Below, in pieces: positions 1-64,000 of a stretch of DNA of 64,000 nt. A program made the position numbers and the translations under genes. The first letter of the stretch is position 1. Each line of letters begins with the position of its first letter. The DNA comes from Microcoleus sp. FACHB-1515 (lineage in GTDB: Bacteria; Cyanobacteriota; Cyanobacteriia; Elainellales; Elainellaceae). Below the pieces are notes generated by a model, which saw only the letters and a program-made list of their open reading frames with translations, was not told the origin of the DNA and ran no database searches. The stretch covers positions 62,001 to 126,000 of the forward strand of contig NZ_JACJPO010000056.1 of the NCBI RefSeq assembly GCF_014696105.1, written 5' to 3'.

Positions 1-246
1 TTTTGTCGGCTACTGGAGCAAATTAGCGAAGCGATCGCGGCGATTCAAACGGAACTGATGCCGGAAGAAGGCTTGAGTTGCGAGGTGGAGAGCGATCGAA
101 TTTTGCTGACTGCGGAGGGAATCCCGACTGCCTACGCGCTGCATTTAACGGTACTGCAAGGACGACGGGCAGAAGGAAGCTGGAGCGCTTTGGCCGCTGC
201 GAATTTGCTGCCGACCGTGCAGCTTCTGAAGGCCGAAAACCTCTAA
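1..246 (+). CDS. DUF1818 family protein, C-terminal part (cut by window edge)
   Basis: The frame is open from base 1 to a TAA at 244-246, giving the last 81 residues of a protein whose start lies outside the window. The visible part begins FCRLLEQISEAI and contains LMPEEGLSCEVESD and LQGRRAEGSW. From memory these match the C-terminal half of the short (about 120 aa) cyanobacterial DUF1818 proteins, whose function is unknown. It lies 65 nt upstream of ffh on the same strand, so the two could be co-transcribed. The family call rests on recall of the family pattern, not on a search. Confidence 0.7.
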   Translation, partial: FCRLLEQISEAIAAIQTELMPEEGLSCEVESDRILLTAEGIPTAYALHLTVLQGRRAEGSWSALAAANLLPTVQLLKAENL

Positions 247-311
247 GATACAATAGACTTTATGGGCAATTTTTGCGCCCATTTCCCCATTCTTTTTGCT
301 GCACTGCGCTT

Positions 312-1775
312 ATGTTTGAGGCACTTGCCGATCGCCTAGAAGGAGCTTGGAAAAAGCTTCGCGGCCAAGACAAAATTTCCGAGTCGAACATTCAAGACGC
401 GCTGCGAGAAGTGCGGCGGGCGTTGCTGGAGGCGGATGTCAACCTCCAGGTCGTCAAAGAATTTGTCGCGGATGTTCAGGAAAAAGCGCTCGGCGCAGAT
501 GTCGTCGCGGGTGTGCGGCCTGACCAGCAGTTCATCAAGATCGTGTATGACGAACTGCTGGAAGTGATGGGCGAAACCAACGCACCGCTAGCGGAAGCCA
601 CCGATCCGCCCACGATCGTGCTGATGGCAGGCTTGCAGGGAACAGGTAAAACAACCGCAACGGCCAAACTCGCGCTGCATCTGCGGAAGCAAAATCGATC
701 GACTCTCCTGGTTGCCACTGACGTATATCGGCCAGCAGCGATCGATCAGCTTGTCACCTTGGGTAAGCAAATCGACGTTCCCGTCTTTGAGATGGGGTCA
801 GACGCCGATCCGGTCGAGATTGCCAGAGCAGGCGTGGAAAAGGCGCGGGTCGATCGCGTCGATACCGTGATCATTGACACGGCAGGCCGCCTGCAAATCG
901 ACGAATCGATGATGGGCGAACTCGCTCGCATCAAAGAAACTGTCCAGCCGCATGAAGTTCTGCTCGTTGTCGATGCGATGACCGGACAAGAAGCCGCCAA
1001 CCTGACGCGCACCTTCCACGAACAAATCGGCATCACCGGAGCTATTCTCACCAAGCTGGACGGCGACACCAGAGGCGGCGCAGCCCTGTCCGTCCGCAAA
1101 ATTTCCGGCCAGCCGATCAAATTTGTCGGCGTTGGGGAAAAAGTTGAGGCGTTGCAGCCGTTCTACCCCGATCGCATGGCCTCGCGCATTTTGGGCATGG
1201 GCGATGTCCTCACCCTCGTTGAAAAAGCGCAAGAAGAAGTCGATCTAGCCGAAGCCGAAAAAATGCAGGAGAAAATTCTCTCCGCCAAATTCGACTTCAC
1301 CGACTTCCTCAAGCAAACCCGCCTGCTGAAAAACATGGGATCGCTCGGCGGCATCATGAAGCTGATCCCCGGTATGAACAAGCTATCGAGCGAACAGCTT
1401 CAGCAAGGTGAAGTTCAGCTTAAACGCGCCGAATCGATGATCAACTCCATGACCCTCGAAGAACGCCGCGACCCCGACTTGCTCGCAGGCTCCCCCAGCC
1501 GTCGCCGCCGCATTGCCAAAGGTTCCGGCTACGGCGTTGACGACGTAAGCAAACTGGTGAGCGACTTCCAAAAAATGCGATCGCTCATGCAGCAAATGGG
1601 ACAAGGCAACTTCCCCGGAATGCCCGGAATGGGAATGCCTGGCATGGACGGCATGAACCCCTATGGCGCTCCCCAAATGGGCGCACGCCCCGGCTTCCGA
1701 GGCTATCCCGGCGCAGGCAACCCCAACAAAAAGAAGAAAAAAGACAAAAAGAAAAAAGGCTTCGGAACGCTGTAA
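312..1775 (+). CDS. ffh: Signal recognition particle protein Ffh (SRP54)
   Basis: This 487-aa SRP GTPase binds signal sequences and 4.5S RNA and delivers ribosomes to FtsY at the membrane. It starts MFEALADRLEGAWKKL (N domain), followed by the P-loop GLQGTGKTT, the G3 motif DTAGRLQ and TKLDGDTRGG of the G domain. The M domain follows, with the usual SPSRRRRIAKGSG RNA-binding stretch. The C-terminus is rich in Met, Gly and Pro (repeats of GMPGM) and ends in a lysine-rich tail. ATG 312 was chosen because the family starts at MFEAL; the open frame further upstream is not conserved-looking. Length is normal. In many cyanobacteria rpsP follows; here a repeat and a convergent gene follow instead. 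Confidence 0.97.
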   Translation: MFEALADRLEGAWKKLRGQDKISESNIQDALREVRRALLEADVNLQVVKEFVADVQEKALGADVVAGVRPDQQFIKIVYDELLEVMGETNAPLAEATDPPTIVLMAGLQGTGKTTATAKLALHLRKQNRSTLLVATDVYRPAAIDQLVTLGKQIDVPVFEMGSDADPVEIARAGVEKARVDRVDTVIIDTAGRLQIDESMMGELARIKETVQPHEVLLVVDAMTGQEAANLTRTFHEQIGITGAILTKLDGDTRGGAALSVRKISGQPIKFVGVGEKVEALQPFYPDRMASRILGMGDVLTLVEKAQEEVDLAEAEKMQEKILSAKFDFTDFLKQTRLLKNMGSLGGIMKLIPGMNKLSSEQLQQGEVQLKRAESMINSMTLEERRDPDLLAGSPSRRRRIAKGSGYGVDDVSKLVSDFQKMRSLMQQMGQGNFPGMPGMGMPGMDGMNPYGAPQMGARPGFRGYPGAGNPNKKKKKDKKKKGFGTL

Positions 1776-1804
1776 AGCGATCGGGTGTCGGCTCGAAAAA
1801 CCCA

Positions 1805-1960
1805 AGTCGCGGTCAACACAGCCAATGCGTAGCGCCACATTGACGCTTACGAGTCGCCCCTTGCGTGGGGGTGCAGGGGGAAGGCACTCCCCCCTGCTGG
1901 GGTTGGAGGTTTGGAGGAGGGGCAACGCCCCTAGCCTCCAAGGGTTCGGATCACCAAAAG
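1805..1960 (+). repeat. Dispersed hairpin-rich repeat, copy A
   Basis: First of four related intergenic elements (others near 21.8, 49.7 and 57.4 kb). Shared blocks in order are: GCGTAGCGCCACATTGACGC, CCCCTTGCGTGGGGGT, a hairpin AGGGGG-loop-CCCCCT, GGGGTTGGAGG, a second hairpin GGGGC-AAC-GCCCC flanked by GGAGG/CCTCC, and a right end at ACCAAAAG. The left flank AGTCGCGGTC is shared with copy B only. It lies between the convergent genes ffh and the HesB/IscA gene and could act as a bidirectional terminator. No transposase is nearby. Confidence 0.85.
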
Positions 1961-2005
1961 AAATCAGTAAGACGATCGATCCATCTCCATCCAAAAATCA
2001 CCGAA

Positions 2006-2356
2006 TCAATGCTTCGACAACTCGATCGCCTTAAACGAATTCCCACACCCACAATGCTGCTCCGCATTCGGATTATCAAACCGAAACCCTCCGCCCATCA
2101 AATCCTCACTATAGTCAACCGTTAGCCCATTCAAATAAGGCAAACTGTGTGCATCCACTGCAACTTGCAGATCCTCACACTGCCACAGTCGATCGCCCAC
2201 AGCAGGCGCAGCCACAAACTCCAACGTGTAATAAAAATCTGAGCAGCCCCCAGACTGAACGCCCAACCGCAAAATCGCATTCAACGAATTGCCGTCAGAA
2301 CAACGACGCTGGAGACGTTTCACTTCCGAAAGGGCTGCTCGGCTTAGGGATATCAT
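2006..2356 (-). CDS. HesB/IscA-type iron-sulfur cluster assembly protein
   Basis: A 116-aa A-type Fe-S carrier. It begins MISLSRAALSEVKRLQRR, has the SGGCSDFYYTL segment with the first conserved cysteine, and ends with the paired-cysteine motif CGCGNSFKA, the three-cysteine arrangement of the family. Such proteins hold and pass on Fe-S clusters or iron to target enzymes. The open frame reaches a GTG at 2380, but ATG 2356 gives the normal family N-terminus. It could be called sufA- or iscA-like; the exact paralogue cannot be decided here. It converges on ffh across repeat copy A. Confidence 0.9.
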   Translation of the reverse strand: MISLSRAALSEVKRLQRRCSDGNSLNAILRLGVQSGGCSDFYYTLEFVAAPAVGDRLWQCEDLQVAVDAHSLPYLNGLTVDYSEDLMGGGFRFDNPNAEQHCGCGNSFKAIELSKH

Positions 2357-2406
2357 GATGCTCGATCGCACAGAAGACACTTTGACGATCTTACCGCGAT
2401 CGATCG

Positions 2407-2814
2407 CTACGGCTGAGTGCGGGCATAGTCGTCTTGAAAGCGGACGATATCGTCTTCACCCAAATATTCACCGTTCTGCACTTCAATCAGCACCAGCGAA
2501 ATCACACCCGGATTTTCCAAACGGTGAGCCGTGCAGGGCGGCACATAAGTCGATTGGTTGCTAAACAGCAACGTTTCTTCCTCACCACAAATCACTTTGG
2601 CCGTACCCGAAACGACGATCCAGTGTTCGCTGCGGTGGTGGTGCATCTGTAAGCTGAGGCGATGACCCGGCTTGACTTCGATGCGCTTAATTTTGTAGCC
2701 CCGACCTTCTTCCAAAACAGTGAACGACCCCCAGGGGCGAAGTTCTGTTGCAGCAATGCCTTTCGCAGAGGATGACAAAGCGATCGAGGAAGGGACAATT
2801 TCTTGAGACTGCAC
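2407..2814 (-). CDS. Stand-alone cupin, phosphomannose isomerase type II-like
   Basis: A 135-aa single-domain cupin. The core reads RPWGSFTVLEEGRGYKIKRI, then LSLQMHHHRSEHWIVVSGTA, with the HxHxxxE metal-binding block, and later VPPCTAHRLENPG. This is the C-terminal isomerase-like domain found at the end of bifunctional mannose-1-phosphate guanylyltransferase/phosphomannose isomerases, here without the nucleotidyltransferase half. The first 20 residues ([20 protein letters not shown]) look like an unconserved leader. It may isomerise or bind a phosphosugar; the substrate is not proven. It is separated by 50 nt from the downstream HesB/IscA gene on the same strand. Confidence 0.85.
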   Translation of the reverse strand: MQSQEIVPSSIALSSSAKGIAATELRPWGSFTVLEEGRGYKIKRIEVKPGHRLSLQMHHHRSEHWIVVSGTAKVICGEEETLLFSNQSTYVPPCTAHRLENPGVISLVLIEVQNGEYLGEDDIVRFQDDYARTQP

Positions 2815-3127
2815 GATAATTTCTCCTTTTCAGCTTGCATTGAACTGGCGGGCGTATCAGCACCTATGTCCAGCTAGCCCTGCTTGGCACAAAAAAGCAA
2901 CATTTTTACAGAACCGCTGCTAACGATAGCAAAACTAGCGTGAACATTTCCACTGTTGACGGCGCGAATGACGGCTGCATTTACGGATTCTTCAATGTAT
3001 CTTCAGCGAACTTTATGAAAACCAAATTTAAATGAATAATTTGATACAGACTAATTCAGAAGCCCGCACTATGCATCGGCTGGGCTGAGCGCGAACGTGG
3101 GTTTTCAAGCCTTCTGCACCAAGTATC
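2815..3127. other. Intergenic stretch upstream of the cupin gene
   Basis: About 310 bases with no convincing gene on either strand. It contains the AT-richer block around 3005-3060, which is a plausible promoter region for the minus-strand cupin gene, and leads into the short repeat at 3128. I see no clear operator or RNA structure. Confidence 0.5.
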
Positions 3128-3182
3128 CGATCGCTTTAGCGCTCCCGGAACGGTATCGCGAAGCTTTCGGAACGGGATCGCT
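3128..3182 (+). repeat. Short GGAACGGTATCG repeat, doubled copy
   Basis: Reads CGATCGCTTTAGCGCTCCC then GGAACGGTATCGC, followed at once by a variant second half GAAGCTTTCGGAACGGGATCGC. It abuts the stop codon of era (complement, 3181). Related copies are at 15642, 24947 and 42261. The unit carries HIP1-like CGATCGC and an inner AGCGCT palindrome. Confidence 0.75.
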
Positions 3183-4146
3183 ACTCTTCCACTCGGTAGC
3201 CAAAATCCGCAAGTCGAGTGCGCGACTGTCGCCACTTGGGTTGAACTTTAACAAAAAGTTCCAGGTAGACTTTGCCCATGATCAGCTTTTGAATTTGCTG
3301 ACGAGCAACCGTTCCAATGGCTTTTAACATACTGCCACCCTTGCCAATCACGATCGCTTTTTGCGAAGGACGTTCGACGTGAATCGTTGCCCAGATACGA
3401 GTAATTTCCGGTTCTTCAATGATTTGTTCGATCGCGATCGCAACCGAGTGAGGAACTTCTTCACGAGTGAGCAGTAAAATTTGCTCGCGGATGAGTTCGC
3501 CAATGATGAAGCGTTCAGGCTGATCGGTGACGAGATCGGGCGGGTAGTAGTAGGGGCCAGGATCAAGCCGCTCGATGAGCATTTGCTGCAAGATATCAAG
3601 GCCATCGCCTGTAAGAGCAGAAAACTTCAGGGTTTGCCAGTTGTGCGGTTGAGCAAGATCGAGGTAGCTTTGGTCGATCGCTTCGGCCTGTTCCGGTTGC
3701 TCGTCGGCTTTGTTGATACCCAAGATGACCGGAACGGAAGCGGAGGCAAGCAAATCGGCCACGAAGCGATCGCCGCCGCCTGCTTCAACCGAGCCATCGA
3801 CAACAAACAGCAGCACATCGACCGAGGCGATCGCGTTGCGAGCGTTTTTGACCAGCACCTCGCCAAGCTGATGATGGGGCTTGTGAATTCCCGGTGTGTC
3901 TACAAAAATGATTTGCGCGGTGGGCGTCGTAAGAATGCCGCGAAGCCGATTGCGCGTCGTTTGGGCAACGGGTGAAGTGATGGCAATTTTCTGGCCGACG
4001 AGCTGATTCATCAAGGTGGATTTGCCGACGTTGGGTCGTCCGACAATGCCCACAAAGCCCGATCGAAAGTTTTCAGGTGCAATCGGAACGAGCGGCGTGT
4101 TCGTCCACTCGATCGTGCCCTCAGCAGAATTTCGATCGTTTGTCAT
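3181..4146 (-). CDS. era: GTPase Era, ribosome assembly factor
   Basis: A 321-aa GTPase that binds the 3' end of 16S rRNA during 30S assembly. G motifs are visible: GRPNVGKSTLMNQL (G1), TTRNRLRG (G2 region), VDTPGIH (G3), INKAD (G4) and FSALTGDG (G5). The C-terminal KH domain contains VIGKGGSMLKAIG. Length is typical, with a roughly 25-residue leader (MTNDRNSAEGTIEW) before the domain. The stop codon lies at the edge of a short dispersed repeat. An inverted repeat, TCTCTCT-AA-AGAGAGA, lies in the upstream region near 4213. Confidence 0.96.
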   Translation of the reverse strand: MTNDRNSAEGTIEWTNTPLVPIAPENFRSGFVGIVGRPNVGKSTLMNQLVGQKIAITSPVAQTTRNRLRGILTTPTAQIIFVDTPGIHKPHHQLGEVLVKNARNAIASVDVLLFVVDGSVEAGGGDRFVADLLASASVPVILGINKADEQPEQAEAIDQSYLDLAQPHNWQTLKFSALTGDGLDILQQMLIERLDPGPYYYPPDLVTDQPERFIIGELIREQILLLTREEVPHSVAIAIEQIIEEPEITRIWATIHVERPSQKAIVIGKGGSMLKAIGTVARQQIQKLIMGKVYLELFVKVQPKWRQSRTRLADFGYRVEE

Positions 4147-4297
4147 GAAAAATTTGCAAGTCTTCCTTTCACAATCTTGCCGTAAACTGTCCCTTTTGCG
4201 GCTTGAGCATCTTAATCTGTTTTTGACATCTCTCTAAAGAGAGAGTTGATGAAATAATTAAGCACCGCCGTATTACTGGCTTCAATGTCTAACTTCA

Positions 4298-4462
4298 ATG
4301 TCACAATCGAACAAACCTCTCAAGGCCAATCCATTTGTTGCAGTCCGCGATTAGTCCGGACGCTGGCTGGTTCGTGTGCCGGAAGGCAACTGTCAGTGTC
4401 CGCGTTGCTGCCAGCTTGATGTTGACAATCACTGCTCGTCGATCGCACCTGCCACAACCTGA
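4298..4462 (+). pseudogene. Small cysteine-rich ORF interrupted by an in-frame TAG
   Basis: From ATG 4298 the frame reads MSQSNKPLKANPFVAVRD, then TAG at 4352-4354, then SGRWLVRVPEGNCQCPRCCQ and on to TGA at 4460. Both halves are in one frame. The pattern KxNPFxxxRD followed by a short polar stretch and SGRWLV resembles small conserved cyanobacterial proteins containing NPF..RDP.TG.W, so the stop looks like a nonsense mutation (or sequencing error) in a 54-codon gene. The distal half carries a CxCxxCC cluster that could bind metal. It converges on the large glycosyltransferase gene, 4 nt away. Confidence 0.5.
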
Positions 4463-4466
4463 ACGG

Positions 4467-7139
4467 TCAAGTTTGCGGCATTAGCACGGCCAGCTTTTGG
4501 GTAGCGATCGCTGCGTGCGTCGCCGTTTTCCACTCTGGCAGGCTAATCAGAGTTTGAACCTCGAAGTCATAGCCAAATCCAATCGCATACAGCTTAAAGC
4601 GATCGCTCCAGTAGGCGATCGTTTCGGCAGGTGAAAAGGGCGTGGAGCGCAGCGATTTTTCAAGCTGCTCTTGCATTTCTCGATAGTGATGGCTTTGATA
4701 CAGTCGCCACGCTAGCCAAACATAAGTTTGAAAGCGCGATTGCGATTCGAGTTTGCGAACCGATTCCGGCAAGTCAAGGCGATCGAACACCTGATCGAGT
4801 ACGCCCTGCATCGATCGCGCTGTTTTGGGTGTGCTTTTTGAGGACGCGCTGAAGTCGTGGACGCGATAGCAAACTGTGATTTCCGGTAGCCAAGCCGACT
4901 GACAGCCCGCCAGCACGACGCGCAAGGTAATATCGACATCTTCAGCAGGCGGAAAGCGCGGATCAAAGCCGCCGACGCGCACCAGCCACTCGCGGCGAAA
5001 CATCATCGCACTCGGCAAAACAGGCTTGTGCAAAAACCAGTTTTCGATCGATAAGGGCGTAATGTACCACCACTTCATCTCGGCTCGCGCCACGCCATCC
5101 GAATCAACGATCCGAAAGCCGCTGTTCACCAGTCCGACCTGCGGCTGCGCGTCAAACACGGCCACCTGATGCACCAGCTTGTCCAGTAAAAAGTAATCGT
5201 CTGCATCCAGCAGGGCAATGAGTTCGCCGCGAGCCAGATGAATCGCTCGATTGCGGGCTGAGGCCACGCCGCGATTTTCCTGGTAGACATACCGAATTCG
5301 AGCCGCATACGGCTCCAGCAATTCTCGCGTGTTGTCGGTTGAGCCGTCGTCCACGACGATCGCCTCGACCGATTCATACGTTTGGTTCAACACGCTCTCG
5401 ATCGCCTCTACGATGTAAGCGGCACAGTTGTAGCTGGGAATCACAACGCTGACGCGGGGTGGACGGTACGCGATCGCTCGGCGGACAAGCTGCTGCCACT
5501 GTGGGGTTTGAGTCAGGGCGTAGCTGCTAAACGAGTTGCCATTTGTGCGGGCGGCTGCGCTGAAAAATCGCATCCAGTCCGCGATCGTTTCCACAGGTGA
5601 AAACGGCGTGTAGAGCAGCGATCGCTGCAAATAATCGGCCATTTCATCCAGGCGATCCACGCTCTGCAAGCGCCACGCCAGCCACACCAAAAGGCAATAG
5701 CGCGACTCGCACTCCAATTCCTGCACAGGCTTGGGCAGATTAGACTGGGCGAAAAAACGATCGTACATCTGCTCAAACGATCGAATCTGGGCATCCAAAT
5801 TGCGCGTCAAAGCGTGGGGATGCTGCCGATAGCAAACGCCAATTTTTTTCAGCCAGTCGGCTTTGCCGCCGTTGAGCATCAATCGCAAAATGCACTCGAC
5901 ATCTTCGGCATAGCGCAAGCTGGCATCAAAGCCGCCGATGTTTTCCAAACTCGATCGCCGGAATACCGTCGCACTCGGCAGCACAGGCCGCCACTTCAAA
6001 AAGCTTGCCAGCGTTAGATCAAGCTGAGACTCCCACAGGCGCAGATCCGCGATCGCGTCCCCCTGCTCGTTCGTCAGCCGCCAACCGTTGACGACCAAAT
6101 TCAGATCAAGATCGGCGGCAAATCGATCGATCTGTGCGGCCAGAATGTTCGGCAGCAGGCGATCGTCCGCATCGAGAAACAAAATCAGTTTGCCCTGAGC
6201 GTGACGCAATCCGACGTTGCGAGCGATCGATGGCCCCTGATTCTCCTGACGAATGTAGCGAATGCGATCGCGATACGGCTGCACAACTGCACGAGTTTCA
6301 TCGGTTGAACCATCATCGACGACAATAATTTCCGCCGCGACTTCCGATTGCGCGAGGACGCTTTCGATCGCCTCCGTCAAATAGCGCCCGTAATTGTAAG
6401 TCGGAATCACGACGCTGATCTGCGGCGTTGGCGTCGGCTCAACTGCGGCAGGCTTGACGCCAAAATACAGTTTCTCGGTTGGCTCCAGGCCATATTTTTC
6501 GGCTGCTGCCGCTCCGACTTCGGCGGTGAAATCTTCAATTTTGACCTGAAAGCCCGCCGCCGCCAGTCGATCGCCATAGTCCAAGCCATACAGCCGCACA
6601 TGGTCGAACTGCCAGAAAAATCGATCGCGGTCTTCCGGCGAGATAATCGCATCGTCCTCAAAGGTTTGCTCGCGGGAAATGTCGATCGGCACTTGCAGAA
6701 ATGCCCAGCCTCCGGGCTTGAGGACGCGAAACAGTTCGCGCATCGCCCGCCCATCGTCGGGCACATGCTCCAAAACGTGACTGCAAAAAATCACGTCAAA
6801 CGAATCGTCTGCAAACGGAATTTGCGTAATGTCGATCTGGATATCGACAGTGGGATCGTTGAGATCGGCTGTAATGTAGTCAAGATTGGGCAGGGCGGCG
6901 AACGCCTGACGCAACACGGTTTCCGGCGCGAAGTGCAGCACTTTTTGCTTGGCCGTATAAAAATCGGTGCGCGTTTGCAGGTAAAGCTGAAGCGATCGAT
7001 GCCGAGGCTGAAGATTGCAGTGCGGACAAACGACGTTGCGATAGGTTGGGCTGAAGTCAAGCCACCGATCGCAGGTGTGGCCGCAGCAAGGACAAAAGTG
7101 ACGATCGTGGCGTCCCGGAACGGGATCGATCGAGGACAT
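4467..7139 (-). CDS. Methyltransferase fused to two GT2 glycosyltransferase domains
   Basis: An 890-aa three-module protein. Residues 1-50 hold a zinc-ribbon-like pair (C16PCC19 and C38PHC41) followed by RHRSL. Residues about 65-230 form a class I SAM methyltransferase (VLHFAPE, IPFADDSFDVIFCSHVLEHV, VLKPGG). A first GT2 domain starts near 241 (ISVVIPTYNYG, VDDGSTDET, LFLDADD) and a second near 563 (VSVVIPSYNCA, VDDGSTDNT, IALLDADD). Each GT2 module is followed by a similar helical segment containing YRVH or YRQH and WLAWRL, so the second half looks like an internal duplication. It probably acts on surface polysaccharide or glycan; acceptor and donor are unknown. No glycan cluster surrounds it. 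Confidence 0.92.
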   Translation of the reverse strand: MSSIDPVPGRHDRHFCPCCGHTCDRWLDFSPTYRNVVCPHCNLQPRHRSLQLYLQTRTDFYTAKQKVLHFAPETVLRQAFAALPNLDYITADLNDPTVDIQIDITQIPFADDSFDVIFCSHVLEHVPDDGRAMRELFRVLKPGGWAFLQVPIDISREQTFEDDAIISPEDRDRFFWQFDHVRLYGLDYGDRLAAAGFQVKIEDFTAEVGAAAAEKYGLEPTEKLYFGVKPAAVEPTPTPQISVVIPTYNYGRYLTEAIESVLAQSEVAAEIIVVDDGSTDETRAVVQPYRDRIRYIRQENQGPSIARNVGLRHAQGKLILFLDADDRLLPNILAAQIDRFAADLDLNLVVNGWRLTNEQGDAIADLRLWESQLDLTLASFLKWRPVLPSATVFRRSSLENIGGFDASLRYAEDVECILRLMLNGGKADWLKKIGVCYRQHPHALTRNLDAQIRSFEQMYDRFFAQSNLPKPVQELECESRYCLLVWLAWRLQSVDRLDEMADYLQRSLLYTPFSPVETIADWMRFFSAAARTNGNSFSSYALTQTPQWQQLVRRAIAYRPPRVSVVIPSYNCAAYIVEAIESVLNQTYESVEAIVVDDGSTDNTRELLEPYAARIRYVYQENRGVASARNRAIHLARGELIALLDADDYFLLDKLVHQVAVFDAQPQVGLVNSGFRIVDSDGVARAEMKWWYITPLSIENWFLHKPVLPSAMMFRREWLVRVGGFDPRFPPAEDVDITLRVVLAGCQSAWLPEITVCYRVHDFSASSKSTPKTARSMQGVLDQVFDRLDLPESVRKLESQSRFQTYVWLAWRLYQSHHYREMQEQLEKSLRSTPFSPAETIAYWSDRFKLYAIGFGYDFEVQTLISLPEWKTATHAAIATQKLAVLMPQT

Positions 7140-7198
7140 CGGCTGCTCCTTTGCGGTAGTGCGTTTTGGAAGCGGATGAGCGAATTCAACCGATCAGT

Positions 7199-7528
7199 TT
7201 ACGCCACGCTTGACAAAGAGGCGATCGCATCCGGAATATTGTCAGACGGCGCAGAAAATTCACCGACGACCACAAATTCTAATCGCAGCTTCAGCCAGGT
7301 AATAAATTGTGCGTTAGTCGAAACGATCGCGGCGGCAGGCTGCGGCACTTTCGGCTTGATTTTTGCAAATTCAGGTGCGTCCAGAAATGCAGGCTGCCGC
7401 ACCAGCCAAAAATCAATTTCCTTATTTTGTTCTTGATAGTTGCGGCGACGCTCTTTCAAGACTTCTTCGATCGATTCGTCCTCGATCAAAAATTTGGCGC
7501 TGGCAAGGACAAAGTGATAGGTCTGCAT
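7199..7528 (-). CDS. ycf54: Ycf54, Mg-protoporphyrin monomethylester cyclase factor
   Basis: A 109-aa protein needed for the aerobic cyclase that forms the fifth ring of chlorophyll; it binds the AcsF/CycI subunit. The sequence MQTYHFVLASAKFLIEDE, then EEVLKERRRNYQEQNKEIDF and LVRQPAFLDAPE, with PAAAIVSTN and FITWLKLRLE, is diagnostic. ATG 7528 is preferred because the family begins (T)YxFVLAS; the frame extends to 7588 without conserved sequence. It lies 81 nt downstream of pdxJ on the same strand. Confidence 0.92.
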   Translation of the reverse strand: MQTYHFVLASAKFLIEDESIEEVLKERRRNYQEQNKEIDFWLVRQPAFLDAPEFAKIKPKVPQPAAAIVSTNAQFITWLKLRLEFVVVGEFSAPSDNIPDAIASLSSVA

Positions 7529-7609
7529 GGCTGTTTGGGTGTCGGCGGTTGCAGTGGCTCGATCGATAATAGCGAAGTTCCAAGCCACCGCGAAAGCTTT
7601 CTGCCAACG

Positions 7610-8338
7610 CTACTCACTTCTGGCCGTCAGCATCAAATGCTTCATCTCGCGCACCGCTCGTTCTAGACCGACCAAAACAGCGCGACTGACGATCGAATGT
7701 CCAATATTCAATTCTTCCATTCCGGGCAGCGCGGCGACGGGCTGTACGTTCCAGTAGGTCAGTCCATGTCCGGCATTGACGCGCACACCCAGCGCGATCG
7801 CGCGTTCGCAACCTTGCTCCAGCATCACCAGTTCTTTGCCGCGCGTCACGTCGTCCCTGGCGTTGGCATAGTGTCCGGTGTGCAGTTCGATGAATCTTGC
7901 GCCAATTTCGGCAGAAGCGGTGATCTGGTCAAAATCGGCGTCAATAAACAGGCTGACGGGGATTTGAGCGCCTTGCAACTGTGCGACGATCGCTCCCAGT
8001 CGATCGCGCTGCCCGACGATATCAAGCCCGCCCTCAGTTGTGACTTCTTCGCGCTTTTCGGGAACCAGCGTCACATAGTCCGGACGAATGTCCAGCGCGA
8101 TCGCCACCATTTCCTCGGTCGCCGCCATTTCCAGGTTGAGATGAGTGCGGACGGTTTGCCTCAGCAGGCGCACGTCACGGTCTTGGATATGCCGACGGTC
8201 TTCGCGCAGATGAACCGTGATGCCGTCTGCACCGCCCAACTCGGCCAAGACTGCCGCTGCGATCGGGTCGGGTTCAACCGTCTGCCGCGCCTGCCGAATC
8301 GTCGCAATATGGTCGATGTTTACCCCCAAAGTCAGCAC
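7610..8338 (-). CDS. pdxJ: Pyridoxine 5'-phosphate synthase PdxJ
   Basis: Condenses 1-deoxy-xylulose 5-phosphate with aminoacetone phosphate to form pyridoxine 5'-phosphate. Diagnostic stretches are [61 protein letters not shown] and [10 protein letters not shown]. The frame runs on to 8467, but GTG 8338 gives the usual N-terminus and the usual length of about 242 aa. A longer start would also run through the psbY terminator at 8448-8480. It is probably followed by ycf54. Confidence 0.95.
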
Positions 8339-8447
8339 GGCGATCGCTCCCCCCAGTTTTTTCTGCCCAAAACTTTTTCGATTGTAACGGCTCAGAAGAG
8401 TTCTCAAGCGGATTGACCGAGTCGAGAAAAGTTTGAAATCCAGGCAC

Positions 8448-8480
8448 AAAAAAACCGATCGCTTCATGTTGCGATCGGCT
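8448..8480 (-). terminator. Rho-independent terminator of psbY
   Basis: Read on the minus strand: GCCGATCGC, loop AACATGAA, GCGATCGGT and then a run of seven Ts. It starts 17 nt after the psbY stop. The stem is built from a HIP1-like sequence. Confidence 0.85.
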
Positions 8481-8496
8481 CAAAATCAATTTGCGC

Positions 8497-8622
8497 TTAG
8501 GCTTGCTTGTTCAAGAAGTTCTGCACCTGCTTGAGTGCGGCTGCGCCAATGTTGAATGCTGCCCAGCTTGCAGCAACAATGACCGGGGCGAGAACTGCGA
8601 CCACGCGCCAATCAAAATCCAT
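8497..8622 (-). CDS. psbY: Photosystem II protein PsbY
   Basis: A 41-aa single-span protein of the photosystem II periphery near cytochrome b559. It reads [20 protein letters not shown], then [17 protein letters not shown]. The hydrophobic helix and the NIGxAALxQxQxFL tail are typical of PsbY. A good ribosome site, GGGAGGAG, lies about 7 nt before the ATG, and a strong terminator follows the stop. It is too short for many automatic gene callers. It is probably transcribed alone, upstream of pdxJ. Confidence 0.92.
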
Positions 8623-8767
8623 CTTCGGCTCCTCCCTTAAAGATTTGTGAAACCTTCTCATCTTTGATTCTATTGTGGAGCTAAGTGGCGAGATTGGCTA
8701 GATGGGAAAGGGAATTTTTTGAGCGTCGGGGATCGGCAGATGGAGCGCGATCGCAAATCCCAACACG

Positions 8768-9304
8768 CTACTTAAATCCAATATCCGTTCCGGTTCCGGC
8801 ATGAACGCGAGCTAGTTTTTCGTAGCGCTGAGCATGTTCAATCAAATCAGCGGCTTCGGCGTCGCTGACTGGACGGCGGACTTGAGCGGGAACACCGACC
8901 ACAAGCGATCGCGACGGAACATCTTTGGTGACGACCGATCCGGCTCCGACAATGCTGCCCGCCCCCACGCGCACCCCATCCAGAACGATCGCGCCGATGC
9001 CGATTAAGCAGCCTTGCTCGATGTGGGCACTGTGGATGACGGCGCGATGGCCGATCGTGACGTTGGCTTCGAGAATCGTGGGTTTGCCCGGATCGCCATG
9101 TAGAATTGCGCCGTCTTGGACGTTCGTGCCTGCGCCGATCGCAATGCGCTCCACGTCACCGCGCACGATCGCCCCGTACCAAATGCTGGCTCCGGTCGCA
9201 ATCTCGACTTGGCCGATCACGGTGGCATTTGCCGCGACGAAAGCGGCTTGGGATAGATCGGGGGGCGACCAAAAGGGAGAAGAAACGGTTAAATCAGCAG
9301 TCAT
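8768..9304 (-). CDS. Gamma-carbonic anhydrase-like hexapeptide-repeat protein
   Basis: A 178-aa left-handed beta-helix protein. It shows imperfect hexapeptide repeats (ANATVIGQVEIATGASIWYG, AGTNVQDGAIL), VRGDVERI, and histidines in ILHGD, TIGHRAVIHSAHIE that match the zinc ligands of the gamma-CA/YrdA/PaaY family. The family forms trimers; members range from active carbonic anhydrases to proteins without known activity, so catalysis is uncertain. It lacks the Rubisco small-subunit-like repeats that would make it CcmM. The tail after GVPAQVRRPVSDAE is helical, as usual. Confidence 0.85.
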   Translation of the reverse strand: MTADLTVSSPFWSPPDLSQAAFVAANATVIGQVEIATGASIWYGAIVRGDVERIAIGAGTNVQDGAILHGDPGKPTILEANVTIGHRAVIHSAHIEQGCLIGIGAIVLDGVRVGAGSIVGAGSVVTKDVPSRSLVVGVPAQVRRPVSDAEAADLIEHAQRYEKLARVHAGTGTDIGFK

Positions 9305-9404
9305 ATCAACATAAAGTCATGCTTAGGAAAGGCGGATGGGGCTGAACTGCACCGCTATAATAAAATTCACACGTTGGTTTAGGGAGACAACGCTGGCGCA
9401 AGAC

Positions 9405-9914
9405 ATGATCAATCCAGCCCTACAGTATCCAATTTTTGGCGCGGAGATTCAATGTCCCCACTGTCGCCAGACCATTCCCGCTTTGACGCTGACCGACACC
9501 TATCTGTGTCAGCGGCATGGCGCGTTTGAAGCCGACCCGAAAACCTCAGAACTGATTCATCTGCAATCTGGGCGGCATTGGCGACAGTGGAACAACGAAT
9601 GGTATCGCCAGCACACGCATCCCGATGGCATTCGCTTTGAAATCCACGAAGCGCTCGATCGCCTCTATACGCAAGGCTATCGCGCCACGAAGGTAATTAT
9701 CGCCCAGCGTTACAAAGAACTGATCAGCACTTATCTAGAGCGCAGCACGCCTTGGCGCGGTCAGGCCGATTCGCCTCGTCCGCGTCTGTACGGATTGCCT
9801 GTTGAATTCAGCCCTGATCCCACGCTCGAACCTTGCTGGGAAGTGATCAATTTTGATTTGGAGAAAGAACCGGGTGCGCCCGTCCGCTATCCGTATTTCC
9901 GCCTGTTTGAATAG
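9405..9914 (+). CDS. Conserved cyanobacterial protein, TIGR02652 family
   Basis: A 169-aa protein starting MINPALQYPIFGAEIQCPHC. Two cysteine pairs (CPHC near residue 17 and a later CQRHG) suggest a small zinc ribbon at the N-terminus. The middle, LQSGRHWRQWNNEWYRQH and TQGYRATKVIIAQRYKEL, is strongly reminiscent of the cyanobacteria-specific family TIGR02652, of unknown function. The open frame starts at 9336, but ATG 9405 is the family start. It is divergent from the gamma-CA-like gene across about 100 nt. Confidence 0.85.
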   Translation: MINPALQYPIFGAEIQCPHCRQTIPALTLTDTYLCQRHGAFEADPKTSELIHLQSGRHWRQWNNEWYRQHTHPDGIRFEIHEALDRLYTQGYRATKVIIAQRYKELISTYLERSTPWRGQADSPRPRLYGLPVEFSPDPTLEPCWEVINFDLEKEPGAPVRYPYFRLFE

Positions 9915-9979
9915 CGATCGAACCGTTTGTCTTATGACGATCGCTCTTTACTCAGACGGAAAAGAGCGATCGCACTGTG

Positions 9980-10387
9980 CTAGTTTGCCGCGTTTGAATC
10001 TGCCACTTCTGAGGTGGGAAACGCGCATTCAACCGTCACTTTGATGTTGCAGCCTGCGGTTCCCGTTGCGATGTAGGGAACGCCCGCCACACCTGCCACG
10101 TTGACGCCAAACTCTAGCGTCACGGTTTGAACCTCGGCAACGGCCATTTTGCGAAAGGCGTTGAGCGTGTAGAGCGTGTAGAGGCGAATCGTGCTTTCGA
10201 TCGCCTGAAAGCTTTGCATCGCTTGCTGAGTCGATCGCGTCATGACGCCGCCTTTTGCACCGCCGCGCTGCACTTCGCCCGTTTCGGCACCGCTAGCAGG
10301 AGTGAGAATGGGCACGTCGATCGATTCGTTCGTCTCAATGTAAATGACTGTGTTTTCGTCAATTTGAATCGGTTGGAGTTTGTTCAT
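9980..10387 (-). CDS. CU044_2847 family / trypsin-co-occurring domain 1 protein
   Basis: A 135-aa protein beginning MNKLQPIQIDENTVIYIETN. An N-terminal beta-rich part is followed by a helix (QQAMQSFQAIESTIRLYTLY) and then VQTVTLEFGVNVAG, PYIATGTAGCNIKVTVEC. This arrangement (short beta strand unit, helix, EFG-GxxG strand, and a small C-terminal strand) matches the domain called CU044_2847 or Trypco1. That domain was described beside trypsin-like proteases and signalling modules in proposed conflict or effector systems. Here no protease or NTPase partner is adjacent. The frame extends to 10444, but ATG 10387 fits best. Function unknown. Confidence 0.75.
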   Translation of the reverse strand: MNKLQPIQIDENTVIYIETNESIDVPILTPASGAETGEVQRGGAKGGVMTRSTQQAMQSFQAIESTIRLYTLYTLNAFRKMAVAEVQTVTLEFGVNVAGVAGVPYIATGTAGCNIKVTVECAFPTSEVADSNAAN

Positions 10388-10547
10388 GCTGTAGATGCAC
10401 CAGCGATCGAAACAACAAAGCTGGTTCGTCTTGAGCGTACCCATCCAACTGTGAACTGTAACGAGGGTGACACCCCCAATTGCGATCGACGGGAACTTTT
10501 GGGGTACGCTTTCGTCTTAGCGCCAGTTCATTCACTGGAGTCAGGCG

Positions 10548-11183
10548 ATGTCTCGGCACACAAAAACGGCTTTGCTGACGGCTTTGAGTTTCGTGGCAAC
10601 TAGCGCATTGCCATTTGCGGCAGTGGCGTCTGAGCCGATGCAGGTGGCGCAGCTATTTCCGCAGGAGCAAGTTGGCCTGCCAACCGGAACGACGATCGCA
10701 GTTCGCTATGACGAGGCCGAGCGGATCATCGTCACGCCCGAAGAAACGGCTCCGGTGACGCTGATTGTGGCGCAAGATGTGCGTTCGGCCAGCGGCACGG
10801 TTCTGATTCGATCGGGCAGCACGATCGCAGGCGAACTGCGCCCCGATGGAGATGGAACCCGCTTTTTTGCCGAAACCCTGACGCCTGCGGGCAGCACGCG
10901 ATCGATTTCCATTGACGCCACTTCTGGACTGATTACCGAGCGCGAAACGATCACTCGCGAAAGCAACCCGGATTTCTTGAGAGGGGCGGCGATCGGAGCA
11001 GCGGCAGGCGCAGTGATCGGCGAGATTTTTGGCAGCATTGATTTCGGCGAAGTGCTGTTGGGCGCGGGGGTTGGCACGCTGGCTTCCGTTTTGCTGCGCG
11101 GTCGCGAAGAAGTTGAGGTGGTTGTGGTGAATCCTGCCACTGATTTGACGCTCACTTTGCAGTCAAATTTTGTGCTGCGCTAA
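10548..11183 (+). CDS. Exported protein with glycine-zipper segment
   Basis: A 211-aa protein with a clear Sec signal peptide (MSRHTKTALLTALSFVATSA, cleavage likely near AVAS-EP). A beta-rich middle follows (TVLIRSGSTIAGELRPDG, RFFAETLTPAG), then a glycine-zipper segment GAAIGAAAGAVIGEIFGSID at about residues 147-166 and a final beta strand. The middle resembles the SGSxVxGxL pattern of VirB10/TrbI-like beta domains, but the homology is weak and there is no conjugation cluster here. It is probably a periplasmic or outer-membrane-associated protein of unknown function. Confidence 0.7.
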   Translation: MSRHTKTALLTALSFVATSALPFAAVASEPMQVAQLFPQEQVGLPTGTTIAVRYDEAERIIVTPEETAPVTLIVAQDVRSASGTVLIRSGSTIAGELRPDGDGTRFFAETLTPAGSTRSISIDATSGLITERETITRESNPDFLRGAAIGAAAGAVIGEIFGSIDFGEVLLGAGVGTLASVLLRGREEVEVVVVNPATDLTLTLQSNFVLR

Positions 11184-11236
11184 GGCAAAGCTTGCGTTTT
11201 TCTGAAGAATTAGGGTGCGATCGAAGCGGCGGGATT

Positions 11237-11404
11237 TTATTTGCGATCGTGCTTCTGTTTTGCTGCAAATACATCAGCTAAAGCGTTGAAAGTAGGCAGA
11301 TCAAACTGCGACTGTTTGACGCATTTTACAAGTGAAATGATCAGCAATAAAATTTGTGAGTCGTATCCAGCGTGCGGAAGTTCTGCTTCTGAAAGTGTAG
11401 CCAT
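11237..11404 (-). CDS. Possible 55-aa protein or remnant of a frameshifted gene
   Basis: From ATG 11404 the frame encodes MATLSEAELPHAGYDSQILL, a hydrophobic core LLIISLVKCVK, then FNALADVFAAKQKHDRK and TAA. A second frame covering about 11342-11450 on the same strand, without a start codon, reads KKQILAGDELLKWLHFQKQN and also looks protein-like. The two may therefore be pieces of one older gene separated by a frameshift. I do not recognise a family. It converges on the exported-protein gene and diverges from the gene at 11482. Confidence 0.3.
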   Translation of the reverse strand: MATLSEAELPHAGYDSQILLLIISLVKCVKQSQFDLPTFNALADVFAAKQKHDRK

Positions 11405-11481
11405 TTGAGCAGTTCATCACCTGCTAAAATCTGTTTCTTGTCTTGAACAAGCTAAACTTCAATTTCTTGGAGAGGAATACT

Positions 11482-11946
11482 ATGTTTGCCAAAACTCAAA
11501 AATTCGCACAGTTTCGTCAATCTGACTTGAATGTGCGAATCAATCGATCGCGCTTCTTTGGTGGCGACGGTGACGATTCGATCGATGATGCCAGAGATTT
11601 AGGTCGGCTCAAAAGCAGTCTTGAAGACGGCGGGCGCGTCAGCGAAAACGATCCGGACTACTACAAATTCACGCTCAAAAAAGACGGCATCGTCAAATTC
11701 AACTTCAAAAATAGCGGCGACGAATCAATTCAATTTTCAGTTGTGGATAAGCGCGATCGCACCATTTCGGTCAACGGCACTCGGCTTTTTGCTGAAGTGG
11801 ACGACGGCGACAAAATCAAGTTCAGCGCTCGCCTCAGCAAAGGCGCTTATTTCCTCAAAGTTGACACCGAGGAAGGTCGCCGAGAGCGCTTTAACATCAA
11901 GCTGAAACTGGAGTCTAGCCGGAACGACGACAGCGACGACGATTAA
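11482..11946 (+). CDS. PPC-like beta-sandwich domain protein
   Basis: A 154-aa acidic/basic protein. After an N-terminal 35 residues it reads DDSIDDARDLGRLKSS, SENDPDYYKFTLKKDG and GAYFLKVDTEEG. The order DPDYYKFTL...GxYFLKV is that of bacterial pre-peptidase C-terminal (PPC) domains, which form small beta sandwiches in secreted proteins. No signal peptide is visible and the tail ends in a run of Asp. ATG 11482 is supported by GGAGAGGAA just upstream. Its stop overlaps that of the convergent phosphoesterase gene by 4 nt. Confidence 0.65.
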   Translation: MFAKTQKFAQFRQSDLNVRINRSRFFGGDGDDSIDDARDLGRLKSSLEDGGRVSENDPDYYKFTLKKDGIVKFNFKNSGDESIQFSVVDKRDRTISVNGTRLFAEVDDGDKIKFSARLSKGAYFLKVDTEEGRRERFNIKLKLESSRNDDSDDD

Positions 11947-13025
11947 GTCGTGTGCAGCGCGATCGAACAGTTGTTGTCAATCGGTTCGATCGCGCCAAAC
12001 CGCTCGAAATGAGCACGAGCCGCAGGTGGAAAATTCGAGAAATTAAAGTTTGCATCTCCATTGGCAATGTCTGCCCAGAAATTACGCAGTTGAGCAGTGA
12101 GCGGTTCCGCTTCTGCTAGCGATAAGTTGACAGGTGGTTCTGTCAGTAATTTGAGCATGAAGGGCAGCGATCGATCGGCCATCCACTGTCGCGAAACGGC
12201 TTGCAAATCCGGCCATTCGGGAAGCGATCGCACTCGTCCCGATTCAATAACAAGATTGCCATCTTGATAGTGCAAAAGCCGATAAGGATGAGGATAGCTG
12301 ACGAGCGATCCCGTCGTGATGTCATAAACACCATTTTGCTCAGCGACATCTTGAACATGCAGATGACCTGTGAAAATTAAGCGGACATGGTGCGATCGCA
12401 AAACTGCCAATAAATCAGCCGCATTGTCGATCATGTAGCGGCGTCCAAGTGAATTTGTCGATTGACCTGGCAAATGTTCAATCGCGTTGTGATGCACCAT
12501 CACGATTACAAATTTATTCTGCAAATTCGCTAGCGTTTCTTCTAGCCAGCGCAACTGTTCTGCATCCACATGTCCCCAGCCCAACTGCTTTCCTTGAGCA
12601 TCAAAACTGTTAGAATTTAAGCCAATTAAATGCACATCCGGCAACACTTCTGTGCAGTAATAAAGCTGCTGCGGATCGTCATAGCCAAACTTGGCGTAAT
12701 AATGCCCAAACTCCATCAAACCAATATTGAAATCCGATCGATCGCGCTGCACGACATCGTGATTTCCCGGAACCACATAGACCGGATAGGGCAAGCGGAA
12801 AAGGCGATCGACCAGCCAAGCGTGATTTTCCGGTTCGCCGTGCTGCGTCAAATCTCCGGGCAGCAGCAAAAAATCGAGATCCAACAATTCAAGCTGCGAC
12901 AGCACAAACTCAAAGGCGGGAATGCTGACCTCCACCAAGTGAAACCGATTCGGCGCATGATGAATCGTCTGCGGCAGGGCGATGTGCAGGTCGCTGACGA
13001 TCGCAAATCGAAAATTACGCGGCAT
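11943..13025 (-). CDS. Calcineurin-like metallophosphoesterase
   Basis: A 360-aa two-metal phosphoesterase. Motifs in order: FAIVSDLHI (D-x-H), LLPGDLTQHG (GD), VVPGNHD (GNHD), VMVHHNAI (H-H) and LIFTGHLHVQD (GHxH). Together these give the complete metal-binding set. The last 100 residues are an extra helical domain after SLVSYPHPYRLL. Relatives include class III cyclic-nucleotide phosphodiesterases (CpdA-like), but the substrate cannot be read from sequence. It lies head to head with trmB. Confidence 0.88.
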   Translation of the reverse strand: MPRNFRFAIVSDLHIALPQTIHHAPNRFHLVEVSIPAFEFVLSQLELLDLDFLLLPGDLTQHGEPENHAWLVDRLFRLPYPVYVVPGNHDVVQRDRSDFNIGLMEFGHYYAKFGYDDPQQLYYCTEVLPDVHLIGLNSNSFDAQGKQLGWGHVDAEQLRWLEETLANLQNKFVIVMVHHNAIEHLPGQSTNSLGRRYMIDNAADLLAVLRSHHVRLIFTGHLHVQDVAEQNGVYDITTGSLVSYPHPYRLLHYQDGNLVIESGRVRSLPEWPDLQAVSRQWMADRSLPFMLKLLTEPPVNLSLAEAEPLTAQLRNFWADIANGDANFNFSNFPPAARAHFERFGAIEPIDNNCSIALHTT

Positions 13026-13186
13026 AGCAGGAAGTTGAGTTGCAAAGGTTGCCTTCTATTGTGAGGGCGATCGAGTGGCGGGGGTCGGAGCGGAAAACCA
13101 CAAGTAATCTTAACGACCGAAAAGCCGTTCGATCGCCCGATCCGCCCCAACGCTAAAATCAAAATCGCATTCAAATTCCAGGAGCA

Positions 13187-13816
13187 ATGCTTGTGTCACA
13201 GGTGCGCGTGCGTCAGCACGTCAACCCCCTCAGCCTCAAATACCAGCGTCCGATCGCCCTGCCCGACTGGAGCGAGATTTTCACTCATCCCGCCCAACCG
13301 CTGCACCTCGACATTGGCTGCGCTCGCGGCCAATTTCTGCTGCAAATGGCGGCTAATCAATCCGATCGCAACTTCTTGGGACTCGAAATTCGCGAACCGC
13401 TGGTGATTCAGGCCAATCGCGATCGCACCGAGCAAAACCTGACGAACCTGCATTTTCTGTTTTGCAACGTCTCGAATGCGATCGCCCCGCTGCTGGAAAG
13501 CTACCCCGGTCAACTGGTTCAGGTGTCGATTCAATTTCCCGACCCCTGGTTCAAAAAACGCCACCAGAAGCGGCGCGTCGTGCAGCCTCAACTGGTCGAT
13601 CAGCTTGCAGAATTTTTAATCAGCGGCGGCTGGGTCTTCCTACAATCCGACATTGAAGCGGTGGCGATCGAAATGCGCGATCGCTTTGCCGAACATTCGG
13701 CCTTTGTCGATTCTGGCTGGCTGGATGTCAACCCGCTCCCCGTCCCAACTGAGCGCGAACAGATGGTGCTGGAGCAGGGCGATCGCGTGTATCGAGTTCT
13801 GTTTCAGCGCGTGTAA
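13187..13816 (+). CDS. trmB: tRNA (guanine-N7)-methyltransferase TrmB
   Basis: Methylates G46 in the variable loop of tRNA using SAM. The 209-aa sequence has LHLDIGCARGQFLLQMA (SAM motif I), NFLGLEIREPLV, NLHFLFCNV and the diagnostic QFPDPWFKKRHQKRRVVQP, followed by LVDQLAEFL. Length and order match the family. ATG 13187 gives MLVSQVRVRQHVNPLS. It converges on the PMT-like glycosyltransferase gene 15 nt later. Confidence 0.95.
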   Translation: MLVSQVRVRQHVNPLSLKYQRPIALPDWSEIFTHPAQPLHLDIGCARGQFLLQMAANQSDRNFLGLEIREPLVIQANRDRTEQNLTNLHFLFCNVSNAIAPLLESYPGQLVQVSIQFPDPWFKKRHQKRRVVQPQLVDQLAEFLISGGWVFLQSDIEAVAIEMRDRFAEHSAFVDSGWLDVNPLPVPTEREQMVLEQGDRVYRVLFQRV

Positions 13817-13831
13817 GTCAAGCGCCTCCGG

Positions 13832-15334
13832 TCAAATCCACGATCGCAGCCAGCGACGCGACATCACGGCTTCCGGCGTCATCGGCAAGCCTAGGAACAT
13901 GGGTAGCCAGTAAACAAAGGCAATCAGAATGAGAAAAACGGCGGTGAGGCCAACGATGCGCTGCCAATCTCGCGGACTGGCGAGCCAGCGATCGATTACC
14001 AGCGCCAGCGCCATGAACGCGAACAGCACCGAGGGCATGTAGTGGTAGATGAACACGCAGCGCGTCACGCTCACCCAAGGCAGAAGATTCGCCACCCAGT
14101 TGACAACGACGTAGAGCGCTGTCCAGGTGTAAGCGTCGTCCAGGCTGACCGGACGCTGCCGCAGCCAAACGATCGCACGAGCGACCAACAGGGCGACCAA
14201 CAGAGCGATCGCCCCAACGGTAAACCACCACAGAACCGGATTGCCCATCGCGTGAACGTCATAGATTGCGCGTTCGGCGGCAACAGGCAGCGGCGGCCCA
14301 ACGATCGGCGGCGGCTCATTCAGTCCGTGCGAGGTTTTGTAGAAATACGCGACCGGACGCAGCATGAACACCCAGCTATACCAGCGTGAGCAGTAAGGAT
14401 GGGCATCCATGCCGCCGACGCGGTGGTGATAGTCGATGATGCGAGATTGCCACTGCAAGAACGACACGCCCGGAGTCAGCCGCAGATACGGCAGCCAGCT
14501 TAGATAGTAAGTCAGAGCGGGAATCAAGCCCAGCGTGGCGATCGCCTGAACGGGATGAATTTGCGTCAGGTTTTGCAGCGGGTTCGGCTGAGCGAGCGAT
14601 CCTGCCGATCGCCCCTCCCGCCGCTTCAAGACTTCCCAAATTCGCAGTCCCCACGCGATCGACAGCAGCAGATAAACACCGAGCAAATAGCCCAAGCCGT
14701 TCCACTTGACCGCAGGCGCGGCTCCTAAACAAACGCCCGCCCCGATCAGCCACCAGCTCCGCCGATCGCGATCGCGATTGAGGCCAGCCAGCAGCAGCCA
14801 GTGTCCCAGCAGCCCAAACAGAATCAAAAAGACGTTGATCAGGCCGTAGCGCGATTCGACCAGAAACAGGCCATCGACGGCAACGAACAGGCCAGCCAGC
14901 AGCGCAAAGCTACGGCGATGCGAGAGTTCATACGCGATCGCTGCCGTCACGATCGGAATGAACGATCCCACCAGCGCATCCAGCCAGCGGTAGCTGATCG
15001 GCGCGAGAAACAATCCGCTCCAGTCGTTTTTGACGGGACTTGCGCCGATCGGCGTGTGGTCGGCAATCCAAATACCGATCGCCAAAATGTAGGTACTCAA
15101 AGGCGGATGGCCTTCAAACAGCGGAATGCCTTTGAGGTAGTGGCTGGCAAATTTGGGAAAGTACACTTCATCAAAAACGAGCATGTTGAAGCGGCCTAAT
15201 CCCCAAAAGCGCAACGCCAAAGAGAACAGCAGCAGCCCCAGCAATCCCAAGCGAAACCAGGGAATCGGGCGATCCCGCTCTGGGAACGCTTTGCGATCGC
15301 GCTTGACGGCACGATTGAACGCAGAATTTGTCAT
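13832..15334 (-). CDS. PMT-family membrane glycosyltransferase
   Basis: A 500-aa integral membrane protein with about ten hydrophobic spans. The N-terminal region holds LALRFWGLGRFNMLVFDEVY, with the Asp-Glu pair of the first periplasmic loop typical of GT39 protein O-mannosyltransferases, then EGHPPLSTYIL and RWLDALVGSFIPI. Such enzymes transfer a sugar from a polyprenyl-phosphate carrier to protein or glycan on the outer face. The frame begins with a GTG at 15355; ATG 15334 (MTNSAFNRA) is chosen. Its target is unknown. Confidence 0.88.
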   Translation of the reverse strand: MTNSAFNRAVKRDRKAFPERDRPIPWFRLGLLGLLLFSLALRFWGLGRFNMLVFDEVYFPKFASHYLKGIPLFEGHPPLSTYILAIGIWIADHTPIGASPVKNDWSGLFLAPISYRWLDALVGSFIPIVTAAIAYELSHRRSFALLAGLFVAVDGLFLVESRYGLINVFLILFGLLGHWLLLAGLNRDRDRRSWWLIGAGVCLGAAPAVKWNGLGYLLGVYLLLSIAWGLRIWEVLKRREGRSAGSLAQPNPLQNLTQIHPVQAIATLGLIPALTYYLSWLPYLRLTPGVSFLQWQSRIIDYHHRVGGMDAHPYCSRWYSWVFMLRPVAYFYKTSHGLNEPPPIVGPPLPVAAERAIYDVHAMGNPVLWWFTVGAIALLVALLVARAIVWLRQRPVSLDDAYTWTALYVVVNWVANLLPWVSVTRCVFIYHYMPSVLFAFMALALVIDRWLASPRDWQRIVGLTAVFLILIAFVYWLPMFLGLPMTPEAVMSRRWLRSWI

Positions 15335-15641
15335 AACGCTAGCTTGCTGATGCACGTCATCGATCTAGACTAACCGCATTCGACCCACAGTGATTCTGAG
15401 GAAGACGGCAGGTAGAGGGCAAAAGGTTTCAACCCTTTCATTCCTCATCCTTTCCCCTATGCTGACCTGCGGAGGAATTGTATTGTCGATCGCTTGACAG
15501 TTTTCCTCGACATTTTGCACACTGATAGTAAGCACATTTGCTTATTCATTAGCGATTGCGCGGATTGTTTGCTCAGACAGACGATCGCCAATCGGATCAG
15601 TCAACCGCAACGACGCGGATTTTCACCTCAGCGTGGAATTG
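15335..15641. other. Intergenic region upstream of PMT-like gene
   Basis: About 300 bases without a supported gene. It separates divergent genes and so should hold promoters for both; TTGACA hexamers occur at about 15495 and 15679, but no convincing paired -10 element was found. It ends in a copy of the short GGAACG repeat. Confidence 0.45.
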
Positions 15642-15673
15642 CGATCGCTTTAGCGCTCCCGGAACGATATTGC
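15642..15673 (+). repeat. Short GGAACGGTATCG repeat, intergenic copy
   Basis: CGATCGCTTTAGCGCTCCC followed by GGAACGATATTGC. The first 21 bases or so are identical to the copy at 3128; the right part has two changes. It lies 57 nt upstream of the small membrane protein gene. Confidence 0.75.
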
Positions 15674-15729
15674 TGCGGTTGACACGTTCGATATTTCGCA
15701 ACTGATTCCTTTATTTTTTGGATGGCAAG

Positions 15730-16029
15730 ATGCTTCCAGCCAAGGTCGTTTTTGCATTCGTTTTTGCACTGTTGATTCTGGCCGCGCCGATTTATGCCGT
15801 GCTGCACGCGCTGACATTTGCCCTGCCGCTGTATGTGCTGCTGCTGAGCGTCGGCATCGGCTTGCTGTCTGTTGGCCTGCAAGCTGACCTGAAGTTAGAA
15901 GAAGCATTTCTGGTTTCGGCCATTTTCATCGGCGTCTGCTGCACGATCGCAGGCTTGGCGATGCTGGTGCACATCGTCGCGGCGATCGCGCTGTTCACGG
16001 TTTGGGGACGCTATCAGGTCGAACTGTAG
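15730..16029 (+). CDS. Small membrane protein, unknown
   Basis: A 99-aa protein that is almost wholly hydrophobic, with about three membrane spans: LPAKVVFAFVFALLILAAPI, ALPLYVLLLSVGIGLLSVGL and FIGVCCTIAGLAMLVHIVAA. A short charged loop, QADLKLEE, separates the second and third. I do not recognise a family. An in-frame TTG lies 12 nt earlier; ATG 15730 is preferred. The next gene follows 41 nt after the stop on the same strand. Confidence 0.6.
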   Translation: MLPAKVVFAFVFALLILAAPIYAVLHALTFALPLYVLLLSVGIGLLSVGLQADLKLEEAFLVSAIFIGVCCTIAGLAMLVHIVAAIALFTVWGRYQVEL

Positions 16030-16070
16030 CTTGTTCCGGTATGCTGATGGCGTATCGATCGGGGGTGCTT

Positions 16071-17066
16071 GTGAAAGCAGTGGTGATGAGCGCGGCAGGC
16101 GATCCGGATGTGTTGCAGATGCAGGACATCCCGACGCCGAGCATTCAAACTGAAACTGATGTTCTCGTTCGCCTCAAGGCAGCGGGAATCAATCCGATCG
16201 ACACAAAACTGCGGCAGCGCGGCACGTTCTACCCCGATCGAATGCCTGCCGTGCTGGGCTGTGACGGTGCAGGCGTGGTTGAAGCGGTTGGCGCGATGGT
16301 GCGCGAATGGCAAGTCGGCGATGAAGTTTACTTTTGTCGCGGCGGCTTAGGGGAGATGGGCAACTATGCGGAATATACGGTTGTCGATGCTCGCTACATT
16401 GCCCACAAACCGAAAAGCTTGAGCTTTGTGGAAGCTGCTGCCGTGCCGCTCGTTCTGATTACCGCTTGGGAAGCGCTGTTCGATCGCGCCCGTCTCACGT
16501 CCGGCCAAACTGTTCTGATTCAGGCGGGAGCGGGCGGCGTTGGGCACGTGGCAATTCAGCTTGCAAAATCGGCAGGTGCGAGGATTGCTGCAACGGTAAG
16601 TTCTGAGCAAAAGGCGGAATTTGTCACAAGTTTGGGCTGCGATCGCCCCATCCACTACCGCAAAATCGATGTCGTTTCTGAAATTCAACGCTGGACGGAC
16701 GGAACGGGCGTGGATGTCGGCTTTGATACGGTCGGTGGGGCAACGCTCTCACAGACGATCGCCTGCACGCGCACCTATGGCGATGTTGTGACGATTTTGG
16801 CGGCGGCTGCGGATACCGATTGGAAGACGGTGCGCGATCGCAATCAGCGCGTCAGCTTTGAACTGATGCTGACCCCACAACTTCAAGCACTAGCAACTGC
16901 CGAACGTCATCAGGCCGAGATTTTGCAGCAGTGCGCTCCGCGATTCGATCGAGGCGAACTGAAAATTCACGTTCAGCAGGTGTTTCCGCTGAGTGAAGCT
17001 GCCGCTGCCCATCGGCTTCTCGAAGCGGGCGGATTGACAGGAAAGCTGGTGTTGGCGATCGATTAG
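16071..17066 (+). CDS. Quinone oxidoreductase-like MDR-family dehydrogenase
   Basis: A 331-aa medium-chain dehydrogenase/reductase. Residues 1-120 form the GroES-like domain (KAVVMSAAGDPDVLQM, LKAAGINPIDTKLRQRG, LGCDGAGVVEAVG). The NAD(P)-binding fold has VLIQAGAGGVGHVAIQLA, the GxGxxG-type motif of zinc-independent QOR enzymes. Catalytic-zinc ligands are absent, so it probably reduces a quinone or enal with NADPH; the substrate is unknown. GTG 16071 (VKAVVMSAAG) is chosen because it fits the family N-terminus and follows a GGGGGTG ribosome site. Confidence 0.88.
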   Translation: MKAVVMSAAGDPDVLQMQDIPTPSIQTETDVLVRLKAAGINPIDTKLRQRGTFYPDRMPAVLGCDGAGVVEAVGAMVREWQVGDEVYFCRGGLGEMGNYAEYTVVDARYIAHKPKSLSFVEAAAVPLVLITAWEALFDRARLTSGQTVLIQAGAGGVGHVAIQLAKSAGARIAATVSSEQKAEFVTSLGCDRPIHYRKIDVVSEIQRWTDGTGVDVGFDTVGGATLSQTIACTRTYGDVVTILAAAADTDWKTVRDRNQRVSFELMLTPQLQALATAERHQAEILQQCAPRFDRGELKIHVQQVFPLSEAAAAHRLLEAGGLTGKLVLAID

Positions 17067-17101
17067 GCTGGGTTTCAGAAATCTTGGCAGCTCCCTAAAT
17101 T

Positions 17102-17115
17102 CCCCAATTTTGGGG
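17102..17115. terminator. Small palindromic hairpin between convergent genes
   Basis: CCCCAATTTTGGGG, a perfect 14-nt palindrome between the convergent dehydrogenase and CHAT genes. Similar short G/C-A/T hairpins are common in cyanobacterial spacers. A terminator role is plausible but there is no T run. Confidence 0.4.
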
Positions 17116-17164
17116 GACTTTGAGGATGGTTTGCCAGTAGCAGCGATCGGAATTCAAACGCGCC

Positions 17165-19888
17165 CTAAAGCGCTCCCACCAGAAAGAACGCCGACCAGTC
17201 ACGCGGATTGGCAAACTGTGGCTGTTCAATTTGCCGCAGCATCGCTTGTCGGAGGGCTTGGGCTTTGCTGGGCTGCTGCTGAAGCTGGCGATAAAACTCG
17301 ATCATCAATGCCGCCGTCGCGTCATCGGGAACCGCCCACAGGGAGACGACGACGCTCGACGCACCTGCAAGGAGAAGCGATCGCGACAAGCCAATCACGC
17401 CGTCTCCGGTGATCCGTCCGCGTCCAGTATCGCAGGCGCTCAGAACGACCAAATCCGCTTGCAAATTCAGATTGAGGATTTCGCTGGCGTTGAGAAAGCC
17501 GTCCGAGTTGGCCGAAGGTGCAAGCGCGATCGCCCCTGGAGTGGCTGCTTCAAAGCCGTCGAGCAGGCCATGCGTGGCGAGGTGAATAATTTGCGCCTGC
17601 GGCATCGCGGCCACGACTGCCGTTTCCGTTGCCTGATTTCCCGTTAGGACGGGCGATCGCAACACTTCTGCAACGGCTTTGGCTTCGGCTTCGGCTCCGG
17701 GCAAGCTGGCGAGCGGCTGAGCAGGCTGATTTGGCGTGGCGGGCAAGGCGGGCATGGTGGGATTCCCGACGATCAAATCATTGCCGTCTTCGATCGATCG
17801 CGCCTGTGTCAGCGCCAACGCCTGAATCGACGGAGCGATCGCGATCGTGTGCTGCTGAATCAAATATTGCCCGTCAGGATTTTGCAGGGCGGCAAACGGC
17901 ACGAGAAATAGTTCATCTTGCGGCACGAACACAACCGGAGACAGCGGATCAATCGGCAGCAAATCTGCGATCGGGGCAATCAGAATTTGGTGAAGCTGCT
18001 GCAACTGACGATTGGCAGGTCGTGCCGTCCCGGTCGATTCACGCAGGCTCGATCGCGTCTGCGTCACCAATTCATCCAGTCCGCCCCGTCCGATCGCCGC
18101 TGCAACTCTGGTCTGTTCCGCCACCTGACCGACAGGCAACCCTAGCCCCTGCAAATCCACTGGCCGAAACGCAATTTCGCCATTCGGCTGCACCACCCAA
18201 ACGTAAAGGCGACTGTCGCCAATCAGCGTGTATTGCACCAGTGTTGCCTGCCGATCGATCGCCGCTTGCCTAATCTGCGCGAGAGTTGGCGCGTCGGCAA
18301 CGATCGGCGTGGTCGAATTGGCCGCCAGTCGCGTCGTCAGCAGATCGACAAAGGCGCGGGCGCGACTTCGTTCCGCAACTTCAAGCGCAGGCTCAACTTT
18401 GTTTTGATTAACCAGCGCGACTTGCAGCAGGCGAAAGGTGGCGGCCTGCGTTTCAAAAATGCTGACCTTTTGGGCATCGCTTAAGCCCGGACGCATCGCA
18501 TCGAGCAGATCGATCGCCGCCCGCAACTTCTGCTCCGCTTCGGCAGGCTGATCAAGACTGAGCAAACTTGCGCCCAAATTGTTCAGCGTCGTGGCTTCCG
18601 CCGATCGATCGCCCGTTTCCCTGGTCAAACTCAGCGCTTGCTCATAGCGATCGATCGCTTGCTGAAATCGTCCCTGAGCATCCTCGATCGAGCCAAGATT
18701 GTTCAATCCGGCGGCAATGCCTGTGCGATCGTTCAGTTCGCGAGTCATTTCCAGGCTTTGCTCATACGCCGATCGCGCCTGCTCAAACTGATTTTGTGCG
18801 GCATACAGCAAGCCCAAATTGTTCAGCGTGTTCGCCTGCGCCGCTCGATCGCTCAAGCTTTGCTGCAAATTCAACGCCTGCTCGATCGCCTGCTGCGCTT
18901 CGGCAAACTGACCCTGATAGCGCAGCGTGTTTCCCAGTGCGCTCAAGGTTGCCGCCTCGCCCGATCGATTGCCGATGCTGTGGTAGAGGTCGATCGCCTG
19001 CGAATACTGCTTCACCGAGTCGTCATACTGTCCCAACTGACGATAGAGCAGCGCCAAATTGCTCAGCGTGTCCGCAACTCCGGCGCGATCGCCCACCGCC
19101 TGCCGAATCGCCAGCGCTTGCTGATGGAGATTCAGCGCGATCGCAAACTGCCCTAAGCTGCCTCGCAGTTCGCCAAAATTATCCAGTGCGGCGGCGAGTT
19201 CGGGACGATTGCCGATCGATTCATACAGCCCGATCGCTTGTTCGTAGCTGGCGATCGCCTCAGATGTGCGGCCAAAATCGCTCAGCAACCCCGCCCGATT
19301 GCCGTAAATCTGCGCTTGATCGGCGCGATTGTTCACCTGCTGCGCGATCGCCAACGCCTGCTCATAAGCGGCCAGGGCGCGATCGCGCTGTCCCAACCGC
19401 CGATAGACGATGCCCAAACTGTTGTAGGTTTGGCCTTCGCCGCGTCGATCGCCTTCTTCCTGCCGCCGCCGCAACGCCTGCTGAAAGTAGTCCAGCGCTT
19501 CGTCCAGTCGCCCCAGCTTCTCATAAACCACGCCGATGTTGTTCAGCAAGGTTCCCTCGCCCGATCGATCTCCGGTTTCCCGCCCGATCGCGATCGCCTC
19601 TTGATAGGCCGCCAGCGCCGCCTCGTAGTTACTCAAACCGCGCTGCGTGACGCCGATCGCAGACAGCGCCGTGCGCTCAAACTGACGATTGCCTTGCTGC
19701 CGCGCCTGTTCCAGCAGCGTTTCCAGCGTGGTCAGGGCAGCTTGAAATTCACCACGACTGTACTGCTGCTGCGCTTGCTGTTCCAAGCGATCGAGGTTGC
19801 CTACAGCGGGTGCAACCGGACGCGCCTGAGCGGGGATCATCCACAGCGAGAGCAGAAGGGCGATCGAGCCAATCCGACGAATAGCCAT
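17165..19888 (-). CDS. Exported TPR-CHAT protease-like protein
   Basis: A 907-aa protein. A signal peptide (SIALLLSLWMIPAQA) is followed by about ten tandem TPR/tetratricopeptide units of roughly 40 residues to about residue 480, many with the pattern GNRSGEA/NNLGxxY. A C-terminal CHAT (caspase-like) domain contains VFVPQDELFLVPFAAL, HLATHG with the catalytic His and LSACDTGRG with the catalytic Cys. Both dyad residues are intact. Such proteins are frequent in cyanobacteria; with a signal peptide this one should act in the periplasm or outside. Its substrate is unknown and no partner gene is adjacent. Confidence 0.93.
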   Translation of the reverse strand: MAIRRIGSIALLLSLWMIPAQARPVAPAVGNLDRLEQQAQQQYSRGEFQAALTTLETLLEQARQQGNRQFERTALSAIGVTQRGLSNYEAALAAYQEAIAIGRETGDRSGEGTLLNNIGVVYEKLGRLDEALDYFQQALRRRQEEGDRRGEGQTYNSLGIVYRRLGQRDRALAAYEQALAIAQQVNNRADQAQIYGNRAGLLSDFGRTSEAIASYEQAIGLYESIGNRPELAAALDNFGELRGSLGQFAIALNLHQQALAIRQAVGDRAGVADTLSNLALLYRQLGQYDDSVKQYSQAIDLYHSIGNRSGEAATLSALGNTLRYQGQFAEAQQAIEQALNLQQSLSDRAAQANTLNNLGLLYAAQNQFEQARSAYEQSLEMTRELNDRTGIAAGLNNLGSIEDAQGRFQQAIDRYEQALSLTRETGDRSAEATTLNNLGASLLSLDQPAEAEQKLRAAIDLLDAMRPGLSDAQKVSIFETQAATFRLLQVALVNQNKVEPALEVAERSRARAFVDLLTTRLAANSTTPIVADAPTLAQIRQAAIDRQATLVQYTLIGDSRLYVWVVQPNGEIAFRPVDLQGLGLPVGQVAEQTRVAAAIGRGGLDELVTQTRSSLRESTGTARPANRQLQQLHQILIAPIADLLPIDPLSPVVFVPQDELFLVPFAALQNPDGQYLIQQHTIAIAPSIQALALTQARSIEDGNDLIVGNPTMPALPATPNQPAQPLASLPGAEAEAKAVAEVLRSPVLTGNQATETAVVAAMPQAQIIHLATHGLLDGFEAATPGAIALAPSANSDGFLNASEILNLNLQADLVVLSACDTGRGRITGDGVIGLSRSLLLAGASSVVVSLWAVPDDATAALMIEFYRQLQQQPSKAQALRQAMLRQIEQPQFANPRDWSAFFLVGAL

Positions 19889-19964
19889 AGTGAGACGATC
19901 GAGTGACGTATCCGATCAGGCTAGCATTTGGCGATCGGGTGTCGGCTGTCTCCCTCACTCCTCA

Positions 19965-19992
19965 TCCTGTAAAGACGCGAGATCTCGCGTCT
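19965..19992 (-). terminator. Palindromic terminator-like hairpin after the Rubisco activase gene
   Basis: AGACGCGAGATCTCGCGTCT (19973-19992) is a perfect 20-nt palindrome immediately after the TAG of the activase homologue; on the minus strand it is followed by TTTA. It resembles the GACGCG..CGCGTC hairpins scattered through many cyanobacterial genomes, so it may be a repeat doubling as terminator. Confidence 0.6.
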
Positions 19993-21321
19993 CTAGGGTC
20001 GCTGGACGATCGATTCGCCTGTCCGCTGGCGATCGGCGGTGATCCCGACAATTCGCACATAGTCGTGGGGATGCTCATTCAGGCAGGCTTCCAGAGCGGT
20101 GACGGCTTCGGCGTGATTTTGGGCAGTCGTGAAGCTTTGCCACGCATTCGTGCGGAAGCGACGCGGATCGACCCACTCGATGCCGACCCGCCCGCCGCTG
20201 CCGATCAGGTCGCGCACCTGCTGCATCATGCTGGCAACGAGGCGCGAACCGGAGTGGGAGCCTTCGTAGGAGGTGGCGCGAGTTGGAGCTTGAACAGGCG
20301 ATCGCTCAGCAGGCGGATTGCCGTTGGCGGGCGTGGTGTGGCCGTTGGGGGCGGAAAATTCCGAGGCAGACCAGTTGCGGGCAGAAGCTTTGGCGGCAGT
20401 GTCCGAGAGTTTGGTTTGGTCGTCGCGGCGCGTGTCGCTGTATTCCTTGCCCAAATATTCGCGGCCTAAACGCATATTTTCGATCCGCTGCTGTTCGGCC
20501 ACCATTTGCGAACCGAGTTCGATCAGGTGGGCAAGGCGGAAGTCAGGCGATCGAAATTCTGGGGGGCGATCGTTGCTGTTGACAACGCGCTGCGAAATTT
20601 TCTCGATCCCGACGCTGTGAATCAAATCGCGCACCTGTTCGTCAAACAAGCGCGATCGCAACGCACTGTAGAAATCGATCGACTGCGTAGGGAATCGATC
20701 GATGAGCTGCTCAACATCCGATCGCGGCACACCATCCGCCTGAAAAATGCCGCTGACAATGCCAATGCGATCGTCGCGATCGGGTTCCCAGTAAAACTTT
20801 TCCATCCGTCCATCGCGAATCAGCGGCGCATACAGCGTTGAGAAATCGTTGCCCGTCACGATGATCGGGACGCGATGAATTGGATTCGAGTCATAAGCGC
20901 CCGGAAGTTGCACGTTCGTTGGATTGTCGGCAATATTCATCAGTGTGCCGTTGACAAGCTGCGTGTTGACCGTGTATTGCGTCGTCGCATCAAATCGTCC
21001 CGCACCTGCATCGAGATCGTTGATCATCAGCGCGACCATTTTGCCGCGCACCTTGACAAACTCGGCGGCTTCCCGATAGCGGAGGCGAATCAGTCGAGCC
21101 GGATCGCCTGCATCCGGGCTTTCCAGTTCACCTGCGGACATGTGAACGACTTCCACGCCCATCCGCTCAAAAACCAGTTCACACTGAAACGATTTGCCCT
21201 CGCCCTTGCGCCCGTGAACGCCCAAAATCAGCGGTACGCGGACATTTGGCAGATCGAGAAAATTCTTGGTGATGTGAACCGCGAGTTTATCGAGAAAGCG
21301 AGGCGAAATGTAATAAGACAT
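19993..21321 (-). CDS. rca: Rubisco activase-like AAA+ protein with SSU-like C-terminal domain
   Basis: A 442-aa protein. Residues 1-290 are an AAA+ module: Walker A in GVHGRKGEGKSFQ, Walker B region MVALMINDLDAGAGR, sensor/arginine region IIVTGNDFSTLYAPLIRDGR. A Ser/Pro/Thr-rich linker (about 295-355) leads to a C-terminal domain, RLVASMMQQVRDLIGSGGRV, GIEWVDPRRFRTNAWQSF and ACLNEHPHDYVRIVGI, which is a Rubisco small-subunit-like (SSUL) domain. In cyanobacteria such proteins (also called activase-like, ALC) are recruited to carboxysomes through the SSUL domain and aggregate or remodel Rubisco. No rbcL, rbcS or ccm gene is in the window. Confidence 0.93.
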   Translation of the reverse strand: MSYYISPRFLDKLAVHITKNFLDLPNVRVPLILGVHGRKGEGKSFQCELVFERMGVEVVHMSAGELESPDAGDPARLIRLRYREAAEFVKVRGKMVALMINDLDAGAGRFDATTQYTVNTQLVNGTLMNIADNPTNVQLPGAYDSNPIHRVPIIVTGNDFSTLYAPLIRDGRMEKFYWEPDRDDRIGIVSGIFQADGVPRSDVEQLIDRFPTQSIDFYSALRSRLFDEQVRDLIHSVGIEKISQRVVNSNDRPPEFRSPDFRLAHLIELGSQMVAEQQRIENMRLGREYLGKEYSDTRRDDQTKLSDTAAKASARNWSASEFSAPNGHTTPANGNPPAERSPVQAPTRATSYEGSHSGSRLVASMMQQVRDLIGSGGRVGIEWVDPRRFRTNAWQSFTTAQNHAEAVTALEACLNEHPHDYVRIVGITADRQRTGESIVQRP

Positions 21322-21441
21322 CAGGAGCGATCGAATACGGCAGCTTCCTCATGCTACCAACGCTTGGCGATCGCAAATCGTTTGAGGCAGGTGCGATCGA
21401 TCGCAGCGATAAAATGAAAAATAAACGTCGCCAATCTACCG

Positions 21442-21699
21442 ATGTCTGAAGCAACCGAAATTGCCGTCGGCGATCGCGTCCGCGTCATCGCCCTGCCCAG
21501 CTACGTCAAAACCGCCGAACCCATGCCGATGCTGCGCCCTCCCAGCGTGATTGCGCTTGGCGAAGAAGGAACCGTTCTCGATCGCCGTCCCGGAGGCTAT
21601 TGGGGCATTCGCTTTGCCAGAGGCGCATTCCTGATGGAACGCCAATACCTCGAAGTCATCCGCGAAACCAACGCCACTAGCGCTACACCACAACAGTAG
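21442..21699 (+). CDS. sipA: SipA/DUF3148 regulatory protein
   Basis: An 85-aa protein with a single SH3-like barrel: AVGDRVRVIALPSYVKTAEP, MPMLRPPSVIALGEEGTVLD and RRPGGYWGIRFARGAFLME. This is the cyanobacterial and plastid DUF3148 family. In Synechococcus elongatus the member SipA binds the histidine kinase NblS and stimulates it, so this protein probably modulates the same stress-signalling pathway. The gene diverges from rca across about 120 nt and is followed by repeat copy B. Confidence 0.9.
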   Translation: MSEATEIAVGDRVRVIALPSYVKTAEPMPMLRPPSVIALGEEGTVLDRRPGGYWGIRFARGAFLMERQYLEVIRETNATSATPQQ

Positions 21700-21773
21700 C
21701 ACCCACACCATAAACGTCCCACGATTCGACTCCGCCAGCCCCACCAAATATGAAGGGAAGCAAGCAGCACGAG

Positions 21774-21912
21774 AGTCGCGGTCGGCACACCAATGTGGCG
21801 CACATTGACGCTCACGAGTAAGACCTTTGGGAGTCCAGAGGGTGGCCTTTGGTCAGGGTTGGAGGTGTGGAGGAGGGGTGGCCCTAGCCTCCACTGGCTC
21901 GGAAACCAAAAG
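21774..21912 (+). repeat. Dispersed hairpin-rich repeat, copy B
   Basis: Shares AGTCGCGGTC, CACATTGACGCT and ACGAGT with copy A, and GGTTGGAGGTGTGGAGGAGG, CCTAGCCTCCACTGGCTCGG and the right end AACCAAAAG with copies C and D. The central G-rich hairpin is diverged (GAGGGTGGCC). It lies between the convergent genes sipA and cysC. Confidence 0.8.
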
Positions 21913-21959
21913 CAGTTCTAAAGGGCGATCCTTTCACCAAAAATAATCCAGCGATCGCC

Positions 21960-22517
21960 CTACCCTTTCCGCGCAGCCAACGCCACAGGCAAATACCCCA
22001 ACTCCTCCAGCTTCGCCAAAATTTTCGTTACGCCTTCCTCGATCGATTCTTGATCCGTCCGACACTCCACCTCCGGCTGCAACGGCGCTTCATACGGATC
22101 ATCAATCCCCGTAAACTGCTTAATTTCCCCCGCCCGCGCCTTCTTGTACAGCCCCTTCACATCCCGCTCCTCGCAAACCGATAGCGGTGCATTCACGTAG
22201 ACCTCGACAAAATCTTTGATCCGCTCTCGCACCTCATCCCGCACTTCCCGATATGGTGAAATTGCCGACACCAACACGATCACCCCGTTGCGCGTCAGCA
22301 AATGCGACACAAACCCAATCCGCCGAATATTCTCATCGCGATCGGCCTTGCTAAACCCCAAGCCTTTCGTCAAGTTTTCGCGCACAATATCGCCATCTAG
22401 CACTTCCACCGGATAGCCCGCACCGCGCAGCTTTTGCTCAACCGCCATTCTCAGCGTCGTTTTGCCTGCACCGCTCAACCCTGTAAACCAAATTGTGACG
22501 CCGCGCTGTGTGGTCAT
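21960..22517 (-). CDS. cysC: Adenylyl-sulfate kinase (APS kinase)
   Basis: Phosphorylates APS to PAPS in sulfate assimilation. The 185-aa sequence has the P-loop [63 protein letters not shown] and the [20 protein letters not shown] lid segment. It is complete, single-domain and of normal length, with no fused ATP sulfurylase. The 270-nt upstream spacer probably holds its promoter. Confidence 0.95.
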
Positions 22518-22784
22518 CCTCGAAACTCCTCAATAGAACTGTTGTGCGCTTTTTACTCTGCCCTTCCGCCGAGATTTCACGCTTCCGCAAATATACGGGC
22601 TGGCTCGGACGATCGCCCCGCGATCCACCGTATTTTACAGAATCTTTTCTTAATATCAAATTCACAAACATCAACAAAAGTTAGTTTTCACGAACCCCCG
22701 ATCGGTCAATACCCGTGCTGCAACGCTTTCAACAGCACCCGATCGATCGCGATAGAATAAAAATGTCGTCCTTGCTTTTCGGCC

Positions 22785-23249
22785 ATGCCCGACACCTATC
22801 GCCAAGAAGACGCTCAGCAAATTTTGCAAATCGCGATCGCTCGTCAGGTTGAATCCGGCGAGCTAACTAGAACACAGCTTTTCGAGATCGCGGATGAATT
22901 GGGAATTTCGGCAACCGATTTGGAACTGGCCGAAGCGCAGTGGCAGTTGCAACACGGGGAAAGGCAAGAGCGGCAAGCGTTCGATCGCTACCGTCGCACC
23001 AAACTAGGTCAGAGCTTTGGACGATTTGCGATCGTCAACGGCTTTTTCATGCTGCTCAACGGCATGGGCGGCGAACTTTCCTGGTCGCTCTACATTGCGG
23101 CAGTTTGGGGAATGCTGCTTTCACTGCAAACCTGGCAAACCTACCAAACAGCAGGAGAAGCATACGAAACGGCGTTTTCCCGCTGGTATCAAAAGCGGCG
23201 AATTCGGCGTAAGTTCAGCAGCTTTGTCGATCGCCTGCTCAAAGCTTGA
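22785..23249 (+). CDS. 2TM-domain protein
   Basis: A 154-aa protein. The N-terminal 60 residues form a soluble helical part (QILQIAIARQVESGELTRTQ, LFEIADELGIS) that resembles the SHOCT-like/LemA-independent linker seen before 2TM domains. Two spans follow, FAIVNGFFMLLNGMGGELSW and YIAAVWGMLLSLQTW, then a basic C-terminal helix (YQKRRIRRKF). This matches the small 2TM family (PF13239-like), function unknown. Its TGA overlaps the ATG of the next gene (ATGA), so the two are probably translationally coupled. Confidence 0.7.
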   Translation: MPDTYRQEDAQQILQIAIARQVESGELTRTQLFEIADELGISATDLELAEAQWQLQHGERQERQAFDRYRRTKLGQSFGRFAIVNGFFMLLNGMGGELSWSLYIAAVWGMLLSLQTWQTYQTAGEAYETAFSRWYQKRRIRRKFSSFVDRLLKA

Positions 23250-23563
23250 TGGCGAAATTTTCTAAACGTCGCTGCGTGTTGATCTGTCAGCATCGCTCTT
23301 GTTTGCGGAGCGGTGCGGATGTTGTGCTGCAAAAATTCCGATCGATCGCCACACCCAACGTCCTGATTAATCCATCTGACTGCCTCGGCCAGTGCGGATC
23401 GGGGCCAACGGTGCGCGTGATGCCCGACGATAGCTGGTACTGTCGCGTCAAGCCAGATGATGTCGAAACGATCGCCACCGAGCATTTGCAGGGCGATCGA
23501 CCTGTTGCCCGACTGCTGCATCCGCGCTTTCATCCTCATCCTGATGCCTTCAAGCCGTCCTGA
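23249..23563 (+). CDS. Thioredoxin-like [2Fe-2S] ferredoxin domain protein
   Basis: A 104-aa protein with RRCVLICQHRSCLRSGADVV at the N-terminus and INPSDCLGQCGSGPTVRVMP in the middle. The four cysteines CxxxxC...CxxxC and the GxGP turn are those of thioredoxin-fold [2Fe-2S] ferredoxins, also found at the end of NuoE/HoxE. Small stand-alone versions are common in cyanobacteria and presumably carry electrons. Start ATG 23249 overlaps the previous stop. Confidence 0.85.
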   Translation: MAKFSKRRCVLICQHRSCLRSGADVVLQKFRSIATPNVLINPSDCLGQCGSGPTVRVMPDDSWYCRVKPDDVETIATEHLQGDRPVARLLHPRFHPHPDAFKPS

Positions 23564-23601
23564 ATTGAGGCATAATCAGCGTAGCTTTAGAGGGCAGCGA
23601 T

Positions 23602-24861
23602 GTGATAAACGCGATCGGCATGGTGGTGTTGGTCTTGCTGCTGGGAATTTTTACCGGACTGTATGTGCGCGGTTCATTTCGTCCGAAGCCGGAATTTGAC
23701 ATTGCGATCGTTCCCAACACCAACGACATCACGTTTTTTCTGGCAGTTGCTGGCCTCACCACGTCGCTGACCACGCAGGCAGAGGTGACTGGTTTTTTTG
23801 TCGAAGCGCCCGAAATTTATCCGGCCAGAATTGCCGCCATCCGCCGTGCTCAGCGGACGCTGCATTTTGAAACGTTTTTCATGACGCCCGGAAAGCGAGC
23901 CGATGAATTTGCCTCAGCGATTTGCGATCGCGCTCAGGCCGGAGTCAAGGTGCGGCTGATCATTGACAATCACGGAGCGCACACAATGCCGAAAGAATAT
24001 TGGCGATCGCTGCGATCGGCTGGCGTGGAACTCGGCTTTTTTCGCGATTTTGACTGGCGTGCCCCCTTCGACTACAACGCCCGCACCCATCGAAAGCTAC
24101 TGCTAATTGACGGCGAGGAAGCGCTGTTGGGCGGCGCGGGCGTCTCAGACTCATGGGACGGTGAACGGAATGTACCCTGGTGCGATTTTGAAGTGGGCTA
24201 TCGGGGGCCGATCGTCACTCTGTTGGAAGGCGTATTCATGGAGAACTGGGCAAGTGTCGGCGGAGCGCTTGATCTGGGCAGCGATGTCTTTCGTACTCAT
24301 CCGCCAGAAGGTCGAGCAGCATTTGTCACCAAGGGCACTTTTTCGCTCGAAAATTCTCCGCTGCGCCTGCTGTTTCACACCAGTATGGCGGCAGCGCGAC
24401 AGCGATTGTGGCTTGCGAGTCCTTATCTTGTGCCAGATCCGAGTACCCAAGAAGTTTTAATTCAGGCTTGTCAGCGCGGTGTGGATGTGCGAATCCTGAC
24501 GATGGGCAAGCGCAATGACAAATCCTATGTTTATTACAGCGCTCGCGAACTGTATGGCCGATTGCTCAAAGCAGGCGTGAAAATTTTTGAATATCAGCCG
24601 AGCATGATGCACGCCAAACTGCTTTTAGTGGACGATCGCTGGGTCAGTCACGGCAGCACAAACGTCGATGAACGCAGCTTTTTCATCAACGATGAACTGA
24701 ATGTTTCTGTCAGCGATCCCGACTTAGCAATGCAAATGGAAAAGTTTCTAATTACCTCTTTTGAAAACAGCGTTTTGGTAACGATCGATCGCTGGCGAAA
24801 ACGATCGATCGTCCAGCGCATTCGCGGTCGAATCGGCTTGCTGTTTCGGCGGTTATTCTAA
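23602..24861 (+). CDS. Phospholipase D family protein, cardiolipin synthase-like
   Basis: A 419-aa membrane-anchored enzyme. One N-terminal span (GMVVLVLLLGIFTGLYV) precedes two PLD half-domains with complete HKD motifs: THRKLLLIDGEEALLGGA and MHAKLLLVDDRWVSHGSTN. The second also shows NVDERSF. This is the layout of bacterial cardiolipin synthases (ClsA/ClsB type), although the family also includes phosphatidyltransferases of other specificity. It starts with GTG 23602 after AGGGCAG. It is 38 nt downstream of the ferredoxin-like gene and may belong to the same transcript. Confidence 0.88.
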   Translation: MINAIGMVVLVLLLGIFTGLYVRGSFRPKPEFDIAIVPNTNDITFFLAVAGLTTSLTTQAEVTGFFVEAPEIYPARIAAIRRAQRTLHFETFFMTPGKRADEFASAICDRAQAGVKVRLIIDNHGAHTMPKEYWRSLRSAGVELGFFRDFDWRAPFDYNARTHRKLLLIDGEEALLGGAGVSDSWDGERNVPWCDFEVGYRGPIVTLLEGVFMENWASVGGALDLGSDVFRTHPPEGRAAFVTKGTFSLENSPLRLLFHTSMAAARQRLWLASPYLVPDPSTQEVLIQACQRGVDVRILTMGKRNDKSYVYYSARELYGRLLKAGVKIFEYQPSMMHAKLLLVDDRWVSHGSTNVDERSFFINDELNVSVSDPDLAMQMEKFLITSFENSVLVTIDRWRKRSIVQRIRGRIGLLFRRLF

Positions 24862-24873
24862 ACTGTGGACTTT

Positions 24874-24903
24874 CAAAGCATCTTGTGATTTTCAAGTGCT
24901 TTG
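24874..24903. terminator. Hairpin between convergent PLD and proS genes
   Basis: CAAAGC-AT-CTTG, loop TGATTTT, CAAG-T-GCTTTG: two stacked stems across 30 nt in the 58-nt spacer between convergent genes. It has no long T run, so a bidirectional terminator role is only likely. Confidence 0.5.
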
Positions 24904-24919
24904 CAGATGTCGAAAAACG

Positions 24920-26770
24920 CTAGGATTCTCTGGAATTCGCGTTATCCGATCGCGTCAGCTTGCGGAACGGTATCGCTTCTGAAATCCACTGCTTCAACGT
25001 AGGAATCACTGCTTCGATCGCAATTTCTTGAGACGATCGATCGGCGCGTTTGACAACTTCCACTTTGCCTTGGGCAAGCGATCGACCTGTAACAATTCGA
25101 TAGGGAATTCCGACAAGATCAGCATCTTTGAATTTCACGCCTGCTCGCTCATTGCGGTCATCCAACAGCGTTTCAACTCCAGCTTGATTCAGTTCGATCG
25201 CCAGCTTTTCTGCCGCTTCCGCTTGAGCCGCATCTGCGATATTCGGAATCACAACGATCGCGTGATAGGGTGCGATCGCCACAGGCCAAATAATGCCGTC
25301 TTTGTCATACGATTGCTCGACCGCAGCCTGCGCCAAGCGCGAGACACCGACGCCATAGCAGCCCATCACCAGTGGAACTTCTTCACCTTGTTCGTTCGTA
25401 AACGTTGCGCCCAATGCTTTTGAGTATTTCGTGCCGAGTTGGAAAATGTGGCCGATCTCGATGCCTCGCGCGGATTGCAGCGTTTGTGTGGAATCGTGAA
25501 CGGCACGATCGCCTGCGATCGACTTCCGCACATCCACAACGCGATCGGGCAGCTTAAACTGATCGCCCCAGTTTGCACCAACAACGTGATAGTCCGATTC
25601 GTTTGATCCGGTAACGAAGTTTTTCAAATCTACTGCGGTTTGATCAACCAGTCGCAAAAACTTGGGTGCAATGTTCTTGATCTGCTGAATGTAGTCATCA
25701 CTTAAATCGGGCGCAATGTAGCCCAACGGTAATAGTTTGGCTGCCCATTTTGCTTGTGCTTCTGCGTCGGGAACTTCGATCGCCAAAATCGTTTTGCCGC
25801 CATATTCGCCCGCCACTTTCACTAATTCATTTTGCAGCTTCACTTCATTCACATCTTGATCGCCGCGAATGCTCACCAGCACCAAAACGGTCATACCGCT
25901 ATCGTAAACAACCTGATAGAGGACATTTTTAAGAGTTTGTGTGGGCGAACATTTGAAGTAGTCGCAAAGCGTCGCGATCGTATTGGTTCCGGGTGTGTGG
26001 TGCTTTTCGTAACTCGTAAATGAGGAAGGTTCGGCATCGGGCGCAAGCGAAATTGCCTTTTCGACGTTGGCTGCATATTTGCCGTCTTCGGTGTAGAGAA
26101 CTTCATCTTCACCTGCCGCCGTGAGCACCATGAACTCTTGCGATCCCGACCCGCCGATCGCTCCCGAATCGGCATCAACCGCACGGAATTCTAGGCCGCA
26201 GCGACGCAAAATATTGTGGTAGGCGACGTTCATTTTGGCGTAGCTTTCTTTCATTCCAGCTTCGTCTACGTCAAATGAATAAGCATCTTTCATAATGAAT
26301 TCGCGTCCCCGCAGCAGGCCGAAGCGCGGACGAATTTCATCGCGAAACTTCGTTTGAATCTGATACAAATTCAGCGGGAGTTGCCGATAGGAACGAATCA
26401 TGTCGCGAGCGATCGAGGTAATCACTTCTTCGTGCGTCGGCCCCAAACCCAATTCGCGCTCTTGGCGATCGCGCAAGGCAAACATAATGCCCTCGGCCTG
26501 CGTGTAGGTGTCCCAGCGACCCGATTCGCGCCACAGTTCGGACGGCTGAAGCGTCGGCAACAGGGTTTCTTGCGCTCCGGTTGCGTCCATTTCTTCACGC
26601 ACAATCTGCGAAACCTTGCGTAGAACGCGCCACATGAACGGCAAATAGGCAAAGACGCCGCTGCCCACGCGCCGAATGTACCCTGCTCTAAGCAAAAGCT
26701 TGTGGCTGGGAATTTCCGCTTCTGCCGGATCTTCGCGGAGGGTGACAAACAACATTTGAGACAGTCGCAT
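24920..26770 (-). CDS. proS: Prolyl-tRNA synthetase
   Basis: Charges tRNA-Pro. The 616-aa class II synthetase has the bacterial-type order: [20 protein letters not shown], motif 1 region, motif 2 in [17 protein letters not shown](IMKD), an INS editing domain (roughly 225-385, with [17 protein letters not shown]), motif 3 in [16 protein letters not shown], and a C-terminal anticodon-binding domain ([20 protein letters not shown]). The last residues, [12 protein letters not shown], are encoded by a copy of the short GGAACG repeat, so the extreme C-terminus looks like a recent extension. The start [14 protein letters not shown] is typical. Confidence 0.96.
24947..24976 (+). repeat. Short GGAACGGTATCG repeat inside the 3' end of proS
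   Basis: CGATCGCGTCAGCTTGC followed by GGAACGGTATCGC. It matches the copies at 3128 and 42261 in both ends while the middle is variable. On the minus strand it encodes [11 protein letters not shown] of ProS, beyond the conserved anticodon-binding domain. Confidence 0.6.
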
Positions 26771-26898
26771 GGGCGTTTCTCGATCGAGGTTTCAATTCCC
26801 CAGTCTAGACCAGCAAGGAATCCCTGAGCGAAAGGCTTGACCTGGCGCCGCTCGATCGCAAATAATGAAAGGAATATGAAATAACCTACGCCGATTCC

Positions 26899-27276
26899 AT
26901 GACTGCAATTCTGACGCCTGAGCCGCAAAATTTGACTGACCCCACCGAAATCATCCCCGTCGAATCGGCCAGCGTTCCTGCCAAGCTCACCTTCAAGCAG
27001 GAGTTGCAGATCTTCACTTCAACTTTTTTCGCCGTTTTTCTAGCTGAACTGGGCGACAAAACCCAAATGACAACGCTGCTGATGAGTGCCCAATCGCAAA
27101 CGCCCTGGATTGTATTTTTAGGCGCAGGTGCCGCTTTGATCGGTACGAGTTTGGTCGGCGTTCTGGTGGGTCGCTGGCTGTCGCGGCATGTCTCGGTCAC
27201 AACGCTGGAAACCGCAACGGGCGCAATCTTGCTGCTGATTGCGGCAATGCTGGTGTGGGACGTGGTGCAGCTTTAA
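26899..27276 (+). CDS. TMEM165/GDT1-family half-transporter, first subunit
   Basis: A 125-aa protein with a soluble N-terminus of about 35 residues and three membrane spans. The first span carries the family signature ELGDKTQM (E-x-G-D-K-T). GDT1/TMEM165 proteins usually contain this motif twice in one chain and move Mn2+ or Ca2+ against protons; the cyanobacterial full-length exporter is called Mnx. Here each half is a separate gene, and the second follows 12 nt later, so the two probably form a heteromer. Mn2+ export is the likely role by family; it is not shown by sequence. Confidence 0.88.
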   Translation: MTAILTPEPQNLTDPTEIIPVESASVPAKLTFKQELQIFTSTFFAVFLAELGDKTQMTTLLMSAQSQTPWIVFLGAGAALIGTSLVGVLVGRWLSRHVSVTTLETATGAILLLIAAMLVWDVVQL

Positions 27277-27288
27277 GGAATCACCGGC

Positions 27289-27582
27289 ATGGATTGGCAC
27301 TTACTCGGCATCAGCTTCATCACCATTTTCATCTCAGAACTGGGCGACAAAAGCCAGCTTGCGACGATCGCCCTCAGCGGCCAGACGCGATCGCTCCGTG
27401 CTGTCTTTCTGGGAACCGTTGCTGCGCTTCTACTTGCCAGTCTGATTGGCGTTTTGCTCGGCGGCAGTGCAGCGCAATTTTTGCCGATTCGCTGGGTCAA
27501 AACGATCGCGGCGATCGGATTTACGATCATGGGGATTCGCCTGCTTTGGCCGAAGCCCACTGAGGAAATTGAAGAAGCTTAG
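27289..27582 (+). CDS. TMEM165/GDT1-family half-transporter, second subunit
   Basis: A 97-aa partner of the preceding gene. It starts directly with the first span (WHLLGISFITIFISELGDKS) and carries the second copy of the signature, ELGDKSQLA, followed by two more spans and the tail PKPTEEIEEA. It is 12 nt downstream of the first half-gene and clearly in the same operon. Its stop overlaps that of the convergent DUF3326 gene by 4 nt. Both half-genes are complete, so this is a gene pair and not a broken full-length gene. Confidence 0.88.
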   Translation: MDWHLLGISFITIFISELGDKSQLATIALSGQTRSLRAVFLGTVAALLLASLIGVLLGGSAAQFLPIRWVKTIAAIGFTIMGIRLLWPKPTEEIEEA

Positions 27583-28652
27583 GCGATCGAAGCTTGACGA
27601 TGCTTTTCTAGCGGTTGAATTTGAGGAATGTGCGGTCGCAACGCACTCAACGCCACGCCTTGACGATGCGCGACGATCGCCCCGATCGCTTCTAGATAGG
27701 AATTGACGGTGTGCGATCGCAGTCCAATTGCCGCCGCCTCCACCTGCATTCGCGTCGTATTTTCGCGCACGGTAATCAGTTGCACCGATTCACTCAGGCT
27801 GAGGATGCTGCTGCCACCGCAGGCACTCGCAGGCGCAATCAGCGCATCGACTTGATCTGACCAGATGTCTGTTGGTTGAGACGGAGCGCGGGTGACGAAC
27901 TGCGGAGCGCGACTCAAGCCTGCCAAAACGCAAGGCAAAAACGTGTGGCCGAGTTCTTCCGCAGCCGATCGCGGCGACAAACTTGGATCAAGCGGTAGGG
28001 GCGCAAGGGCGGGTGCATGAGCGCAAGGAATCTGAAACGATCGCACCACTAAATGACTGATGACGGCTTCCGCACCGGCGAGCGGATCAACGCCCTGACC
28101 TTGCCGATAGTGCTGAAGCGCTTCGCTGCCTTCGTCGTCGGGAAAGCGAGCGACGATCGCGATCGCAGTCGCCCCCGCTTGCGTGATGGACTGCTCCACT
28201 GCTCGAAGTAAACTATCCGGTCGATCGATCGTGCCCCAAGTCGCGCCCGATTGTGCCGATCGCAGTTCCACGCCCAGCGGCGCATCCGTGACAACATAAT
28301 CTGTGAGATCGAGGCCGAGCGTCGCTCTGGCGGCATCGGCGGCTTGCAGATGTCGCCAGCGTAAGTCGGGTTCAATGGCGCGATCGATCACCAGTCCAAT
28401 CCGATTTTGATGAACCGGACGCAAGCCCCAGCGACCAGAGGCAAACTGATCGAGTCCGTAGCCTTCGACATACAGCACGTTGGGCAGCGGCCAGTAAAGC
28501 TGTGCGCCGTTCATCACGTTGGGATGCGTGATTAGGCGATCGACTGCTCCCGACATCGCCCGCACAACCGGAATTGCATCGCCCGCATAGCCGCCGATCG
28601 CCGCTCCGATTCCGGTCGGTACAACCAAAACGGCAGTATAAGGACGCGCCAT
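27579..28652 (-). CDS. DUF3326 family protein
   Basis: A 357-aa protein. The N-terminus MARPYTAVLVVPTGIGAAIG, then GYAGDAIPVVRAM, LITHPNVMNGAQLYWPLPNV and YVEGYGLDQF are characteristic of the DUF3326 family of cyanobacteria and plants. Later parts include ELGHTFLPCVLAGLSRAP and ASACGGSSIL. Biochemical function is unknown to me; the Gly-rich N-terminal block could bind a ligand or nucleotide. ATG 28652 follows the stop of the 58-aa gene by 2 nt; a GTG at 28658 would overlap it. It is the third gene of a tight unit with a ferredoxin. Confidence 0.85.
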   Translation of the reverse strand: MARPYTAVLVVPTGIGAAIGGYAGDAIPVVRAMSGAVDRLITHPNVMNGAQLYWPLPNVLYVEGYGLDQFASGRWGLRPVHQNRIGLVIDRAIEPDLRWRHLQAADAARATLGLDLTDYVVTDAPLGVELRSAQSGATWGTIDRPDSLLRAVEQSITQAGATAIAIVARFPDDEGSEALQHYRQGQGVDPLAGAEAVISHLVVRSFQIPCAHAPALAPLPLDPSLSPRSAAEELGHTFLPCVLAGLSRAPQFVTRAPSQPTDIWSDQVDALIAPASACGGSSILSLSESVQLITVRENTTRMQVEAAAIGLRSHTVNSYLEAIGAIVAHRQGVALSALRPHIPQIQPLEKHRQASIA

Positions 28653-28654
28653 GC

Positions 28655-28831
28655 TCACGACTCCAGAATCACAACGGCTTCGATCGCCACCCTGCGTCGA
28701 TCCGCATCAACCGAAACGATCGCCCAGCGCAACGGTTCGCCATGCTGCCGCAGCGTCGTTTCGATCGCTTCATGCAGCAGGCTGGGCGGATTTTGCAGTT
28801 CAACTTCAGCCGTCACAAAAGCAGTCTGCAT
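28655..28831 (-). CDS. Small conserved-looking protein in ferredoxin-DUF3326 unit
   Basis: A 58-aa protein reading MQTAFVTAEVELQNPPSLLH, then EAIETTLRQHGEPLRWAIVS and VDADRRRVAIEAVVILES. The predicted order strand-helix-strand-strand resembles a small alpha/beta fold. I do not recognise a family. It starts 3 nt after the ferredoxin stop and ends 2 nt before the DUF3326 ATG, so translation of all three is probably coupled. It is too short for a 60-codon cut-off, which is why it is easily missed. Confidence 0.75.
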   Translation of the reverse strand: MQTAFVTAEVELQNPPSLLHEAIETTLRQHGEPLRWAIVSVDADRRRVAIEAVVILES

Positions 28832-28834
28832 CGT

Positions 28835-29164
28835 TTACTTGCGCGATTGAAACTGGCCGAACTGCAAGTGATAAACGGTTTCTTCCTTTTCGGTTTCGAT
28901 CTTCAGGTTCGATCGCGGGTAGGAAACACACAGCAGCGCATAGCCTTGGTCGCGAATTTCCGGACTGATTCCCATCCCGTCCGATTGATCGACCGTGCCT
29001 TCAATCAGTTGAGCCGCGCAGGTCGTGCAAACGCCCGCATTGCAGGAGTAGGGCAAATCGAGGCCAGCCGCTTCTGCCGCCGCGAGAACCGTTTGATCTT
29101 CAGGAACATTCAGCGTGTGAGTTTGGCCTTGGTGGTGAATTTCGACAGTGTAGAAGTTGGACAT
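28835..29164 (-). CDS. Plant-type [2Fe-2S] ferredoxin
   Basis: A 109-aa ferredoxin starting MSNFYTVEIHHQGQTHTLNV. The cluster motif is CNAGVCTTC (C-x4-C-x2-C) with the fourth Cys in YALLCVSYP. It differs from the main photosynthetic PetF in its longer C-terminus (IETEKEETVYHLQFGQFQ) and resembles the C-terminally extended FdC-type ferredoxins. The acceptor is unknown; it leads the operon with the 58-aa protein and DUF3326, which suggests a shared redox reaction. The frame extends to 29197; ATG 29164 fits the family. Confidence 0.9.
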   Translation of the reverse strand: MSNFYTVEIHHQGQTHTLNVPEDQTVLAAAEAAGLDLPYSCNAGVCTTCAAQLIEGTVDQSDGMGISPEIRDQGYALLCVSYPRSNLKIETEKEETVYHLQFGQFQSRK

Positions 29165-29410
29165 CGCACAAAAACGGAATCGATCGGCGTTTTCCATTGT
29201 TTCACGAATTGCTGAGTTCGGGGCGCGATCGATTCTGCTTTGGGCTAAGCAAATCGGGCTGAAAATTCAGGTGTGAAATGCAGCTTTACGCTTGAATTGG
29301 CAGCCGCCAAACTCAGTAAAGCTCCGGTTTGTGGAGCAGTCGATCGGTATCGAAAGAACCGCAAAGCCTCAACCAGAGCAAGAGTTGCAGTCTTTGCCAG
29401 TTCGTTCGGA

Positions 29411-29438
29411 GGGTAGAGGGACTGATTCTGCTCTACCC
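29411..29438 (+). promoter_or_regulatory. Inverted repeat in leader of the receiver gene
   Basis: GGGTAGAG, loop GGACTGATTCTG, CTCTACCC: an 8-bp perfect stem with a 12-nt loop. It lies 70-95 nt before the response-regulator start in a 340-nt spacer (29165-29504) that holds no gene I can support. It is not followed by Ts, so it could be a protein-binding dyad or a leader hairpin. Confidence 0.4.
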
Positions 29439-29504
29439 GCTAAACTACAAACTAAGTTAAATCAGTTTGATTAATGTGTAGTGGACGCTAATCTTCAAAG
29501 CCGC

Positions 29505-29909
29505 ATGTTGTCTCATCGGTCACCTAACCTCCGCGTCCTTGTTGTGGACGATCACGAACTTATTCGCTACAGCCTCAAGATGGCGTTGCAGCGACAGCCC
29601 AACATTGAGCTAGTGGGCTTAGCCAGTAACGGTAAAGAGGCGGTCGAAATGGTTAAGCAGCATCGTCCTGACGTGGTGATTCTCGATTTACAGATGCCGA
29701 TCGTAGATGGGCTAAGCGCTTCTCTGCAAATCAAAGGCATGTATCCGCAAACGCAAATTGTCGCCTATTCCTCGGTCAAAGATCCGCAGGTTGAAGTGAT
29801 GGTTCAAACCGCCCAGGTCGATGCATTTTGCGAAAAGGAAGTGCCGATTCAAGAATTGATTAACGTCGTCACACAGCTTGGTCGGGCGGCATCTAGCCGT
29901 CAGCAGTAG
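29505..29909 (+). CDS. Stand-alone response-regulator receiver protein
   Basis: A 134-aa receiver domain of the NarL subgroup type. Visible parts: RVLVVDDHELIRYSLKMALQ with the acidic pair, VVILDLQMPIVDG with the phospho-acceptor Asp, and IVAYSSVKD with the conserved Ser. The switch Lys is in CEKEVP. The C-terminal LuxR-type HTH expected after a NarL receiver is missing, so it must work by protein contact. ATG 29505 is chosen; a GTG at 29481 would add 8 residues. No kinase gene is adjacent; the nearest is the permease-kinase fusion 1 kb away. Confidence 0.85.
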   Translation: MLSHRSPNLRVLVVDDHELIRYSLKMALQRQPNIELVGLASNGKEAVEMVKQHRPDVVILDLQMPIVDGLSASLQIKGMYPQTQIVAYSSVKDPQVEVMVQTAQVDAFCEKEVPIQELINVVTQLGRAASSRQQ

Positions 29910-29925
29910 TCAGAACATCATTCAA

Positions 29926-29965
29926 AAATTCCCTCGCTCTCTTTGGTGGAGTGAGGGAATTTTTT
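29926..29965 (+). terminator. Rho-independent terminator after the receiver gene
   Basis: AAATTCCCTCGCTC, loop, GTGAGGGAATTTTTT: a long stem followed by six Ts, 17 nt after the stop. The A run on the other side would also serve the convergent 59-aa gene. Confidence 0.85.
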
Positions 29966-29997
29966 CGGCGCGATCGCCATTCAAATTCGATCGAACC

Positions 29998-30177
29998 CTA
30001 CAGAACTTCTTCCGGAAACGTGCGCTTGAACTCATCGATGAGATCGTCAAGTTCTTCCAGCGCTTGATTCACATCAATGCGAAGCGTTCCTAAATTCGGT
30101 TGTTCCAGCAGGCGCAGCAGCGATTCGCGCTTGGTGGCAACTGCTTGGACGCGCGTTTTCAACACTTCAATTTCCAT
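29998..30177 (-). CDS. 59-aa helical conserved-looking protein
   Basis: Starts at ATG 30177 after GGAGCAAATC, a plausible ribosome site. It encodes MEIEVLKTRVQAVATKRESL, then LRLLEQPNLGTLRIDVNQAL and EELDDLIDEFKRTFPEEVL. It is charged and almost entirely alpha-helical, with a likely helical hairpin. I believe similar short proteins occur in other cyanobacteria but cannot name a family. It is 12 nt too short for usual ORF cut-offs. Confidence 0.7.
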   Translation of the reverse strand: MEIEVLKTRVQAVATKRESLLRLLEQPNLGTLRIDVNQALEELDDLIDEFKRTFPEEVL

Positions 30178-30265
30178 GATTTGCTCCTAAATTTTTGAAA
30201 CTAGGTCGATCGACCCAGCCACAATAGTGAATAATTGTGAAGTATCTTGCTTCTATGGTATCGCG

Positions 30266-30838
30266 ATGTTTGGCCGAATCTCACTGGGATCGATCGGGTT
30301 GGTCGTTGGCGGCATATTGACCGTCACCGGATTTTATGCGTACTTTGTCGGCAATTCGACCTTGAATCTGATCGGATTTTTTTATGGCATTCCGATTTTG
30401 CTCGGCGGTTTTGCCTTGAAAGCAGCGGAGCTTCGACCCGTGCCGCAATCAGAGCCAACCCCGGAAGTTTTGCAGCTTCGATCGCAGCAGGCAACGGCAA
30501 CACAAAACCAAATTCGCAAAGACGTAACGCGCTTTCGCTATGGTCAAGAAGCGCACCTTGATAGCTCGCTGGAGCATTTGGGCATGAGTCCGTCTGACGA
30601 AGAACGCCCGCGTTTGAAGGCGTTGCGCGAAGAAGCGATCGACGGTCACTACGCGCTGATTTTGGAATTCGAGTCGCCGCTGATTAAATTTGAAACTTGG
30701 GAGCAAAAGCGCGAAAAAATGGAGCGCTTTTTTGGTCCCGGACTGCGCCTCACCCTCAAGCAGCTTCCTGAAGATGAAGTGGAAATGGCGCTGATTGCAG
30801 CTTCTGCTCCGGCTGCCGTCGCTCAGTCGAATTCTTAA
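30266..30838 (+). CDS. DUF2854 membrane protein
   Basis: A 190-aa protein with two spans near the N-terminus (SLGSIGLVVGGILTVTGFYA and LIGFFYGIPILLGGFALKAA) and a soluble C-terminal part containing RKDVTRFRYGQEAHLDSSLE, LGMSPSDEERPRL and MERFFGPGL. This matches DUF2854, found in cyanobacteria and chloroplasts, function unknown. ATG 30266 is chosen over an upstream start at 30227, which adds non-conserved residues. Its stop overlaps that of the convergent kinase gene by 4 nt. Confidence 0.85.
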   Translation: MFGRISLGSIGLVVGGILTVTGFYAYFVGNSTLNLIGFFYGIPILLGGFALKAAELRPVPQSEPTPEVLQLRSQQATATQNQIRKDVTRFRYGQEAHLDSSLEHLGMSPSDEERPRLKALREEAIDGHYALILEFESPLIKFETWEQKREKMERFFGPGLRLTLKQLPEDEVEMALIAASAPAAVAQSNS

Positions 30839-33741
30839 GCATCAATTCCAGCCAGAGCACTTTCGTGCGATTCAACTTCAGCACTGACAGCGGGAATTTG
30901 CCGCAGGGGAATTTCGATCGAAAACTCGGTTCCCTGCCCAACATCCGAAATGCACTCTAAGCGTCCGCCGTGCCGCTCGGTAATGATTTGGTGGGTGATC
31001 GCCATGCCGAGTCCTGTTCCTTTGCCGACAGGTTTGGTTGTGAAAAACGGATCGAGCAGGCGACGCTGAATTTCTTCGCTCATGCCCGAACCATTGTCGC
31101 GAATTTGAATGAAGACTTGCTGATCGATCGCGGCGGTTTGAATCGTGATGATCCCCAATCGCCCTTCGCCCACGATCGCGACCGACTGAAGATAAGCGTC
31201 TTCGATCGCATCGATCGCATTGGTGAGCAAATTCATAAACACTTGATTCAACTGTCCGGCGTAGCACTCAACCAGCGGTAAACTGCCGTACTTGCGAACG
31301 ACTTCGATCGCAGGCCGCTTGGGAGTTGCTTTGAGCCGACTTTGCAAAATCATCAGCGTACTTTCAATGCCGTCATGGATATCGACTGCTTTGACTTCGG
31401 CTTCGTCTAGTCGGGAAAAGCTGCGGAGCGATCGCACAATGTCGCAGATTCGATCGGTTCCCACCTTCATCGAGGCCAGCAGTCGCGGCAAATCTTCAAT
31501 CAAAAATGGCAAATCGATCTGAGCAATTTGCGATCGCAGAGTTGGCGTGGCGTCTGGGTAGGTTGTCTGATAGAGCGCCAATAAATTCAGGAGATCTTGC
31601 GTGTATTGACTGGCGTAATTGACGTTTGCGTGAATAAAATTGATCGGATTGTTGATTTCGTGCGCCACGCCTGCAACCAGTTGACCCAAACTCGACATTT
31701 TCTCTTGCTGAAGCATTTGCGCCTGAGTTTTTTGCAGTTCTTGAATCGTTTGCTGAAGCTGGTGGGCTTGTTGACGCAGTTGCATTTCCGATCGCAGCAG
31801 TGCCGTTTCTGCTGTTTTGCGCTCGGTGATGTCGCGCAAAATCACCATGTATTCGCTCGATCGATCGGGCAAGGTTGTGCGCGAAATCGACATTTCGACC
31901 ATGCGCTTGGTTTGATTGGGCAAACAGAGCCGCTGTTCGCTGCGATCCAACCAGCGATTCGGACTGCCTTCAAGATCGATCAGCAGTTCTGACAGTGCGG
32001 CTCCCAAAAGCGACGTTTCCGGCTGAAACAGTTCGTGCGCGGCAGGGTTGGCCTGCTGAATTCGTCCCGTTTCATCCAACACCAAAATTGCATTGAGGGC
32101 AACGCCAAACAAATGCTCGGCGCGTTCTTTTGCTTCAGCGATCGCCGTCACCTGCGGCAAACTCGTCCAGCAAGCGACGGCAATGCTGACAAACGCGACG
32201 GTCAGCAGCACAACGATAAACAGATTCGTGCTGACATCGCTGGAAGCTGTCACTAAATCCGATCGCAGCATCCAAACTAAAATCGCCGTGCCGCAAACCA
32301 GCAGCAGCAAAATGAAGACCTGAAGCGCGACGACATTTTGCTGCTGCTGAAGACGCGGGCGATCGCGCTGCATCCACCATTGCGGCTGAAACACAGGCCA
32401 GTCGAGACGGCGAATCAGCACGTCCATGCCTAAAATTGCGGCGGGCAGCAGCAAGCCCAGCAAAAAATCTTGCCAGCTCCACGCCAAACCGCCAACCACA
32501 AGGACAACGCACTCAACCGTGAAAAAAGCGATCGACCCGCGCGGCCAAATGACTTCTGGGCGATCGCGTCGCAGCCACAGACCCAGATGCAGGGCAACGA
32601 TCGAGCAAAAATAACCAGTTCCCGTCACCATGACGACACGAGACACATCGCCCCACACCACGCCCGTCAAGCTCACCAGCAAGGTGAAAATTAAGGCAGG
32701 TCCTAGCACGCCGCGCCGTGAAGCGATCGCAAAGACCGGAGCAAGATAGCCATCTTGGGCAAGCTGGTAGAGAATGCGCGGCGAATTCGAGAACCCGGTG
32801 GCGCAACTGAGCAGACAGCTTGAAACGACCAGAAACGTGACCAGCAGCGGAGTTGCACCGCCCCAGAACGGTGTGGCAGCACTGAGCAAGTTGAGAAAAG
32901 CGTTGCTGTCGGTTTCTAGTCCGTTTGACAGGCGCATCAGCACCCAAGAGCCGCCTAGGTAGACGATTGGGATCAAGCTGGCCGTCACCGACAGACAGCG
33001 CAGCGTCCAGCTTGGCTCGCGGCTGTCGGAGACAAACGAAGAAGCGGTTTCGCAGGCATAAAGCGCGTAAACAGTGATGAAAAACCACTTTGCCCACTCG
33101 ACAAAATTGAAGCTCGGCCACTGCGTCGGAAAAAATCCGGGACTGAGCGGCGAAAACATCAGCCAGCCCAATCCTTGCAGGCAAAAGGCCAGCAAAAATC
33201 CGAGGGCAGGCACGATGAAGAATAAATGCAAAATGCCCAAAGCACGAGTGCCGCTGAAGGCGACCACAAACGCCAAAACCGTAAAGCCAACCTTGAGAAT
33301 GACACCTGGACAGTGCATTCCCAGCGAGGCAAGATTAGCCTGAATCAAATCGGTGAGAATAATTGCGTTCACCAGGGGAACGGCTGCCCAGCCAAAGAAA
33401 TAGCCGATCGCCGCATAAGCCGCTAATTTTGGATGATTCTCCAGCAGGCGCGTCGTGTAGTTGGGTGTTCCGCCTGCGATCGACGGCCAAAAAGTTCCCA
33501 GCCGCTTCACCTGCAAGTTCAGCAACATGCCGACGATCACGCCCGGAATCCACACCCAAATTGCGCGATCGCCCAAAACCGCGTGCATTGCAGGCGCAGG
33601 TCCCAGCCACAGCAGCAAGCCGCTGAAGCCAAATCCCCATGATTCCGGCGAAGTCAAGCTCGGCAGCAGGCGCATTCCCACCGGAGGCTGGACGTGACCG
33701 ATTGAATTGGTTGCAGAAAGATGTTCCTGCTGATCGCTCAT
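30835..33741 (-). CDS. Amino-acid permease fused to PAS domain and histidine kinase
   Basis: A 968-aa hybrid. Residues 1 to about 530 look like an APC-superfamily permease with 12 or more spans (SPESWGFGFSGLLLWLGPAP, AIGYFFGWAAVPLVNAIILT, CATGFSNSPRILYQLAQDGY, the last being typical of the permease intracellular loop). A PAS domain (about 545-640, ILVLDETGRIQQANPAAHEL) leads through a coiled coil to a HisKA domain with the phospho-acceptor H694 in VAGVAHEINNPINF and a HATPase domain (NLLTNAIDAI, DNGSGM, TTKPVGKGTGLGMAI). It probably senses or transports an amino acid and signals to a separate regulator; no regulator is adjacent. An upstream TTG (33765) is less likely as start. Confidence 0.92.
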   Translation of the reverse strand: MSDQQEHLSATNSIGHVQPPVGMRLLPSLTSPESWGFGFSGLLLWLGPAPAMHAVLGDRAIWVWIPGVIVGMLLNLQVKRLGTFWPSIAGGTPNYTTRLLENHPKLAAYAAIGYFFGWAAVPLVNAIILTDLIQANLASLGMHCPGVILKVGFTVLAFVVAFSGTRALGILHLFFIVPALGFLLAFCLQGLGWLMFSPLSPGFFPTQWPSFNFVEWAKWFFITVYALYACETASSFVSDSREPSWTLRCLSVTASLIPIVYLGGSWVLMRLSNGLETDSNAFLNLLSAATPFWGGATPLLVTFLVVSSCLLSCATGFSNSPRILYQLAQDGYLAPVFAIASRRGVLGPALIFTLLVSLTGVVWGDVSRVVMVTGTGYFCSIVALHLGLWLRRDRPEVIWPRGSIAFFTVECVVLVVGGLAWSWQDFLLGLLLPAAILGMDVLIRRLDWPVFQPQWWMQRDRPRLQQQQNVVALQVFILLLLVCGTAILVWMLRSDLVTASSDVSTNLFIVVLLTVAFVSIAVACWTSLPQVTAIAEAKERAEHLFGVALNAILVLDETGRIQQANPAAHELFQPETSLLGAALSELLIDLEGSPNRWLDRSEQRLCLPNQTKRMVEMSISRTTLPDRSSEYMVILRDITERKTAETALLRSEMQLRQQAHQLQQTIQELQKTQAQMLQQEKMSSLGQLVAGVAHEINNPINFIHANVNYASQYTQDLLNLLALYQTTYPDATPTLRSQIAQIDLPFLIEDLPRLLASMKVGTDRICDIVRSLRSFSRLDEAEVKAVDIHDGIESTLMILQSRLKATPKRPAIEVVRKYGSLPLVECYAGQLNQVFMNLLTNAIDAIEDAYLQSVAIVGEGRLGIITIQTAAIDQQVFIQIRDNGSGMSEEIQRRLLDPFFTTKPVGKGTGLGMAITHQIITERHGGRLECISDVGQGTEFSIEIPLRQIPAVSAEVESHESALAGIDA

Positions 33742-34051
33742 AAATTGTGCAGTCGTGTCGGACAAAGATTCGCTAGCTGCACCCTGCGATCGCTCACTTC
33801 AACGCTCGACTCGCGGAACAGCTCCGTGCCAAACTCGTGACAAACTGATGCTGTCCGCCGAAGCTGCCGCACCAAACGATACTACTGGTATTCCCCATCA
33901 CCACTATCGATCGATCCCCAATCGAGAACTGTTAAAGGTGAACGGTTTTTTGACTGAAGCTGTGGGTGTCGATCGAAACTCGATCGCGAATTGCCACCCA
34001 AAAGTCGCGCTTCGATTTGAGGCGCGAGTGCTGAAATTGCGATGGAGCTAG

Positions 34052-34309
34052 CTACTTCTCGGTGCGAATGACATACCACTGCAAGAACTGCCCTGGCCCG
34101 ACATCAAGTTCGCAAGATGATTCCATCAGGTATTGCGCTTGGTCATCGATCGAGTCGAACCGCTGCAAATCTCTGGGCAGATCGGCTTGGCGATCGGCGA
34201 GGATGGCCTTGAGCTTGTCGAACAGTTCGGTGGGCGAGAGGAACTGTTCGGGCTGGTCGGGTTCAAGCACGACGAAGCCATCGCCGCTGAACATGATCGA
34301 GTCGGGCAT
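34052..34309 (-). CDS. crr7: CRR7-like NDH-1 assembly protein
   Basis: An 85-aa protein: MPDSIMFSGDGFVVLEPDQP, LSPTELFDKLKAIL, LPRDLQRFDSIDDQAQYLME and SCELDVGPGQFLQWYVIR. This pattern fits the CRR7 (chlororespiratory reduction 7) family, which in plants is needed to assemble or stabilise the photosynthetic NDH-1 complex; cyanobacterial members are probably similar. It starts 6 nt after pdhA and is likely translated from the same message. Confidence 0.85.
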   Translation of the reverse strand: MPDSIMFSGDGFVVLEPDQPEQFLSPTELFDKLKAILADRQADLPRDLQRFDSIDDQAQYLMESSCELDVGPGQFLQWYVIRTEK

Positions 34310-34315
34310 AGTGGC

Positions 34316-35341
34316 TTACTCGTCTTCGGCAAAGACGTATTTGTACAAATCGGCGGGATCAGGTTCGGGACTTTCGATCGCAAACTGAACCGCTTCTTCA
34401 ACCAAAGCCGTGATCTTGCGATCGATTGCTTTGAGTTCTTCTGCACTGGCGAGATTGTTCTCAGTCAGGTACGCACTGAACTTTTTGATTGGGTCGCGGG
34501 CGAACCAAAATTCTTTTTCGGCTTTCGATCGCAACTCATCAGGATCGGCCAACGAGTGACCCCGGAAGCGGTAGGTCAAGCACTCAATTAGCGTGGGACC
34601 TTCACCTGCACGAGCGCGAGCAACAGCTTCTTGGGCGACTTTGTGAACCGCTAAGACATCCATGCCGTCCACTTCAACTCCGGGCATTCCAAAGACGCTG
34701 GCTTTTTTGTAGATTTCCGGCTGCGAGGTGGCGCGATCGTGCGCCATACCGATCGCCCATTTGTTATTTTCGACCACAAACAAAATCGGCAGCTTCCACA
34801 GCGCAGCCATGTTCAGACACTCGAAAAACTGTCCGTTGTTCGCTGTGCCGTCACCAAAAAAGCTGGCCGTCACCTGATCGGCAGATTCGTCGCCCAAGGC
34901 TTCACGGCGATATTTGGTTTGAAAGGCGGCTCCGGTTGCGACCGGAATGCCTTCCCCGATGAACGCATAGCCGCCCAGCAAATTGTGTTCGGCAGAAAAC
35001 AGGTGCATCGATCCGCCGCGCCCTTTGCTGCATCCGGTCACTTTACCGAACAGTTCGGCCATCACTTCGCGGGCGGGAACTCCAGCGCTGAGGGCATGGA
35101 CGTGATCGCGATAGGTGCTGCAAACGTAATCGTCAGGGCGCATCGCTTTGATCACGCCGGAAGAAACCGCTTCTTGCCCGTTGTACAAGTGGACAAACCC
35201 AAACATCTTGCCCCGATAGTACATTTCGGCGCATTTATCTTCAAAGAAGCGGCCTAACACCATGTCTTCATACAGCCGCAGCCCTTCTGCTTTGGTGATT
35301 GTAGCGGCGGCTACGGGAGGCAATGTTCTTTCTTGAACCAT
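34316..35341 (-). CDS. pdhA: Pyruvate dehydrogenase E1 component, alpha subunit
   Basis: The 341-aa TPP-dependent alpha subunit that decarboxylates pyruvate in the PDH complex. Motifs: [60 protein letters not shown] and the TPP motif [20 protein letters not shown] followed by [12 protein letters not shown]. It is close to the plastid-type enzyme. The beta subunit (pdhB) is not adjacent, as usual in cyanobacteria. crr7 follows 6 nt downstream. Confidence 0.95.
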
Positions 35342-35618
35342 GAGCTTGCAGTTGTCCTCTGAGCAAGTGAAGCGCTAGTATTAAGCGCGATTCTAGATCG
35401 TATCAGGCTTCTTTCGGCAATGCTATCGATCGCCGCTGCCAAGTTCGTGACTCTATACGGAGTCGAGCTTGTAAAAACTTATGTTAAAGCCAGCGGATCT
35501 TTCGAGCGGTTTGGAGGTAAATTTCACCCAACTCCGACTCGTTATGATAAAGATACTATTTTGACGGGTTGCAAGCGATACGGGTCGATCGAGCTATTTT
35601 TACTTGGGGAAGTGGACT

Positions 35619-37715
35619 GTGCGAATTCCGCTGGATTACTACCGGATTTTGGGATTGCCGATTCAGGCGACGAGCGAGCAGCTTCAGCAGGCTCACCGCG
35701 ATCGCACGCTGCAACTTCCTCGCCGCGAATACTCGGAAGCCGCGATCGCCGCAAGGCGGCAACTGATCGACGAAGCCTTTGCCGTTTTGTCGGACTCGAC
35801 GCAGCGCCAAGCCTATGACGCGAATTTTCTCGCCAAAGCGTATGAGGTAGACGGCGATCGTCGTTCCGAGGCAGGCGGCGAAAACGGCACAGGCGGCGTG
35901 GCAGTGGCAACTGACCCGATCGCCGAATCCTACACGCCCAGCATTGAAATCGAAGACGATCAGCTTGTCGGCGCACTGCTGATTTTGCTGGAACTGGGCG
36001 AATATGAACTGGTTCTCAAGCTCGGTCGCCCTTACCTCAGCAGCGGCTCAAAACGCTATGCCTATGCCGCCCAGCCTGCAAACCAAGCGTCAGATTTGGT
36101 ACAGGCGGATATTGTTCTCACCTTGGCGTTTGCCTGTTTGGAATTAGGCCGTGAACAGTGGCAGCAAGGCCAGTACGAAAACGCTGCCGAATCGCTGGAA
36201 ACCGGACAGGAATTGCTGCTGCGCGAAGGCGGATTTGCCAGTGTGCGCGGCGAAATTCAAGCGGATTTGTTTAAGCTGCGGCCTTATCGCGTCCTGGAAC
36301 TGCTGGCTTTGCCGGAAACGAGCGTGAGCGATCGCAAGCAAGGCTTGAACCTGCTGCAAGACATGCTGCAAGACCGAGGCGGCATTGATGGCAGCGGCGA
36401 TGACCACTCTGGCCTCAGCACCGACGATTTTTTGCGCTTCATTCAGCAGCTTCGCAGCTACCTGACTGCCGCTGAACAGCAAACTTTGTTTGAAGCAGAA
36501 GCGAGGCGACCTTCGGCAGTTGCAACGTATCTGGCAGTTTATGCGCTGCTGGCACGAGGATTTGGCGATCGCGAACCTGCTTTGATTCGTCGCGCCAAAG
36601 TGCTTTTAGTTCGACTCGGCACGCGCCAAGATGTTCACCTCGAACAAGCCGTTTGTGCGCTGTTGCTGGGGCAAACCGAAGAAGCGAGTCGTGCCCTGGA
36701 ACTGAGCCACGAATACGAATCGCTCGCCTTCATTCGCGAACATTCGCAAGGTTCGCCAGATTTGCTGCCGGGGCTATGCCTCTACAGCGAACGCTGGCTG
36801 CAAAACGAAGTTTTTCCGCATTTTCGCGACCTTGCCCGCCGCGAAGCGTCCCTGAAAGATTATTTCGCTGATCAGCAGGTGCAAGCCTATCTCGAAGAAC
36901 TGCCGAACGAGCCGGAAGCCGCAAATCAGTGGACGGTCGTGCAGGCTACTCCGGCCAAGCGATCGACTTCTGCCGCAATCGATCCGCCTGTGAACGATCG
37001 CAACGGCACAGTTCCGATGCCCAGTGCCGAACGAATTAGCCAAACACCGATCGCGCCGCTACCTGTTGAAGTGGGTGAGCGTCCGCAGTCGCGCCCGCGT
37101 CAAGCCGCTGTGCGTCGTCGGTCTTCGCCTCGGTTCGATCGCCTGGCGCTGATGGTGCTGCTGGGCATTTTGGGAATTGGCATTTTTGGATTCCTCGCCA
37201 GTCGCACCTTTGCCTGGCTTGGGAATGCGCTGAATCCTGGCCCGCAACTCGAAGGAGAACAGCTTGATATTGGCGTGAGTCAGCCGCCGATCGCCCTGCC
37301 AAGTTCGCCCGCCGCGATCGATCCCACAGCACCCCTAACCACCGAAAGCGCTCAACAAATTCTCGAGACCTGGCTGGAAGCGAAATCCGCTGCGATGGGC
37401 GAAAATCACGATCGCGCTCAGCTTGCCACAATTTTGACTGATCCCGCTTTGTCGCAGTGGCAAAAGAACGTGGACGATGCCGAGCGTGACGGCCAATATT
37501 TTGAATATGAGCATGAGGTGAACGTGACGGGCGTTGAAGCGGATACCAACAATCCCGATGAGGCGACGATCGAAGCAGAAGTCACTGAGGCGGCCAATCT
37601 GTTTGAAGACGGCCAGCCGAGTTCAGATGGTTCACGCAACGATCGCCTCCAGATTCGCTATGAGCTAGTTCGTCAAGATGGACAATGGCGCATCAAAGCC
37701 TGGACGGTGCAATAA
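35619..37715 (+). CDS. ftn2: Cell-division protein Ftn2/ZipN (ARC6 homologue)
   Basis: A 698-aa cyanobacterial divisome organiser that anchors FtsZ at mid-cell. It begins with GTG 35619, VRIPLDYYRILGLPIQATSE, a DnaJ-like N-terminal domain (QQAHRDRTLQLPRREYSEAA, AYDANFLAKAY). A long helical region follows, containing LFKLRPYRVLELLALP and GLNLLQDMLQDRGGIDG. Then come one membrane span (about 515-535, LALMVLLGILGIGIFGFLAS) and a C-terminal IMS domain (LETWLEAKSAAMGENHDRAQ ... RIKAW). All parts are intact. An in-frame TTG 15 nt earlier is not favoured. Confidence 0.95.
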   Translation: MRIPLDYYRILGLPIQATSEQLQQAHRDRTLQLPRREYSEAAIAARRQLIDEAFAVLSDSTQRQAYDANFLAKAYEVDGDRRSEAGGENGTGGVAVATDPIAESYTPSIEIEDDQLVGALLILLELGEYELVLKLGRPYLSSGSKRYAYAAQPANQASDLVQADIVLTLAFACLELGREQWQQGQYENAAESLETGQELLLREGGFASVRGEIQADLFKLRPYRVLELLALPETSVSDRKQGLNLLQDMLQDRGGIDGSGDDHSGLSTDDFLRFIQQLRSYLTAAEQQTLFEAEARRPSAVATYLAVYALLARGFGDREPALIRRAKVLLVRLGTRQDVHLEQAVCALLLGQTEEASRALELSHEYESLAFIREHSQGSPDLLPGLCLYSERWLQNEVFPHFRDLARREASLKDYFADQQVQAYLEELPNEPEAANQWTVVQATPAKRSTSAAIDPPVNDRNGTVPMPSAERISQTPIAPLPVEVGERPQSRPRQAAVRRRSSPRFDRLALMVLLGILGIGIFGFLASRTFAWLGNALNPGPQLEGEQLDIGVSQPPIALPSSPAAIDPTAPLTTESAQQILETWLEAKSAAMGENHDRAQLATILTDPALSQWQKNVDDAERDGQYFEYEHEVNVTGVEADTNNPDEATIEAEVTEAANLFEDGQPSSDGSRNDRLQIRYELVRQDGQWRIKAWTVQ

Positions 37716-37743
37716 TTTTTGAGGAACGACCTCCTCAAGCAAA

Positions 37744-38694
37744 ATGAGCGACACGCTAATTCAGGCTTACCTGCCGCTGCTCGTCTGGACAGGGCTAGGA
37801 TTGTTAATTTGTCGCTTTTTGCCCGCTGCCTTTCCTCGTCTGCTGGGACGCGCCCTCTACTGGATCGGCGTACCGCTGCAAATTTTCACCCTCGCTCGAC
37901 AAACGCAAATCACAGTGGCGGTAGGACTCACACCCTTCGTCACGATCGCCGCCCTAATTACCGGATTGGGATTGGGCTGGAGCGGTTTGCAGTGGCTGCG
38001 CTGGCGCTCGATCCCCGACTCGTCTGACATCTGGGAAGCACGATCGCGCCAAGGCAGCTTCATCCTGTCCACGATGATTGGCAATACGGGCTTTGTCGGA
38101 CTGGCGATCGCGCCGACGTTCATCGATCCGGCCTATCACGGCTGGCTGGTTTTCTACAGCGTCACGCAGAATTTGATCGGCACTTACGGAATTGGCGTGG
38201 CAATCTCTAGCTATTTTGGTCGCGACGCAAAGCAAAACCGCTGGTGGATGCAGGTGCGCGACGTGCTGACGGTTCCTTCGCTGTGGGCGTTCATCGTTGG
38301 AACGCTGACTAGACCTGTGGCCTTTCCCGATCTGTTTGAGGTGGGACTGCATCGATCGATCTGGATTGTGATCCCCTGTGCTTTAACGCTGATGGGCATT
38401 CGACTGGCACAGTTGCAGGGTTGGAAAAGCTTGCGATTGGCGATCGTGCCTGCCTGCCTCAAAGTCGTGCTGATGCCGCTGCTGGTTGGAATCGCCACGA
38501 CGCTGATTGATTTTGAGCCGTCTGCCCGTCTTGCAATGGTGCTGATGTCCGGAATGCCAACGGCGTTTGCCGGATTGATTTTGGCGGAAGAATATGAACT
38601 CGATCGCGAACTGATTGCTAGCAGCATTCTTCTCTCCACGATTTTGCTGCTGCTGACCATTCCGCTGTGGCTATTATTGTTTCACGTCCTGTAA
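37744..38694 (+). CDS. AEC-family (auxin efflux carrier-like) transporter
   Basis: A 316-aa membrane protein with about ten spans. It shows the family halves: LLVWTGLGLLICRFLPAAFP and IPLQIF-like segment early, then GNTGFVGLAIAPTFIDPAYH, and a C-terminal half with MLMSGMPTAFAGLILAEEYE-like sequence (VLMSGMPTAFAGLILAEEYE) ending in LLSTILLLLTIPLWLLLF. AEC proteins move small organic anions such as malate; the substrate here is unknown. It follows ftn2 by 28 nt on the same strand. Confidence 0.85.
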   Translation: MSDTLIQAYLPLLVWTGLGLLICRFLPAAFPRLLGRALYWIGVPLQIFTLARQTQITVAVGLTPFVTIAALITGLGLGWSGLQWLRWRSIPDSSDIWEARSRQGSFILSTMIGNTGFVGLAIAPTFIDPAYHGWLVFYSVTQNLIGTYGIGVAISSYFGRDAKQNRWWMQVRDVLTVPSLWAFIVGTLTRPVAFPDLFEVGLHRSIWIVIPCALTLMGIRLAQLQGWKSLRLAIVPACLKVVLMPLLVGIATTLIDFEPSARLAMVLMSGMPTAFAGLILAEEYELDRELIASSILLSTILLLLTIPLWLLLFHVL

Positions 38695-38770
38695 TTCGAT
38701 CGCCCTGCTGACAATTTGAATAAATCGCCGTGCGATCGAAATAAATTCGTTGTATCGATAGCTATAAAAT

Positions 38771-39040
38771 ATGTTTCGTGTTGTGATGCCCGGATATTCT
38801 CAAGAGTTTGAGCGGTGGACAGATGCGCTAGAAACCGCCAATTCGCTCAAGCCCAAATGCAAGCGGTTGACCGAAGATATTCGGATTTTTCTGTTTGATG
38901 AACTGATTTGGATCTACAGTCGATCGCACAAATATCCGCAATACATCGGCGCAGGCATGTACGATCGACTAGCTCGATTGTTTGTTCAAGAAGCAATGGA
39001 AGCCGAAGCCGCGAGTTCAGATGAGACAGCGAATGAGTAA
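38771..39040 (+). CDS. Unknown 89-aa protein
   Basis: Encodes MFRVVMPGYSQEFERWTDAL, then ETANSLKPKCKRLTEDIRIF, LFDELIWIYSRSHKYPQYIG and an acidic tail. The aromatic-rich middle and clean start suggest a real, probably conserved cyanobacterial gene. No domain is recognised. It stands alone in a short AT-richer region between the AEC transporter and the HAS-barrel gene. Confidence 0.65.
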   Translation: MFRVVMPGYSQEFERWTDALETANSLKPKCKRLTEDIRIFLFDELIWIYSRSHKYPQYIGAGMYDRLARLFVQEAMEAEAASSDETANE

Positions 39041-39148
39041 CCTTTTTAACGATTACAGTAGCCAAACAATCGCAGTAAGATTGTGCTGATTCATTAAAGA
39101 ATTACTGCAAATTCAATTGTTGATTTCGATCGCTCTCCTCTCAAAACT

Positions 39149-39811
39149 ATGCGCCTCCCCCTTCCGCAATTCTCGACATCCGATCGCCCCGCCAACCACA
39201 TTGGCGAAGTAATCGAAACTTCAACCACTGAATTCTTAGCGCAGTGTCTTGAGCCGGAAGATTTAAGTTTTGCCGTGATGCCGCCGTTTGGAAGCTGGGT
39301 AAAGGCGATCGATGAAGAATCCGGCAATTTGGTTTATGCCGTTGTTTATCACGCCACAACCAGCCCGATCGATTCGGTTCATCGCGCTCGCGCTTTGGGC
39401 ATGTCAATGGCAGAACTGCGCGAACAGCAGCCACAAATTTTCGCAATGCTGCGAACTGAGTTTCGAGCGGCGATCGTTGGTTTTCAAACGCAGTCGCGCA
39501 ATAACGGCAGTTCGATCGCAGGCACAACCTATCAATATTTGCCGCCGCGCCCGCCCCAAATTCACCAGGCGGTTTATTACTGCGAGGTGGAAGAAGTGAT
39601 TCACTTTAGCGAAAAGCTGGATTTTCTGCGGACGCTTTTGCAGGTCAGCCAGGCTCCCGTCGATGGCTTGACGGCAGCGGCAATTCGCGAGATTTACCAG
39701 CTTCGCAAGGGCGATCGCGCTTGGCTGGTGCAGGCGGGGCGGATGTTGAGCTTGCTGCTCAAGGATGATTTCGATCGCCTCCAGGTCATCCTCAGCCAAA
39801 TTCATCTGTAG
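39149..39811 (+). CDS. HAS-barrel-like protein
   Basis: A 220-aa protein. The N-terminal 100 residues read IGEVIETSTTEFLAQCLEPE, FGSWVKAIDEESGNLVYAVV, a beta-barrel pattern like the HAS (HerA-ATP synthase) barrel. The rest, PQIFAMLRTEFRAAIVGFQT, LPPRPPQIHQAVYYCEVEEV and LRTLLQVSQAPVDGLTAAAI, forms a helical C-terminal domain. Cyanobacterial proteins with this layout are usually annotated as hypothetical; there is no HerA ATPase beside it. Function unknown. Confidence 0.65.
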   Translation: MRLPLPQFSTSDRPANHIGEVIETSTTEFLAQCLEPEDLSFAVMPPFGSWVKAIDEESGNLVYAVVYHATTSPIDSVHRARALGMSMAELREQQPQIFAMLRTEFRAAIVGFQTQSRNNGSSIAGTTYQYLPPRPPQIHQAVYYCEVEEVIHFSEKLDFLRTLLQVSQAPVDGLTAAAIREIYQLRKGDRAWLVQAGRMLSLLLKDDFDRLQVILSQIHL

Positions 39812-39963
39812 TTTTCTGAAATTTTGCTAGCGGCAAACGGCACTGCTTGGCTTTAACCATCTTCCCTTTCCGGATCTTGGCGCGATCAGACTGAGTAAAA
39901 GAAATAGGCGGCGTTAATTCGACGACTGCTCGATCGGTGCGGAATCGGTGAAGGCGGTAAGCG

Positions 39964-40332
39964 ATGACAACAGTTTTAATTGTGGATGACAGCCCGACTT
40001 TGAGAGGCGTGCTTGCAGATGTGTTGCAGGGCATTGGCTTTGCCGTCGTTGAAGCGAAGAATGGCGTTGAGGCGAAGGCAAAGATCGAAGCGGATGCACC
40101 GGATTTGGTGATTACGGATTTGATCATGCCGCAGATGAATGGCTATGATTTGTGTCGCTGGCTAAAGCATGATCCCAATACGAGAAGTATTCCGGTTTTG
40201 ATTTGTTCGACGAAAAATCAAGAGTTCGATCGCTACTGGGGACTCAAACAAGGGGCAGATGCGTACATCGCGAAGCCGTTTCAGCCGCCGGAGTTGGTGC
40301 AGACAGTGAAGCGATTATTGCGAGGAATTTAG
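39964..40332 (+). CDS. CheY-like response regulator
   Basis: A 122-aa single receiver domain: TTVLIVDDSPTLRGVLADVL (acidic pair), PDLVITDLIMPQMNGYDLCR (phospho-acceptor Asp), VLICSTKNQEFDRYWGLKQG and ADAYIAKPFQPPELV (switch Lys). No output domain. It resembles the PilG/PilH/TaxY-type receivers of cyanobacterial phototaxis operons, but no chemotaxis genes are adjacent, so the partner is unknown. Confidence 0.9.
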   Translation: MTTVLIVDDSPTLRGVLADVLQGIGFAVVEAKNGVEAKAKIEADAPDLVITDLIMPQMNGYDLCRWLKHDPNTRSIPVLICSTKNQEFDRYWGLKQGADAYIAKPFQPPELVQTVKRLLRGI

Positions 40333-40428
40333 GATTTCTCGATTTTTGGGGCGAACGGAGCGATCGAAGTTGAACTACAGAACTGACGCATTGCACCCGA
40401 AAATCTTATCCGAAAACAATTTCCAAAC

Positions 40429-40501
40429 CTCAAAGCTCAAGTTCGTTTCAACGGACTGAGAGTCATCAACCCAACCCATTTAAATGGGTTTCAGCTTTGA
40501 G
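40429..40501 (+). promoter_or_regulatory. Three-helix structured element upstream of upp
   Basis: A closing stem CTCAAAGCT/AGCTTTGAG (40429-40437 with 40493-40501) encloses two hairpins: GTTCGT-TTCA-ACGGAC (40441-40456) and the 18-nt palindrome AACCCATTTAAATGGGTT (40473-40490). This would fold as a three-way junction in RNA of either strand. It lies 115 nt before the upp ATG. Similar nested palindromes occur as repeats in other filamentous cyanobacteria, so it may be a mobile palindrome instead of a regulator. Confidence 0.55.
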
Positions 40502-40616
40502 CCGGAACTTCAGTTCACGGCAGTTGTCTGCTCCCTGAATACCTGACACCCAACACTCCCATTCTCCACTTAGCGTTAAACTGCTTCCAGACAGTGAAAC
40601 GCGATCGAGCAGGGTC

Positions 40617-41249
40617 ATGGAAAACGTAACGGTGATTGGGCATCCGCTGATTCAGCATAAGCTGACGTTGATGCGGCGGGCGGAAACGAGTACGGCGAAG
40701 TTTCGATCGCTGCTGCGCGAAATTAGTATGCTGCTGGCGTATGAAGTAACGCGAGATTTGCCGCTGAAGAAGGAGCAAATTCAAACGCCGATGGCAGCGA
40801 TGGATGCGCCGATTTTGGCTCCTGAAAAAAAGATGGTGATTGTCTCGATTATGCGGGCGGGGCAAGGCATTCTCGATGGCATGTTGGAGCTGATGCCTTC
40901 GGCGCGAGTGGGGCACATTGGCCTGTATCGCGATCCGCGCACTTTGGCCGTGATTGAGTATTACTTTAAGCTGCCGCACGATGTTGAAGATCGCGATATG
41001 CTCGTGGTCGATCCGATGTTGGCAACCGGAAATTCGGCAGTGGCAGCGGTGCATCGGCTCAAGGATGCGACACCGCGATCGCTCAAGTTCGTCTGCTTAC
41101 TGGCCGCGCCCGAAGGGATTGAAAACTTTCAGGCGCACCATCCCGACGTGCCGATCTACACGGCAGCGATCGATGAAACGCTCGACGCACACGGCTACAT
41201 TATTCCGGGTTTGGGCGATGCGGGCGATCGAATGTTTGGCACGAAATAA
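40617..41249 (+). CDS. upp: Uracil phosphoribosyltransferase
   Basis: Makes UMP from uracil and PRPP in pyrimidine salvage. The 210-aa sequence has [53 protein letters not shown], the PRPP loop [16 protein letters not shown] and [16 protein letters not shown] at the C-terminus. Complete and of normal length. hisC converges on it with 2 nt between the stops. Confidence 0.96.
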
Positions 41250-41251
41250 GT

Positions 41252-42382
41252 TTAGAGCAAGGCAGTGAGACGATCGATCGTGCGCTGATTTTCTTCAGGC
41301 GTTCCCACTGTGATGCGGAGGCCATTGGCGATTGATCGCACCAGCGTCCCCTGCGCTTTGAGAGCGTGAAAAACGTCTTCGAGCGAACTTTCATCTTTTC
41401 GGCGGACAAATAGAAAATTGGCGTCGCTCGGCCATACTTGCAGTTCGGGCAGCGTGCGAAGGGCAGAAAGCAGGCGCGATCGCTCCTCTAGAATCGTGGG
41501 AATCACCGTCAGCAATTCATGACGCTGGGCAAGGGTGACGAGGGCGGCAATCTGTGAAAAGCTCGGCAAATTGTAGGGCAGTCGGACTTTTTCGAGGGCG
41601 GCAATCAGTTCGGGATGGGCGATCGCATAGCCAACTCGCTGAGCCGCTAGCCGAAACGCTTTCGAGAAAGTCCGCAAAATCACCCAGTTCGATCGCAGTG
41701 AACCGACTAGGCTGGTCTGACTAAATTCAAAATACGCTTCATCTACAACGACGAGAACTTCTGGCGGCAAGCTCAGGAGCCAATCGATTTCGCGCTCCGT
41801 CAGCGCGTTTGCGGTCGGGGAATTGGGATGAACCACGAAGACGGCACGAATGGGTGGATTTTGCGTTGCGTCAATCGCTCGCTGTGCCGCTGTCAGATCC
41901 ATCTCAAATTGGATCGATCGATCGATCGTCACAACCGGAACGCTCAAGGTTTTCGCGGTAATTGCATACATCGAAAAGGTCGGCTGAGCGACGAGAATCG
42001 CGCCGTTTCCACCAATGCACGAGGCGATCAAAATCGATCGAATCAGTTCATCTGAGCCGTTGCTGACAGAAATATTGGCGGCTGTGATGGCGTTCGCCTC
42101 AAGTTGGGTGGACTCGGTGACGTACTGCGCGATCGCTGCTTTCAGCGCAGCATGAGCGCCATCTGGATAGCGATTCGCTTCCAGTTCATGCTGAAACTGC
42201 CACGCCAGCTTTTGCTTCAGGTCGTTCGGCAGATCGTAGGGGCATTCATTCGTGTCGAGACGATCGCGGAGCGCTCCTGGAACGGTATCGATCGCGATCG
42301 ATTCGGGACTTCCCGACTTGCCACCGGGATGCGGCGTGTAGGCGATCAGTTGAGCGAGATCGGATCGAAGAAAAGGCAGCAT
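41252..42382 (-). CDS. hisC: Histidinol-phosphate aminotransferase
   Basis: PLP enzyme of histidine synthesis, 376 aa. Visible features: [71 protein letters not shown] and the PLP-binding lysine segment [18 protein letters not shown]. Near the N-terminus, between [10 protein letters not shown] and RLDTNE, the segment [13 protein letters not shown] is encoded by a copy of the short GGAACG repeat and looks like an insertion in a tolerant loop. The active-site set is complete. Confidence 0.93.
42261..42290 (+). repeat. Short GGAACGGTATCG repeat inside hisC
   Basis: CGATCGCGGAGCGCTCCTGG followed by AACGGTATCG. It keeps the AGCGCT palindrome and right end of the copies at 3128 and 15642. In the hisC frame it encodes [10 protein letters not shown]. 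Confidence 0.65.
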
Positions 42383-42428
42383 GAGCAGATGTTGGCAAAG
42401 TCCTCAGTCTTTAACAATACCAACGACC

Positions 42429-44867
42429 TTACACAATATGAGCAACTGTGACGCCTGTGCCGCCGTCAGCTTGTTCGGCTGCTTCAAATCGATCGACCTG
42501 CGGATGCCGCTGCAAAAATTCCTGAACGCCGCGCTTGAGCTTGCCTGTTCCGTGCCCGTGAATAATCCATAGTGGCCCCGGTTGGGCAGTCGCGATCGCC
42601 CGCTCCAGTTCAACTTCCGCATCTCCAACCCGACTGCCGCGCAGATCGATCGTGTTGCGCGAAGTCCGCACAGCCGGAGCCGACGGGGGCGGACTGGGCA
42701 CGGGTGCAGGTTCGGGCTTCGGCTTGACTGGTTCGGCCTTTTCACCGCTGAGCGATTCAAGATCGGCGAGCGCAACGCTCATCTTCATCAAACCAAAGCG
42801 GACGGTGAGTTCGCCTGCATCGTCGGGACTGCTCAAAACTTCGGCAGTTTGGCCTAAGCGAGGGATGCGGACGCGATCGCCCACTTTGGGACGAAAGCCC
42901 GGTTTTGGTTTGGGCGGCTGTTGACGAGAAGGCAACCGCTCAGCCGCAATTTGATTCAGTGCATCGGTGGCTTGCTGAGCATCTTGTCCGGTCGCAGTTC
43001 CCTTTTGCAGACGGCGAATCACCTGCGCGATTTCGCCTTTGGCCTGCTGAATCGCTTGCTGAACGGCTTGTTCTTGCTGCTGCTGCAAGCTTTGTTCGCG
43101 CTGCTGGAGGCGATCGGCTCTTTGCGACACTTCGCGATACAGTCGCTCGGCTTCCTTCAACAGTTGCTCGGCTTCTTGATGCTTTTGCTCTTGCTGTCTG
43201 CGCTGATTTTCTAGCCCGCTAATTACCTGATTCACGTCTTCCGATGCGCCGCCAACCAGCGATTGCGCCTGAGCCACAATTTCGGCATCGAGTCCGAGCC
43301 GTTGCGCGATCGCCAAGGCATTCGATCGCCCCGGAATTCCCCACAGCAAACGGTAAGTGGGCGACAGGGTGACATCGTTGAATTCGACCGAGGCATTTTC
43401 AAAGCGATCGTCTTGATACTTCAGGGCTTTCAGTTCGCCAAAGTGCGTTGTCGCAACGGTGAGGCGAGCGTGGTCAGCCAAGTGTTTGAGCAGGGCGATC
43501 GCCAAAGCGCTCCCTTCAGAAGGATCAGTTCCGGCTCCGACTTCATCAAGCAAAACGAGCGCATTTGCAGGCCGATCGCCGTCTAATGCGTTTAAAATTC
43601 GGCTAATTCGGCGAATATGGCCGGAAAAGGTGGACAGACTTTGCTCTAGCGACTGCTCATCGCCAATATCGGCCAAAACCTGATTCAGCCAGGGCAGTTC
43701 GACAGGTTCACGAGCGGGCACGAACATTCCCATTTTTGCCATCAGCATCGCCAATCCGATCGACTTTAGCGTCACCGTTTTGCCGCCCGTGTTGGGACCA
43801 GTAATGGCGACGACGCGCAACTGCGGTTTCACGATCGCATCGATCGGCACAACGGACGCGCCCTGCTCGTGCTGCTGCTGCCACACGAGGAGCGGATGCC
43901 GCAATTGCCGCAAGACGATCGATTCGTTCGTTTCCTTCACCTCGCCTTGCTCGTCCAAATTGATGAAGCGCGGCGGATTTGCACCCAGCCAGAAGGCATA
44001 GCGGGAGCGAGCCGTCGCTAGATCGATCGTCGTGGCAACTTCCAGGACGCGATCGAGATCCGGCTTGACTTCTGCCACCTGTCCGCTCAACACTCGGCGC
44101 ACGGCTTCTTCTTCGATTTGCTCTTGGCGCACCAGTTGCCGAATCTGGTTGCCCAGCCCGACGATCGCATTCGGCTCGACATACAGCGTTGCGCCGCTGG
44201 TCGAGGTGTCGTGGACGATGCCGGGAATTTGATCTTTCTGCGGTGCTTTGACGGGAATCACAAAGCGATCGCCCCGCTGCGTAATCAGCGATTCCTGAAT
44301 GGCGTTTGCCTGTCGCTGCAAGATGCGATTGAGAATTTCGTAGATGCGATCGCGCTGCTGCCTGAGTTGTTCGCGAATGCCGCCCAGCTTTGGACTGGCG
44401 CGATCGGCCACTCGTCCGCGATCGTCAATGCAGCGGTGAATTTCCTGCTCCAGTTCCGGGTAAGTCCGCAGATCTTCGACCAGTTCGTTGAGCGTTTCGA
44501 GGTCGGGGCGATCGTCGATCACGCGCCGGATCTGCCGCACTCCGGCTAATGTTGTGGCGATCGCCAGCAGTTCGTCTCCGGCCAAAATGCCTTGGCGATC
44601 GGCTCTTTCTAGCGCATCGCTAATGTCTTCGATGCCGTCAAAGCTCAAGCTGGCTGCACCGCTTTCAAGCTGATAAATTTCTTTGGTTTGTGCCAGTCGG
44701 TTCAAGCTTTCGACGGGCGAAGTGGGAATTTCAAGTTGTCGAGCAGCGATCGCGCCTCGCTTGGTGGCGGCAAATGTCGCGAGATGCTGACCGAGCCGCG
44801 ACCATTCAAGTAGTTCTAAAGTTTCGGTTTGAATCAACGCGCTTCTACGGGTTCCTACTGCTTCCAT
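42429..44867 (-). CDS. mutS2: MutS2 family protein
   Basis: An 812-aa MutS-like ATPase without the mismatch-recognition domain. It has the core and clamp regions, GDRFVIPVKAPQKDQIPGIV, Walker A in VVAITGPNTGGKTVTLKS, Walker B region LVLLDEVGAGTDPSEG, the THFGELK switch and a long coiled coil (about 530-640). A KOW-like segment (FRPKVGDRVRIPRLGQTAEV) precedes a C-terminal Smr domain, IDLRGSRVGDAEVELERA and WIIHGHGTGKLK. MutS2 proteins suppress recombination or split collided ribosomes, depending on species. Complete. Confidence 0.95.
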   Translation of the reverse strand: MEAVGTRRSALIQTETLELLEWSRLGQHLATFAATKRGAIAARQLEIPTSPVESLNRLAQTKEIYQLESGAASLSFDGIEDISDALERADRQGILAGDELLAIATTLAGVRQIRRVIDDRPDLETLNELVEDLRTYPELEQEIHRCIDDRGRVADRASPKLGGIREQLRQQRDRIYEILNRILQRQANAIQESLITQRGDRFVIPVKAPQKDQIPGIVHDTSTSGATLYVEPNAIVGLGNQIRQLVRQEQIEEEAVRRVLSGQVAEVKPDLDRVLEVATTIDLATARSRYAFWLGANPPRFINLDEQGEVKETNESIVLRQLRHPLLVWQQQHEQGASVVPIDAIVKPQLRVVAITGPNTGGKTVTLKSIGLAMLMAKMGMFVPAREPVELPWLNQVLADIGDEQSLEQSLSTFSGHIRRISRILNALDGDRPANALVLLDEVGAGTDPSEGSALAIALLKHLADHARLTVATTHFGELKALKYQDDRFENASVEFNDVTLSPTYRLLWGIPGRSNALAIAQRLGLDAEIVAQAQSLVGGASEDVNQVISGLENQRRQQEQKHQEAEQLLKEAERLYREVSQRADRLQQREQSLQQQQEQAVQQAIQQAKGEIAQVIRRLQKGTATGQDAQQATDALNQIAAERLPSRQQPPKPKPGFRPKVGDRVRIPRLGQTAEVLSSPDDAGELTVRFGLMKMSVALADLESLSGEKAEPVKPKPEPAPVPSPPPSAPAVRTSRNTIDLRGSRVGDAEVELERAIATAQPGPLWIIHGHGTGKLKRGVQEFLQRHPQVDRFEAAEQADGGTGVTVAHIV

Positions 44868-44951
44868 TATCGAATATTCACAGGCGATCGAGCTTTCCCC
44901 ACAAGAGGGATTTCCGGTCTCCAGCCTGTTCGTCGATACGCTCTTCTAGAG

Positions 44952-44992
44952 GTTAAAACCGCCTTAATGTCTCATTCCCGCCGCCTTAATGT
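44952..44992 (+). promoter_or_regulatory. Candidate Pho box upstream of the nucleotidase gene
   Basis: TTAA-centred octamers GTTAAAAC (44952), CTTAATGT (44963) and CTTAATGT (44985) lie at spacings of 11 and 22 nt. That is the 8-nt repeat plus 3-nt spacer rhythm of cyanobacterial PhoB/SphR boxes, with the third of four positions degenerate. The two CCGCCTTAATGT copies are exact 12-nt direct repeats. They end 61 nt before the ATG of the nucleotidase, a typical Pho-regulon gene. Confidence 0.45.
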
Positions 44993-45053
44993 GCCTGTGA
45001 GATTTTGAGGAAGGCCAAGTGATCAATTCACGAATTTCTCGGTATTCCCCCGC

Positions 45054-47639
45054 ATGACTTTAAGACTGCAACTGCTACATGCCTCGGATTTTGAAGGTGG
45101 CATTCCGGCGATCGATGACGCGGTACGCTTCTCCGCAGTCATCAATCGCCTGCGTACTAATACTGATCCGGCAACTTTTGGCGTAAACAGCACAACGCTA
45201 GCAAATACCCTGACGCTTTCTTCGGGCGACAACTACATTCCTGGCCCTTTTCTCAATGCTTCATCTGACACTTCTTTGAACGGCGTCGGTGGCTTGGGGA
45301 CTTCCTCGGCTCCAGTTTTAGGACGCGGTGATGTTGGCATTTTGAACGCGATCGGCATTCAGGCATCCGCCTTGGGTAACCACGAATTTGACCTGGGTGT
45401 GCGGCAGGTGCGCGACATTTTGCGGGCTGGCAGCGGCAATCCGGGCGTCAACTTTCCCTACCTCAGCACCAATCTCGACTTTTCGCCGGAAACCAGCAAC
45501 ACGGCCAGAGGCGATCTTGCTGCTAGCGATCTCGCCGAGAATCAGACAACCGCAGAAGCTAACACAATTCGCGGCAAAATCGCCAAAAGTACGGTAATCA
45601 CCGTTGCGGGCGAAGACGGACAGCTTGGCACAGCAGACGACGAGCGGATCGGGATCGTGGGTGCGACGACGCCAACGCTGCGATCGATTTCTTCTCCGGG
45701 CGACATTCGCGTCTTGCCTGCGAATTCCGGCGACTACGATGCGCTAGCGGCAGAAATTCAAACAACGGTTGATGCGCTGACCAATGAGGGAATCGACAAA
45801 ATCATTTTGCTTTCGCACATGCAGCAGTTGTTCATCGAGCGCGATGAACTGGCGCGGCGACTGCGGAACGTGGACATCATCGTGGCGGGCGGTTCCCACA
45901 CGCTGCTAGCCGATAGCACCGACCCGATTCGACCGGGAGATACGAGCGGCGGCACCTATCCGATCGTTCGCACTTCGGCCAGCAATCAGCCTGTCCTCGT
46001 CGTCAACACCGAAGCAAATTACAAGTATGTCGGGCGCTTGGTGGTCGATTTCGACGATAGTGGCGTGATTTTGCCGGGAAGCATCGATCCCAACCTTACA
46101 GGCGCGTATGCCACGACGGAAGCGGGAGTCGATCGCGTCTATGGGGCAGATGTTGATTCCCGCGCTCAGGCCAATCCCAACGTTGTCGCCATCTCCGATG
46201 CAATTCGCAACGTCATCGCTGCCAAGGACGGCTTGATTTTTGGCAGCACCGATGTGTTTCTCAACGGCAGACGCGCCGACGTGCGAACGCAGGAAACCAA
46301 CTTGGGCAACCTCAGCGCCGATGCCAATTTGTTCTATGCCCGCCAGGTTGATCCGACAGTGGTGATTTCCTTGAAAAATGGCGGTGGCATCCGCGACAAC
46401 ATCGGCACGATTACGGCTTCTCCGGGCGCGACCGACCCGAATGCAGTTGAGGAACTGCCGCCGCAGGCCAATCCGATCGCCAACAAGCAAACAGGCGATA
46501 TTTCCCGCCTCGACATCGAAAACTCGCTGCGCTTCAACAACGGTTTGACGCTTATTAGTGTCACGGCTCAGCAGCTACTCCAAACGATCGAGCAGGGCGT
46601 GGCCGACACTCGCGCTGGCAACACACCCGGACGATTTCCGCAAGTGAGCGGCTTATCGTTTAGCTTTGATCCGACTCGTCCCCGCGCCGAAGACCTCAAC
46701 AGCAACGGCGTGATCGACACGGGCGAAGACCTCAACGGCAATGGCATTCTGGATGCGGGGCAGCGGGTGCGATCGCTGGCCGTTACCGATGCAAACGGCA
46801 GAATCATCGATGTGGTGGCGCGAGATGGCGCGATCGTTGGTGATGCCAACCGGACGTTTCGCATGGTGACGCTGAACTTTTTGGCCGGAACAACGGTGGA
46901 TTCGGTGGGCGGCGATGGTTACGCCTTTGGCCGCTTTGTGCGCGACAATCCGACCTTGGCAAATCGCGTTGATCTGCTGGCCGAAACGGTTGACCTAAAT
47001 CGCAACGGCAGACTTGATCCCGCCGCACCTCTTTCTCCGGGTCAAGCAACGTTCCAATCCATAGGCAGCGAGCAAGACGCTCTGGCCGAATTTCTGCTGC
47101 AATCGGACACCTACACCGCAAGAGACACAGCGCCCGATCGCGACATTCGCATTCAAAATCTCAGCGCTCGATCGGACATGGTTTTCTCGGCTGGCCGTCT
47201 GCGGGTGGGAGCAAAAAGTCGCGATCGCCTGCGCGGAACTAGCAGCAGCGATGAACTGATTGGCTTGGGCAATGTCGATCGCCTCAATGGTTTGGGCGGT
47301 GACGACATTCTCAACGGCGGCATCGGCAGCGACAGGCTAATCGGTGGACGCGGCGACGATACGCTGGTCAGCGGGGCGGGCAGCGACACACTGATCGGCG
47401 GGGAAGGACGCGATCTGTTCGTTCTGGAAACGGGAAATGGGGTCGATATTATCCGCGACTTTCAGAATGGACGCGATCGCTTTGGCCGCGATGCAGGCTT
47501 GCGCTTCAACCGTCTTGACTTTGAGGGGCGTGGCAACAGCACCGTGATCAGCTTGGGTGATGACGAGCTGGCGATCGTCCGAGGCATCCGTCCCAATCAG
47601 CTTACGGCAGCAGATTTCACGTTGTTTAGTGTGGCGTAA
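45054..47639 (+). CDS. Secreted 5'-nucleotidase-like phosphoesterase with RTX repeats
   Basis: An 861-aa protein. The N-terminal metallophosphatase domain has LLHASDFEGG, LSSGDNYIPGP, ALGNHEFDLGVRQ, LLSHMQQ and VAGGSHTLL; the 5'-nucleotidase C domain follows with SLKNGGGIRDN and SLRFNNGLTLISVT. At about 725-800 come RTX calcium-binding nonapeptides (GLGGDDILNG, GGRGDDTLVSG, GGEGRDLFVLE) and an RTX-type C-terminus. No N-terminal signal peptide is present, consistent with type I secretion. It probably releases phosphate from extracellular nucleotides; the upstream Pho-box-like repeats fit this. Confidence 0.92.
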   Translation: MTLRLQLLHASDFEGGIPAIDDAVRFSAVINRLRTNTDPATFGVNSTTLANTLTLSSGDNYIPGPFLNASSDTSLNGVGGLGTSSAPVLGRGDVGILNAIGIQASALGNHEFDLGVRQVRDILRAGSGNPGVNFPYLSTNLDFSPETSNTARGDLAASDLAENQTTAEANTIRGKIAKSTVITVAGEDGQLGTADDERIGIVGATTPTLRSISSPGDIRVLPANSGDYDALAAEIQTTVDALTNEGIDKIILLSHMQQLFIERDELARRLRNVDIIVAGGSHTLLADSTDPIRPGDTSGGTYPIVRTSASNQPVLVVNTEANYKYVGRLVVDFDDSGVILPGSIDPNLTGAYATTEAGVDRVYGADVDSRAQANPNVVAISDAIRNVIAAKDGLIFGSTDVFLNGRRADVRTQETNLGNLSADANLFYARQVDPTVVISLKNGGGIRDNIGTITASPGATDPNAVEELPPQANPIANKQTGDISRLDIENSLRFNNGLTLISVTAQQLLQTIEQGVADTRAGNTPGRFPQVSGLSFSFDPTRPRAEDLNSNGVIDTGEDLNGNGILDAGQRVRSLAVTDANGRIIDVVARDGAIVGDANRTFRMVTLNFLAGTTVDSVGGDGYAFGRFVRDNPTLANRVDLLAETVDLNRNGRLDPAAPLSPGQATFQSIGSEQDALAEFLLQSDTYTARDTAPDRDIRIQNLSARSDMVFSAGRLRVGAKSRDRLRGTSSSDELIGLGNVDRLNGLGGDDILNGGIGSDRLIGGRGDDTLVSGAGSDTLIGGEGRDLFVLETGNGVDIIRDFQNGRDRFGRDAGLRFNRLDFEGRGNSTVISLGDDELAIVRGIRPNQLTAADFTLFSVA

Positions 47640-47649
47640 TGGTAGGCGA

Positions 47650-47675
47650 GGCAGCAGGGCAATCCGCCTGCTGCC
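47650..47675. terminator. Hairpin between convergent genes
   Basis: GGCAGCAGG, loop GCAATCCG, CCTGCTGCC followed by TTTA on the plus strand: a 9-bp perfect stem, 11 nt after the nucleotidase stop and just beside the stop of the convergent gene. Likely terminator, with a short T tract only. Confidence 0.65.
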
Positions 47676-47676
47676 T

Positions 47677-48225
47677 TTAGTAGCTGAACCGAAATGCGCC
47701 CAGCGTCAACTGCCCATCGATCGCTTGAATGGTGATGCGGTGAATGTTTTCGGCGTGCAGGCTCAGTTCAAGGTTTGGCGGAATTTCGGCATCCGCTCCG
47801 GCTAAATTTGCGCTGGGCGTTTCGGTTTGTGCCAGCGGGCGATCGTCTGCATCAAAAGCAGACAGCACGGCGCGGCGCGAACTGGTGACGCAACTGCTGA
47901 CATAGCGCACGGGCTGCGGAAAGTTGGCTGCGAGCCAGCCGCTTTTGGGAGCGGCCAGCAAAACGGTTTTTCCGGTTGCGGGCGGATAAGCTGGATTGGA
48001 AGGCACTAGCGCGATCGCATTTTCAAACTGCACGCCGCGATCGAGAAACTGCTGCTCTACCGTTTCATAAATGGCGAGTTCTGTCCAGTCAAGGTGCACC
48101 CAATCGGGCGGAGCGGCCAACTCCGTTTGAGACCGCAGCGGCAGGGCGGTTGGCTCGATCGGCGGCTGGGACGCAAACTCTGCTGGCGCCAGCGGAACAG
48201 CTCGAAGGTCATGAGGATTTGTCAT
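47677..48225 (-). CDS. Unknown protein with beta-rich C-terminal domain
   Basis: A 182-aa protein starting MTNPHDLRAVPLAPAEFASQ. The first 60 residues are Pro/Ala-rich and look disordered; the rest alternates short strands (FENAIALVPSNPAYPP, KTVLLAAPKSGWLAANFPQP, VRYVSSCVTSSRRAVLSAFD, HRITIQAIDGQLTLGAFRFS) and suggests a jelly-roll or galactose-binding-like fold. I do not recognise a family. The frame extends to 48285; ATG 48225 is preferred because the extra residues look unlike the rest. Confidence 0.6.
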   Translation of the reverse strand: MTNPHDLRAVPLAPAEFASQPPIEPTALPLRSQTELAAPPDWVHLDWTELAIYETVEQQFLDRGVQFENAIALVPSNPAYPPATGKTVLLAAPKSGWLAANFPQPVRYVSSCVTSSRRAVLSAFDADDRPLAQTETPSANLAGADAEIPPNLELSLHAENIHRITIQAIDGQLTLGAFRFSY

Positions 48226-48696
48226 AGGTCTTTCTATAAGGCCGCTGGCTGCTGAGCAATCGAGCGGCAAACGACGGTGATTCACGCAGCGATCGTCTGC
48301 AAGACATTAAAGTGCTTTGCTCAGACGGATCGCTTTCACACTCCTCTTTCAATCCGATTCACAAATCTGCCTATCATCAAAACAAGTTTGACTTTGGGAA
48401 AGTCCAAGCTCAACACGGTGGTAAACAAGCTGCTCTACACTCAAAGAAGCCGAAAAATGGGTGCAGGCGCGAGACAAGAGATGACACAACCTCAAGAAGC
48501 TATTTAGCTGAAGCAGAACGCGAATCAAATGTTTGAAGATGCACCTGGCTTTCTAAATTTGCCTGCGGGCAGGCAGAGAGAAATTTGGACAAGCTTCCAC
48601 GTTACTTCAGAATTAAGCCGAGAATACCAGGTTTTGCCCGAAGAGTTCAGATCTTTACGAACATAAAGCTCAATTTCATCAAGCTTTGCTTAAATT
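48226..48696. other. Gene-poor spacer with a weak 45-aa ORF
   Basis: About 470 bases, AT-richer than its neighbours and nearly free of GCGATC sites, which suggests different ancestry. The only ORF with a protein-like look is 48529-48666 (+), MFEDAPGFLNLPAGRQREIW and FHVTSELSREYQVLPEEFRS. It has no clear ribosome site and no family match I know. The same frame upstream (48277-48507) is open but separated by a TAG, so a decayed gene is possible. Confidence 0.35.
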
Positions 48697-49596
48697 ATGT
48701 TTCAACCACCTGGATTTTGCCAGCACGCGCTTGTGACGAGTCTTGGTACGATCGCGTACTATTGCGCGGATGATGCACCTTGGGAGCAGAGCGATCGATC
48801 AGACACTTTGGTGTTTCTACATGGCTTTGGTGGAGGTTCTTCGGCGTTTGAGTGGTCGCGGGTGTATCCGGCGTTCGCCAGTGAATATCGAGTGTTGGCA
48901 CCGGATTTGCTGGGCTGGGGGCGATCGGATCATCCGGAACGGAACTATCGGGTAGAAGACTATCTCACGATAATTCGTGAATTTTTGGAGGCGACCTGCA
49001 CCGAGCCTGTGACGGTGATTGCGTCGTCGCTGACGGCGGCAATGACGCTGCGACTGGCAACCGAATCGCCGCAGTTGTTTCGATCGCTCATCTTGACGAC
49101 GCCTGCGGGTCTGTCGGATTTTGGCAATGATTACAGCCGCAGCTTTTTTGCTCAACTAGTGAGTACGCCAATTGTCGATCGCGTTCTCTACAGTGCGGGA
49201 ATTGCGACGCCCAACGGCATTCGCAGTTTTTTGGAGCAGCGGCAGTTTGCCGATCCGCGCCGGATTGATGCGGAAATTGTGGCGGCTTATCTGGCCTCGG
49301 CTCAGCAGCCGAATGCGGAATATAGTGCGTTGTCGTTTGTGCGGGGAGATTTGTGTTTTGATCTGGCTTTGTATGTGCCGAAGTTGGAAACGCGGACGGC
49401 GATGATTTGGGGGCGCAAGTCGCAGTTTACGAGTCCGGAACTGGGTGAGCGGTTGGCGGCGTTGAATCCGGGGGCGATCGAGGCGCTGGAAATTGTTGAA
49501 TCGGTGGGGTTGACGCCGCAGCTTGAGTTGCCGGGGCTGACGATCGGGCTGATTCGCAAGTTTTTACGACGGTTTGAGGGCGATCGAAGCGAATAG
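48697..49596 (+). CDS. Alpha/beta-hydrolase-fold protein with degenerate active site
   Basis: A 299-aa protein with the fold pattern LVFLHGFGGGSSAFEWSRVY (oxyanion HG), VLAPDLLGWGRSDHPERNY and the nucleophile elbow VTVIASSLTAAMTLRLA. Instead of GxSxG the elbow is ASSLT. The usual acid position, WG-x-D, is WGRKSQF, and the usual His, GHxPxxE, is VGLTPQLELPG. The Ser remains but acid and His appear lost, so it may be a non-catalytic member or use other residues. The same layout may be conserved in cyanobacterial relatives; I cannot check. Repeat copy C follows. Confidence 0.85.
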   Translation: MFQPPGFCQHALVTSLGTIAYYCADDAPWEQSDRSDTLVFLHGFGGGSSAFEWSRVYPAFASEYRVLAPDLLGWGRSDHPERNYRVEDYLTIIREFLEATCTEPVTVIASSLTAAMTLRLATESPQLFRSLILTTPAGLSDFGNDYSRSFFAQLVSTPIVDRVLYSAGIATPNGIRSFLEQRQFADPRRIDAEIVAAYLASAQQPNAEYSALSFVRGDLCFDLALYVPKLETRTAMIWGRKSQFTSPELGERLAALNPGAIEALEIVESVGLTPQLELPGLTIGLIRKFLRRFEGDRSE

Positions 49597-49616
49597 ATTA
49601 TTTGTCTTTTTGATGG

Positions 49617-49790
49617 CTTTTGGTTTCCGAGCCAGTGGAGTGTTGGAGTTGCCCCCACACACACCTCCAACCCCACAGGGGGGAGTGCCTTCCCCCTGAC
49701 CCCCACGCAAGGGGCGATCGGTGAGCGTCAATGTGGCGCTACGCATCTGCTTTCCCGCCGCGTCCTTCGTTTCCGAGCCGTTGCCTTCTG
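49617..49790 (-). repeat. Dispersed hairpin-rich repeat, copy C (reverse orientation)
   Basis: On the minus strand it reads CGCGGCGGGAAAGCAGATGC, GTAGCGCCACATTGACGCTC, CCCCTTGCGTGGGGGTCAGG, the AGGGGG/CCCCCT hairpin, GGGGTTGGAGGTGTG and ends CGGAAACCAAAAG. The left flank from about 49790 (GGAAACGAAGGACGCGGCGG) is shared with copy D only. It is located between the convergent hydrolase and URC4 genes. The second hairpin is partly rearranged. Confidence 0.85.
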
Positions 49791-49827
49791 CTCATCCACC
49801 TCTTGCCAACTCCTGACTCCCGATTCT

Positions 49828-51057
49828 CTAAAAAACCGTGCCGTCACTTTCGATCGCAATTGACGGTGCTCCGTTCGATCGCAGTTTGGCGGCGATTTGG
49901 CGTCCGGCTGTCCAGGTGCCGCCTTGCAAAACTTTGACGAGGGGTAGGGTGGTTTCGGTTTGGTTGAGGGTTTGGCGGATGCGATCGGCAATGCGATCGA
50001 GCAAAATCACGGTGAGCGATCGCCATTCGACGATGATTTCCGATCCGCTCGTGTGAACATGGTCTAACACGTCGGGGTGTTTGGCTTTGAGCAAGCCAAG
50101 GTCGAGGCACAAGCCGCCGTTGCGATATTCGGGTAGTCCGGTGAGTTCGTCCAAGTGGGTAATTTGCAGGCCGATCGACTGGAGCGGTTCGAGGAGCGAG
50201 TAGGTGAGCCACTGCGAAAGCTTGTGGAAGGGGACAAGCTGCGATCCGGGTGCGGTGTCGGGCAGGGCGGAGTGCGGCCAGACATCGCCCAAGTTGACAC
50301 CATCGAGACGAATGCGGCTCGGCCAAATGTCGCTCAGGCTTTCGAGGACGGCGGCGAAAACAAGGCGGGCGGGTAGGATGTTGGCTTGGGCTTGTGGCAG
50401 CAGGTAATCGACCATTGCGCCGAGTCGGGGATTGTCGCTGCCGAAAATCTGGGGGCGATCGAGCATGGCTGCGCCCAACCGCTGCAATAGTTTGACTCGT
50501 CCGCTCAGTCCCACGATTGGGTTGTCCTGGCTGACTTGAAAGGCAGTGGCGATCGTCTCCTCACTCAAGTTCAAAAGCGCTTGGGCGTCGGTTCGTCGGT
50601 GAGCGGGATCGCTCGACAGTTTGCCCGCTGTGAACAGGTGATAGCTGGCGATCGCTAAGCCTTCCGATCGTCCGAATACTTGATTGGTGTCGGGTTCGAC
50701 AAATTTCCAGGCGGTTCCGGCTCCGGCATCCAGCAAAACGCTGGGGATCACCAGGTCAAACATGACTCTGGCCTGTTCGATCGCGTCTTCCTGATGCAGG
50801 CGGGCGGCACGATCGATGCCACCGACCTCAAAATGCCGCCAGCGGCTATGAAACGGCACGTTGCCGTCGGGATATTGTGTCTGCATTACGTCCAGCACGT
50901 ATGCGGCAACGACATCGAGCCGATCGAGATCAACGCGAAAATGCTCAAGTTTATCTGCACAGGCGAGTTCAAACACTTGTCCGCAGCGATCGCGAATGGC
51001 CGAGGGCGACCGCAAATATTGCACGGTGGCGTTCAGTTCAGACATCGGGTCAGGCAT
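49828..51057 (-). CDS. URC4/Urg3-like protein (DUF1688)
   Basis: A 409-aa protein: VQYLRSPSAIRDRCGQVFEL, RVDLDRLDVVAAYVLDVM, VPFHSRWRHFEVGGIDRAAR, VSVLLDAGAGTAW-like SVLLDAGAGTAWKFVE and GRSEGLAIASYHLFTAG. This pattern is that of DUF1688 proteins, including fungal URC4/Urg3 of the uracil catabolic pathway, whose exact reaction is not established to my knowledge. No other URC gene is adjacent; upp lies 9 kb away. ATG 51057 or ATG 51045 could be the start. Confidence 0.88.
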   Translation of the reverse strand: MPDPMSELNATVQYLRSPSAIRDRCGQVFELACADKLEHFRVDLDRLDVVAAYVLDVMQTQYPDGNVPFHSRWRHFEVGGIDRAARLHQEDAIEQARVMFDLVIPSVLLDAGAGTAWKFVEPDTNQVFGRSEGLAIASYHLFTAGKLSSDPAHRRTDAQALLNLSEETIATAFQVSQDNPIVGLSGRVKLLQRLGAAMLDRPQIFGSDNPRLGAMVDYLLPQAQANILPARLVFAAVLESLSDIWPSRIRLDGVNLGDVWPHSALPDTAPGSQLVPFHKLSQWLTYSLLEPLQSIGLQITHLDELTGLPEYRNGGLCLDLGLLKAKHPDVLDHVHTSGSEIIVEWRSLTVILLDRIADRIRQTLNQTETTLPLVKVLQGGTWTAGRQIAAKLRSNGAPSIAIESDGTVF

Positions 51058-51325
51058 CGGGTTCGATCGAGTGAAGGTTCCTCGCTCAGCTTATCGCCCT
51101 TTCAAGCAGCATCGACGGGGCGATCGCGATTCGCTTAGGCGACTGCTTGCCTGGCGGATGTGCGTTTTGCGGCAGCAGCTTTCGGAAAGATCGCGGATGA
51201 TAGAACCACTCCTGTCTGTCATTTCGGCAGAGACCAGGCAAACCTAGACCAGCGCAATCGTTCGATCGCAACGAAATTGCTTTGGAGCCGATTTTTGATC
51301 TCCAACTTCCGAAACCCGCCTGACT

Positions 51326-52390
51326 ATGCCTGCTTCGTTTCGCCGCATTATTACTGGAGGCGTGTTCTTTACGATCACGCTGATTGTGGCCGTTGCGGGC
51401 TACATGATTTCGGGCTGGACACCGATCGAATCGGTGTACATGGTGGTGATTACCATCTTTGGGGTCGGCTTTGGCGAGGTGCGCCCGATTCAAACCACAA
51501 CGCTGCGTGTTTTTACAATTTTGGTGATTGTCTGCGGCTATGCGTCGGTGGCGTATACGATCGGGGGCTTTTTGCAACTGGTGACGGAAGGGGAACTCAA
51601 TCAAGCGCTCAAATATCGACGCAAAATTATGGAGATCGATCGACTGCACGATCACGTGATCATCTGCGGTTTTGGCCGTTTGGGGCAGGTGATGGCGCGA
51701 AAACTCAAGGAATCGCGAGAGGCGGCGGTGATCATTGATAGCTGCACCGATCGCATTACGCTGGCCGAGGAAATGGGCTACCTTGCCTTGGTCGGCAACG
51801 CGACAGATGAAACGATCTTGCAGGCGGCGGGGATCGATCGCGCTCGGTTTTTGGCGACGGTTTTGCCGGATGATGCCGCGAATGTGTTTATTACGCTGAC
51901 GGCTCGCGGACTAAATACCAATTTGATCATTCTTGCCAGAGGCGAACTGCCTTCAACGGAAAATAAGCTGCGGCTGGCCGGAGCCGATCATGTCGTTTTG
52001 CCTGCGACGATCGGCGGTTTGCGAATGGCACACATGATTACGCATCCTGCTGCACTGGATTTTCTTGACCAAAATGACGGCGGCAGCACGATCAACGAGC
52101 TGCTGGAGCCGTATGACATTCAGATTGAGGAGTTGGCGATCGTGCCGGATTCGCCGCTGATTGGCCGCACGATCGGAGATATCGAGGTGCGAGGCAAGGG
52201 CGGCTTCATCGTCATGGCACTGCGGCGCGAAGATGGCACAACGTTTAAGCATCCTGAACACAGTACGCTGGTGATGACGGGCGACACGCTGATCGTGCTG
52301 GGACACCAAGGCGACATTCCCAAATTCGCGCAGCACTACACGCTCAAGCGCCAAGACCGCACCTATCGCGGCACGACCTATCGCGCCTGA
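51326..52390 (+). CDS. Two-TM potassium channel with RCK domains
   Basis: A 354-aa channel. Two membrane spans (GGVFFTITLIVAVAGYMISG and TLRVFTILVIVCGYASVAYT) flank the pore loop MVVITIFGVGFGEVRPI. An RCK/TrkA-N domain follows with HVIICGFGRLGQVMARKL and the acidic end IIDSC, then a TrkA-C domain (IEELAIVPDSPLIGRTIGDI). The selectivity filter reads GVGFGE instead of TVGYGD, so selectivity for K+ is likely but unproven. It overlaps the 3' end of the convergent TPR gene by 13 nt. Confidence 0.88.
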   Translation: MPASFRRIITGGVFFTITLIVAVAGYMISGWTPIESVYMVVITIFGVGFGEVRPIQTTTLRVFTILVIVCGYASVAYTIGGFLQLVTEGELNQALKYRRKIMEIDRLHDHVIICGFGRLGQVMARKLKESREAAVIIDSCTDRITLAEEMGYLALVGNATDETILQAAGIDRARFLATVLPDDAANVFITLTARGLNTNLIILARGELPSTENKLRLAGADHVVLPATIGGLRMAHMITHPAALDFLDQNDGGSTINELLEPYDIQIEELAIVPDSPLIGRTIGDIEVRGKGGFIVMALRREDGTTFKHPEHSTLVMTGDTLIVLGHQGDIPKFAQHYTLKRQDRTYRGTTYRA

Positions 52391-53754
52391 CGCAACGCTG
52401 TTACCGCTTGGATCACCTGGCGATATTCGGCAGCGCGACCCGCCTGCAAATACAGTTCTGCTGCCAGATTGAAGTCGGCTAGCGCACCTGCTTGATTGCC
52501 TTGATTTGCCCGCAGCCGACCGCGATTGAAATAGGCATCGGCATTTTCCGGATCGATGGCGATCGCCCGCTCAAGATCCGCCAGCGCACTGGATGGATCG
52601 CCCTGCGCCAAGGCGAGATTGGCGCGTCCGGTCAGCGCTTCGGCGCTGCTGGGATTGAAGGAAATCGCCTGCGTGAAATCTTGGGTTGCTCCGATCGCGT
52701 CTCCCTGCGCGGCCAGCAAGTTCGCCCGTGCAATGTAAGCATCGGCGGAATTTGGCTCTAGCGCGATCGCTTCGGAATAGTCTGCGATCGCGCCTGCCGA
52801 ATCGCCGATCGCCTGTCGCAGTTGCGCCCGCCGAATGTAGGCTTCGGGGTTCGGTTGCAGCGCGATCGCCTGCGAAAAATCCGCGATCGCCCCGTTCACA
52901 TTTCCTAAGCTGGCCTGTACTGCCGCTCGTCCGAGCAAAGCTTTGGCGCTGTTGGCATCGAGTTCAATGGCGCGATCGAAATCTCGCTGTGCCTGCCGCA
53001 GATTGCCCACTGTTGCCAGCAGATAGCCGCGATTGTAGTAGGCATCCGAGTTTTCCGCGTCGAGTTCAATCGCCCGATCGAAATTTTCCCGCGCCAGATC
53101 GCGATCGCCCTGCCGATACAAAGCCGCTCCCCGTCCGACATACGCAGCGGCTAATTGCGGATTGAGATCAATGGCGCGATCGAAATCGGCAAAGGCGGCA
53201 TCAAAGTTTTCCTGCACGGCGTACAGTGCGCCCCGATGCAAATAGGCTTCAGCGTAGTCGGGCTGTGCGGCGATCGCCCGCTCAAAGTCTGCCATTGCCC
53301 CTGCTGGATCGCCTGCTGACTGCCGCAAAATGCCGCGATACACCAAGGCAGGAGCCATGTTTTCATCCAGGGCGATCGCCTGCTCAAAATCCGCCGTAGC
53401 CTCACCAAAATTGCGCTGGTCGTAGTACACCAAACCGCGATGGAAGTAGGCAAGGGCGTTGTTGCGATCGAGTGCGATCGCCTGATTGAAATCTTCCAGT
53501 GCAGCGGCATCTGCTTCCGGGTCGGCCAGCGTCCGCGCAAAACCGCGATACACATAGGCAGGCGCAAAGCTGGGATCGGCAGTGATGGCGCGATCGAACG
53601 CGGCGATCGCATCTTCGTAGTCGCCATCTTCAATGTCTTCGATGCCCTGCGAAAATCCGGTGGGCAACGACTGCGCGGACGATGACTGTGCGATCGCAGG
53701 GACGGCAACGCTCGAAACCAAAACCGCGCTCAAGATCGTGACAACCCATTTCAT
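52378..53754 (-). CDS. Exported tetratricopeptide-repeat protein
   Basis: A 458-aa protein with a signal peptide (MKWVVTILSAVLVSSVAVPA, cut near AIAQ-SS). It contains about twelve tandem 34-residue TPR units, for example AIALDRNNALAYFHRGLVYY and AIELDAENSDAYYNRGYLLA, followed by a short C-terminal helix. It should be a periplasmic or surface scaffold; partners unknown. The open frame continues to 53940, but only ATG 53754 gives the signal peptide. Its end overlaps the K+ channel gene by 13 nt. Confidence 0.88.
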   Translation of the reverse strand: MKWVVTILSAVLVSSVAVPAIAQSSSAQSLPTGFSQGIEDIEDGDYEDAIAAFDRAITADPSFAPAYVYRGFARTLADPEADAAALEDFNQAIALDRNNALAYFHRGLVYYDQRNFGEATADFEQAIALDENMAPALVYRGILRQSAGDPAGAMADFERAIAAQPDYAEAYLHRGALYAVQENFDAAFADFDRAIDLNPQLAAAYVGRGAALYRQGDRDLARENFDRAIELDAENSDAYYNRGYLLATVGNLRQAQRDFDRAIELDANSAKALLGRAAVQASLGNVNGAIADFSQAIALQPNPEAYIRRAQLRQAIGDSAGAIADYSEAIALEPNSADAYIARANLLAAQGDAIGATQDFTQAISFNPSSAEALTGRANLALAQGDPSSALADLERAIAIDPENADAYFNRGRLRANQGNQAGALADFNLAAELYLQAGRAAEYRQVIQAVTALRQAR

Positions 53755-53833
53755 CGGGGGAGGCTCCCAGTGTGACATGGAGTTTAAATTACCCGAATTC
53801 AAAGCGATCGCTGTCAGGTCGAGCGCAAATCGC

Positions 53834-54370
53834 CTAAGCGCACCGCTGCCAGGCTTGCCGCTGGAGGCGATGCATGTGATCGAACAGTTGCCAGCAATAT
53901 TGCTCTGGCAAACCGCAAGTGACCGCGCCGCGCAGGACAACGTTAAAGTACCAGTCGTTGGGCGCGTGTTCTTCGGGAAGCTTTTCGGTGACGGTGTAGG
54001 TGCGGACGTTGGTGTAGGTGCGCTTGCCTGTACTTACTTCGATCGTTTCGTGGTGATAGCCCAATTCGCGCAGGTCGAGCGCCTCACTGAAGCGCCAGGG
54101 AAGCTCGTATAAAACGCCTTCAACGGTGGAACCGGGATCTTTGACGATATCCAAAACGCCGCTGTCGCGAAAGCGCGATCGACTGAAGAAGCCTAAGCGA
54201 TAGCCTTGCAGTTGCGCTGCGCCGATCACGTAGTGGTGCATATCTGCGCCGAGCGATCGCTTCAGATCAACGGGGCACATGCAGGAGCCATAAGCGAAAT
54301 AGTAGAACGTCGGTTCAGCGATCGATCGAGCTTCAGCGGGCGACGGATGCAGGTTCGACAAGGCTCCCAT
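53834..54370 (-). CDS. Gamma-glutamylcyclotransferase-like protein
   Basis: A 178-aa protein with FYYFAYGSCMCPVDLKRSLG, the YGS motif that binds the gamma-glutamyl group in the GGCT-like/BtrG fold, then QGYRLGFFSRSRFRDSGVLD, VEGVLYELP and LDLRELGYHHETIEV. The cluster of conserved features supports the GGCT-like family; the exact substrate is unknown and the proposed catalytic Glu could be in the LRELGY segment. It stands alone between the TPR gene and ftsZ. Confidence 0.85.
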   Translation of the reverse strand: MGALSNLHPSPAEARSIAEPTFYYFAYGSCMCPVDLKRSLGADMHHYVIGAAQLQGYRLGFFSRSRFRDSGVLDIVKDPGSTVEGVLYELPWRFSEALDLRELGYHHETIEVSTGKRTYTNVRTYTVTEKLPEEHAPNDWYFNVVLRGAVTCGLPEQYCWQLFDHMHRLQRQAWQRCA

Positions 54371-54468
54371 AGGTTTCTTACGGATGTTTTGAACGCATAC
54401 AACAATTTCCCAGCATCATAGCAGATACCGGGAAGTAATGTCACCTATTCCGACCTGAAAACCGTAGA

Positions 54469-55704
54469 TTAGCGATTCGGACGGCGGCGCTGGAGAAATT
54501 CAGGAATATCAAGTCCGGGTTTGGCGGCAGGCTGGTCTTTACGCGGTTCCGCTGTCGGGATCGATCGCACTGGAGGCTGCGCCGATCGCTGAATTGGGGC
54601 AACTCTGGCAGCAGGCGGCGCGGTTTGCGCTTCCGGGCTGAATCCCGTTGCGATCACGGTGATACGGACTTCTCCCTGGAGGCGATCGTCAATCACTGCG
54701 CCAAAGATGATGTTGGCATTCGGGTCAACGGCCTCGTAGATGATTTCGGCTGCTGAGTTGACTTCATGCAGTGTGAGGTCGCTGCCTCCGGTGATGTTGA
54801 ACACGACACCGCGAGCGCCATCGATCGAGCTTTCCAGCAGCGGAGACGAGATCGCCGTCATTGCCGCTTCTCTCGCTCTGGACTTGCCCGACCCGACGCC
54901 AATGCCCATCAGTGCTGATCCGGCATCGGCCATCACTGCCCGCACGTCGGCAAAGTCCACGTTCACCAGTCCGGGAATCGTGATGATGTCGGAAATGCCC
55001 TGCACACCCTGCCGCAGAATGTCGTCCGCGACGCGAAACGCTTCTTGAACCGGGGTTTGCTCGGAAATGACTGAGAGCAATTTGTCGTTGGGGATGATGA
55101 TCAGCGTGTCAACGCTGCCTTGCAGCGCGGCGATGCCTTCATCTGCCTGGTTGGTGCGTCTGCGCCCTTCAAACGTAAACGGACGGGTGACGACGCCAAC
55201 CGTCAACGCGCCGACTTCTTTGGCAACTTCTGCGACGATCGGAGCCGCGCCTGTGCCCGTGCCGCCGCCCATGCCTGCCGTGATGAACACCAAATCGGCA
55301 TCTTCAAGCGCAGCCGAAATTTCATCACGTGATTCTTCAGCGGCTTTTTGGCCGATCGCCGGATTGCCGCCCGCGCCCAAACCGCGTGTCAGCTTTTGGC
55401 CGACTTGCAGGCGATTGTAAGCTTCGGCATTCGTCAGTGCTTGCGCGTCGGTGTTGATCGACCAAAATTCGATGCCCGACACTTCGCTGGCGATCATGCG
55501 GTTGACCGCATTGCAGCCACCACCCCCGACCCCAATCACCTTAATTTTGGCAACACTGCTCGGCACGACTTCCACACTCCTAGATTCTTCTGCCGCGCTT
55601 TTGGCGTCGCGGACTTGTCCCAAGTGTATGCCAGAGTTTGTAAAAGGATTGGAAGCATTCATTGATGGTAAAAAAGTCGGTTGTTCTTCTGAGGGAGCCT
55701 GCAT
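54469..55704 (-). CDS. ftsZ: Cell-division GTPase FtsZ
   Basis: A 411-aa tubulin homologue that forms the Z ring. It has [27 protein letters not shown], the tubulin signature [28 protein letters not shown] and [10 protein letters not shown]. The N-terminal 50 residues are a cyanobacterial-type extension; the C-terminus ends with [14 protein letters not shown], the conserved tail that binds partners such as Ftn2 and SepF. ATG 55704 is used; an internal ATG at codon 15 is possible. ftsQ lies 202 nt upstream on the same strand. Confidence 0.97.
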
Positions 55705-55906
55705 CGGTCATACCTAGCGATTTCAATGGACTTGCAGCCAGAAGCCACTGAGACTGACGATTTGACCCGCTCCCCGATCGTGCGTGTTCACGATTGAGGA
55801 AGTCGCTGGAAAAACCAATCATAGCACTGAGTCATCTGTGGATTTTGACGGGCGATCGACCCCTTGTCAACTTTAATTTTCCTTTCATTACACGGTCGTT
55901 TCGCAC

Positions 55907-56746
55907 TCAAGGCGTTGGGTCGTCAGCAGAACTCGGCTCAGTGCGGCCATCTTGCACCGTGCGGCTGTCCTGCACCAACTGCACCAGCGGCGAATCCGGG
56001 CTACGCAAATCAATGTAGGCAATCTGCGTCGGATTGACATTGCTGCCAATTTGCCGCATTCGATCGAGCGATCGAAGCTGTTGATTTAATCGTGGACTCA
56101 AAGCGCCCAGATGAGCGCTTCCCAATTCAGTTTTTAGAATTAAATTCGTTGGTTGCCGCCAGTCGATCTCCGAAATTTTCACGGGACTGCTGCTGATCGC
56201 CTGATAGAGCGTCGTCCACTGGCTGCGATACTGCTCTTGCATTCCCAGCACCTTCAAAGATGGCAGCGCGATCGACTGATTAAGCCGCTGAAAAGTTTGC
56301 AACGGAATCGCCTGCCCTTCCGCATCCAGCAAACTGGTTGTGTTGTCCGCAGCAACCGCGATCGCGACCGGAGTGCGCTCTTGAATTTGCACCTTCAGCC
56401 GAGGCGGAAACAACTGCCGCGAAACGGTCGCCTGCGCGATCGGTGCTTGCTGCTGAAGCTCTTGGGCGATCGCTTCCGGCTGAATTTGCCAAAGCGACTG
56501 CGGATAGGCGATCGGCAGCAGCTTTTGCACAGTGGCCGTAGACAAAAGTTGATTGCCCTGCACCTCAACCTGCTGCGGCTGACGCACCACCCAAGCAGGC
56601 AGCGACATCACCCACACCGAACCGCTGGCAACTCCCAACACAAACAGCAAGCGCCAGCTCGCCTGCATAATCCGTACTTTGCGCTGGCGGCGCAGTTTTC
56701 GCCGTCGTTCAGTCAATTCAGCGCGAGACACATCTGCAAAAGGCAT
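55907..56746 (-). CDS. ftsQ: Cell-division protein FtsQ (POTRA)
   Basis: A 279-aa bitopic protein. A short basic N-terminus (ELTERRRKLRRQRKVRIM) is followed by one span (SWRLLFVLGVASGSVWVMSL), a POTRA domain (QVEVQGNQLLSTATVQKLLP, ARVERQLPP-like VSRQLFPPRLKVQIQERTPV) and an FtsQ C-terminal domain (LDAEGQAIPLQTF). It links FtsB/FtsL to the Z ring. The frame runs on to 56923; ATG 56746 lies 7 nt after the preceding gene. The order unknown gene-ftsQ-ftsZ is typical for cyanobacteria. Confidence 0.9.
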   Translation of the reverse strand: MPFADVSRAELTERRRKLRRQRKVRIMQASWRLLFVLGVASGSVWVMSLPAWVVRQPQQVEVQGNQLLSTATVQKLLPIAYPQSLWQIQPEAIAQELQQQAPIAQATVSRQLFPPRLKVQIQERTPVAIAVAADNTTSLLDAEGQAIPLQTFQRLNQSIALPSLKVLGMQEQYRSQWTTLYQAISSSPVKISEIDWRQPTNLILKTELGSAHLGALSPRLNQQLRSLDRMRQIGSNVNPTQIAYIDLRSPDSPLVQLVQDSRTVQDGRTEPSSADDPTP

Positions 56747-56753
56747 CGATCGA

Positions 56754-57197
56754 TCACATGGTTTCGTTGGGTTCAGATTGTAACCGAGGAAGCTGCGATC
56801 GCAGCATCTTTCCCCACTCCTGCGCCAAACCCAAATCCGTAAACGGCACTTGAATCGGTTGATCCCCACTCTCAAACCGAAACGCCAAAGCCGCCCGTTG
56901 AGCGCGAGGCAGCGTTTCCGCACTCAGATCAACCGATCGATCGTCCGCCAGCAGCTCGATCGATTGCACCCGCCCCAGCGAAAAACTTTGCAACTCGATC
57001 ATCCCCTGGCGCGTCGGCTTGCCCCAAGTCAAAGCGTCCCCTTTCTGTCCCAAAACCGCCAGAATATCGTACTTGGCGCGATCGAACTGCTCCGCCCAGC
57101 CGCGATACACCTGCACTTTTTGATACTCATTCCACCCCGCCCAAGCCAGCCAGAAAAACAACGCCAGCAGCGGCAACCAGATTAAACCTCTAGTCAT
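56754..57197 (-). CDS. Membrane-anchored conserved protein upstream of ftsQ
   Basis: A 147-aa protein with one N-terminal span (TRGLIWLPLLALFFWLAWAG) and a soluble domain containing YRGWAEQFDRAKYDILAVLG, KGDALTWGKPTRQGMIELQS and DLSAETLPRAQRAALAFRFE. It ends 7 nt before ftsQ and is surely co-transcribed with it. Genes of this size and place are common upstream of cyanobacterial ftsQ; the position suggests a role in division or envelope growth, but the function is unknown. Confidence 0.8.
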   Translation of the reverse strand: MTRGLIWLPLLALFFWLAWAGWNEYQKVQVYRGWAEQFDRAKYDILAVLGQKGDALTWGKPTRQGMIELQSFSLGRVQSIELLADDRSVDLSAETLPRAQRAALAFRFESGDQPIQVPFTDLGLAQEWGKMLRSQLPRLQSEPNETM

Positions 57198-57270
57198 GCG
57201 ATCGATTTTGGTGCATCAGATTTAACGGTAGCAGGAGAGGGGCGATCGGGTGTCGGATGTCGGCAAAAGG

Positions 57271-57455
57271 CAGAACAGCAGAAGGTAGGAGGTTCGGAAA
57301 CGGGAGACGCGGCGGGAAAGCAGATGCGAAGCGCCACCATCGGGTAAGCAGATATGCCCTTGCGTAGGGTGCAGGGAAATGCAATCTCCCTGCTGGGGTT
57401 GGAGGTGTGGAGGAGGGGTGAAACCCCTAGCCTCCACTGGCTCGGAAACCAAAAG
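57271..57455 (+). repeat. Dispersed hairpin-rich repeat, copy D
   Basis: Reads CAGAAGG, GGAAACGGGAGACGCGGCGG, GAAAGCAGATGCGAAGCGCC, CCCTTGCGTAGGGTGCAGGG, GGGTTGGAGGTGTGGAGGAG, the hairpin GGGGT-GAA-ACCCC, CTAGCCTCCACTGGCTCGG and AAACCAAAAG. The hairpin arms changed in step with each other relative to copy A (compensatory: GGGGC/GCCCC to GGGGT/ACCCC). It lies between divergent genes, unlike the other three copies, in a 380-nt spacer that holds nothing else clear. Confidence 0.85.
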
Positions 57456-57577
57456 TAATCCAACAGGTGATTCACTCCATTTCCGCTGAACAATCCTGTA
57501 ACAATCAACTACAAATTTCCCTGCTCATCCATGCAGCTAAGTTAAGGTAGAAGTCACTTCTGAAGACAGATGAAGCG

Positions 57578-59347
57578 ATGAAAAAGCTGTTGTGGACTGG
57601 ACTATTCCTCGCCCCGATTCTCTGGGCACTGCTGAGCTTCCCCGGCATGGCAGCAAAAGGCAACTATGACTCGATCGCGATCGACTTTCGCGAAGACATT
57701 CCCGCCGACCAAATTGCCGCCGAAGTTCAAGCAATTTCAGATCAGTTCGGCAAATTGATTTATCCCAACAGCATCTTTTCCCAAAGCGATCATCTGTATA
57801 TTGTTCCAGGTGACGAATCCCTGCTGAGAGCACTGCGGCGATCGAACCTGAAGCAATACACCGAAGCGATCGAACCCAACTACATCTGGACAAAAGACGA
57901 CATTCCCAACGATCCCGACTACGCCAAACAGTGGAACCTCCGCAGCATCAACGTAGAATCCGCCTGGAATGAAACACACGGACAAGGCGTCACAGTCGCC
58001 GTGATCGACACCGGGATCAGCCCCGTCCCCGACCTGGAAAACACCAAAATTGTCGCAGGCTATGATTTCGTGAGCGATCGCGAAGACGCCACCGACGACA
58101 ACGGACACGGAACGCATGTCGCAGGCACGATCGCCCAATCCACCAACAACGAATTCGGCGTCGCGGGGATCGCCTACGAAGCCGCGCTCATGCCCCTGAA
58201 AGTTCTGGGTGCAGGCGGCGGCGGCACGGTAGCTGACATTGCTGAAGCGATTCGATTTGCCGCCGATCACGGCGCGGACGTGATCAACATGAGCTTGGGC
58301 GGCGGCGGCGACACCGATCTGATGCGCGAAGCGATCGACTATGCCCACAGCAAAGGCGTCGTGATCGTGGCCGCAGCCGGAAACGCCAACAGCAACGCCG
58401 CCGCCTATCCCGCCCGCTACCCCAACGTAATCGCCGTTTCCGCGCTCGACCCCGCCGGACAAAAAGCCGAGTATTCCAACTACGGCGCGGGCGTGGACAT
58501 TGCCGCTCCGGGCGGCGGCGGCACAACTGAGGCAGACGGCATTTTGCAAAACACGATCGATCCCCAAACGGGCGAAAGCGTCTTCACGTCGCTTCAGGGA
58601 ACGAGCATGGCGGCTCCACATGTGGCAGGCGTGGCCGCGCTAATTAAGGCGAGTGGGGTGCAGGAACCGGAGGCGATCGCCCAGATCCTCAAGCAGTCCG
58701 CCCGCCCGATCAAAGACGACGAACTCAACTACTTCGGCGCAGGCCAGCTTGATGCCGATGCCGCTGTCAAACTCGCGCTCAAAGGCCAGATCACCTTCAA
58801 AGACTTCTGGCGCTGGCTGAGTCAAAACGGCTATCTGAATTTGCGCTTCTGGTTCGATGGCGGCGTCGTTGCCCTGCTGCCCAAGATCGGCATGGTGTTA
58901 GGTTCGTATCTGCTGGCGTGGTTTTTGCGGAACTACCTTCCTGGCTGGAGCTTCGCGCTAGGCAGCGGCTTGGTGATGGGCAGTGCTGGACTGTTCCCCT
59001 TGCGCGGCCTGTACCGCTACGACTTGCCGCAGTTTCCGTTCCGCCTGCTGGGAAGCTCGATCCCCGAATTGGGTAGCGCCATTCAAGCCAGTCCGATGCT
59101 GAATCCGCTGTTCGCCAGCGTGATCGTTCCGTTCATCCTGGTCGCCTTGCTGCTGGGACATTCCCAATGGCGCTGGTTTGCAGTGGGATCAACCCTGGGA
59201 GTGGCTGCTTGCTTGGCTGTGAGTGCTATGGTGGCTCCATCAGTTCTGTGGCTGGGCAGCGGCGCGATCGCCCAAACTTTCCTGCTGGTGAACGCCCTGC
59301 TGTGCTTCGGACTGGCCTACCTTGCAGCAAAAGCAGAAACAGCATGA
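57578..59347 (+). CDS. Subtilisin-like serine protease with membrane C-terminus
   Basis: A 589-aa S8 protease. Signal peptide MKKLLWTGLFLAPILWALLS; a prodomain-like region to about 105; catalytic triad in VAVIDTGISPV (Asp), DNGHGTHVAGTIA (His) and GTSMAAPHVAGVAAL (Ser). After the catalytic domain (to about 400) comes a short linker with FKDFWRWLSQNGYLNLRFWF and about five membrane spans up to the end (IGMVLGSYLLAWFLRNYLPG and others). The protease should face the periplasm while tethered. The ATG of the next gene overlaps its stop (ATGA). Confidence 0.93.
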   Translation: MKKLLWTGLFLAPILWALLSFPGMAAKGNYDSIAIDFREDIPADQIAAEVQAISDQFGKLIYPNSIFSQSDHLYIVPGDESLLRALRRSNLKQYTEAIEPNYIWTKDDIPNDPDYAKQWNLRSINVESAWNETHGQGVTVAVIDTGISPVPDLENTKIVAGYDFVSDREDATDDNGHGTHVAGTIAQSTNNEFGVAGIAYEAALMPLKVLGAGGGGTVADIAEAIRFAADHGADVINMSLGGGGDTDLMREAIDYAHSKGVVIVAAAGNANSNAAAYPARYPNVIAVSALDPAGQKAEYSNYGAGVDIAAPGGGGTTEADGILQNTIDPQTGESVFTSLQGTSMAAPHVAGVAALIKASGVQEPEAIAQILKQSARPIKDDELNYFGAGQLDADAAVKLALKGQITFKDFWRWLSQNGYLNLRFWFDGGVVALLPKIGMVLGSYLLAWFLRNYLPGWSFALGSGLVMGSAGLFPLRGLYRYDLPQFPFRLLGSSIPELGSAIQASPMLNPLFASVIVPFILVALLLGHSQWRWFAVGSTLGVAACLAVSAMVAPSVLWLGSGAIAQTFLLVNALLCFGLAYLAAKAETA

Positions 59348-59568
59348 GCATCACCGTCAGCGGCACAATGAAAAAGTCGAATTTGGGCGCGGGCACTTGG
59401 GCGCTGAATTCAGACGACGGCCAAACCTACGAGGTGATGCACGACGCGCCTCAAGAACTGCTCAAAGACGGGCAAAAAGTGCAGGTGAAAGGCCAAGTTC
59501 GCAACGATGTCATGTCAGTGGCGATGATTGGGCCAGTGTTGGAAGTGGAAAGCTTCGAGGTCAAGTAG
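59344..59568 (+). CDS. Small OB-fold-like protein coupled to the protease
   Basis: A 74-aa protein: MSITVSGTMKKSNLGAGTWA, LNSDDGQTYEVMHDAPQELL, KDGQKVQVKGQVRNDVMSVA. The strands and the GxWxLxSDDGxxYEV...DGxxVxVxG pattern fit a minimal OB fold. Function unknown; the ATGA overlap with the protease gene indicates coupled translation and perhaps a joint task, such as inhibition or regulation. Its stop overlaps the convergent GTPase gene by 8 nt. Confidence 0.75.
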   Translation: MSITVSGTMKKSNLGAGTWALNSDDGQTYEVMHDAPQELLKDGQKVQVKGQVRNDVMSVAMIGPVLEVESFEVK

Positions 59569-61075
59569 GCCGCTCATCGCTGCTGACTTTGACGACGCGG
59601 GCGATCGCTTCCTGCACAAACGCCCGAATAAACTCGTCGCGCCGATTCAGTTGAAACTGTTCCTGCACCACTTGGCTCATGCCGCCATCGCCCCAATTTT
59701 GATCGCGGCGAAAATACTCGATGAAGCTTCTTCCGGCGATGCGCGTTAGATACGCCGCCGTTGCCGCCTGAATCGCTCGTCCGGCCAGAAACGTCGCCAC
59801 GTTGGTTTGCAGCGCGATCGAAAATAGCTCGATCGCTCCGCGCAAAATGCCCAGTCCCGCCAAGGTTTTCGCCAGCGAAACGGCGAGTTCTTTACCGCGA
59901 TCGAGATTGATTTCGCAGCCGTAAACCCGTCCAATTTCGACCACCATTTGGGCGTTGACTGCCGCCGTTGCCAGCAAATCCACGACCGGAAGCGGCGTCA
60001 CGGCAATCACGCCCGCGCCAATCCACTGAAAGCGATCGACGATCGCCTCGGCCTGCCGCAGTCGTTGTGCGTCAATAATTCGCCGCGCTTCTTCGCCCAA
60101 GCGCTGCGACTGCAACAAAATATTGTCCGCCACCAAATCTTCCCCTTCCGCCCGCAGAATCGCGGCAATTCGGCGCAGGAGGGGCAGAATATCCGGATCA
60201 AGCCGATACAGATCGCCATTGTCCAGCACCATTGGACGCGGATTGGCAGCGACCGCAACGAGATCCGGCTGGGGGCGAAACGACTGGAGACGATTCCGCA
60301 GTCGATCGAAAATCCGATCGCGATCGACTTCCGAGTACAAATCCGTTTTGTTGAAGACGACGATCGATCGCTTGCCGATTTCCACGAGCGATCGCAGCGG
60401 CTCATATTCGGACTTCCGTAAATCGTTGTCCAAAACGAACAAGAGCAAATCCGCTTCGGTCGCCAGTTTACGCGCCAACTGTTCGCGTCCGGTTCCCTGA
60501 ACACCCGCTTCCAGGATGCCCGGAGTATCGGTAAGCCAAATTTCGCGATCGAGGCCGCGCAGCCGAAAGCTGTAGGTTTTGCCGACTTCGGTTGTGCCCA
60601 TCGGTGCGCCGACTTCCCCGACAATTTGTCCCAGGATGGCGTTGACGATCGAAGTTTTGCCCGCCGACCCGACGCCAAACACAACCAGATGAATTTCGCG
60701 CTTCGCCAGATTCTCTTCAATCAGCCGCGACTGCTCAAACAAAGCTTGCCGCGCCACTTCATCTTGAATCTGCTCAACCTGCTGCCGTACCGCTTTCAGG
60801 GTTTCTTCTGCCGCAGTGGTTTTTTCGACCGGAGCTTGCGGGATCGCTCTTGCCGTGCGGCTCGGCGGACGCAAGAAAAGATAGCCGTAATAGGCGATCG
60901 CACCTACCAGCGCGACCAGCAAAACAATCACCACCAGCAGCAGCAAATTCGCCAACAGCGGCGAACTAAAGGCGATGCTTGAATACAGTCGATTCACTGC
61001 ATCCAGCAGCCAAGCCACCAAGCCTAAAGTCAGGACAATCCCAACAACTAAAATCCAGATCCGCGATCGCAACAT
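59561..61075 (-). CDS. Membrane-anchored GTPase with DUF697-like domain
   Basis: A 504-aa protein. Two N-terminal spans (IWILVVGIVLTLGLVAWLL and LLLLVVIVLLVALVGAIAYY) are followed by a coiled region and a GTPase domain: GVGSAGKTSIVNAILG (G1), WLTDTPGILEAG (G3), VFNKTDLY (G4). The C-terminal part, GVIAVTPLPVVDLLATAAVN, is the DUF697 (YcjF-like) hydrophobic domain. Such dynamin-/Era-like membrane GTPases are common in cyanobacteria; the process they serve is not established. Confidence 0.88.
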   Translation of the reverse strand: MLRSRIWILVVGIVLTLGLVAWLLDAVNRLYSSIAFSSPLLANLLLLVVIVLLVALVGAIAYYGYLFLRPPSRTARAIPQAPVEKTTAAEETLKAVRQQVEQIQDEVARQALFEQSRLIEENLAKREIHLVVFGVGSAGKTSIVNAILGQIVGEVGAPMGTTEVGKTYSFRLRGLDREIWLTDTPGILEAGVQGTGREQLARKLATEADLLLFVLDNDLRKSEYEPLRSLVEIGKRSIVVFNKTDLYSEVDRDRIFDRLRNRLQSFRPQPDLVAVAANPRPMVLDNGDLYRLDPDILPLLRRIAAILRAEGEDLVADNILLQSQRLGEEARRIIDAQRLRQAEAIVDRFQWIGAGVIAVTPLPVVDLLATAAVNAQMVVEIGRVYGCEINLDRGKELAVSLAKTLAGLGILRGAIELFSIALQTNVATFLAGRAIQAATAAYLTRIAGRSFIEYFRRDQNWGDGGMSQVVQEQFQLNRRDEFIRAFVQEAIARVVKVSSDERPT

Positions 61076-61244
61076 GGCCGCAACGTCCAGTAATGCCTTT
61101 CATCTTAATCCTTCCATCCTCGACGCCCGATCGCGGCCTGCCGGAACAGACTTCCTGACACCTGATCCCCACACCCCTAGAGAATGAGGAATACAGCGCA
61201 GCCCATCTGTCAGAATGTAAACAGCAATTGCAGGGAGAGAAACG

Positions 61245-62375
61245 GTGAGCAGCGTACCCGAAAGGCGGATCAGCTTTTCTTTGTCAAGCATCTTGGTGGT
61301 GCTGGCAACGATTTTATCGATCGTGGTGCTGTGGCAAATCCGCAGCTTAATCGTGTTGTTGCTAATTTCGATCGTGCTTGCTTCGGCAATTGCGCCGATC
61401 GTCGATTGGGCAGAAAGGTTTCGCGTCCCTCGCTGGCTAACGGTGATTTTGGTGTATCTCAGCTTGATTGCCGGACTGGTCGGGCTGGCCGTTGCATTTG
61501 GCCCTGCGGCCTTCACCCAGATCGAACAACTGATTCGATCGCTGCCGGAATATGTGCGGGAACTGACCGTTCTGGTGGAAAACTGGGTATTGAGCATCAA
61601 CGACAGTCGCCCGGAACTCGTCAGCCAGGTCGAAAAGCTGTTTGATATCCAAAGCATCACGGCCTGGGCAATTCGATCGAGCCAGCAGGCGATCGCCCGC
61701 TCCTATTCGCTCACGACAGGCTTTGTCGGCAGCATCATCAACGTGATTCTGTCGCTGTTTGTTTCGGGCTACATGGTGGCCGACAGCAAAAATTTAATTC
61801 GCGGCGCGGTGCGCGTCTTACCGCGTCCTTGGGATCGCCGTCTGGAAACGCAAATTGGTCCGGTCAGCGCTCGCATCGGTTCCTACATTCGCGGTCGCAT
61901 CATCGTTTCAACGATTTTGGGCGTGGCTGCGACGATCGGCATGAGCGTGTTGGGCTTGTCAGATGTCGCTTTGGGCTTGGGCGCGATCGCAGGCGTGGCA
62001 AACTTCATTCCGTTCGTGGGCCCGATTTTGGGCGCAATTCCCTCGCTGGTCGTGGCGCTTTCTTATGGCTGGTGGACGCTGCTGTGGGTGTTTCTCCTGT
62101 TTGTGATTATTCAAAATTTGGAAGCATATATTCTCGCTCCGGTTGTGATCGGCTCCTCGGTTGGCCTGCATCCGCTCTATTTGCTGCTGGCCGTTTTGGG
62201 CGGAACCGAAGTCTTGGGAATTTTTGGGGCGCTGCTGGCTCCGCCGCTGGTGGGGGGAGCCGCTTTGCTGCTGGAAAATCTTTATTTGGAACCGAAAGAA
62301 ATGGCAGAATCGCAAGAGCCGCTGCTGGTGGGCAAACCTTCGGAAGGAATGCCTGTGGGACAAATCGATCGCTAA
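61245..62375 (+). CDS. AI-2E family (PerM/YdiK-type) permease
   Basis: A 376-aa membrane protein with seven or eight spans. It starts with GTG 61245 (VSSVPERRISFSLSSILVVL). Typical parts are ASAIAPIVDWAERFRVPRWL, the large loop with QIEQLIRSLPEYVREL, and the C-terminal ALGLGAIAGVANFIPFVGPI, LGAIPSLVVALSYG and LAPVVIGSSVGLHPLYLLLA. The family exports small molecules or, in some members, exchanges Na+ for H+; the name AI-2E should not be read as proof of autoinducer transport. Substrate unknown. Confidence 0.88.
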   Translation: MSSVPERRISFSLSSILVVLATILSIVVLWQIRSLIVLLLISIVLASAIAPIVDWAERFRVPRWLTVILVYLSLIAGLVGLAVAFGPAAFTQIEQLIRSLPEYVRELTVLVENWVLSINDSRPELVSQVEKLFDIQSITAWAIRSSQQAIARSYSLTTGFVGSIINVILSLFVSGYMVADSKNLIRGAVRVLPRPWDRRLETQIGPVSARIGSYIRGRIIVSTILGVAATIGMSVLGLSDVALGLGAIAGVANFIPFVGPILGAIPSLVVALSYGWWTLLWVFLLFVIIQNLEAYILAPVVIGSSVGLHPLYLLLAVLGGTEVLGIFGALLAPPLVGGAALLLENLYLEPKEMAESQEPLLVGKPSEGMPVGQIDR

Positions 62376-62586
62376 AGTGACGCCATTACCCGCAATTACA
62401 GTCTGAATCAAACTAACTAAAATCAGGCTGATATGGTTCCGCAACTCTTCACTATTTGCATTCAGAAAATGACGATCGAGCCGAGTCGAAGTGCCGTCGA
62501 GCGATTTGTAGCGATTTGCTAAGTTCAGTTGTCGATGTGAAGATTTCTTGACAGGCTCGAAAGAGGTGAAATTTTTTGGAGCGTCT

Positions 62587-62907
62587 ATGAGCCTTGCTGT
62601 GATTAAATTTTCTTCGGAAGACTGCGGCCTTTGTCACAAAATGTCGTTTTACGACCAAAAGGTGGCGCAGGAGTTGGGGTTGGAATTTGTCGATGTGAAG
62701 ATGCAGGACACAGCGACCTACCGCAAATACCGCAAAATCCTGTTGGCGCAATATCCTGATAAGGCGGAAATGGGCTGGCCGACCTATTTGATCTGCAAAT
62801 CGCCGGAAGCAGAATTTAAGATCGTCGGAGAAGTAAAAGGCGCACATCCGAAAGGCGAATTTCGATCGCGCCTGCAAGAACTGATTGATCAGGTTCCAGC
62901 CAATTAA
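62587..62907 (+). CDS. Thioredoxin-like protein
   Basis: A 106-aa protein with a thioredoxin fold: MSLAVIKFSSEDCGLCHKMS has the active-site CGLC, and MGWPTYLICKSP holds the cis-Pro-like turn preceding the strand LICK. The CGLC motif differs from the classical CGPC, and the C-terminus AHPKGEFRSRLQELIDQ is unlike TrxA. It is probably a disulfide reductase or redox sensor. ATG 62587 follows GGAG with good spacing. A terminator lies downstream. Confidence 0.85.
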   Translation: MSLAVIKFSSEDCGLCHKMSFYDQKVAQELGLEFVDVKMQDTATYRKYRKILLAQYPDKAEMGWPTYLICKSPEAEFKIVGEVKGAHPKGEFRSRLQELIDQVPAN

Positions 62908-62952
62908 TGAATTGAATCTCGATCGCTCAATTCAATCTGAACTGACGCTAAA

Positions 62953-62980
62953 AGCCAGGAAATTAACTTCCTGGTTTTTT
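62953..62980 (+). terminator. Rho-independent terminator after the thioredoxin-like gene
   Basis: GCCAGGAA, loop ATTAAC, TTCCTGGT then five to six Ts. It is 46 nt after the stop, and also 15 nt from the end of the convergent XRE gene. Confidence 0.88.
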
Positions 62981-62994
62981 ACTGCAATAAACAA

Positions 62995-63261
62995 CTAATC
63001 GGTTGATTCTTCATCAGAGCGATCGTCTTCCTCAAATGTAATATCACTCAGATACAACCTGACAAAATCTCTTGCTGCTTGTCGATTAATTTTTTCTAAA
63101 GCAACAACAATATCCGCTACTGACTCAGCAACAGGATCTTGTGTTTCATTGAACCAATAGTGAATTTTAGAGCATCCAACGCCCATTGTTGTAGCAAGTT
63201 TGTTTTGATTAATTCCGTACTGCTGCATCACTTCACGGAGCGCCCTACCTGCCTTTCCCAT
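62995..63261 (-). CDS. XRE-family helix-turn-helix protein
   Basis: An 88-aa regulator. MGKAGRALREVMQQYGINQN, then KLATTMGVGCSKIHYWFNET is a Cro/CI-type HTH (helix 2 Q-x-x-L-A, helix 3 SKIHYWFNE). The second half is helical with an acidic end (DITFEEDDRSDEESTD). It is AT-richer than most genes here and lacks HIP1 sites, which hints at recent transfer or a different ancestry. Such single-HTH proteins often belong to small accessory units. It may act as its own repressor. Confidence 0.85.
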   Translation of the reverse strand: MGKAGRALREVMQQYGINQNKLATTMGVGCSKIHYWFNETQDPVAESVADIVVALEKINRQAARDFVRLYLSDITFEEDDRSDEESTD

Positions 63262-63381
63262 CTTTTGTTAATGATTCATCACACATATCTGTTCAGAAAA
63301 CTGAACTTCTACCACCTAATTAAAGTCAGAAGCCAGCCCGAACCGTCGGAAGTGCAAGGCTGGCTCTGGCTTCAAATTGCA

Positions 63382-63603
63382 ATGGAGACAACCCACATTA
63401 TGACCTATCGCGATCGCTTACACTACTGGGCAGTCGTTCGATTTTTGCCGGATATGCAGCGCATTACAATCGCTCGATTTGCCAATCGAAGGGATACAGA
63501 CGGACATTTGCAGGCGTTTCGGCGGCTTTTACCGGATGCAAACGTGGCGATCGTTTTTGATCTCAACGATGGCCTCAAACCGGAGCAACGCGATCGAAAA
63601 TAG
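63382..63603 (+). CDS. Unknown 73-aa protein with MTYRDRL motif
   Basis: Starts at ATG 63382: METTHIMTYRDRLHYWAVVR, then FLPDMQRITIARFANRRDTD and GHLQAFRRLLPDANVAIVFD. The combination ITIARFxxRxDxxGHLQxxRRLxP resembles short cyanobacterial proteins of unknown function that I have no name for. The frame runs on upstream to 63139 but without protein-like sequence. Its end overlaps the convergent gene by 29 nt. Confidence 0.7.
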   Translation: METTHIMTYRDRLHYWAVVRFLPDMQRITIARFANRRDTDGHLQAFRRLLPDANVAIVFDLNDGLKPEQRDRK

Positions 63604-64000
63604 AGGGTCTTAATTCGCTGGCAGTCACCAGTGGATGAATCGCCACATGACAGTCGGAATCGATGCTCATGACGCGAAACATTTCGCACGATCGCAAGAA
63701 TTTGGGAAAGTGTGAACCGAGTTTCCACGATCGCATAATTTCCGTTACACCAAAGCCATAGTGCTTTTGGAAATGGCTCGCGAGTGCTCCCACACTAACT
63801 GAACTGCCCGGTTTATGCGCCGTCAATGCGACTAGCAGCTTCGCCAATCGTTGCTCCAGTTCATCATGCGGATCAAACTTACCTGCACCTAATTCAAACA
63901 GTTGAATTCTGCCTGTTGTCCAGTCCGTCAGCCGAAACTGATGGCCGAATCGTCCCACCCCATGCACTTTCCAACCCTGCGATTGTAGTAGATTACAAAG
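63575..64000 (-). CDS. Protein with OST-HTH/LOTUS-like domain, 5' end beyond window
   Basis: The frame is open to base 64000, giving at least 141 C-terminal residues, beginning LCNLLQSQGWKVHGVGRFGH. The stretch LEQRLAKLLVALTAHKPGSS, then VSVGALASHFQKHYGFGVTE and LGSHFPKFLRSCEMFRVM fits the OST-HTH/LOTUS pattern (helix, LxxxL, HF/FGxxxFxxFL). Such domains often follow NYN ribonuclease domains, which would lie outside the window here. An internal GTG at 63967 is not the true start. Assignment moderate. Confidence 0.55.
   Translation of the reverse strand, partial: LCNLLQSQGWKVHGVGRFGHQFRLTDWTTGRIQLFELGAGKFDPHDELEQRLAKLLVALTAHKPGSSVSVGALASHFQKHYGFGVTEIMRSWKLGSHFPKFLRSCEMFRVMSIDSDCHVAIHPLVTASELRPSIFDRVAPV

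Follow-up and report, generated by a model that had tools for sequence, protein, structure and literature searches.

An APC-permease-like domain fused to a sensor histidine kinase in Microcoleus and its relatives among the cyanobacteria

The window analysed here, a stretch of 64,000 nucleotides from Microcoleus sp. FACHB-1515, encodes an APC-homologous sensor histidine kinase, which places its product among the transporter-fused sensors. Transporter-fused kinases have been described as rare and are known chiefly with SLC5 and Amt domains. On balance, we favor the hypothesis that the protein is a membrane sensor whose input domain is a repurposed amino-acid transporter of the APC family, which would sense an amino-acid-like molecule and be coupled to the phospho-acceptor histidine H694 through two extra transmembrane helices, TM13 and TM14. 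A small ligand (an amino acid, or an amine, aldehyde or alcohol derivative) would bind in the central pocket formed by TM1, TM3, TM6 and TM8. The ensuing shift of the helix bundle would be relayed through the two extra helices, of which TM14, with its ACWTSLPQ motif, is modelled as one helix that reaches unbroken up to the PAS domain, and would alter autophosphorylation at H694. The phosphoryl group would then pass to a receiver encoded away from the sensor gene in this genome, and transport by the APC domain has probably been lost or become vestigial.

Architecture and homology of the window protein

The sensor gene is a single unbroken frame that starts with an ATG at position 33741 and specifies 968 amino acids, in which an APC fold of 12 transmembrane helices is followed by the two extra helices and by PAS, HisKA and HATPase domains (Table 1). 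The HATPase_c (81.6 bits) and PAS_8 (25.9 bits) matches are both over the Pfam cut-offs, and the HisKA match, at 21.1 bits, is under its cut-off of 26.9. H694 lies within the motif VAHEINNP, with NAIDA at 841, DNGSG at 882 and GTGLG at 908, and the H, N and G boxes and the ATPase domain of HisKA sensor histidine kinases are all present. The sequence-only reading of an APC permease domain fused to a complete PAS-HisKA-HATPase kinase is thus borne out by the frame, the profiles, the fold and the conserved boxes. The NCBIfam model T2SS_HK (NF038348) gave 254.6 bits with the window protein, under its curated cut-off of 450. A search for the same architecture across the cyanobacteria, as that reading had suggested, recovered it in many genomes at 44-72% identity in the permease domain, which argues against an artefact of assembly or reading frame.

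Table 1. Features of the sensor gene and its surroundings (positions in the window)
Feature	Position	Strand	Basis or remark
Whole sensor gene: APC-type permease domain, 2 TM, PAS, HisKA, HATPase	30835..33741	-	Frame, Pfam, AlphaFold
APC-fold core, residues 25-445, 12 TM helices	32407..33669	-	AlphaFold, fold matches, hhalign, LysP profile match
Trp45, TM1	33607..33609	-	At AdiC Ser26 position of the GSG motif (provisional); W in 113/118 members
Trp118, TM3	33388..33390	-	At AdiC Cys97 position (provisional); W in 118/118 members
Glu231, TM6	33049..33051	-	At AdiC Glu208 position (provisional); E/D in 118/118 members
Extra TM13 and TM14, residues 464-548	32098..32352	-	TM14 modelled as one helix on into PAS
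Motif A523-C-W-T-S-L-P-Q530 at membrane exit	32152..32175	-	Near-invariant; proposed coupling element
PAS domain, residues 540-643	31813..32124	-	Pfam
HisKA, residues 685-760	31462..31689	-	Phospho-acceptor H694 at 31660-31662
HATPase_c, residues 830-947	30901..31254	-	Pfam
Stand-alone receiver	29481..29909	+	Response_reg 80.7 bits
Stand-alone receiver	39964..40332	+	Response_reg 100.6 bits
DUF2854 protein, convergent	30227..30838	+	4-base overlap with the end of the sensor gene
Dehydrogenase E1 component, pyruvate-dehydrogenase type	34316..35341	-	Next gene upstream, same strand; ordinary

For the permease half of the protein, hmmscan of the window protein alone found no Pfam permease match in the first 445 residues, phmmer with the single window domain found no match in the PDB, and in the search of the window genome AA_permease reached 24.4 bits (24.8 with the neighbours in frame) at a cut-off of 24.6. 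At the level of the family, AA_permease was matched in 35 of 53 members, the family profile matched LysP (9eyd) with an E-value of 1e-5, and local hhalign comparisons with APC permeases gave E-values of about 1e-16. The AlphaFold model built from the family alignment (pLDDT 88.4) matches KimA, y+LAT1, AdiC and ApcT in fold, with DALI-scale Z scores of 28-35 over about 380-430 residues. By sequence profile and predicted fold, the permease domain is therefore homologous to the APC family. The SSF (SLC5) profile found no match in the window protein or the family profiles, so the domain is, as had been proposed, of the APC type rather than of the SLC5 type known from CbrA.

The genes flanking the sensor, for the dehydrogenase component and the DUF2854 protein, give no obvious clue to its function, and an Rfam search around the gene returned no match.

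A fused clade and its pocket residues

The window protein belongs to a clade of 118 non-redundant copies in cyanobacteria. Our domain search was positive in 38 of 386 cyanobacterial genomes, in 3 of these through fragments only, and in 57 of 195 genomes within one order, and no intact stand-alone copy of the permease domain was found among these samples. The full-length domains of the first survey (386 genomes) lie in frames of 822-1194 amino acids; the shorter frames found elsewhere can be put down to contig ends, broken genes or fragments. Maximum-likelihood analysis unites the sensor domains in a single clade with a support of 100/100, and that this clade is only found fused supports the receptor hypothesis. 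A stand-alone ancestor of the domain was sought and none was found, AdiC, LysP and the cyanobacterial APC permeases all falling outside the clade, from which they are separated by a branch with a length of 4.8 changes per column.

The nearest relatives of the window protein are those of a genome of the same genus (G386, 94% identical in the domain) and of L136 (71%). In G386, an incomplete assembly, the kinase part is out of frame with the APC-PAS part (L204:2715-5781), through either a sequencing error or decay. Local expansion has produced three tandem APC-sensor kinases, with a varying number of PAS domains in some, at L014:1667-12126 (Microcoleus), L220, L222 and L139. A plasmid collection yielded distant matches only, and those of them that carried an annotation were described as plain APC permeases. 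No paper on fusions of APC domains to histidine kinases or GGDEF domains was found among open-access articles.

The alignments by hhalign to AdiC and LysP gave the same register for TM1, although with 15% identity and low confidence per residue, so that single pocket positions are provisional. We take the roles of the AdiC residues from general knowledge of this transporter. The GSG/GTG triplet of TM1, the glycine motif with which APC transporters bind the amino-acid carboxylate, would correspond to residues 44-46 and has been replaced by a triplet with Trp45 in the middle. The position of AdiC Cys97 appears to be taken by the invariant Trp118, that of Trp202 by Tyr225, a site that is aromatic (Y, W or F) in 114 of the 118 members, and that of Trp293 by a small residue, whereas the acid of the GxE motif in TM6 is retained in Glu231, with A, G or S at the glycine position. 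In the model, TM1 is broken at residue 47 and TM6 is unbroken. This pattern of replacements, with the TM6 acid kept, is consistent with a receptor. The loss of the TM1 motif counts against transport but not against homology to the APC family. The sequence-only reading had singled out the conserved residues of the unwound helices, and here the outcome is divided, since the TM1 motif is gone and the TM6 acid remains. Its suggestion that the sensor reports amino-acid flux has become less likely with the apparent loss of the glycine motif and the bulky tryptophans predicted at two pocket positions.

It is nevertheless conceivable, if rather unlikely in our opinion, that the APC domain still works as an amino-acid transporter, its transport cycle being read by the kinase, as in a CbrA-like transceptor. 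The APC homology, including a LysP-like RxLYxLAxDG motif in TM8, fits such a function, and CbrA, which is both a histidine transporter and a histidine kinase (PMC7096432), offers an analogy that would speak against a loss of transport. On the other side stand the substitutions in TM1 and the pocket and the lack of a break in the modelled TM6. Furthermore, histidine had no effect on the kinase activities of CbrA in vitro (PMC7096432). More improbable still is a sensor of ions or osmotic conditions, in which the APC fold would provide a cation site like that of KimA or the cation-chloride cotransporters, or respond to membrane tension. The potassium importer KimA is the top VIA match of the model (Z 35) and cation-chloride cotransporters also score high, so that the ligand may be an ion, but the sequence profiles indicate amino-acid permeases and the enzymes encoded beside relatives act on amino acids.

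Outputs, coupling region and receivers

Among 125 frames, the APC-PAS-kinase arrangement is the most frequent, alongside multi-PAS forms, 14 frames in which the APC domain is joined straight to HisKA-HATPase, 17 hybrid kinase-receivers and 7 frames with a GGDEF-EAL output; the output domains were confirmed by Pfam on example frames. The GGDEF-EAL forms arose within the kinase-bearing tree. Since the APC domain is kept while the outputs change, it behaves as an input module, and that the same domain and linker feed kinases with or without PAS, hybrids and GGDEF-EAL proteins argues for the receptor hypothesis. We consider it equally improbable as an ion sensor that the APC domain is a membrane anchor only and that sensing is done by the cytoplasmic PAS domain, because, although PAS domains often sense and that of CbrA binds histidine (PMC7096432), the frames without PAS dispense with it and conservation is much higher in the APC domain, with a mean column identity of 60% against 36% for the full-length alignment.

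In the AlphaFold model, the 12-helix core is followed by TM13 (residues 464-497) and TM14 (502-548). The A523-C-W-T-S-L-P-Q530 stretch is nearly invariant, with A523 and T526 present in all 114 gap-free rows of the alignment. We propose that this stretch may be the coupling element, in the place of the STAC domain of CbrA.

The two stand-alone receivers that had been noted near the sensor gene are indeed present (Table 1). They have been rejected as its conserved partners, since neither is kept beyond the genus: the one at 29481 stays near the sensor only in the same-genus genome, with the convergent DUF2854 gene in between, and neither receiver is found beside the sensor in relatives from other genera of the family. 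In the relatives at L118 and L139, a CheY-like receiver and a REC-HK gene lie downstream of the sensor, with a 4 bp overlap at L118, and these operonic receivers are of a different kind, being just 21-34% identical to the two in the window. A REC-HK gene is likewise located downstream of most of the hybrid kinase-receiver forms.

Neighbouring enzymes, candidate ligands and known systems

Several relatives of the window protein are encoded next to enzymes that act on amino acids. A histidine decarboxylase adjoins nine sensor members, which are spread over two or more independent lineages and show three orientations; the enzyme scores 532 (L117), 423 (L011) and 489 bits (L216) at a cut-off of 305 (NF002748). 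It is convergent to the sensor in six GGDEF-EAL members (with one gene in between at L119 and one small open frame at L124), upstream on the same strand in two Nostoc kinase members and divergent at L216. The six GGDEF-EAL cases, being relatives of one another, were counted as one event, and the topology of the tree requires the association to have been gained at least twice. Histidine decarboxylases were identified in 8 of the 386 genomes and are beside the sensor in 6 of these 8; one further genome, G534 (L216), came from the survey of one order, where most other histidine decarboxylases are in sensor-free genomes. As these counts are drawn from related genomes, we put the weight on the independent lineages. 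A ParA-like ATPase and a homospermidine-synthase-like gene are kept beside the GGDEF-EAL sensor and the decarboxylase at L117:9896-12215 and in its relatives. A sensor-free histidine decarboxylase can instead adjoin a plain, ethanolamine-permease-like stand-alone APC protein (L277:7212-10966, L279:7241-9854, L280:5704-8414), and that it does so supports the receptor hypothesis. The two proteins at these loci are likely a histidine/histamine pair.

Likewise, one-module amino-acid reductases of the A-T-R or A-MT-T-R type adjoin five members (L129, L210, L213, L144 and L215) on at least two branches of the tree; three of the five are separated from the reductase gene by 9-42 bp, and the reductase of L210 carries a fused alanine racemase. 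Eight genomes examined for full-length R domains contain about one or two each. The repeated presence of the decarboxylases and A-T-R reductases beside the sensors again speaks for a receptor. The closest A-T-R relatives, at L274 and L275, are accompanied by a REC-HK and by a hybrid kinase with a Cache-HAMP input (the Cache match below the cut-off), the kinase half of which is 61-62% identical to that of L129. The exchange of APC and Cache in the same slot is an argument for ligand perception by the APC domain and hence for a receptor. In these two loci (L274:5048-12767, L275:4950-12459) the A-T-R gene lies between the REC-HK and the hybrid kinase, possibly as a set of a synthase and a receptor, the latter not of the APC type. 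A third relative, of the A-MT-T-R type (L276), has no sensor alongside within the stretch examined.

The putative A-domain specificity codes that an alignment to a GrsA sequence gave for these reductases resemble DLPT(L/I)GMVW and are mutually consistent, but they allowed no substrate to be assigned. The window genome (C52) itself has a distant A-T-R reductase, 36-38% identical to the A-T-R reductases described above, at some 90 kb from the sensor and with a histidine kinase gene upstream (L269:731-6795). HyuA/HyuB-like genes, resembling those for caprolactamase and acetophenone carboxylase, are found downstream of some Nostoc members (L013:11074-14765, L008:12830-14923). No theme is shared by the remaining genes directly beside members, among them SpoIID-like, MIF-like, radical SAM and glycoside hydrolase genes.

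Both enzyme types act on the amino-acid carboxylate and the clade has lost the carboxylate motif, a suggestive fit. We tentatively entertain the possibility that the clade includes receptors of self-made, carboxylate-free signals (amines, amino aldehydes or amino alcohols), which the neighbouring enzyme would produce and the APC domain would detect, driving a phosphorelay or a cyclic-di-GMP output, and that the window protein is an orphan receptor of this kind. However, most members have no linked enzyme, and neither does the window gene, whose genome is without a histidine decarboxylase, which counts against the receptor hypothesis. The ligands may therefore differ or be unrelated, and the inference from neighbouring enzymes is not transferable to the window protein as such. 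The earlier suggestion that the sensor reports the presence of amino acids is still plausible and has been sharpened by the enzymes beside the relatives.

Functionally, CbrA (PMC7096432, PMC13022988) and Ks-Amt5 (PMC5764959) are the nearest known systems. Like the SLC5-STAC kinases CbrA and CrbS, the window protein joins a LeuT-fold transporter domain to PAS and histidine kinase domains, histidine being the substrate of CbrA. In contrast to the SLC5 and STAC domains of CbrA, the clade has an APC (AA_permease) domain and, in the slot between transporter and PAS, two predicted transmembrane helices with the near-invariant ACWTSLPQ motif, and it feeds GGDEF-EAL outputs as well. Ks-Amt5 has lost transport, its path being closed by bulkier residues, and became a sensor for its fused kinase (PMC5764959), a precedent for the receptor hypothesis, although its fold is Amt, its ligand is ammonium and it has no PAS domain. 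A second precedent is the spore germinant receptor GerAB, an APC-fold receptor for alanine (PMC8617281). The yeast protein Ssy1 is described as an APC-fold receptor without a kinase (PMC12958826). Both resemble the clade as APC-fold receptors for amino acids, but neither is joined to a kinase or a cyclic-di-GMP enzyme. AdiC, LysP and the decarboxylase-linked permeases share the fold, sequence homology and a nearby decarboxylase gene (adiA next to adiC), but differ in being stand-alone transporters with an intact GSG/GTG motif in TM1.

Our findings describe a widespread clade of APC-type sensors in the cyanobacteria, with exchangeable outputs and a recurrent linkage to enzymes that modify amino acids. 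They suggest candidate ligands, namely histidine, histamine, amino alcohols and aldehydes, for many orphan sensors, and the clade may serve as a natural series for how a transporter turns into a receptor.
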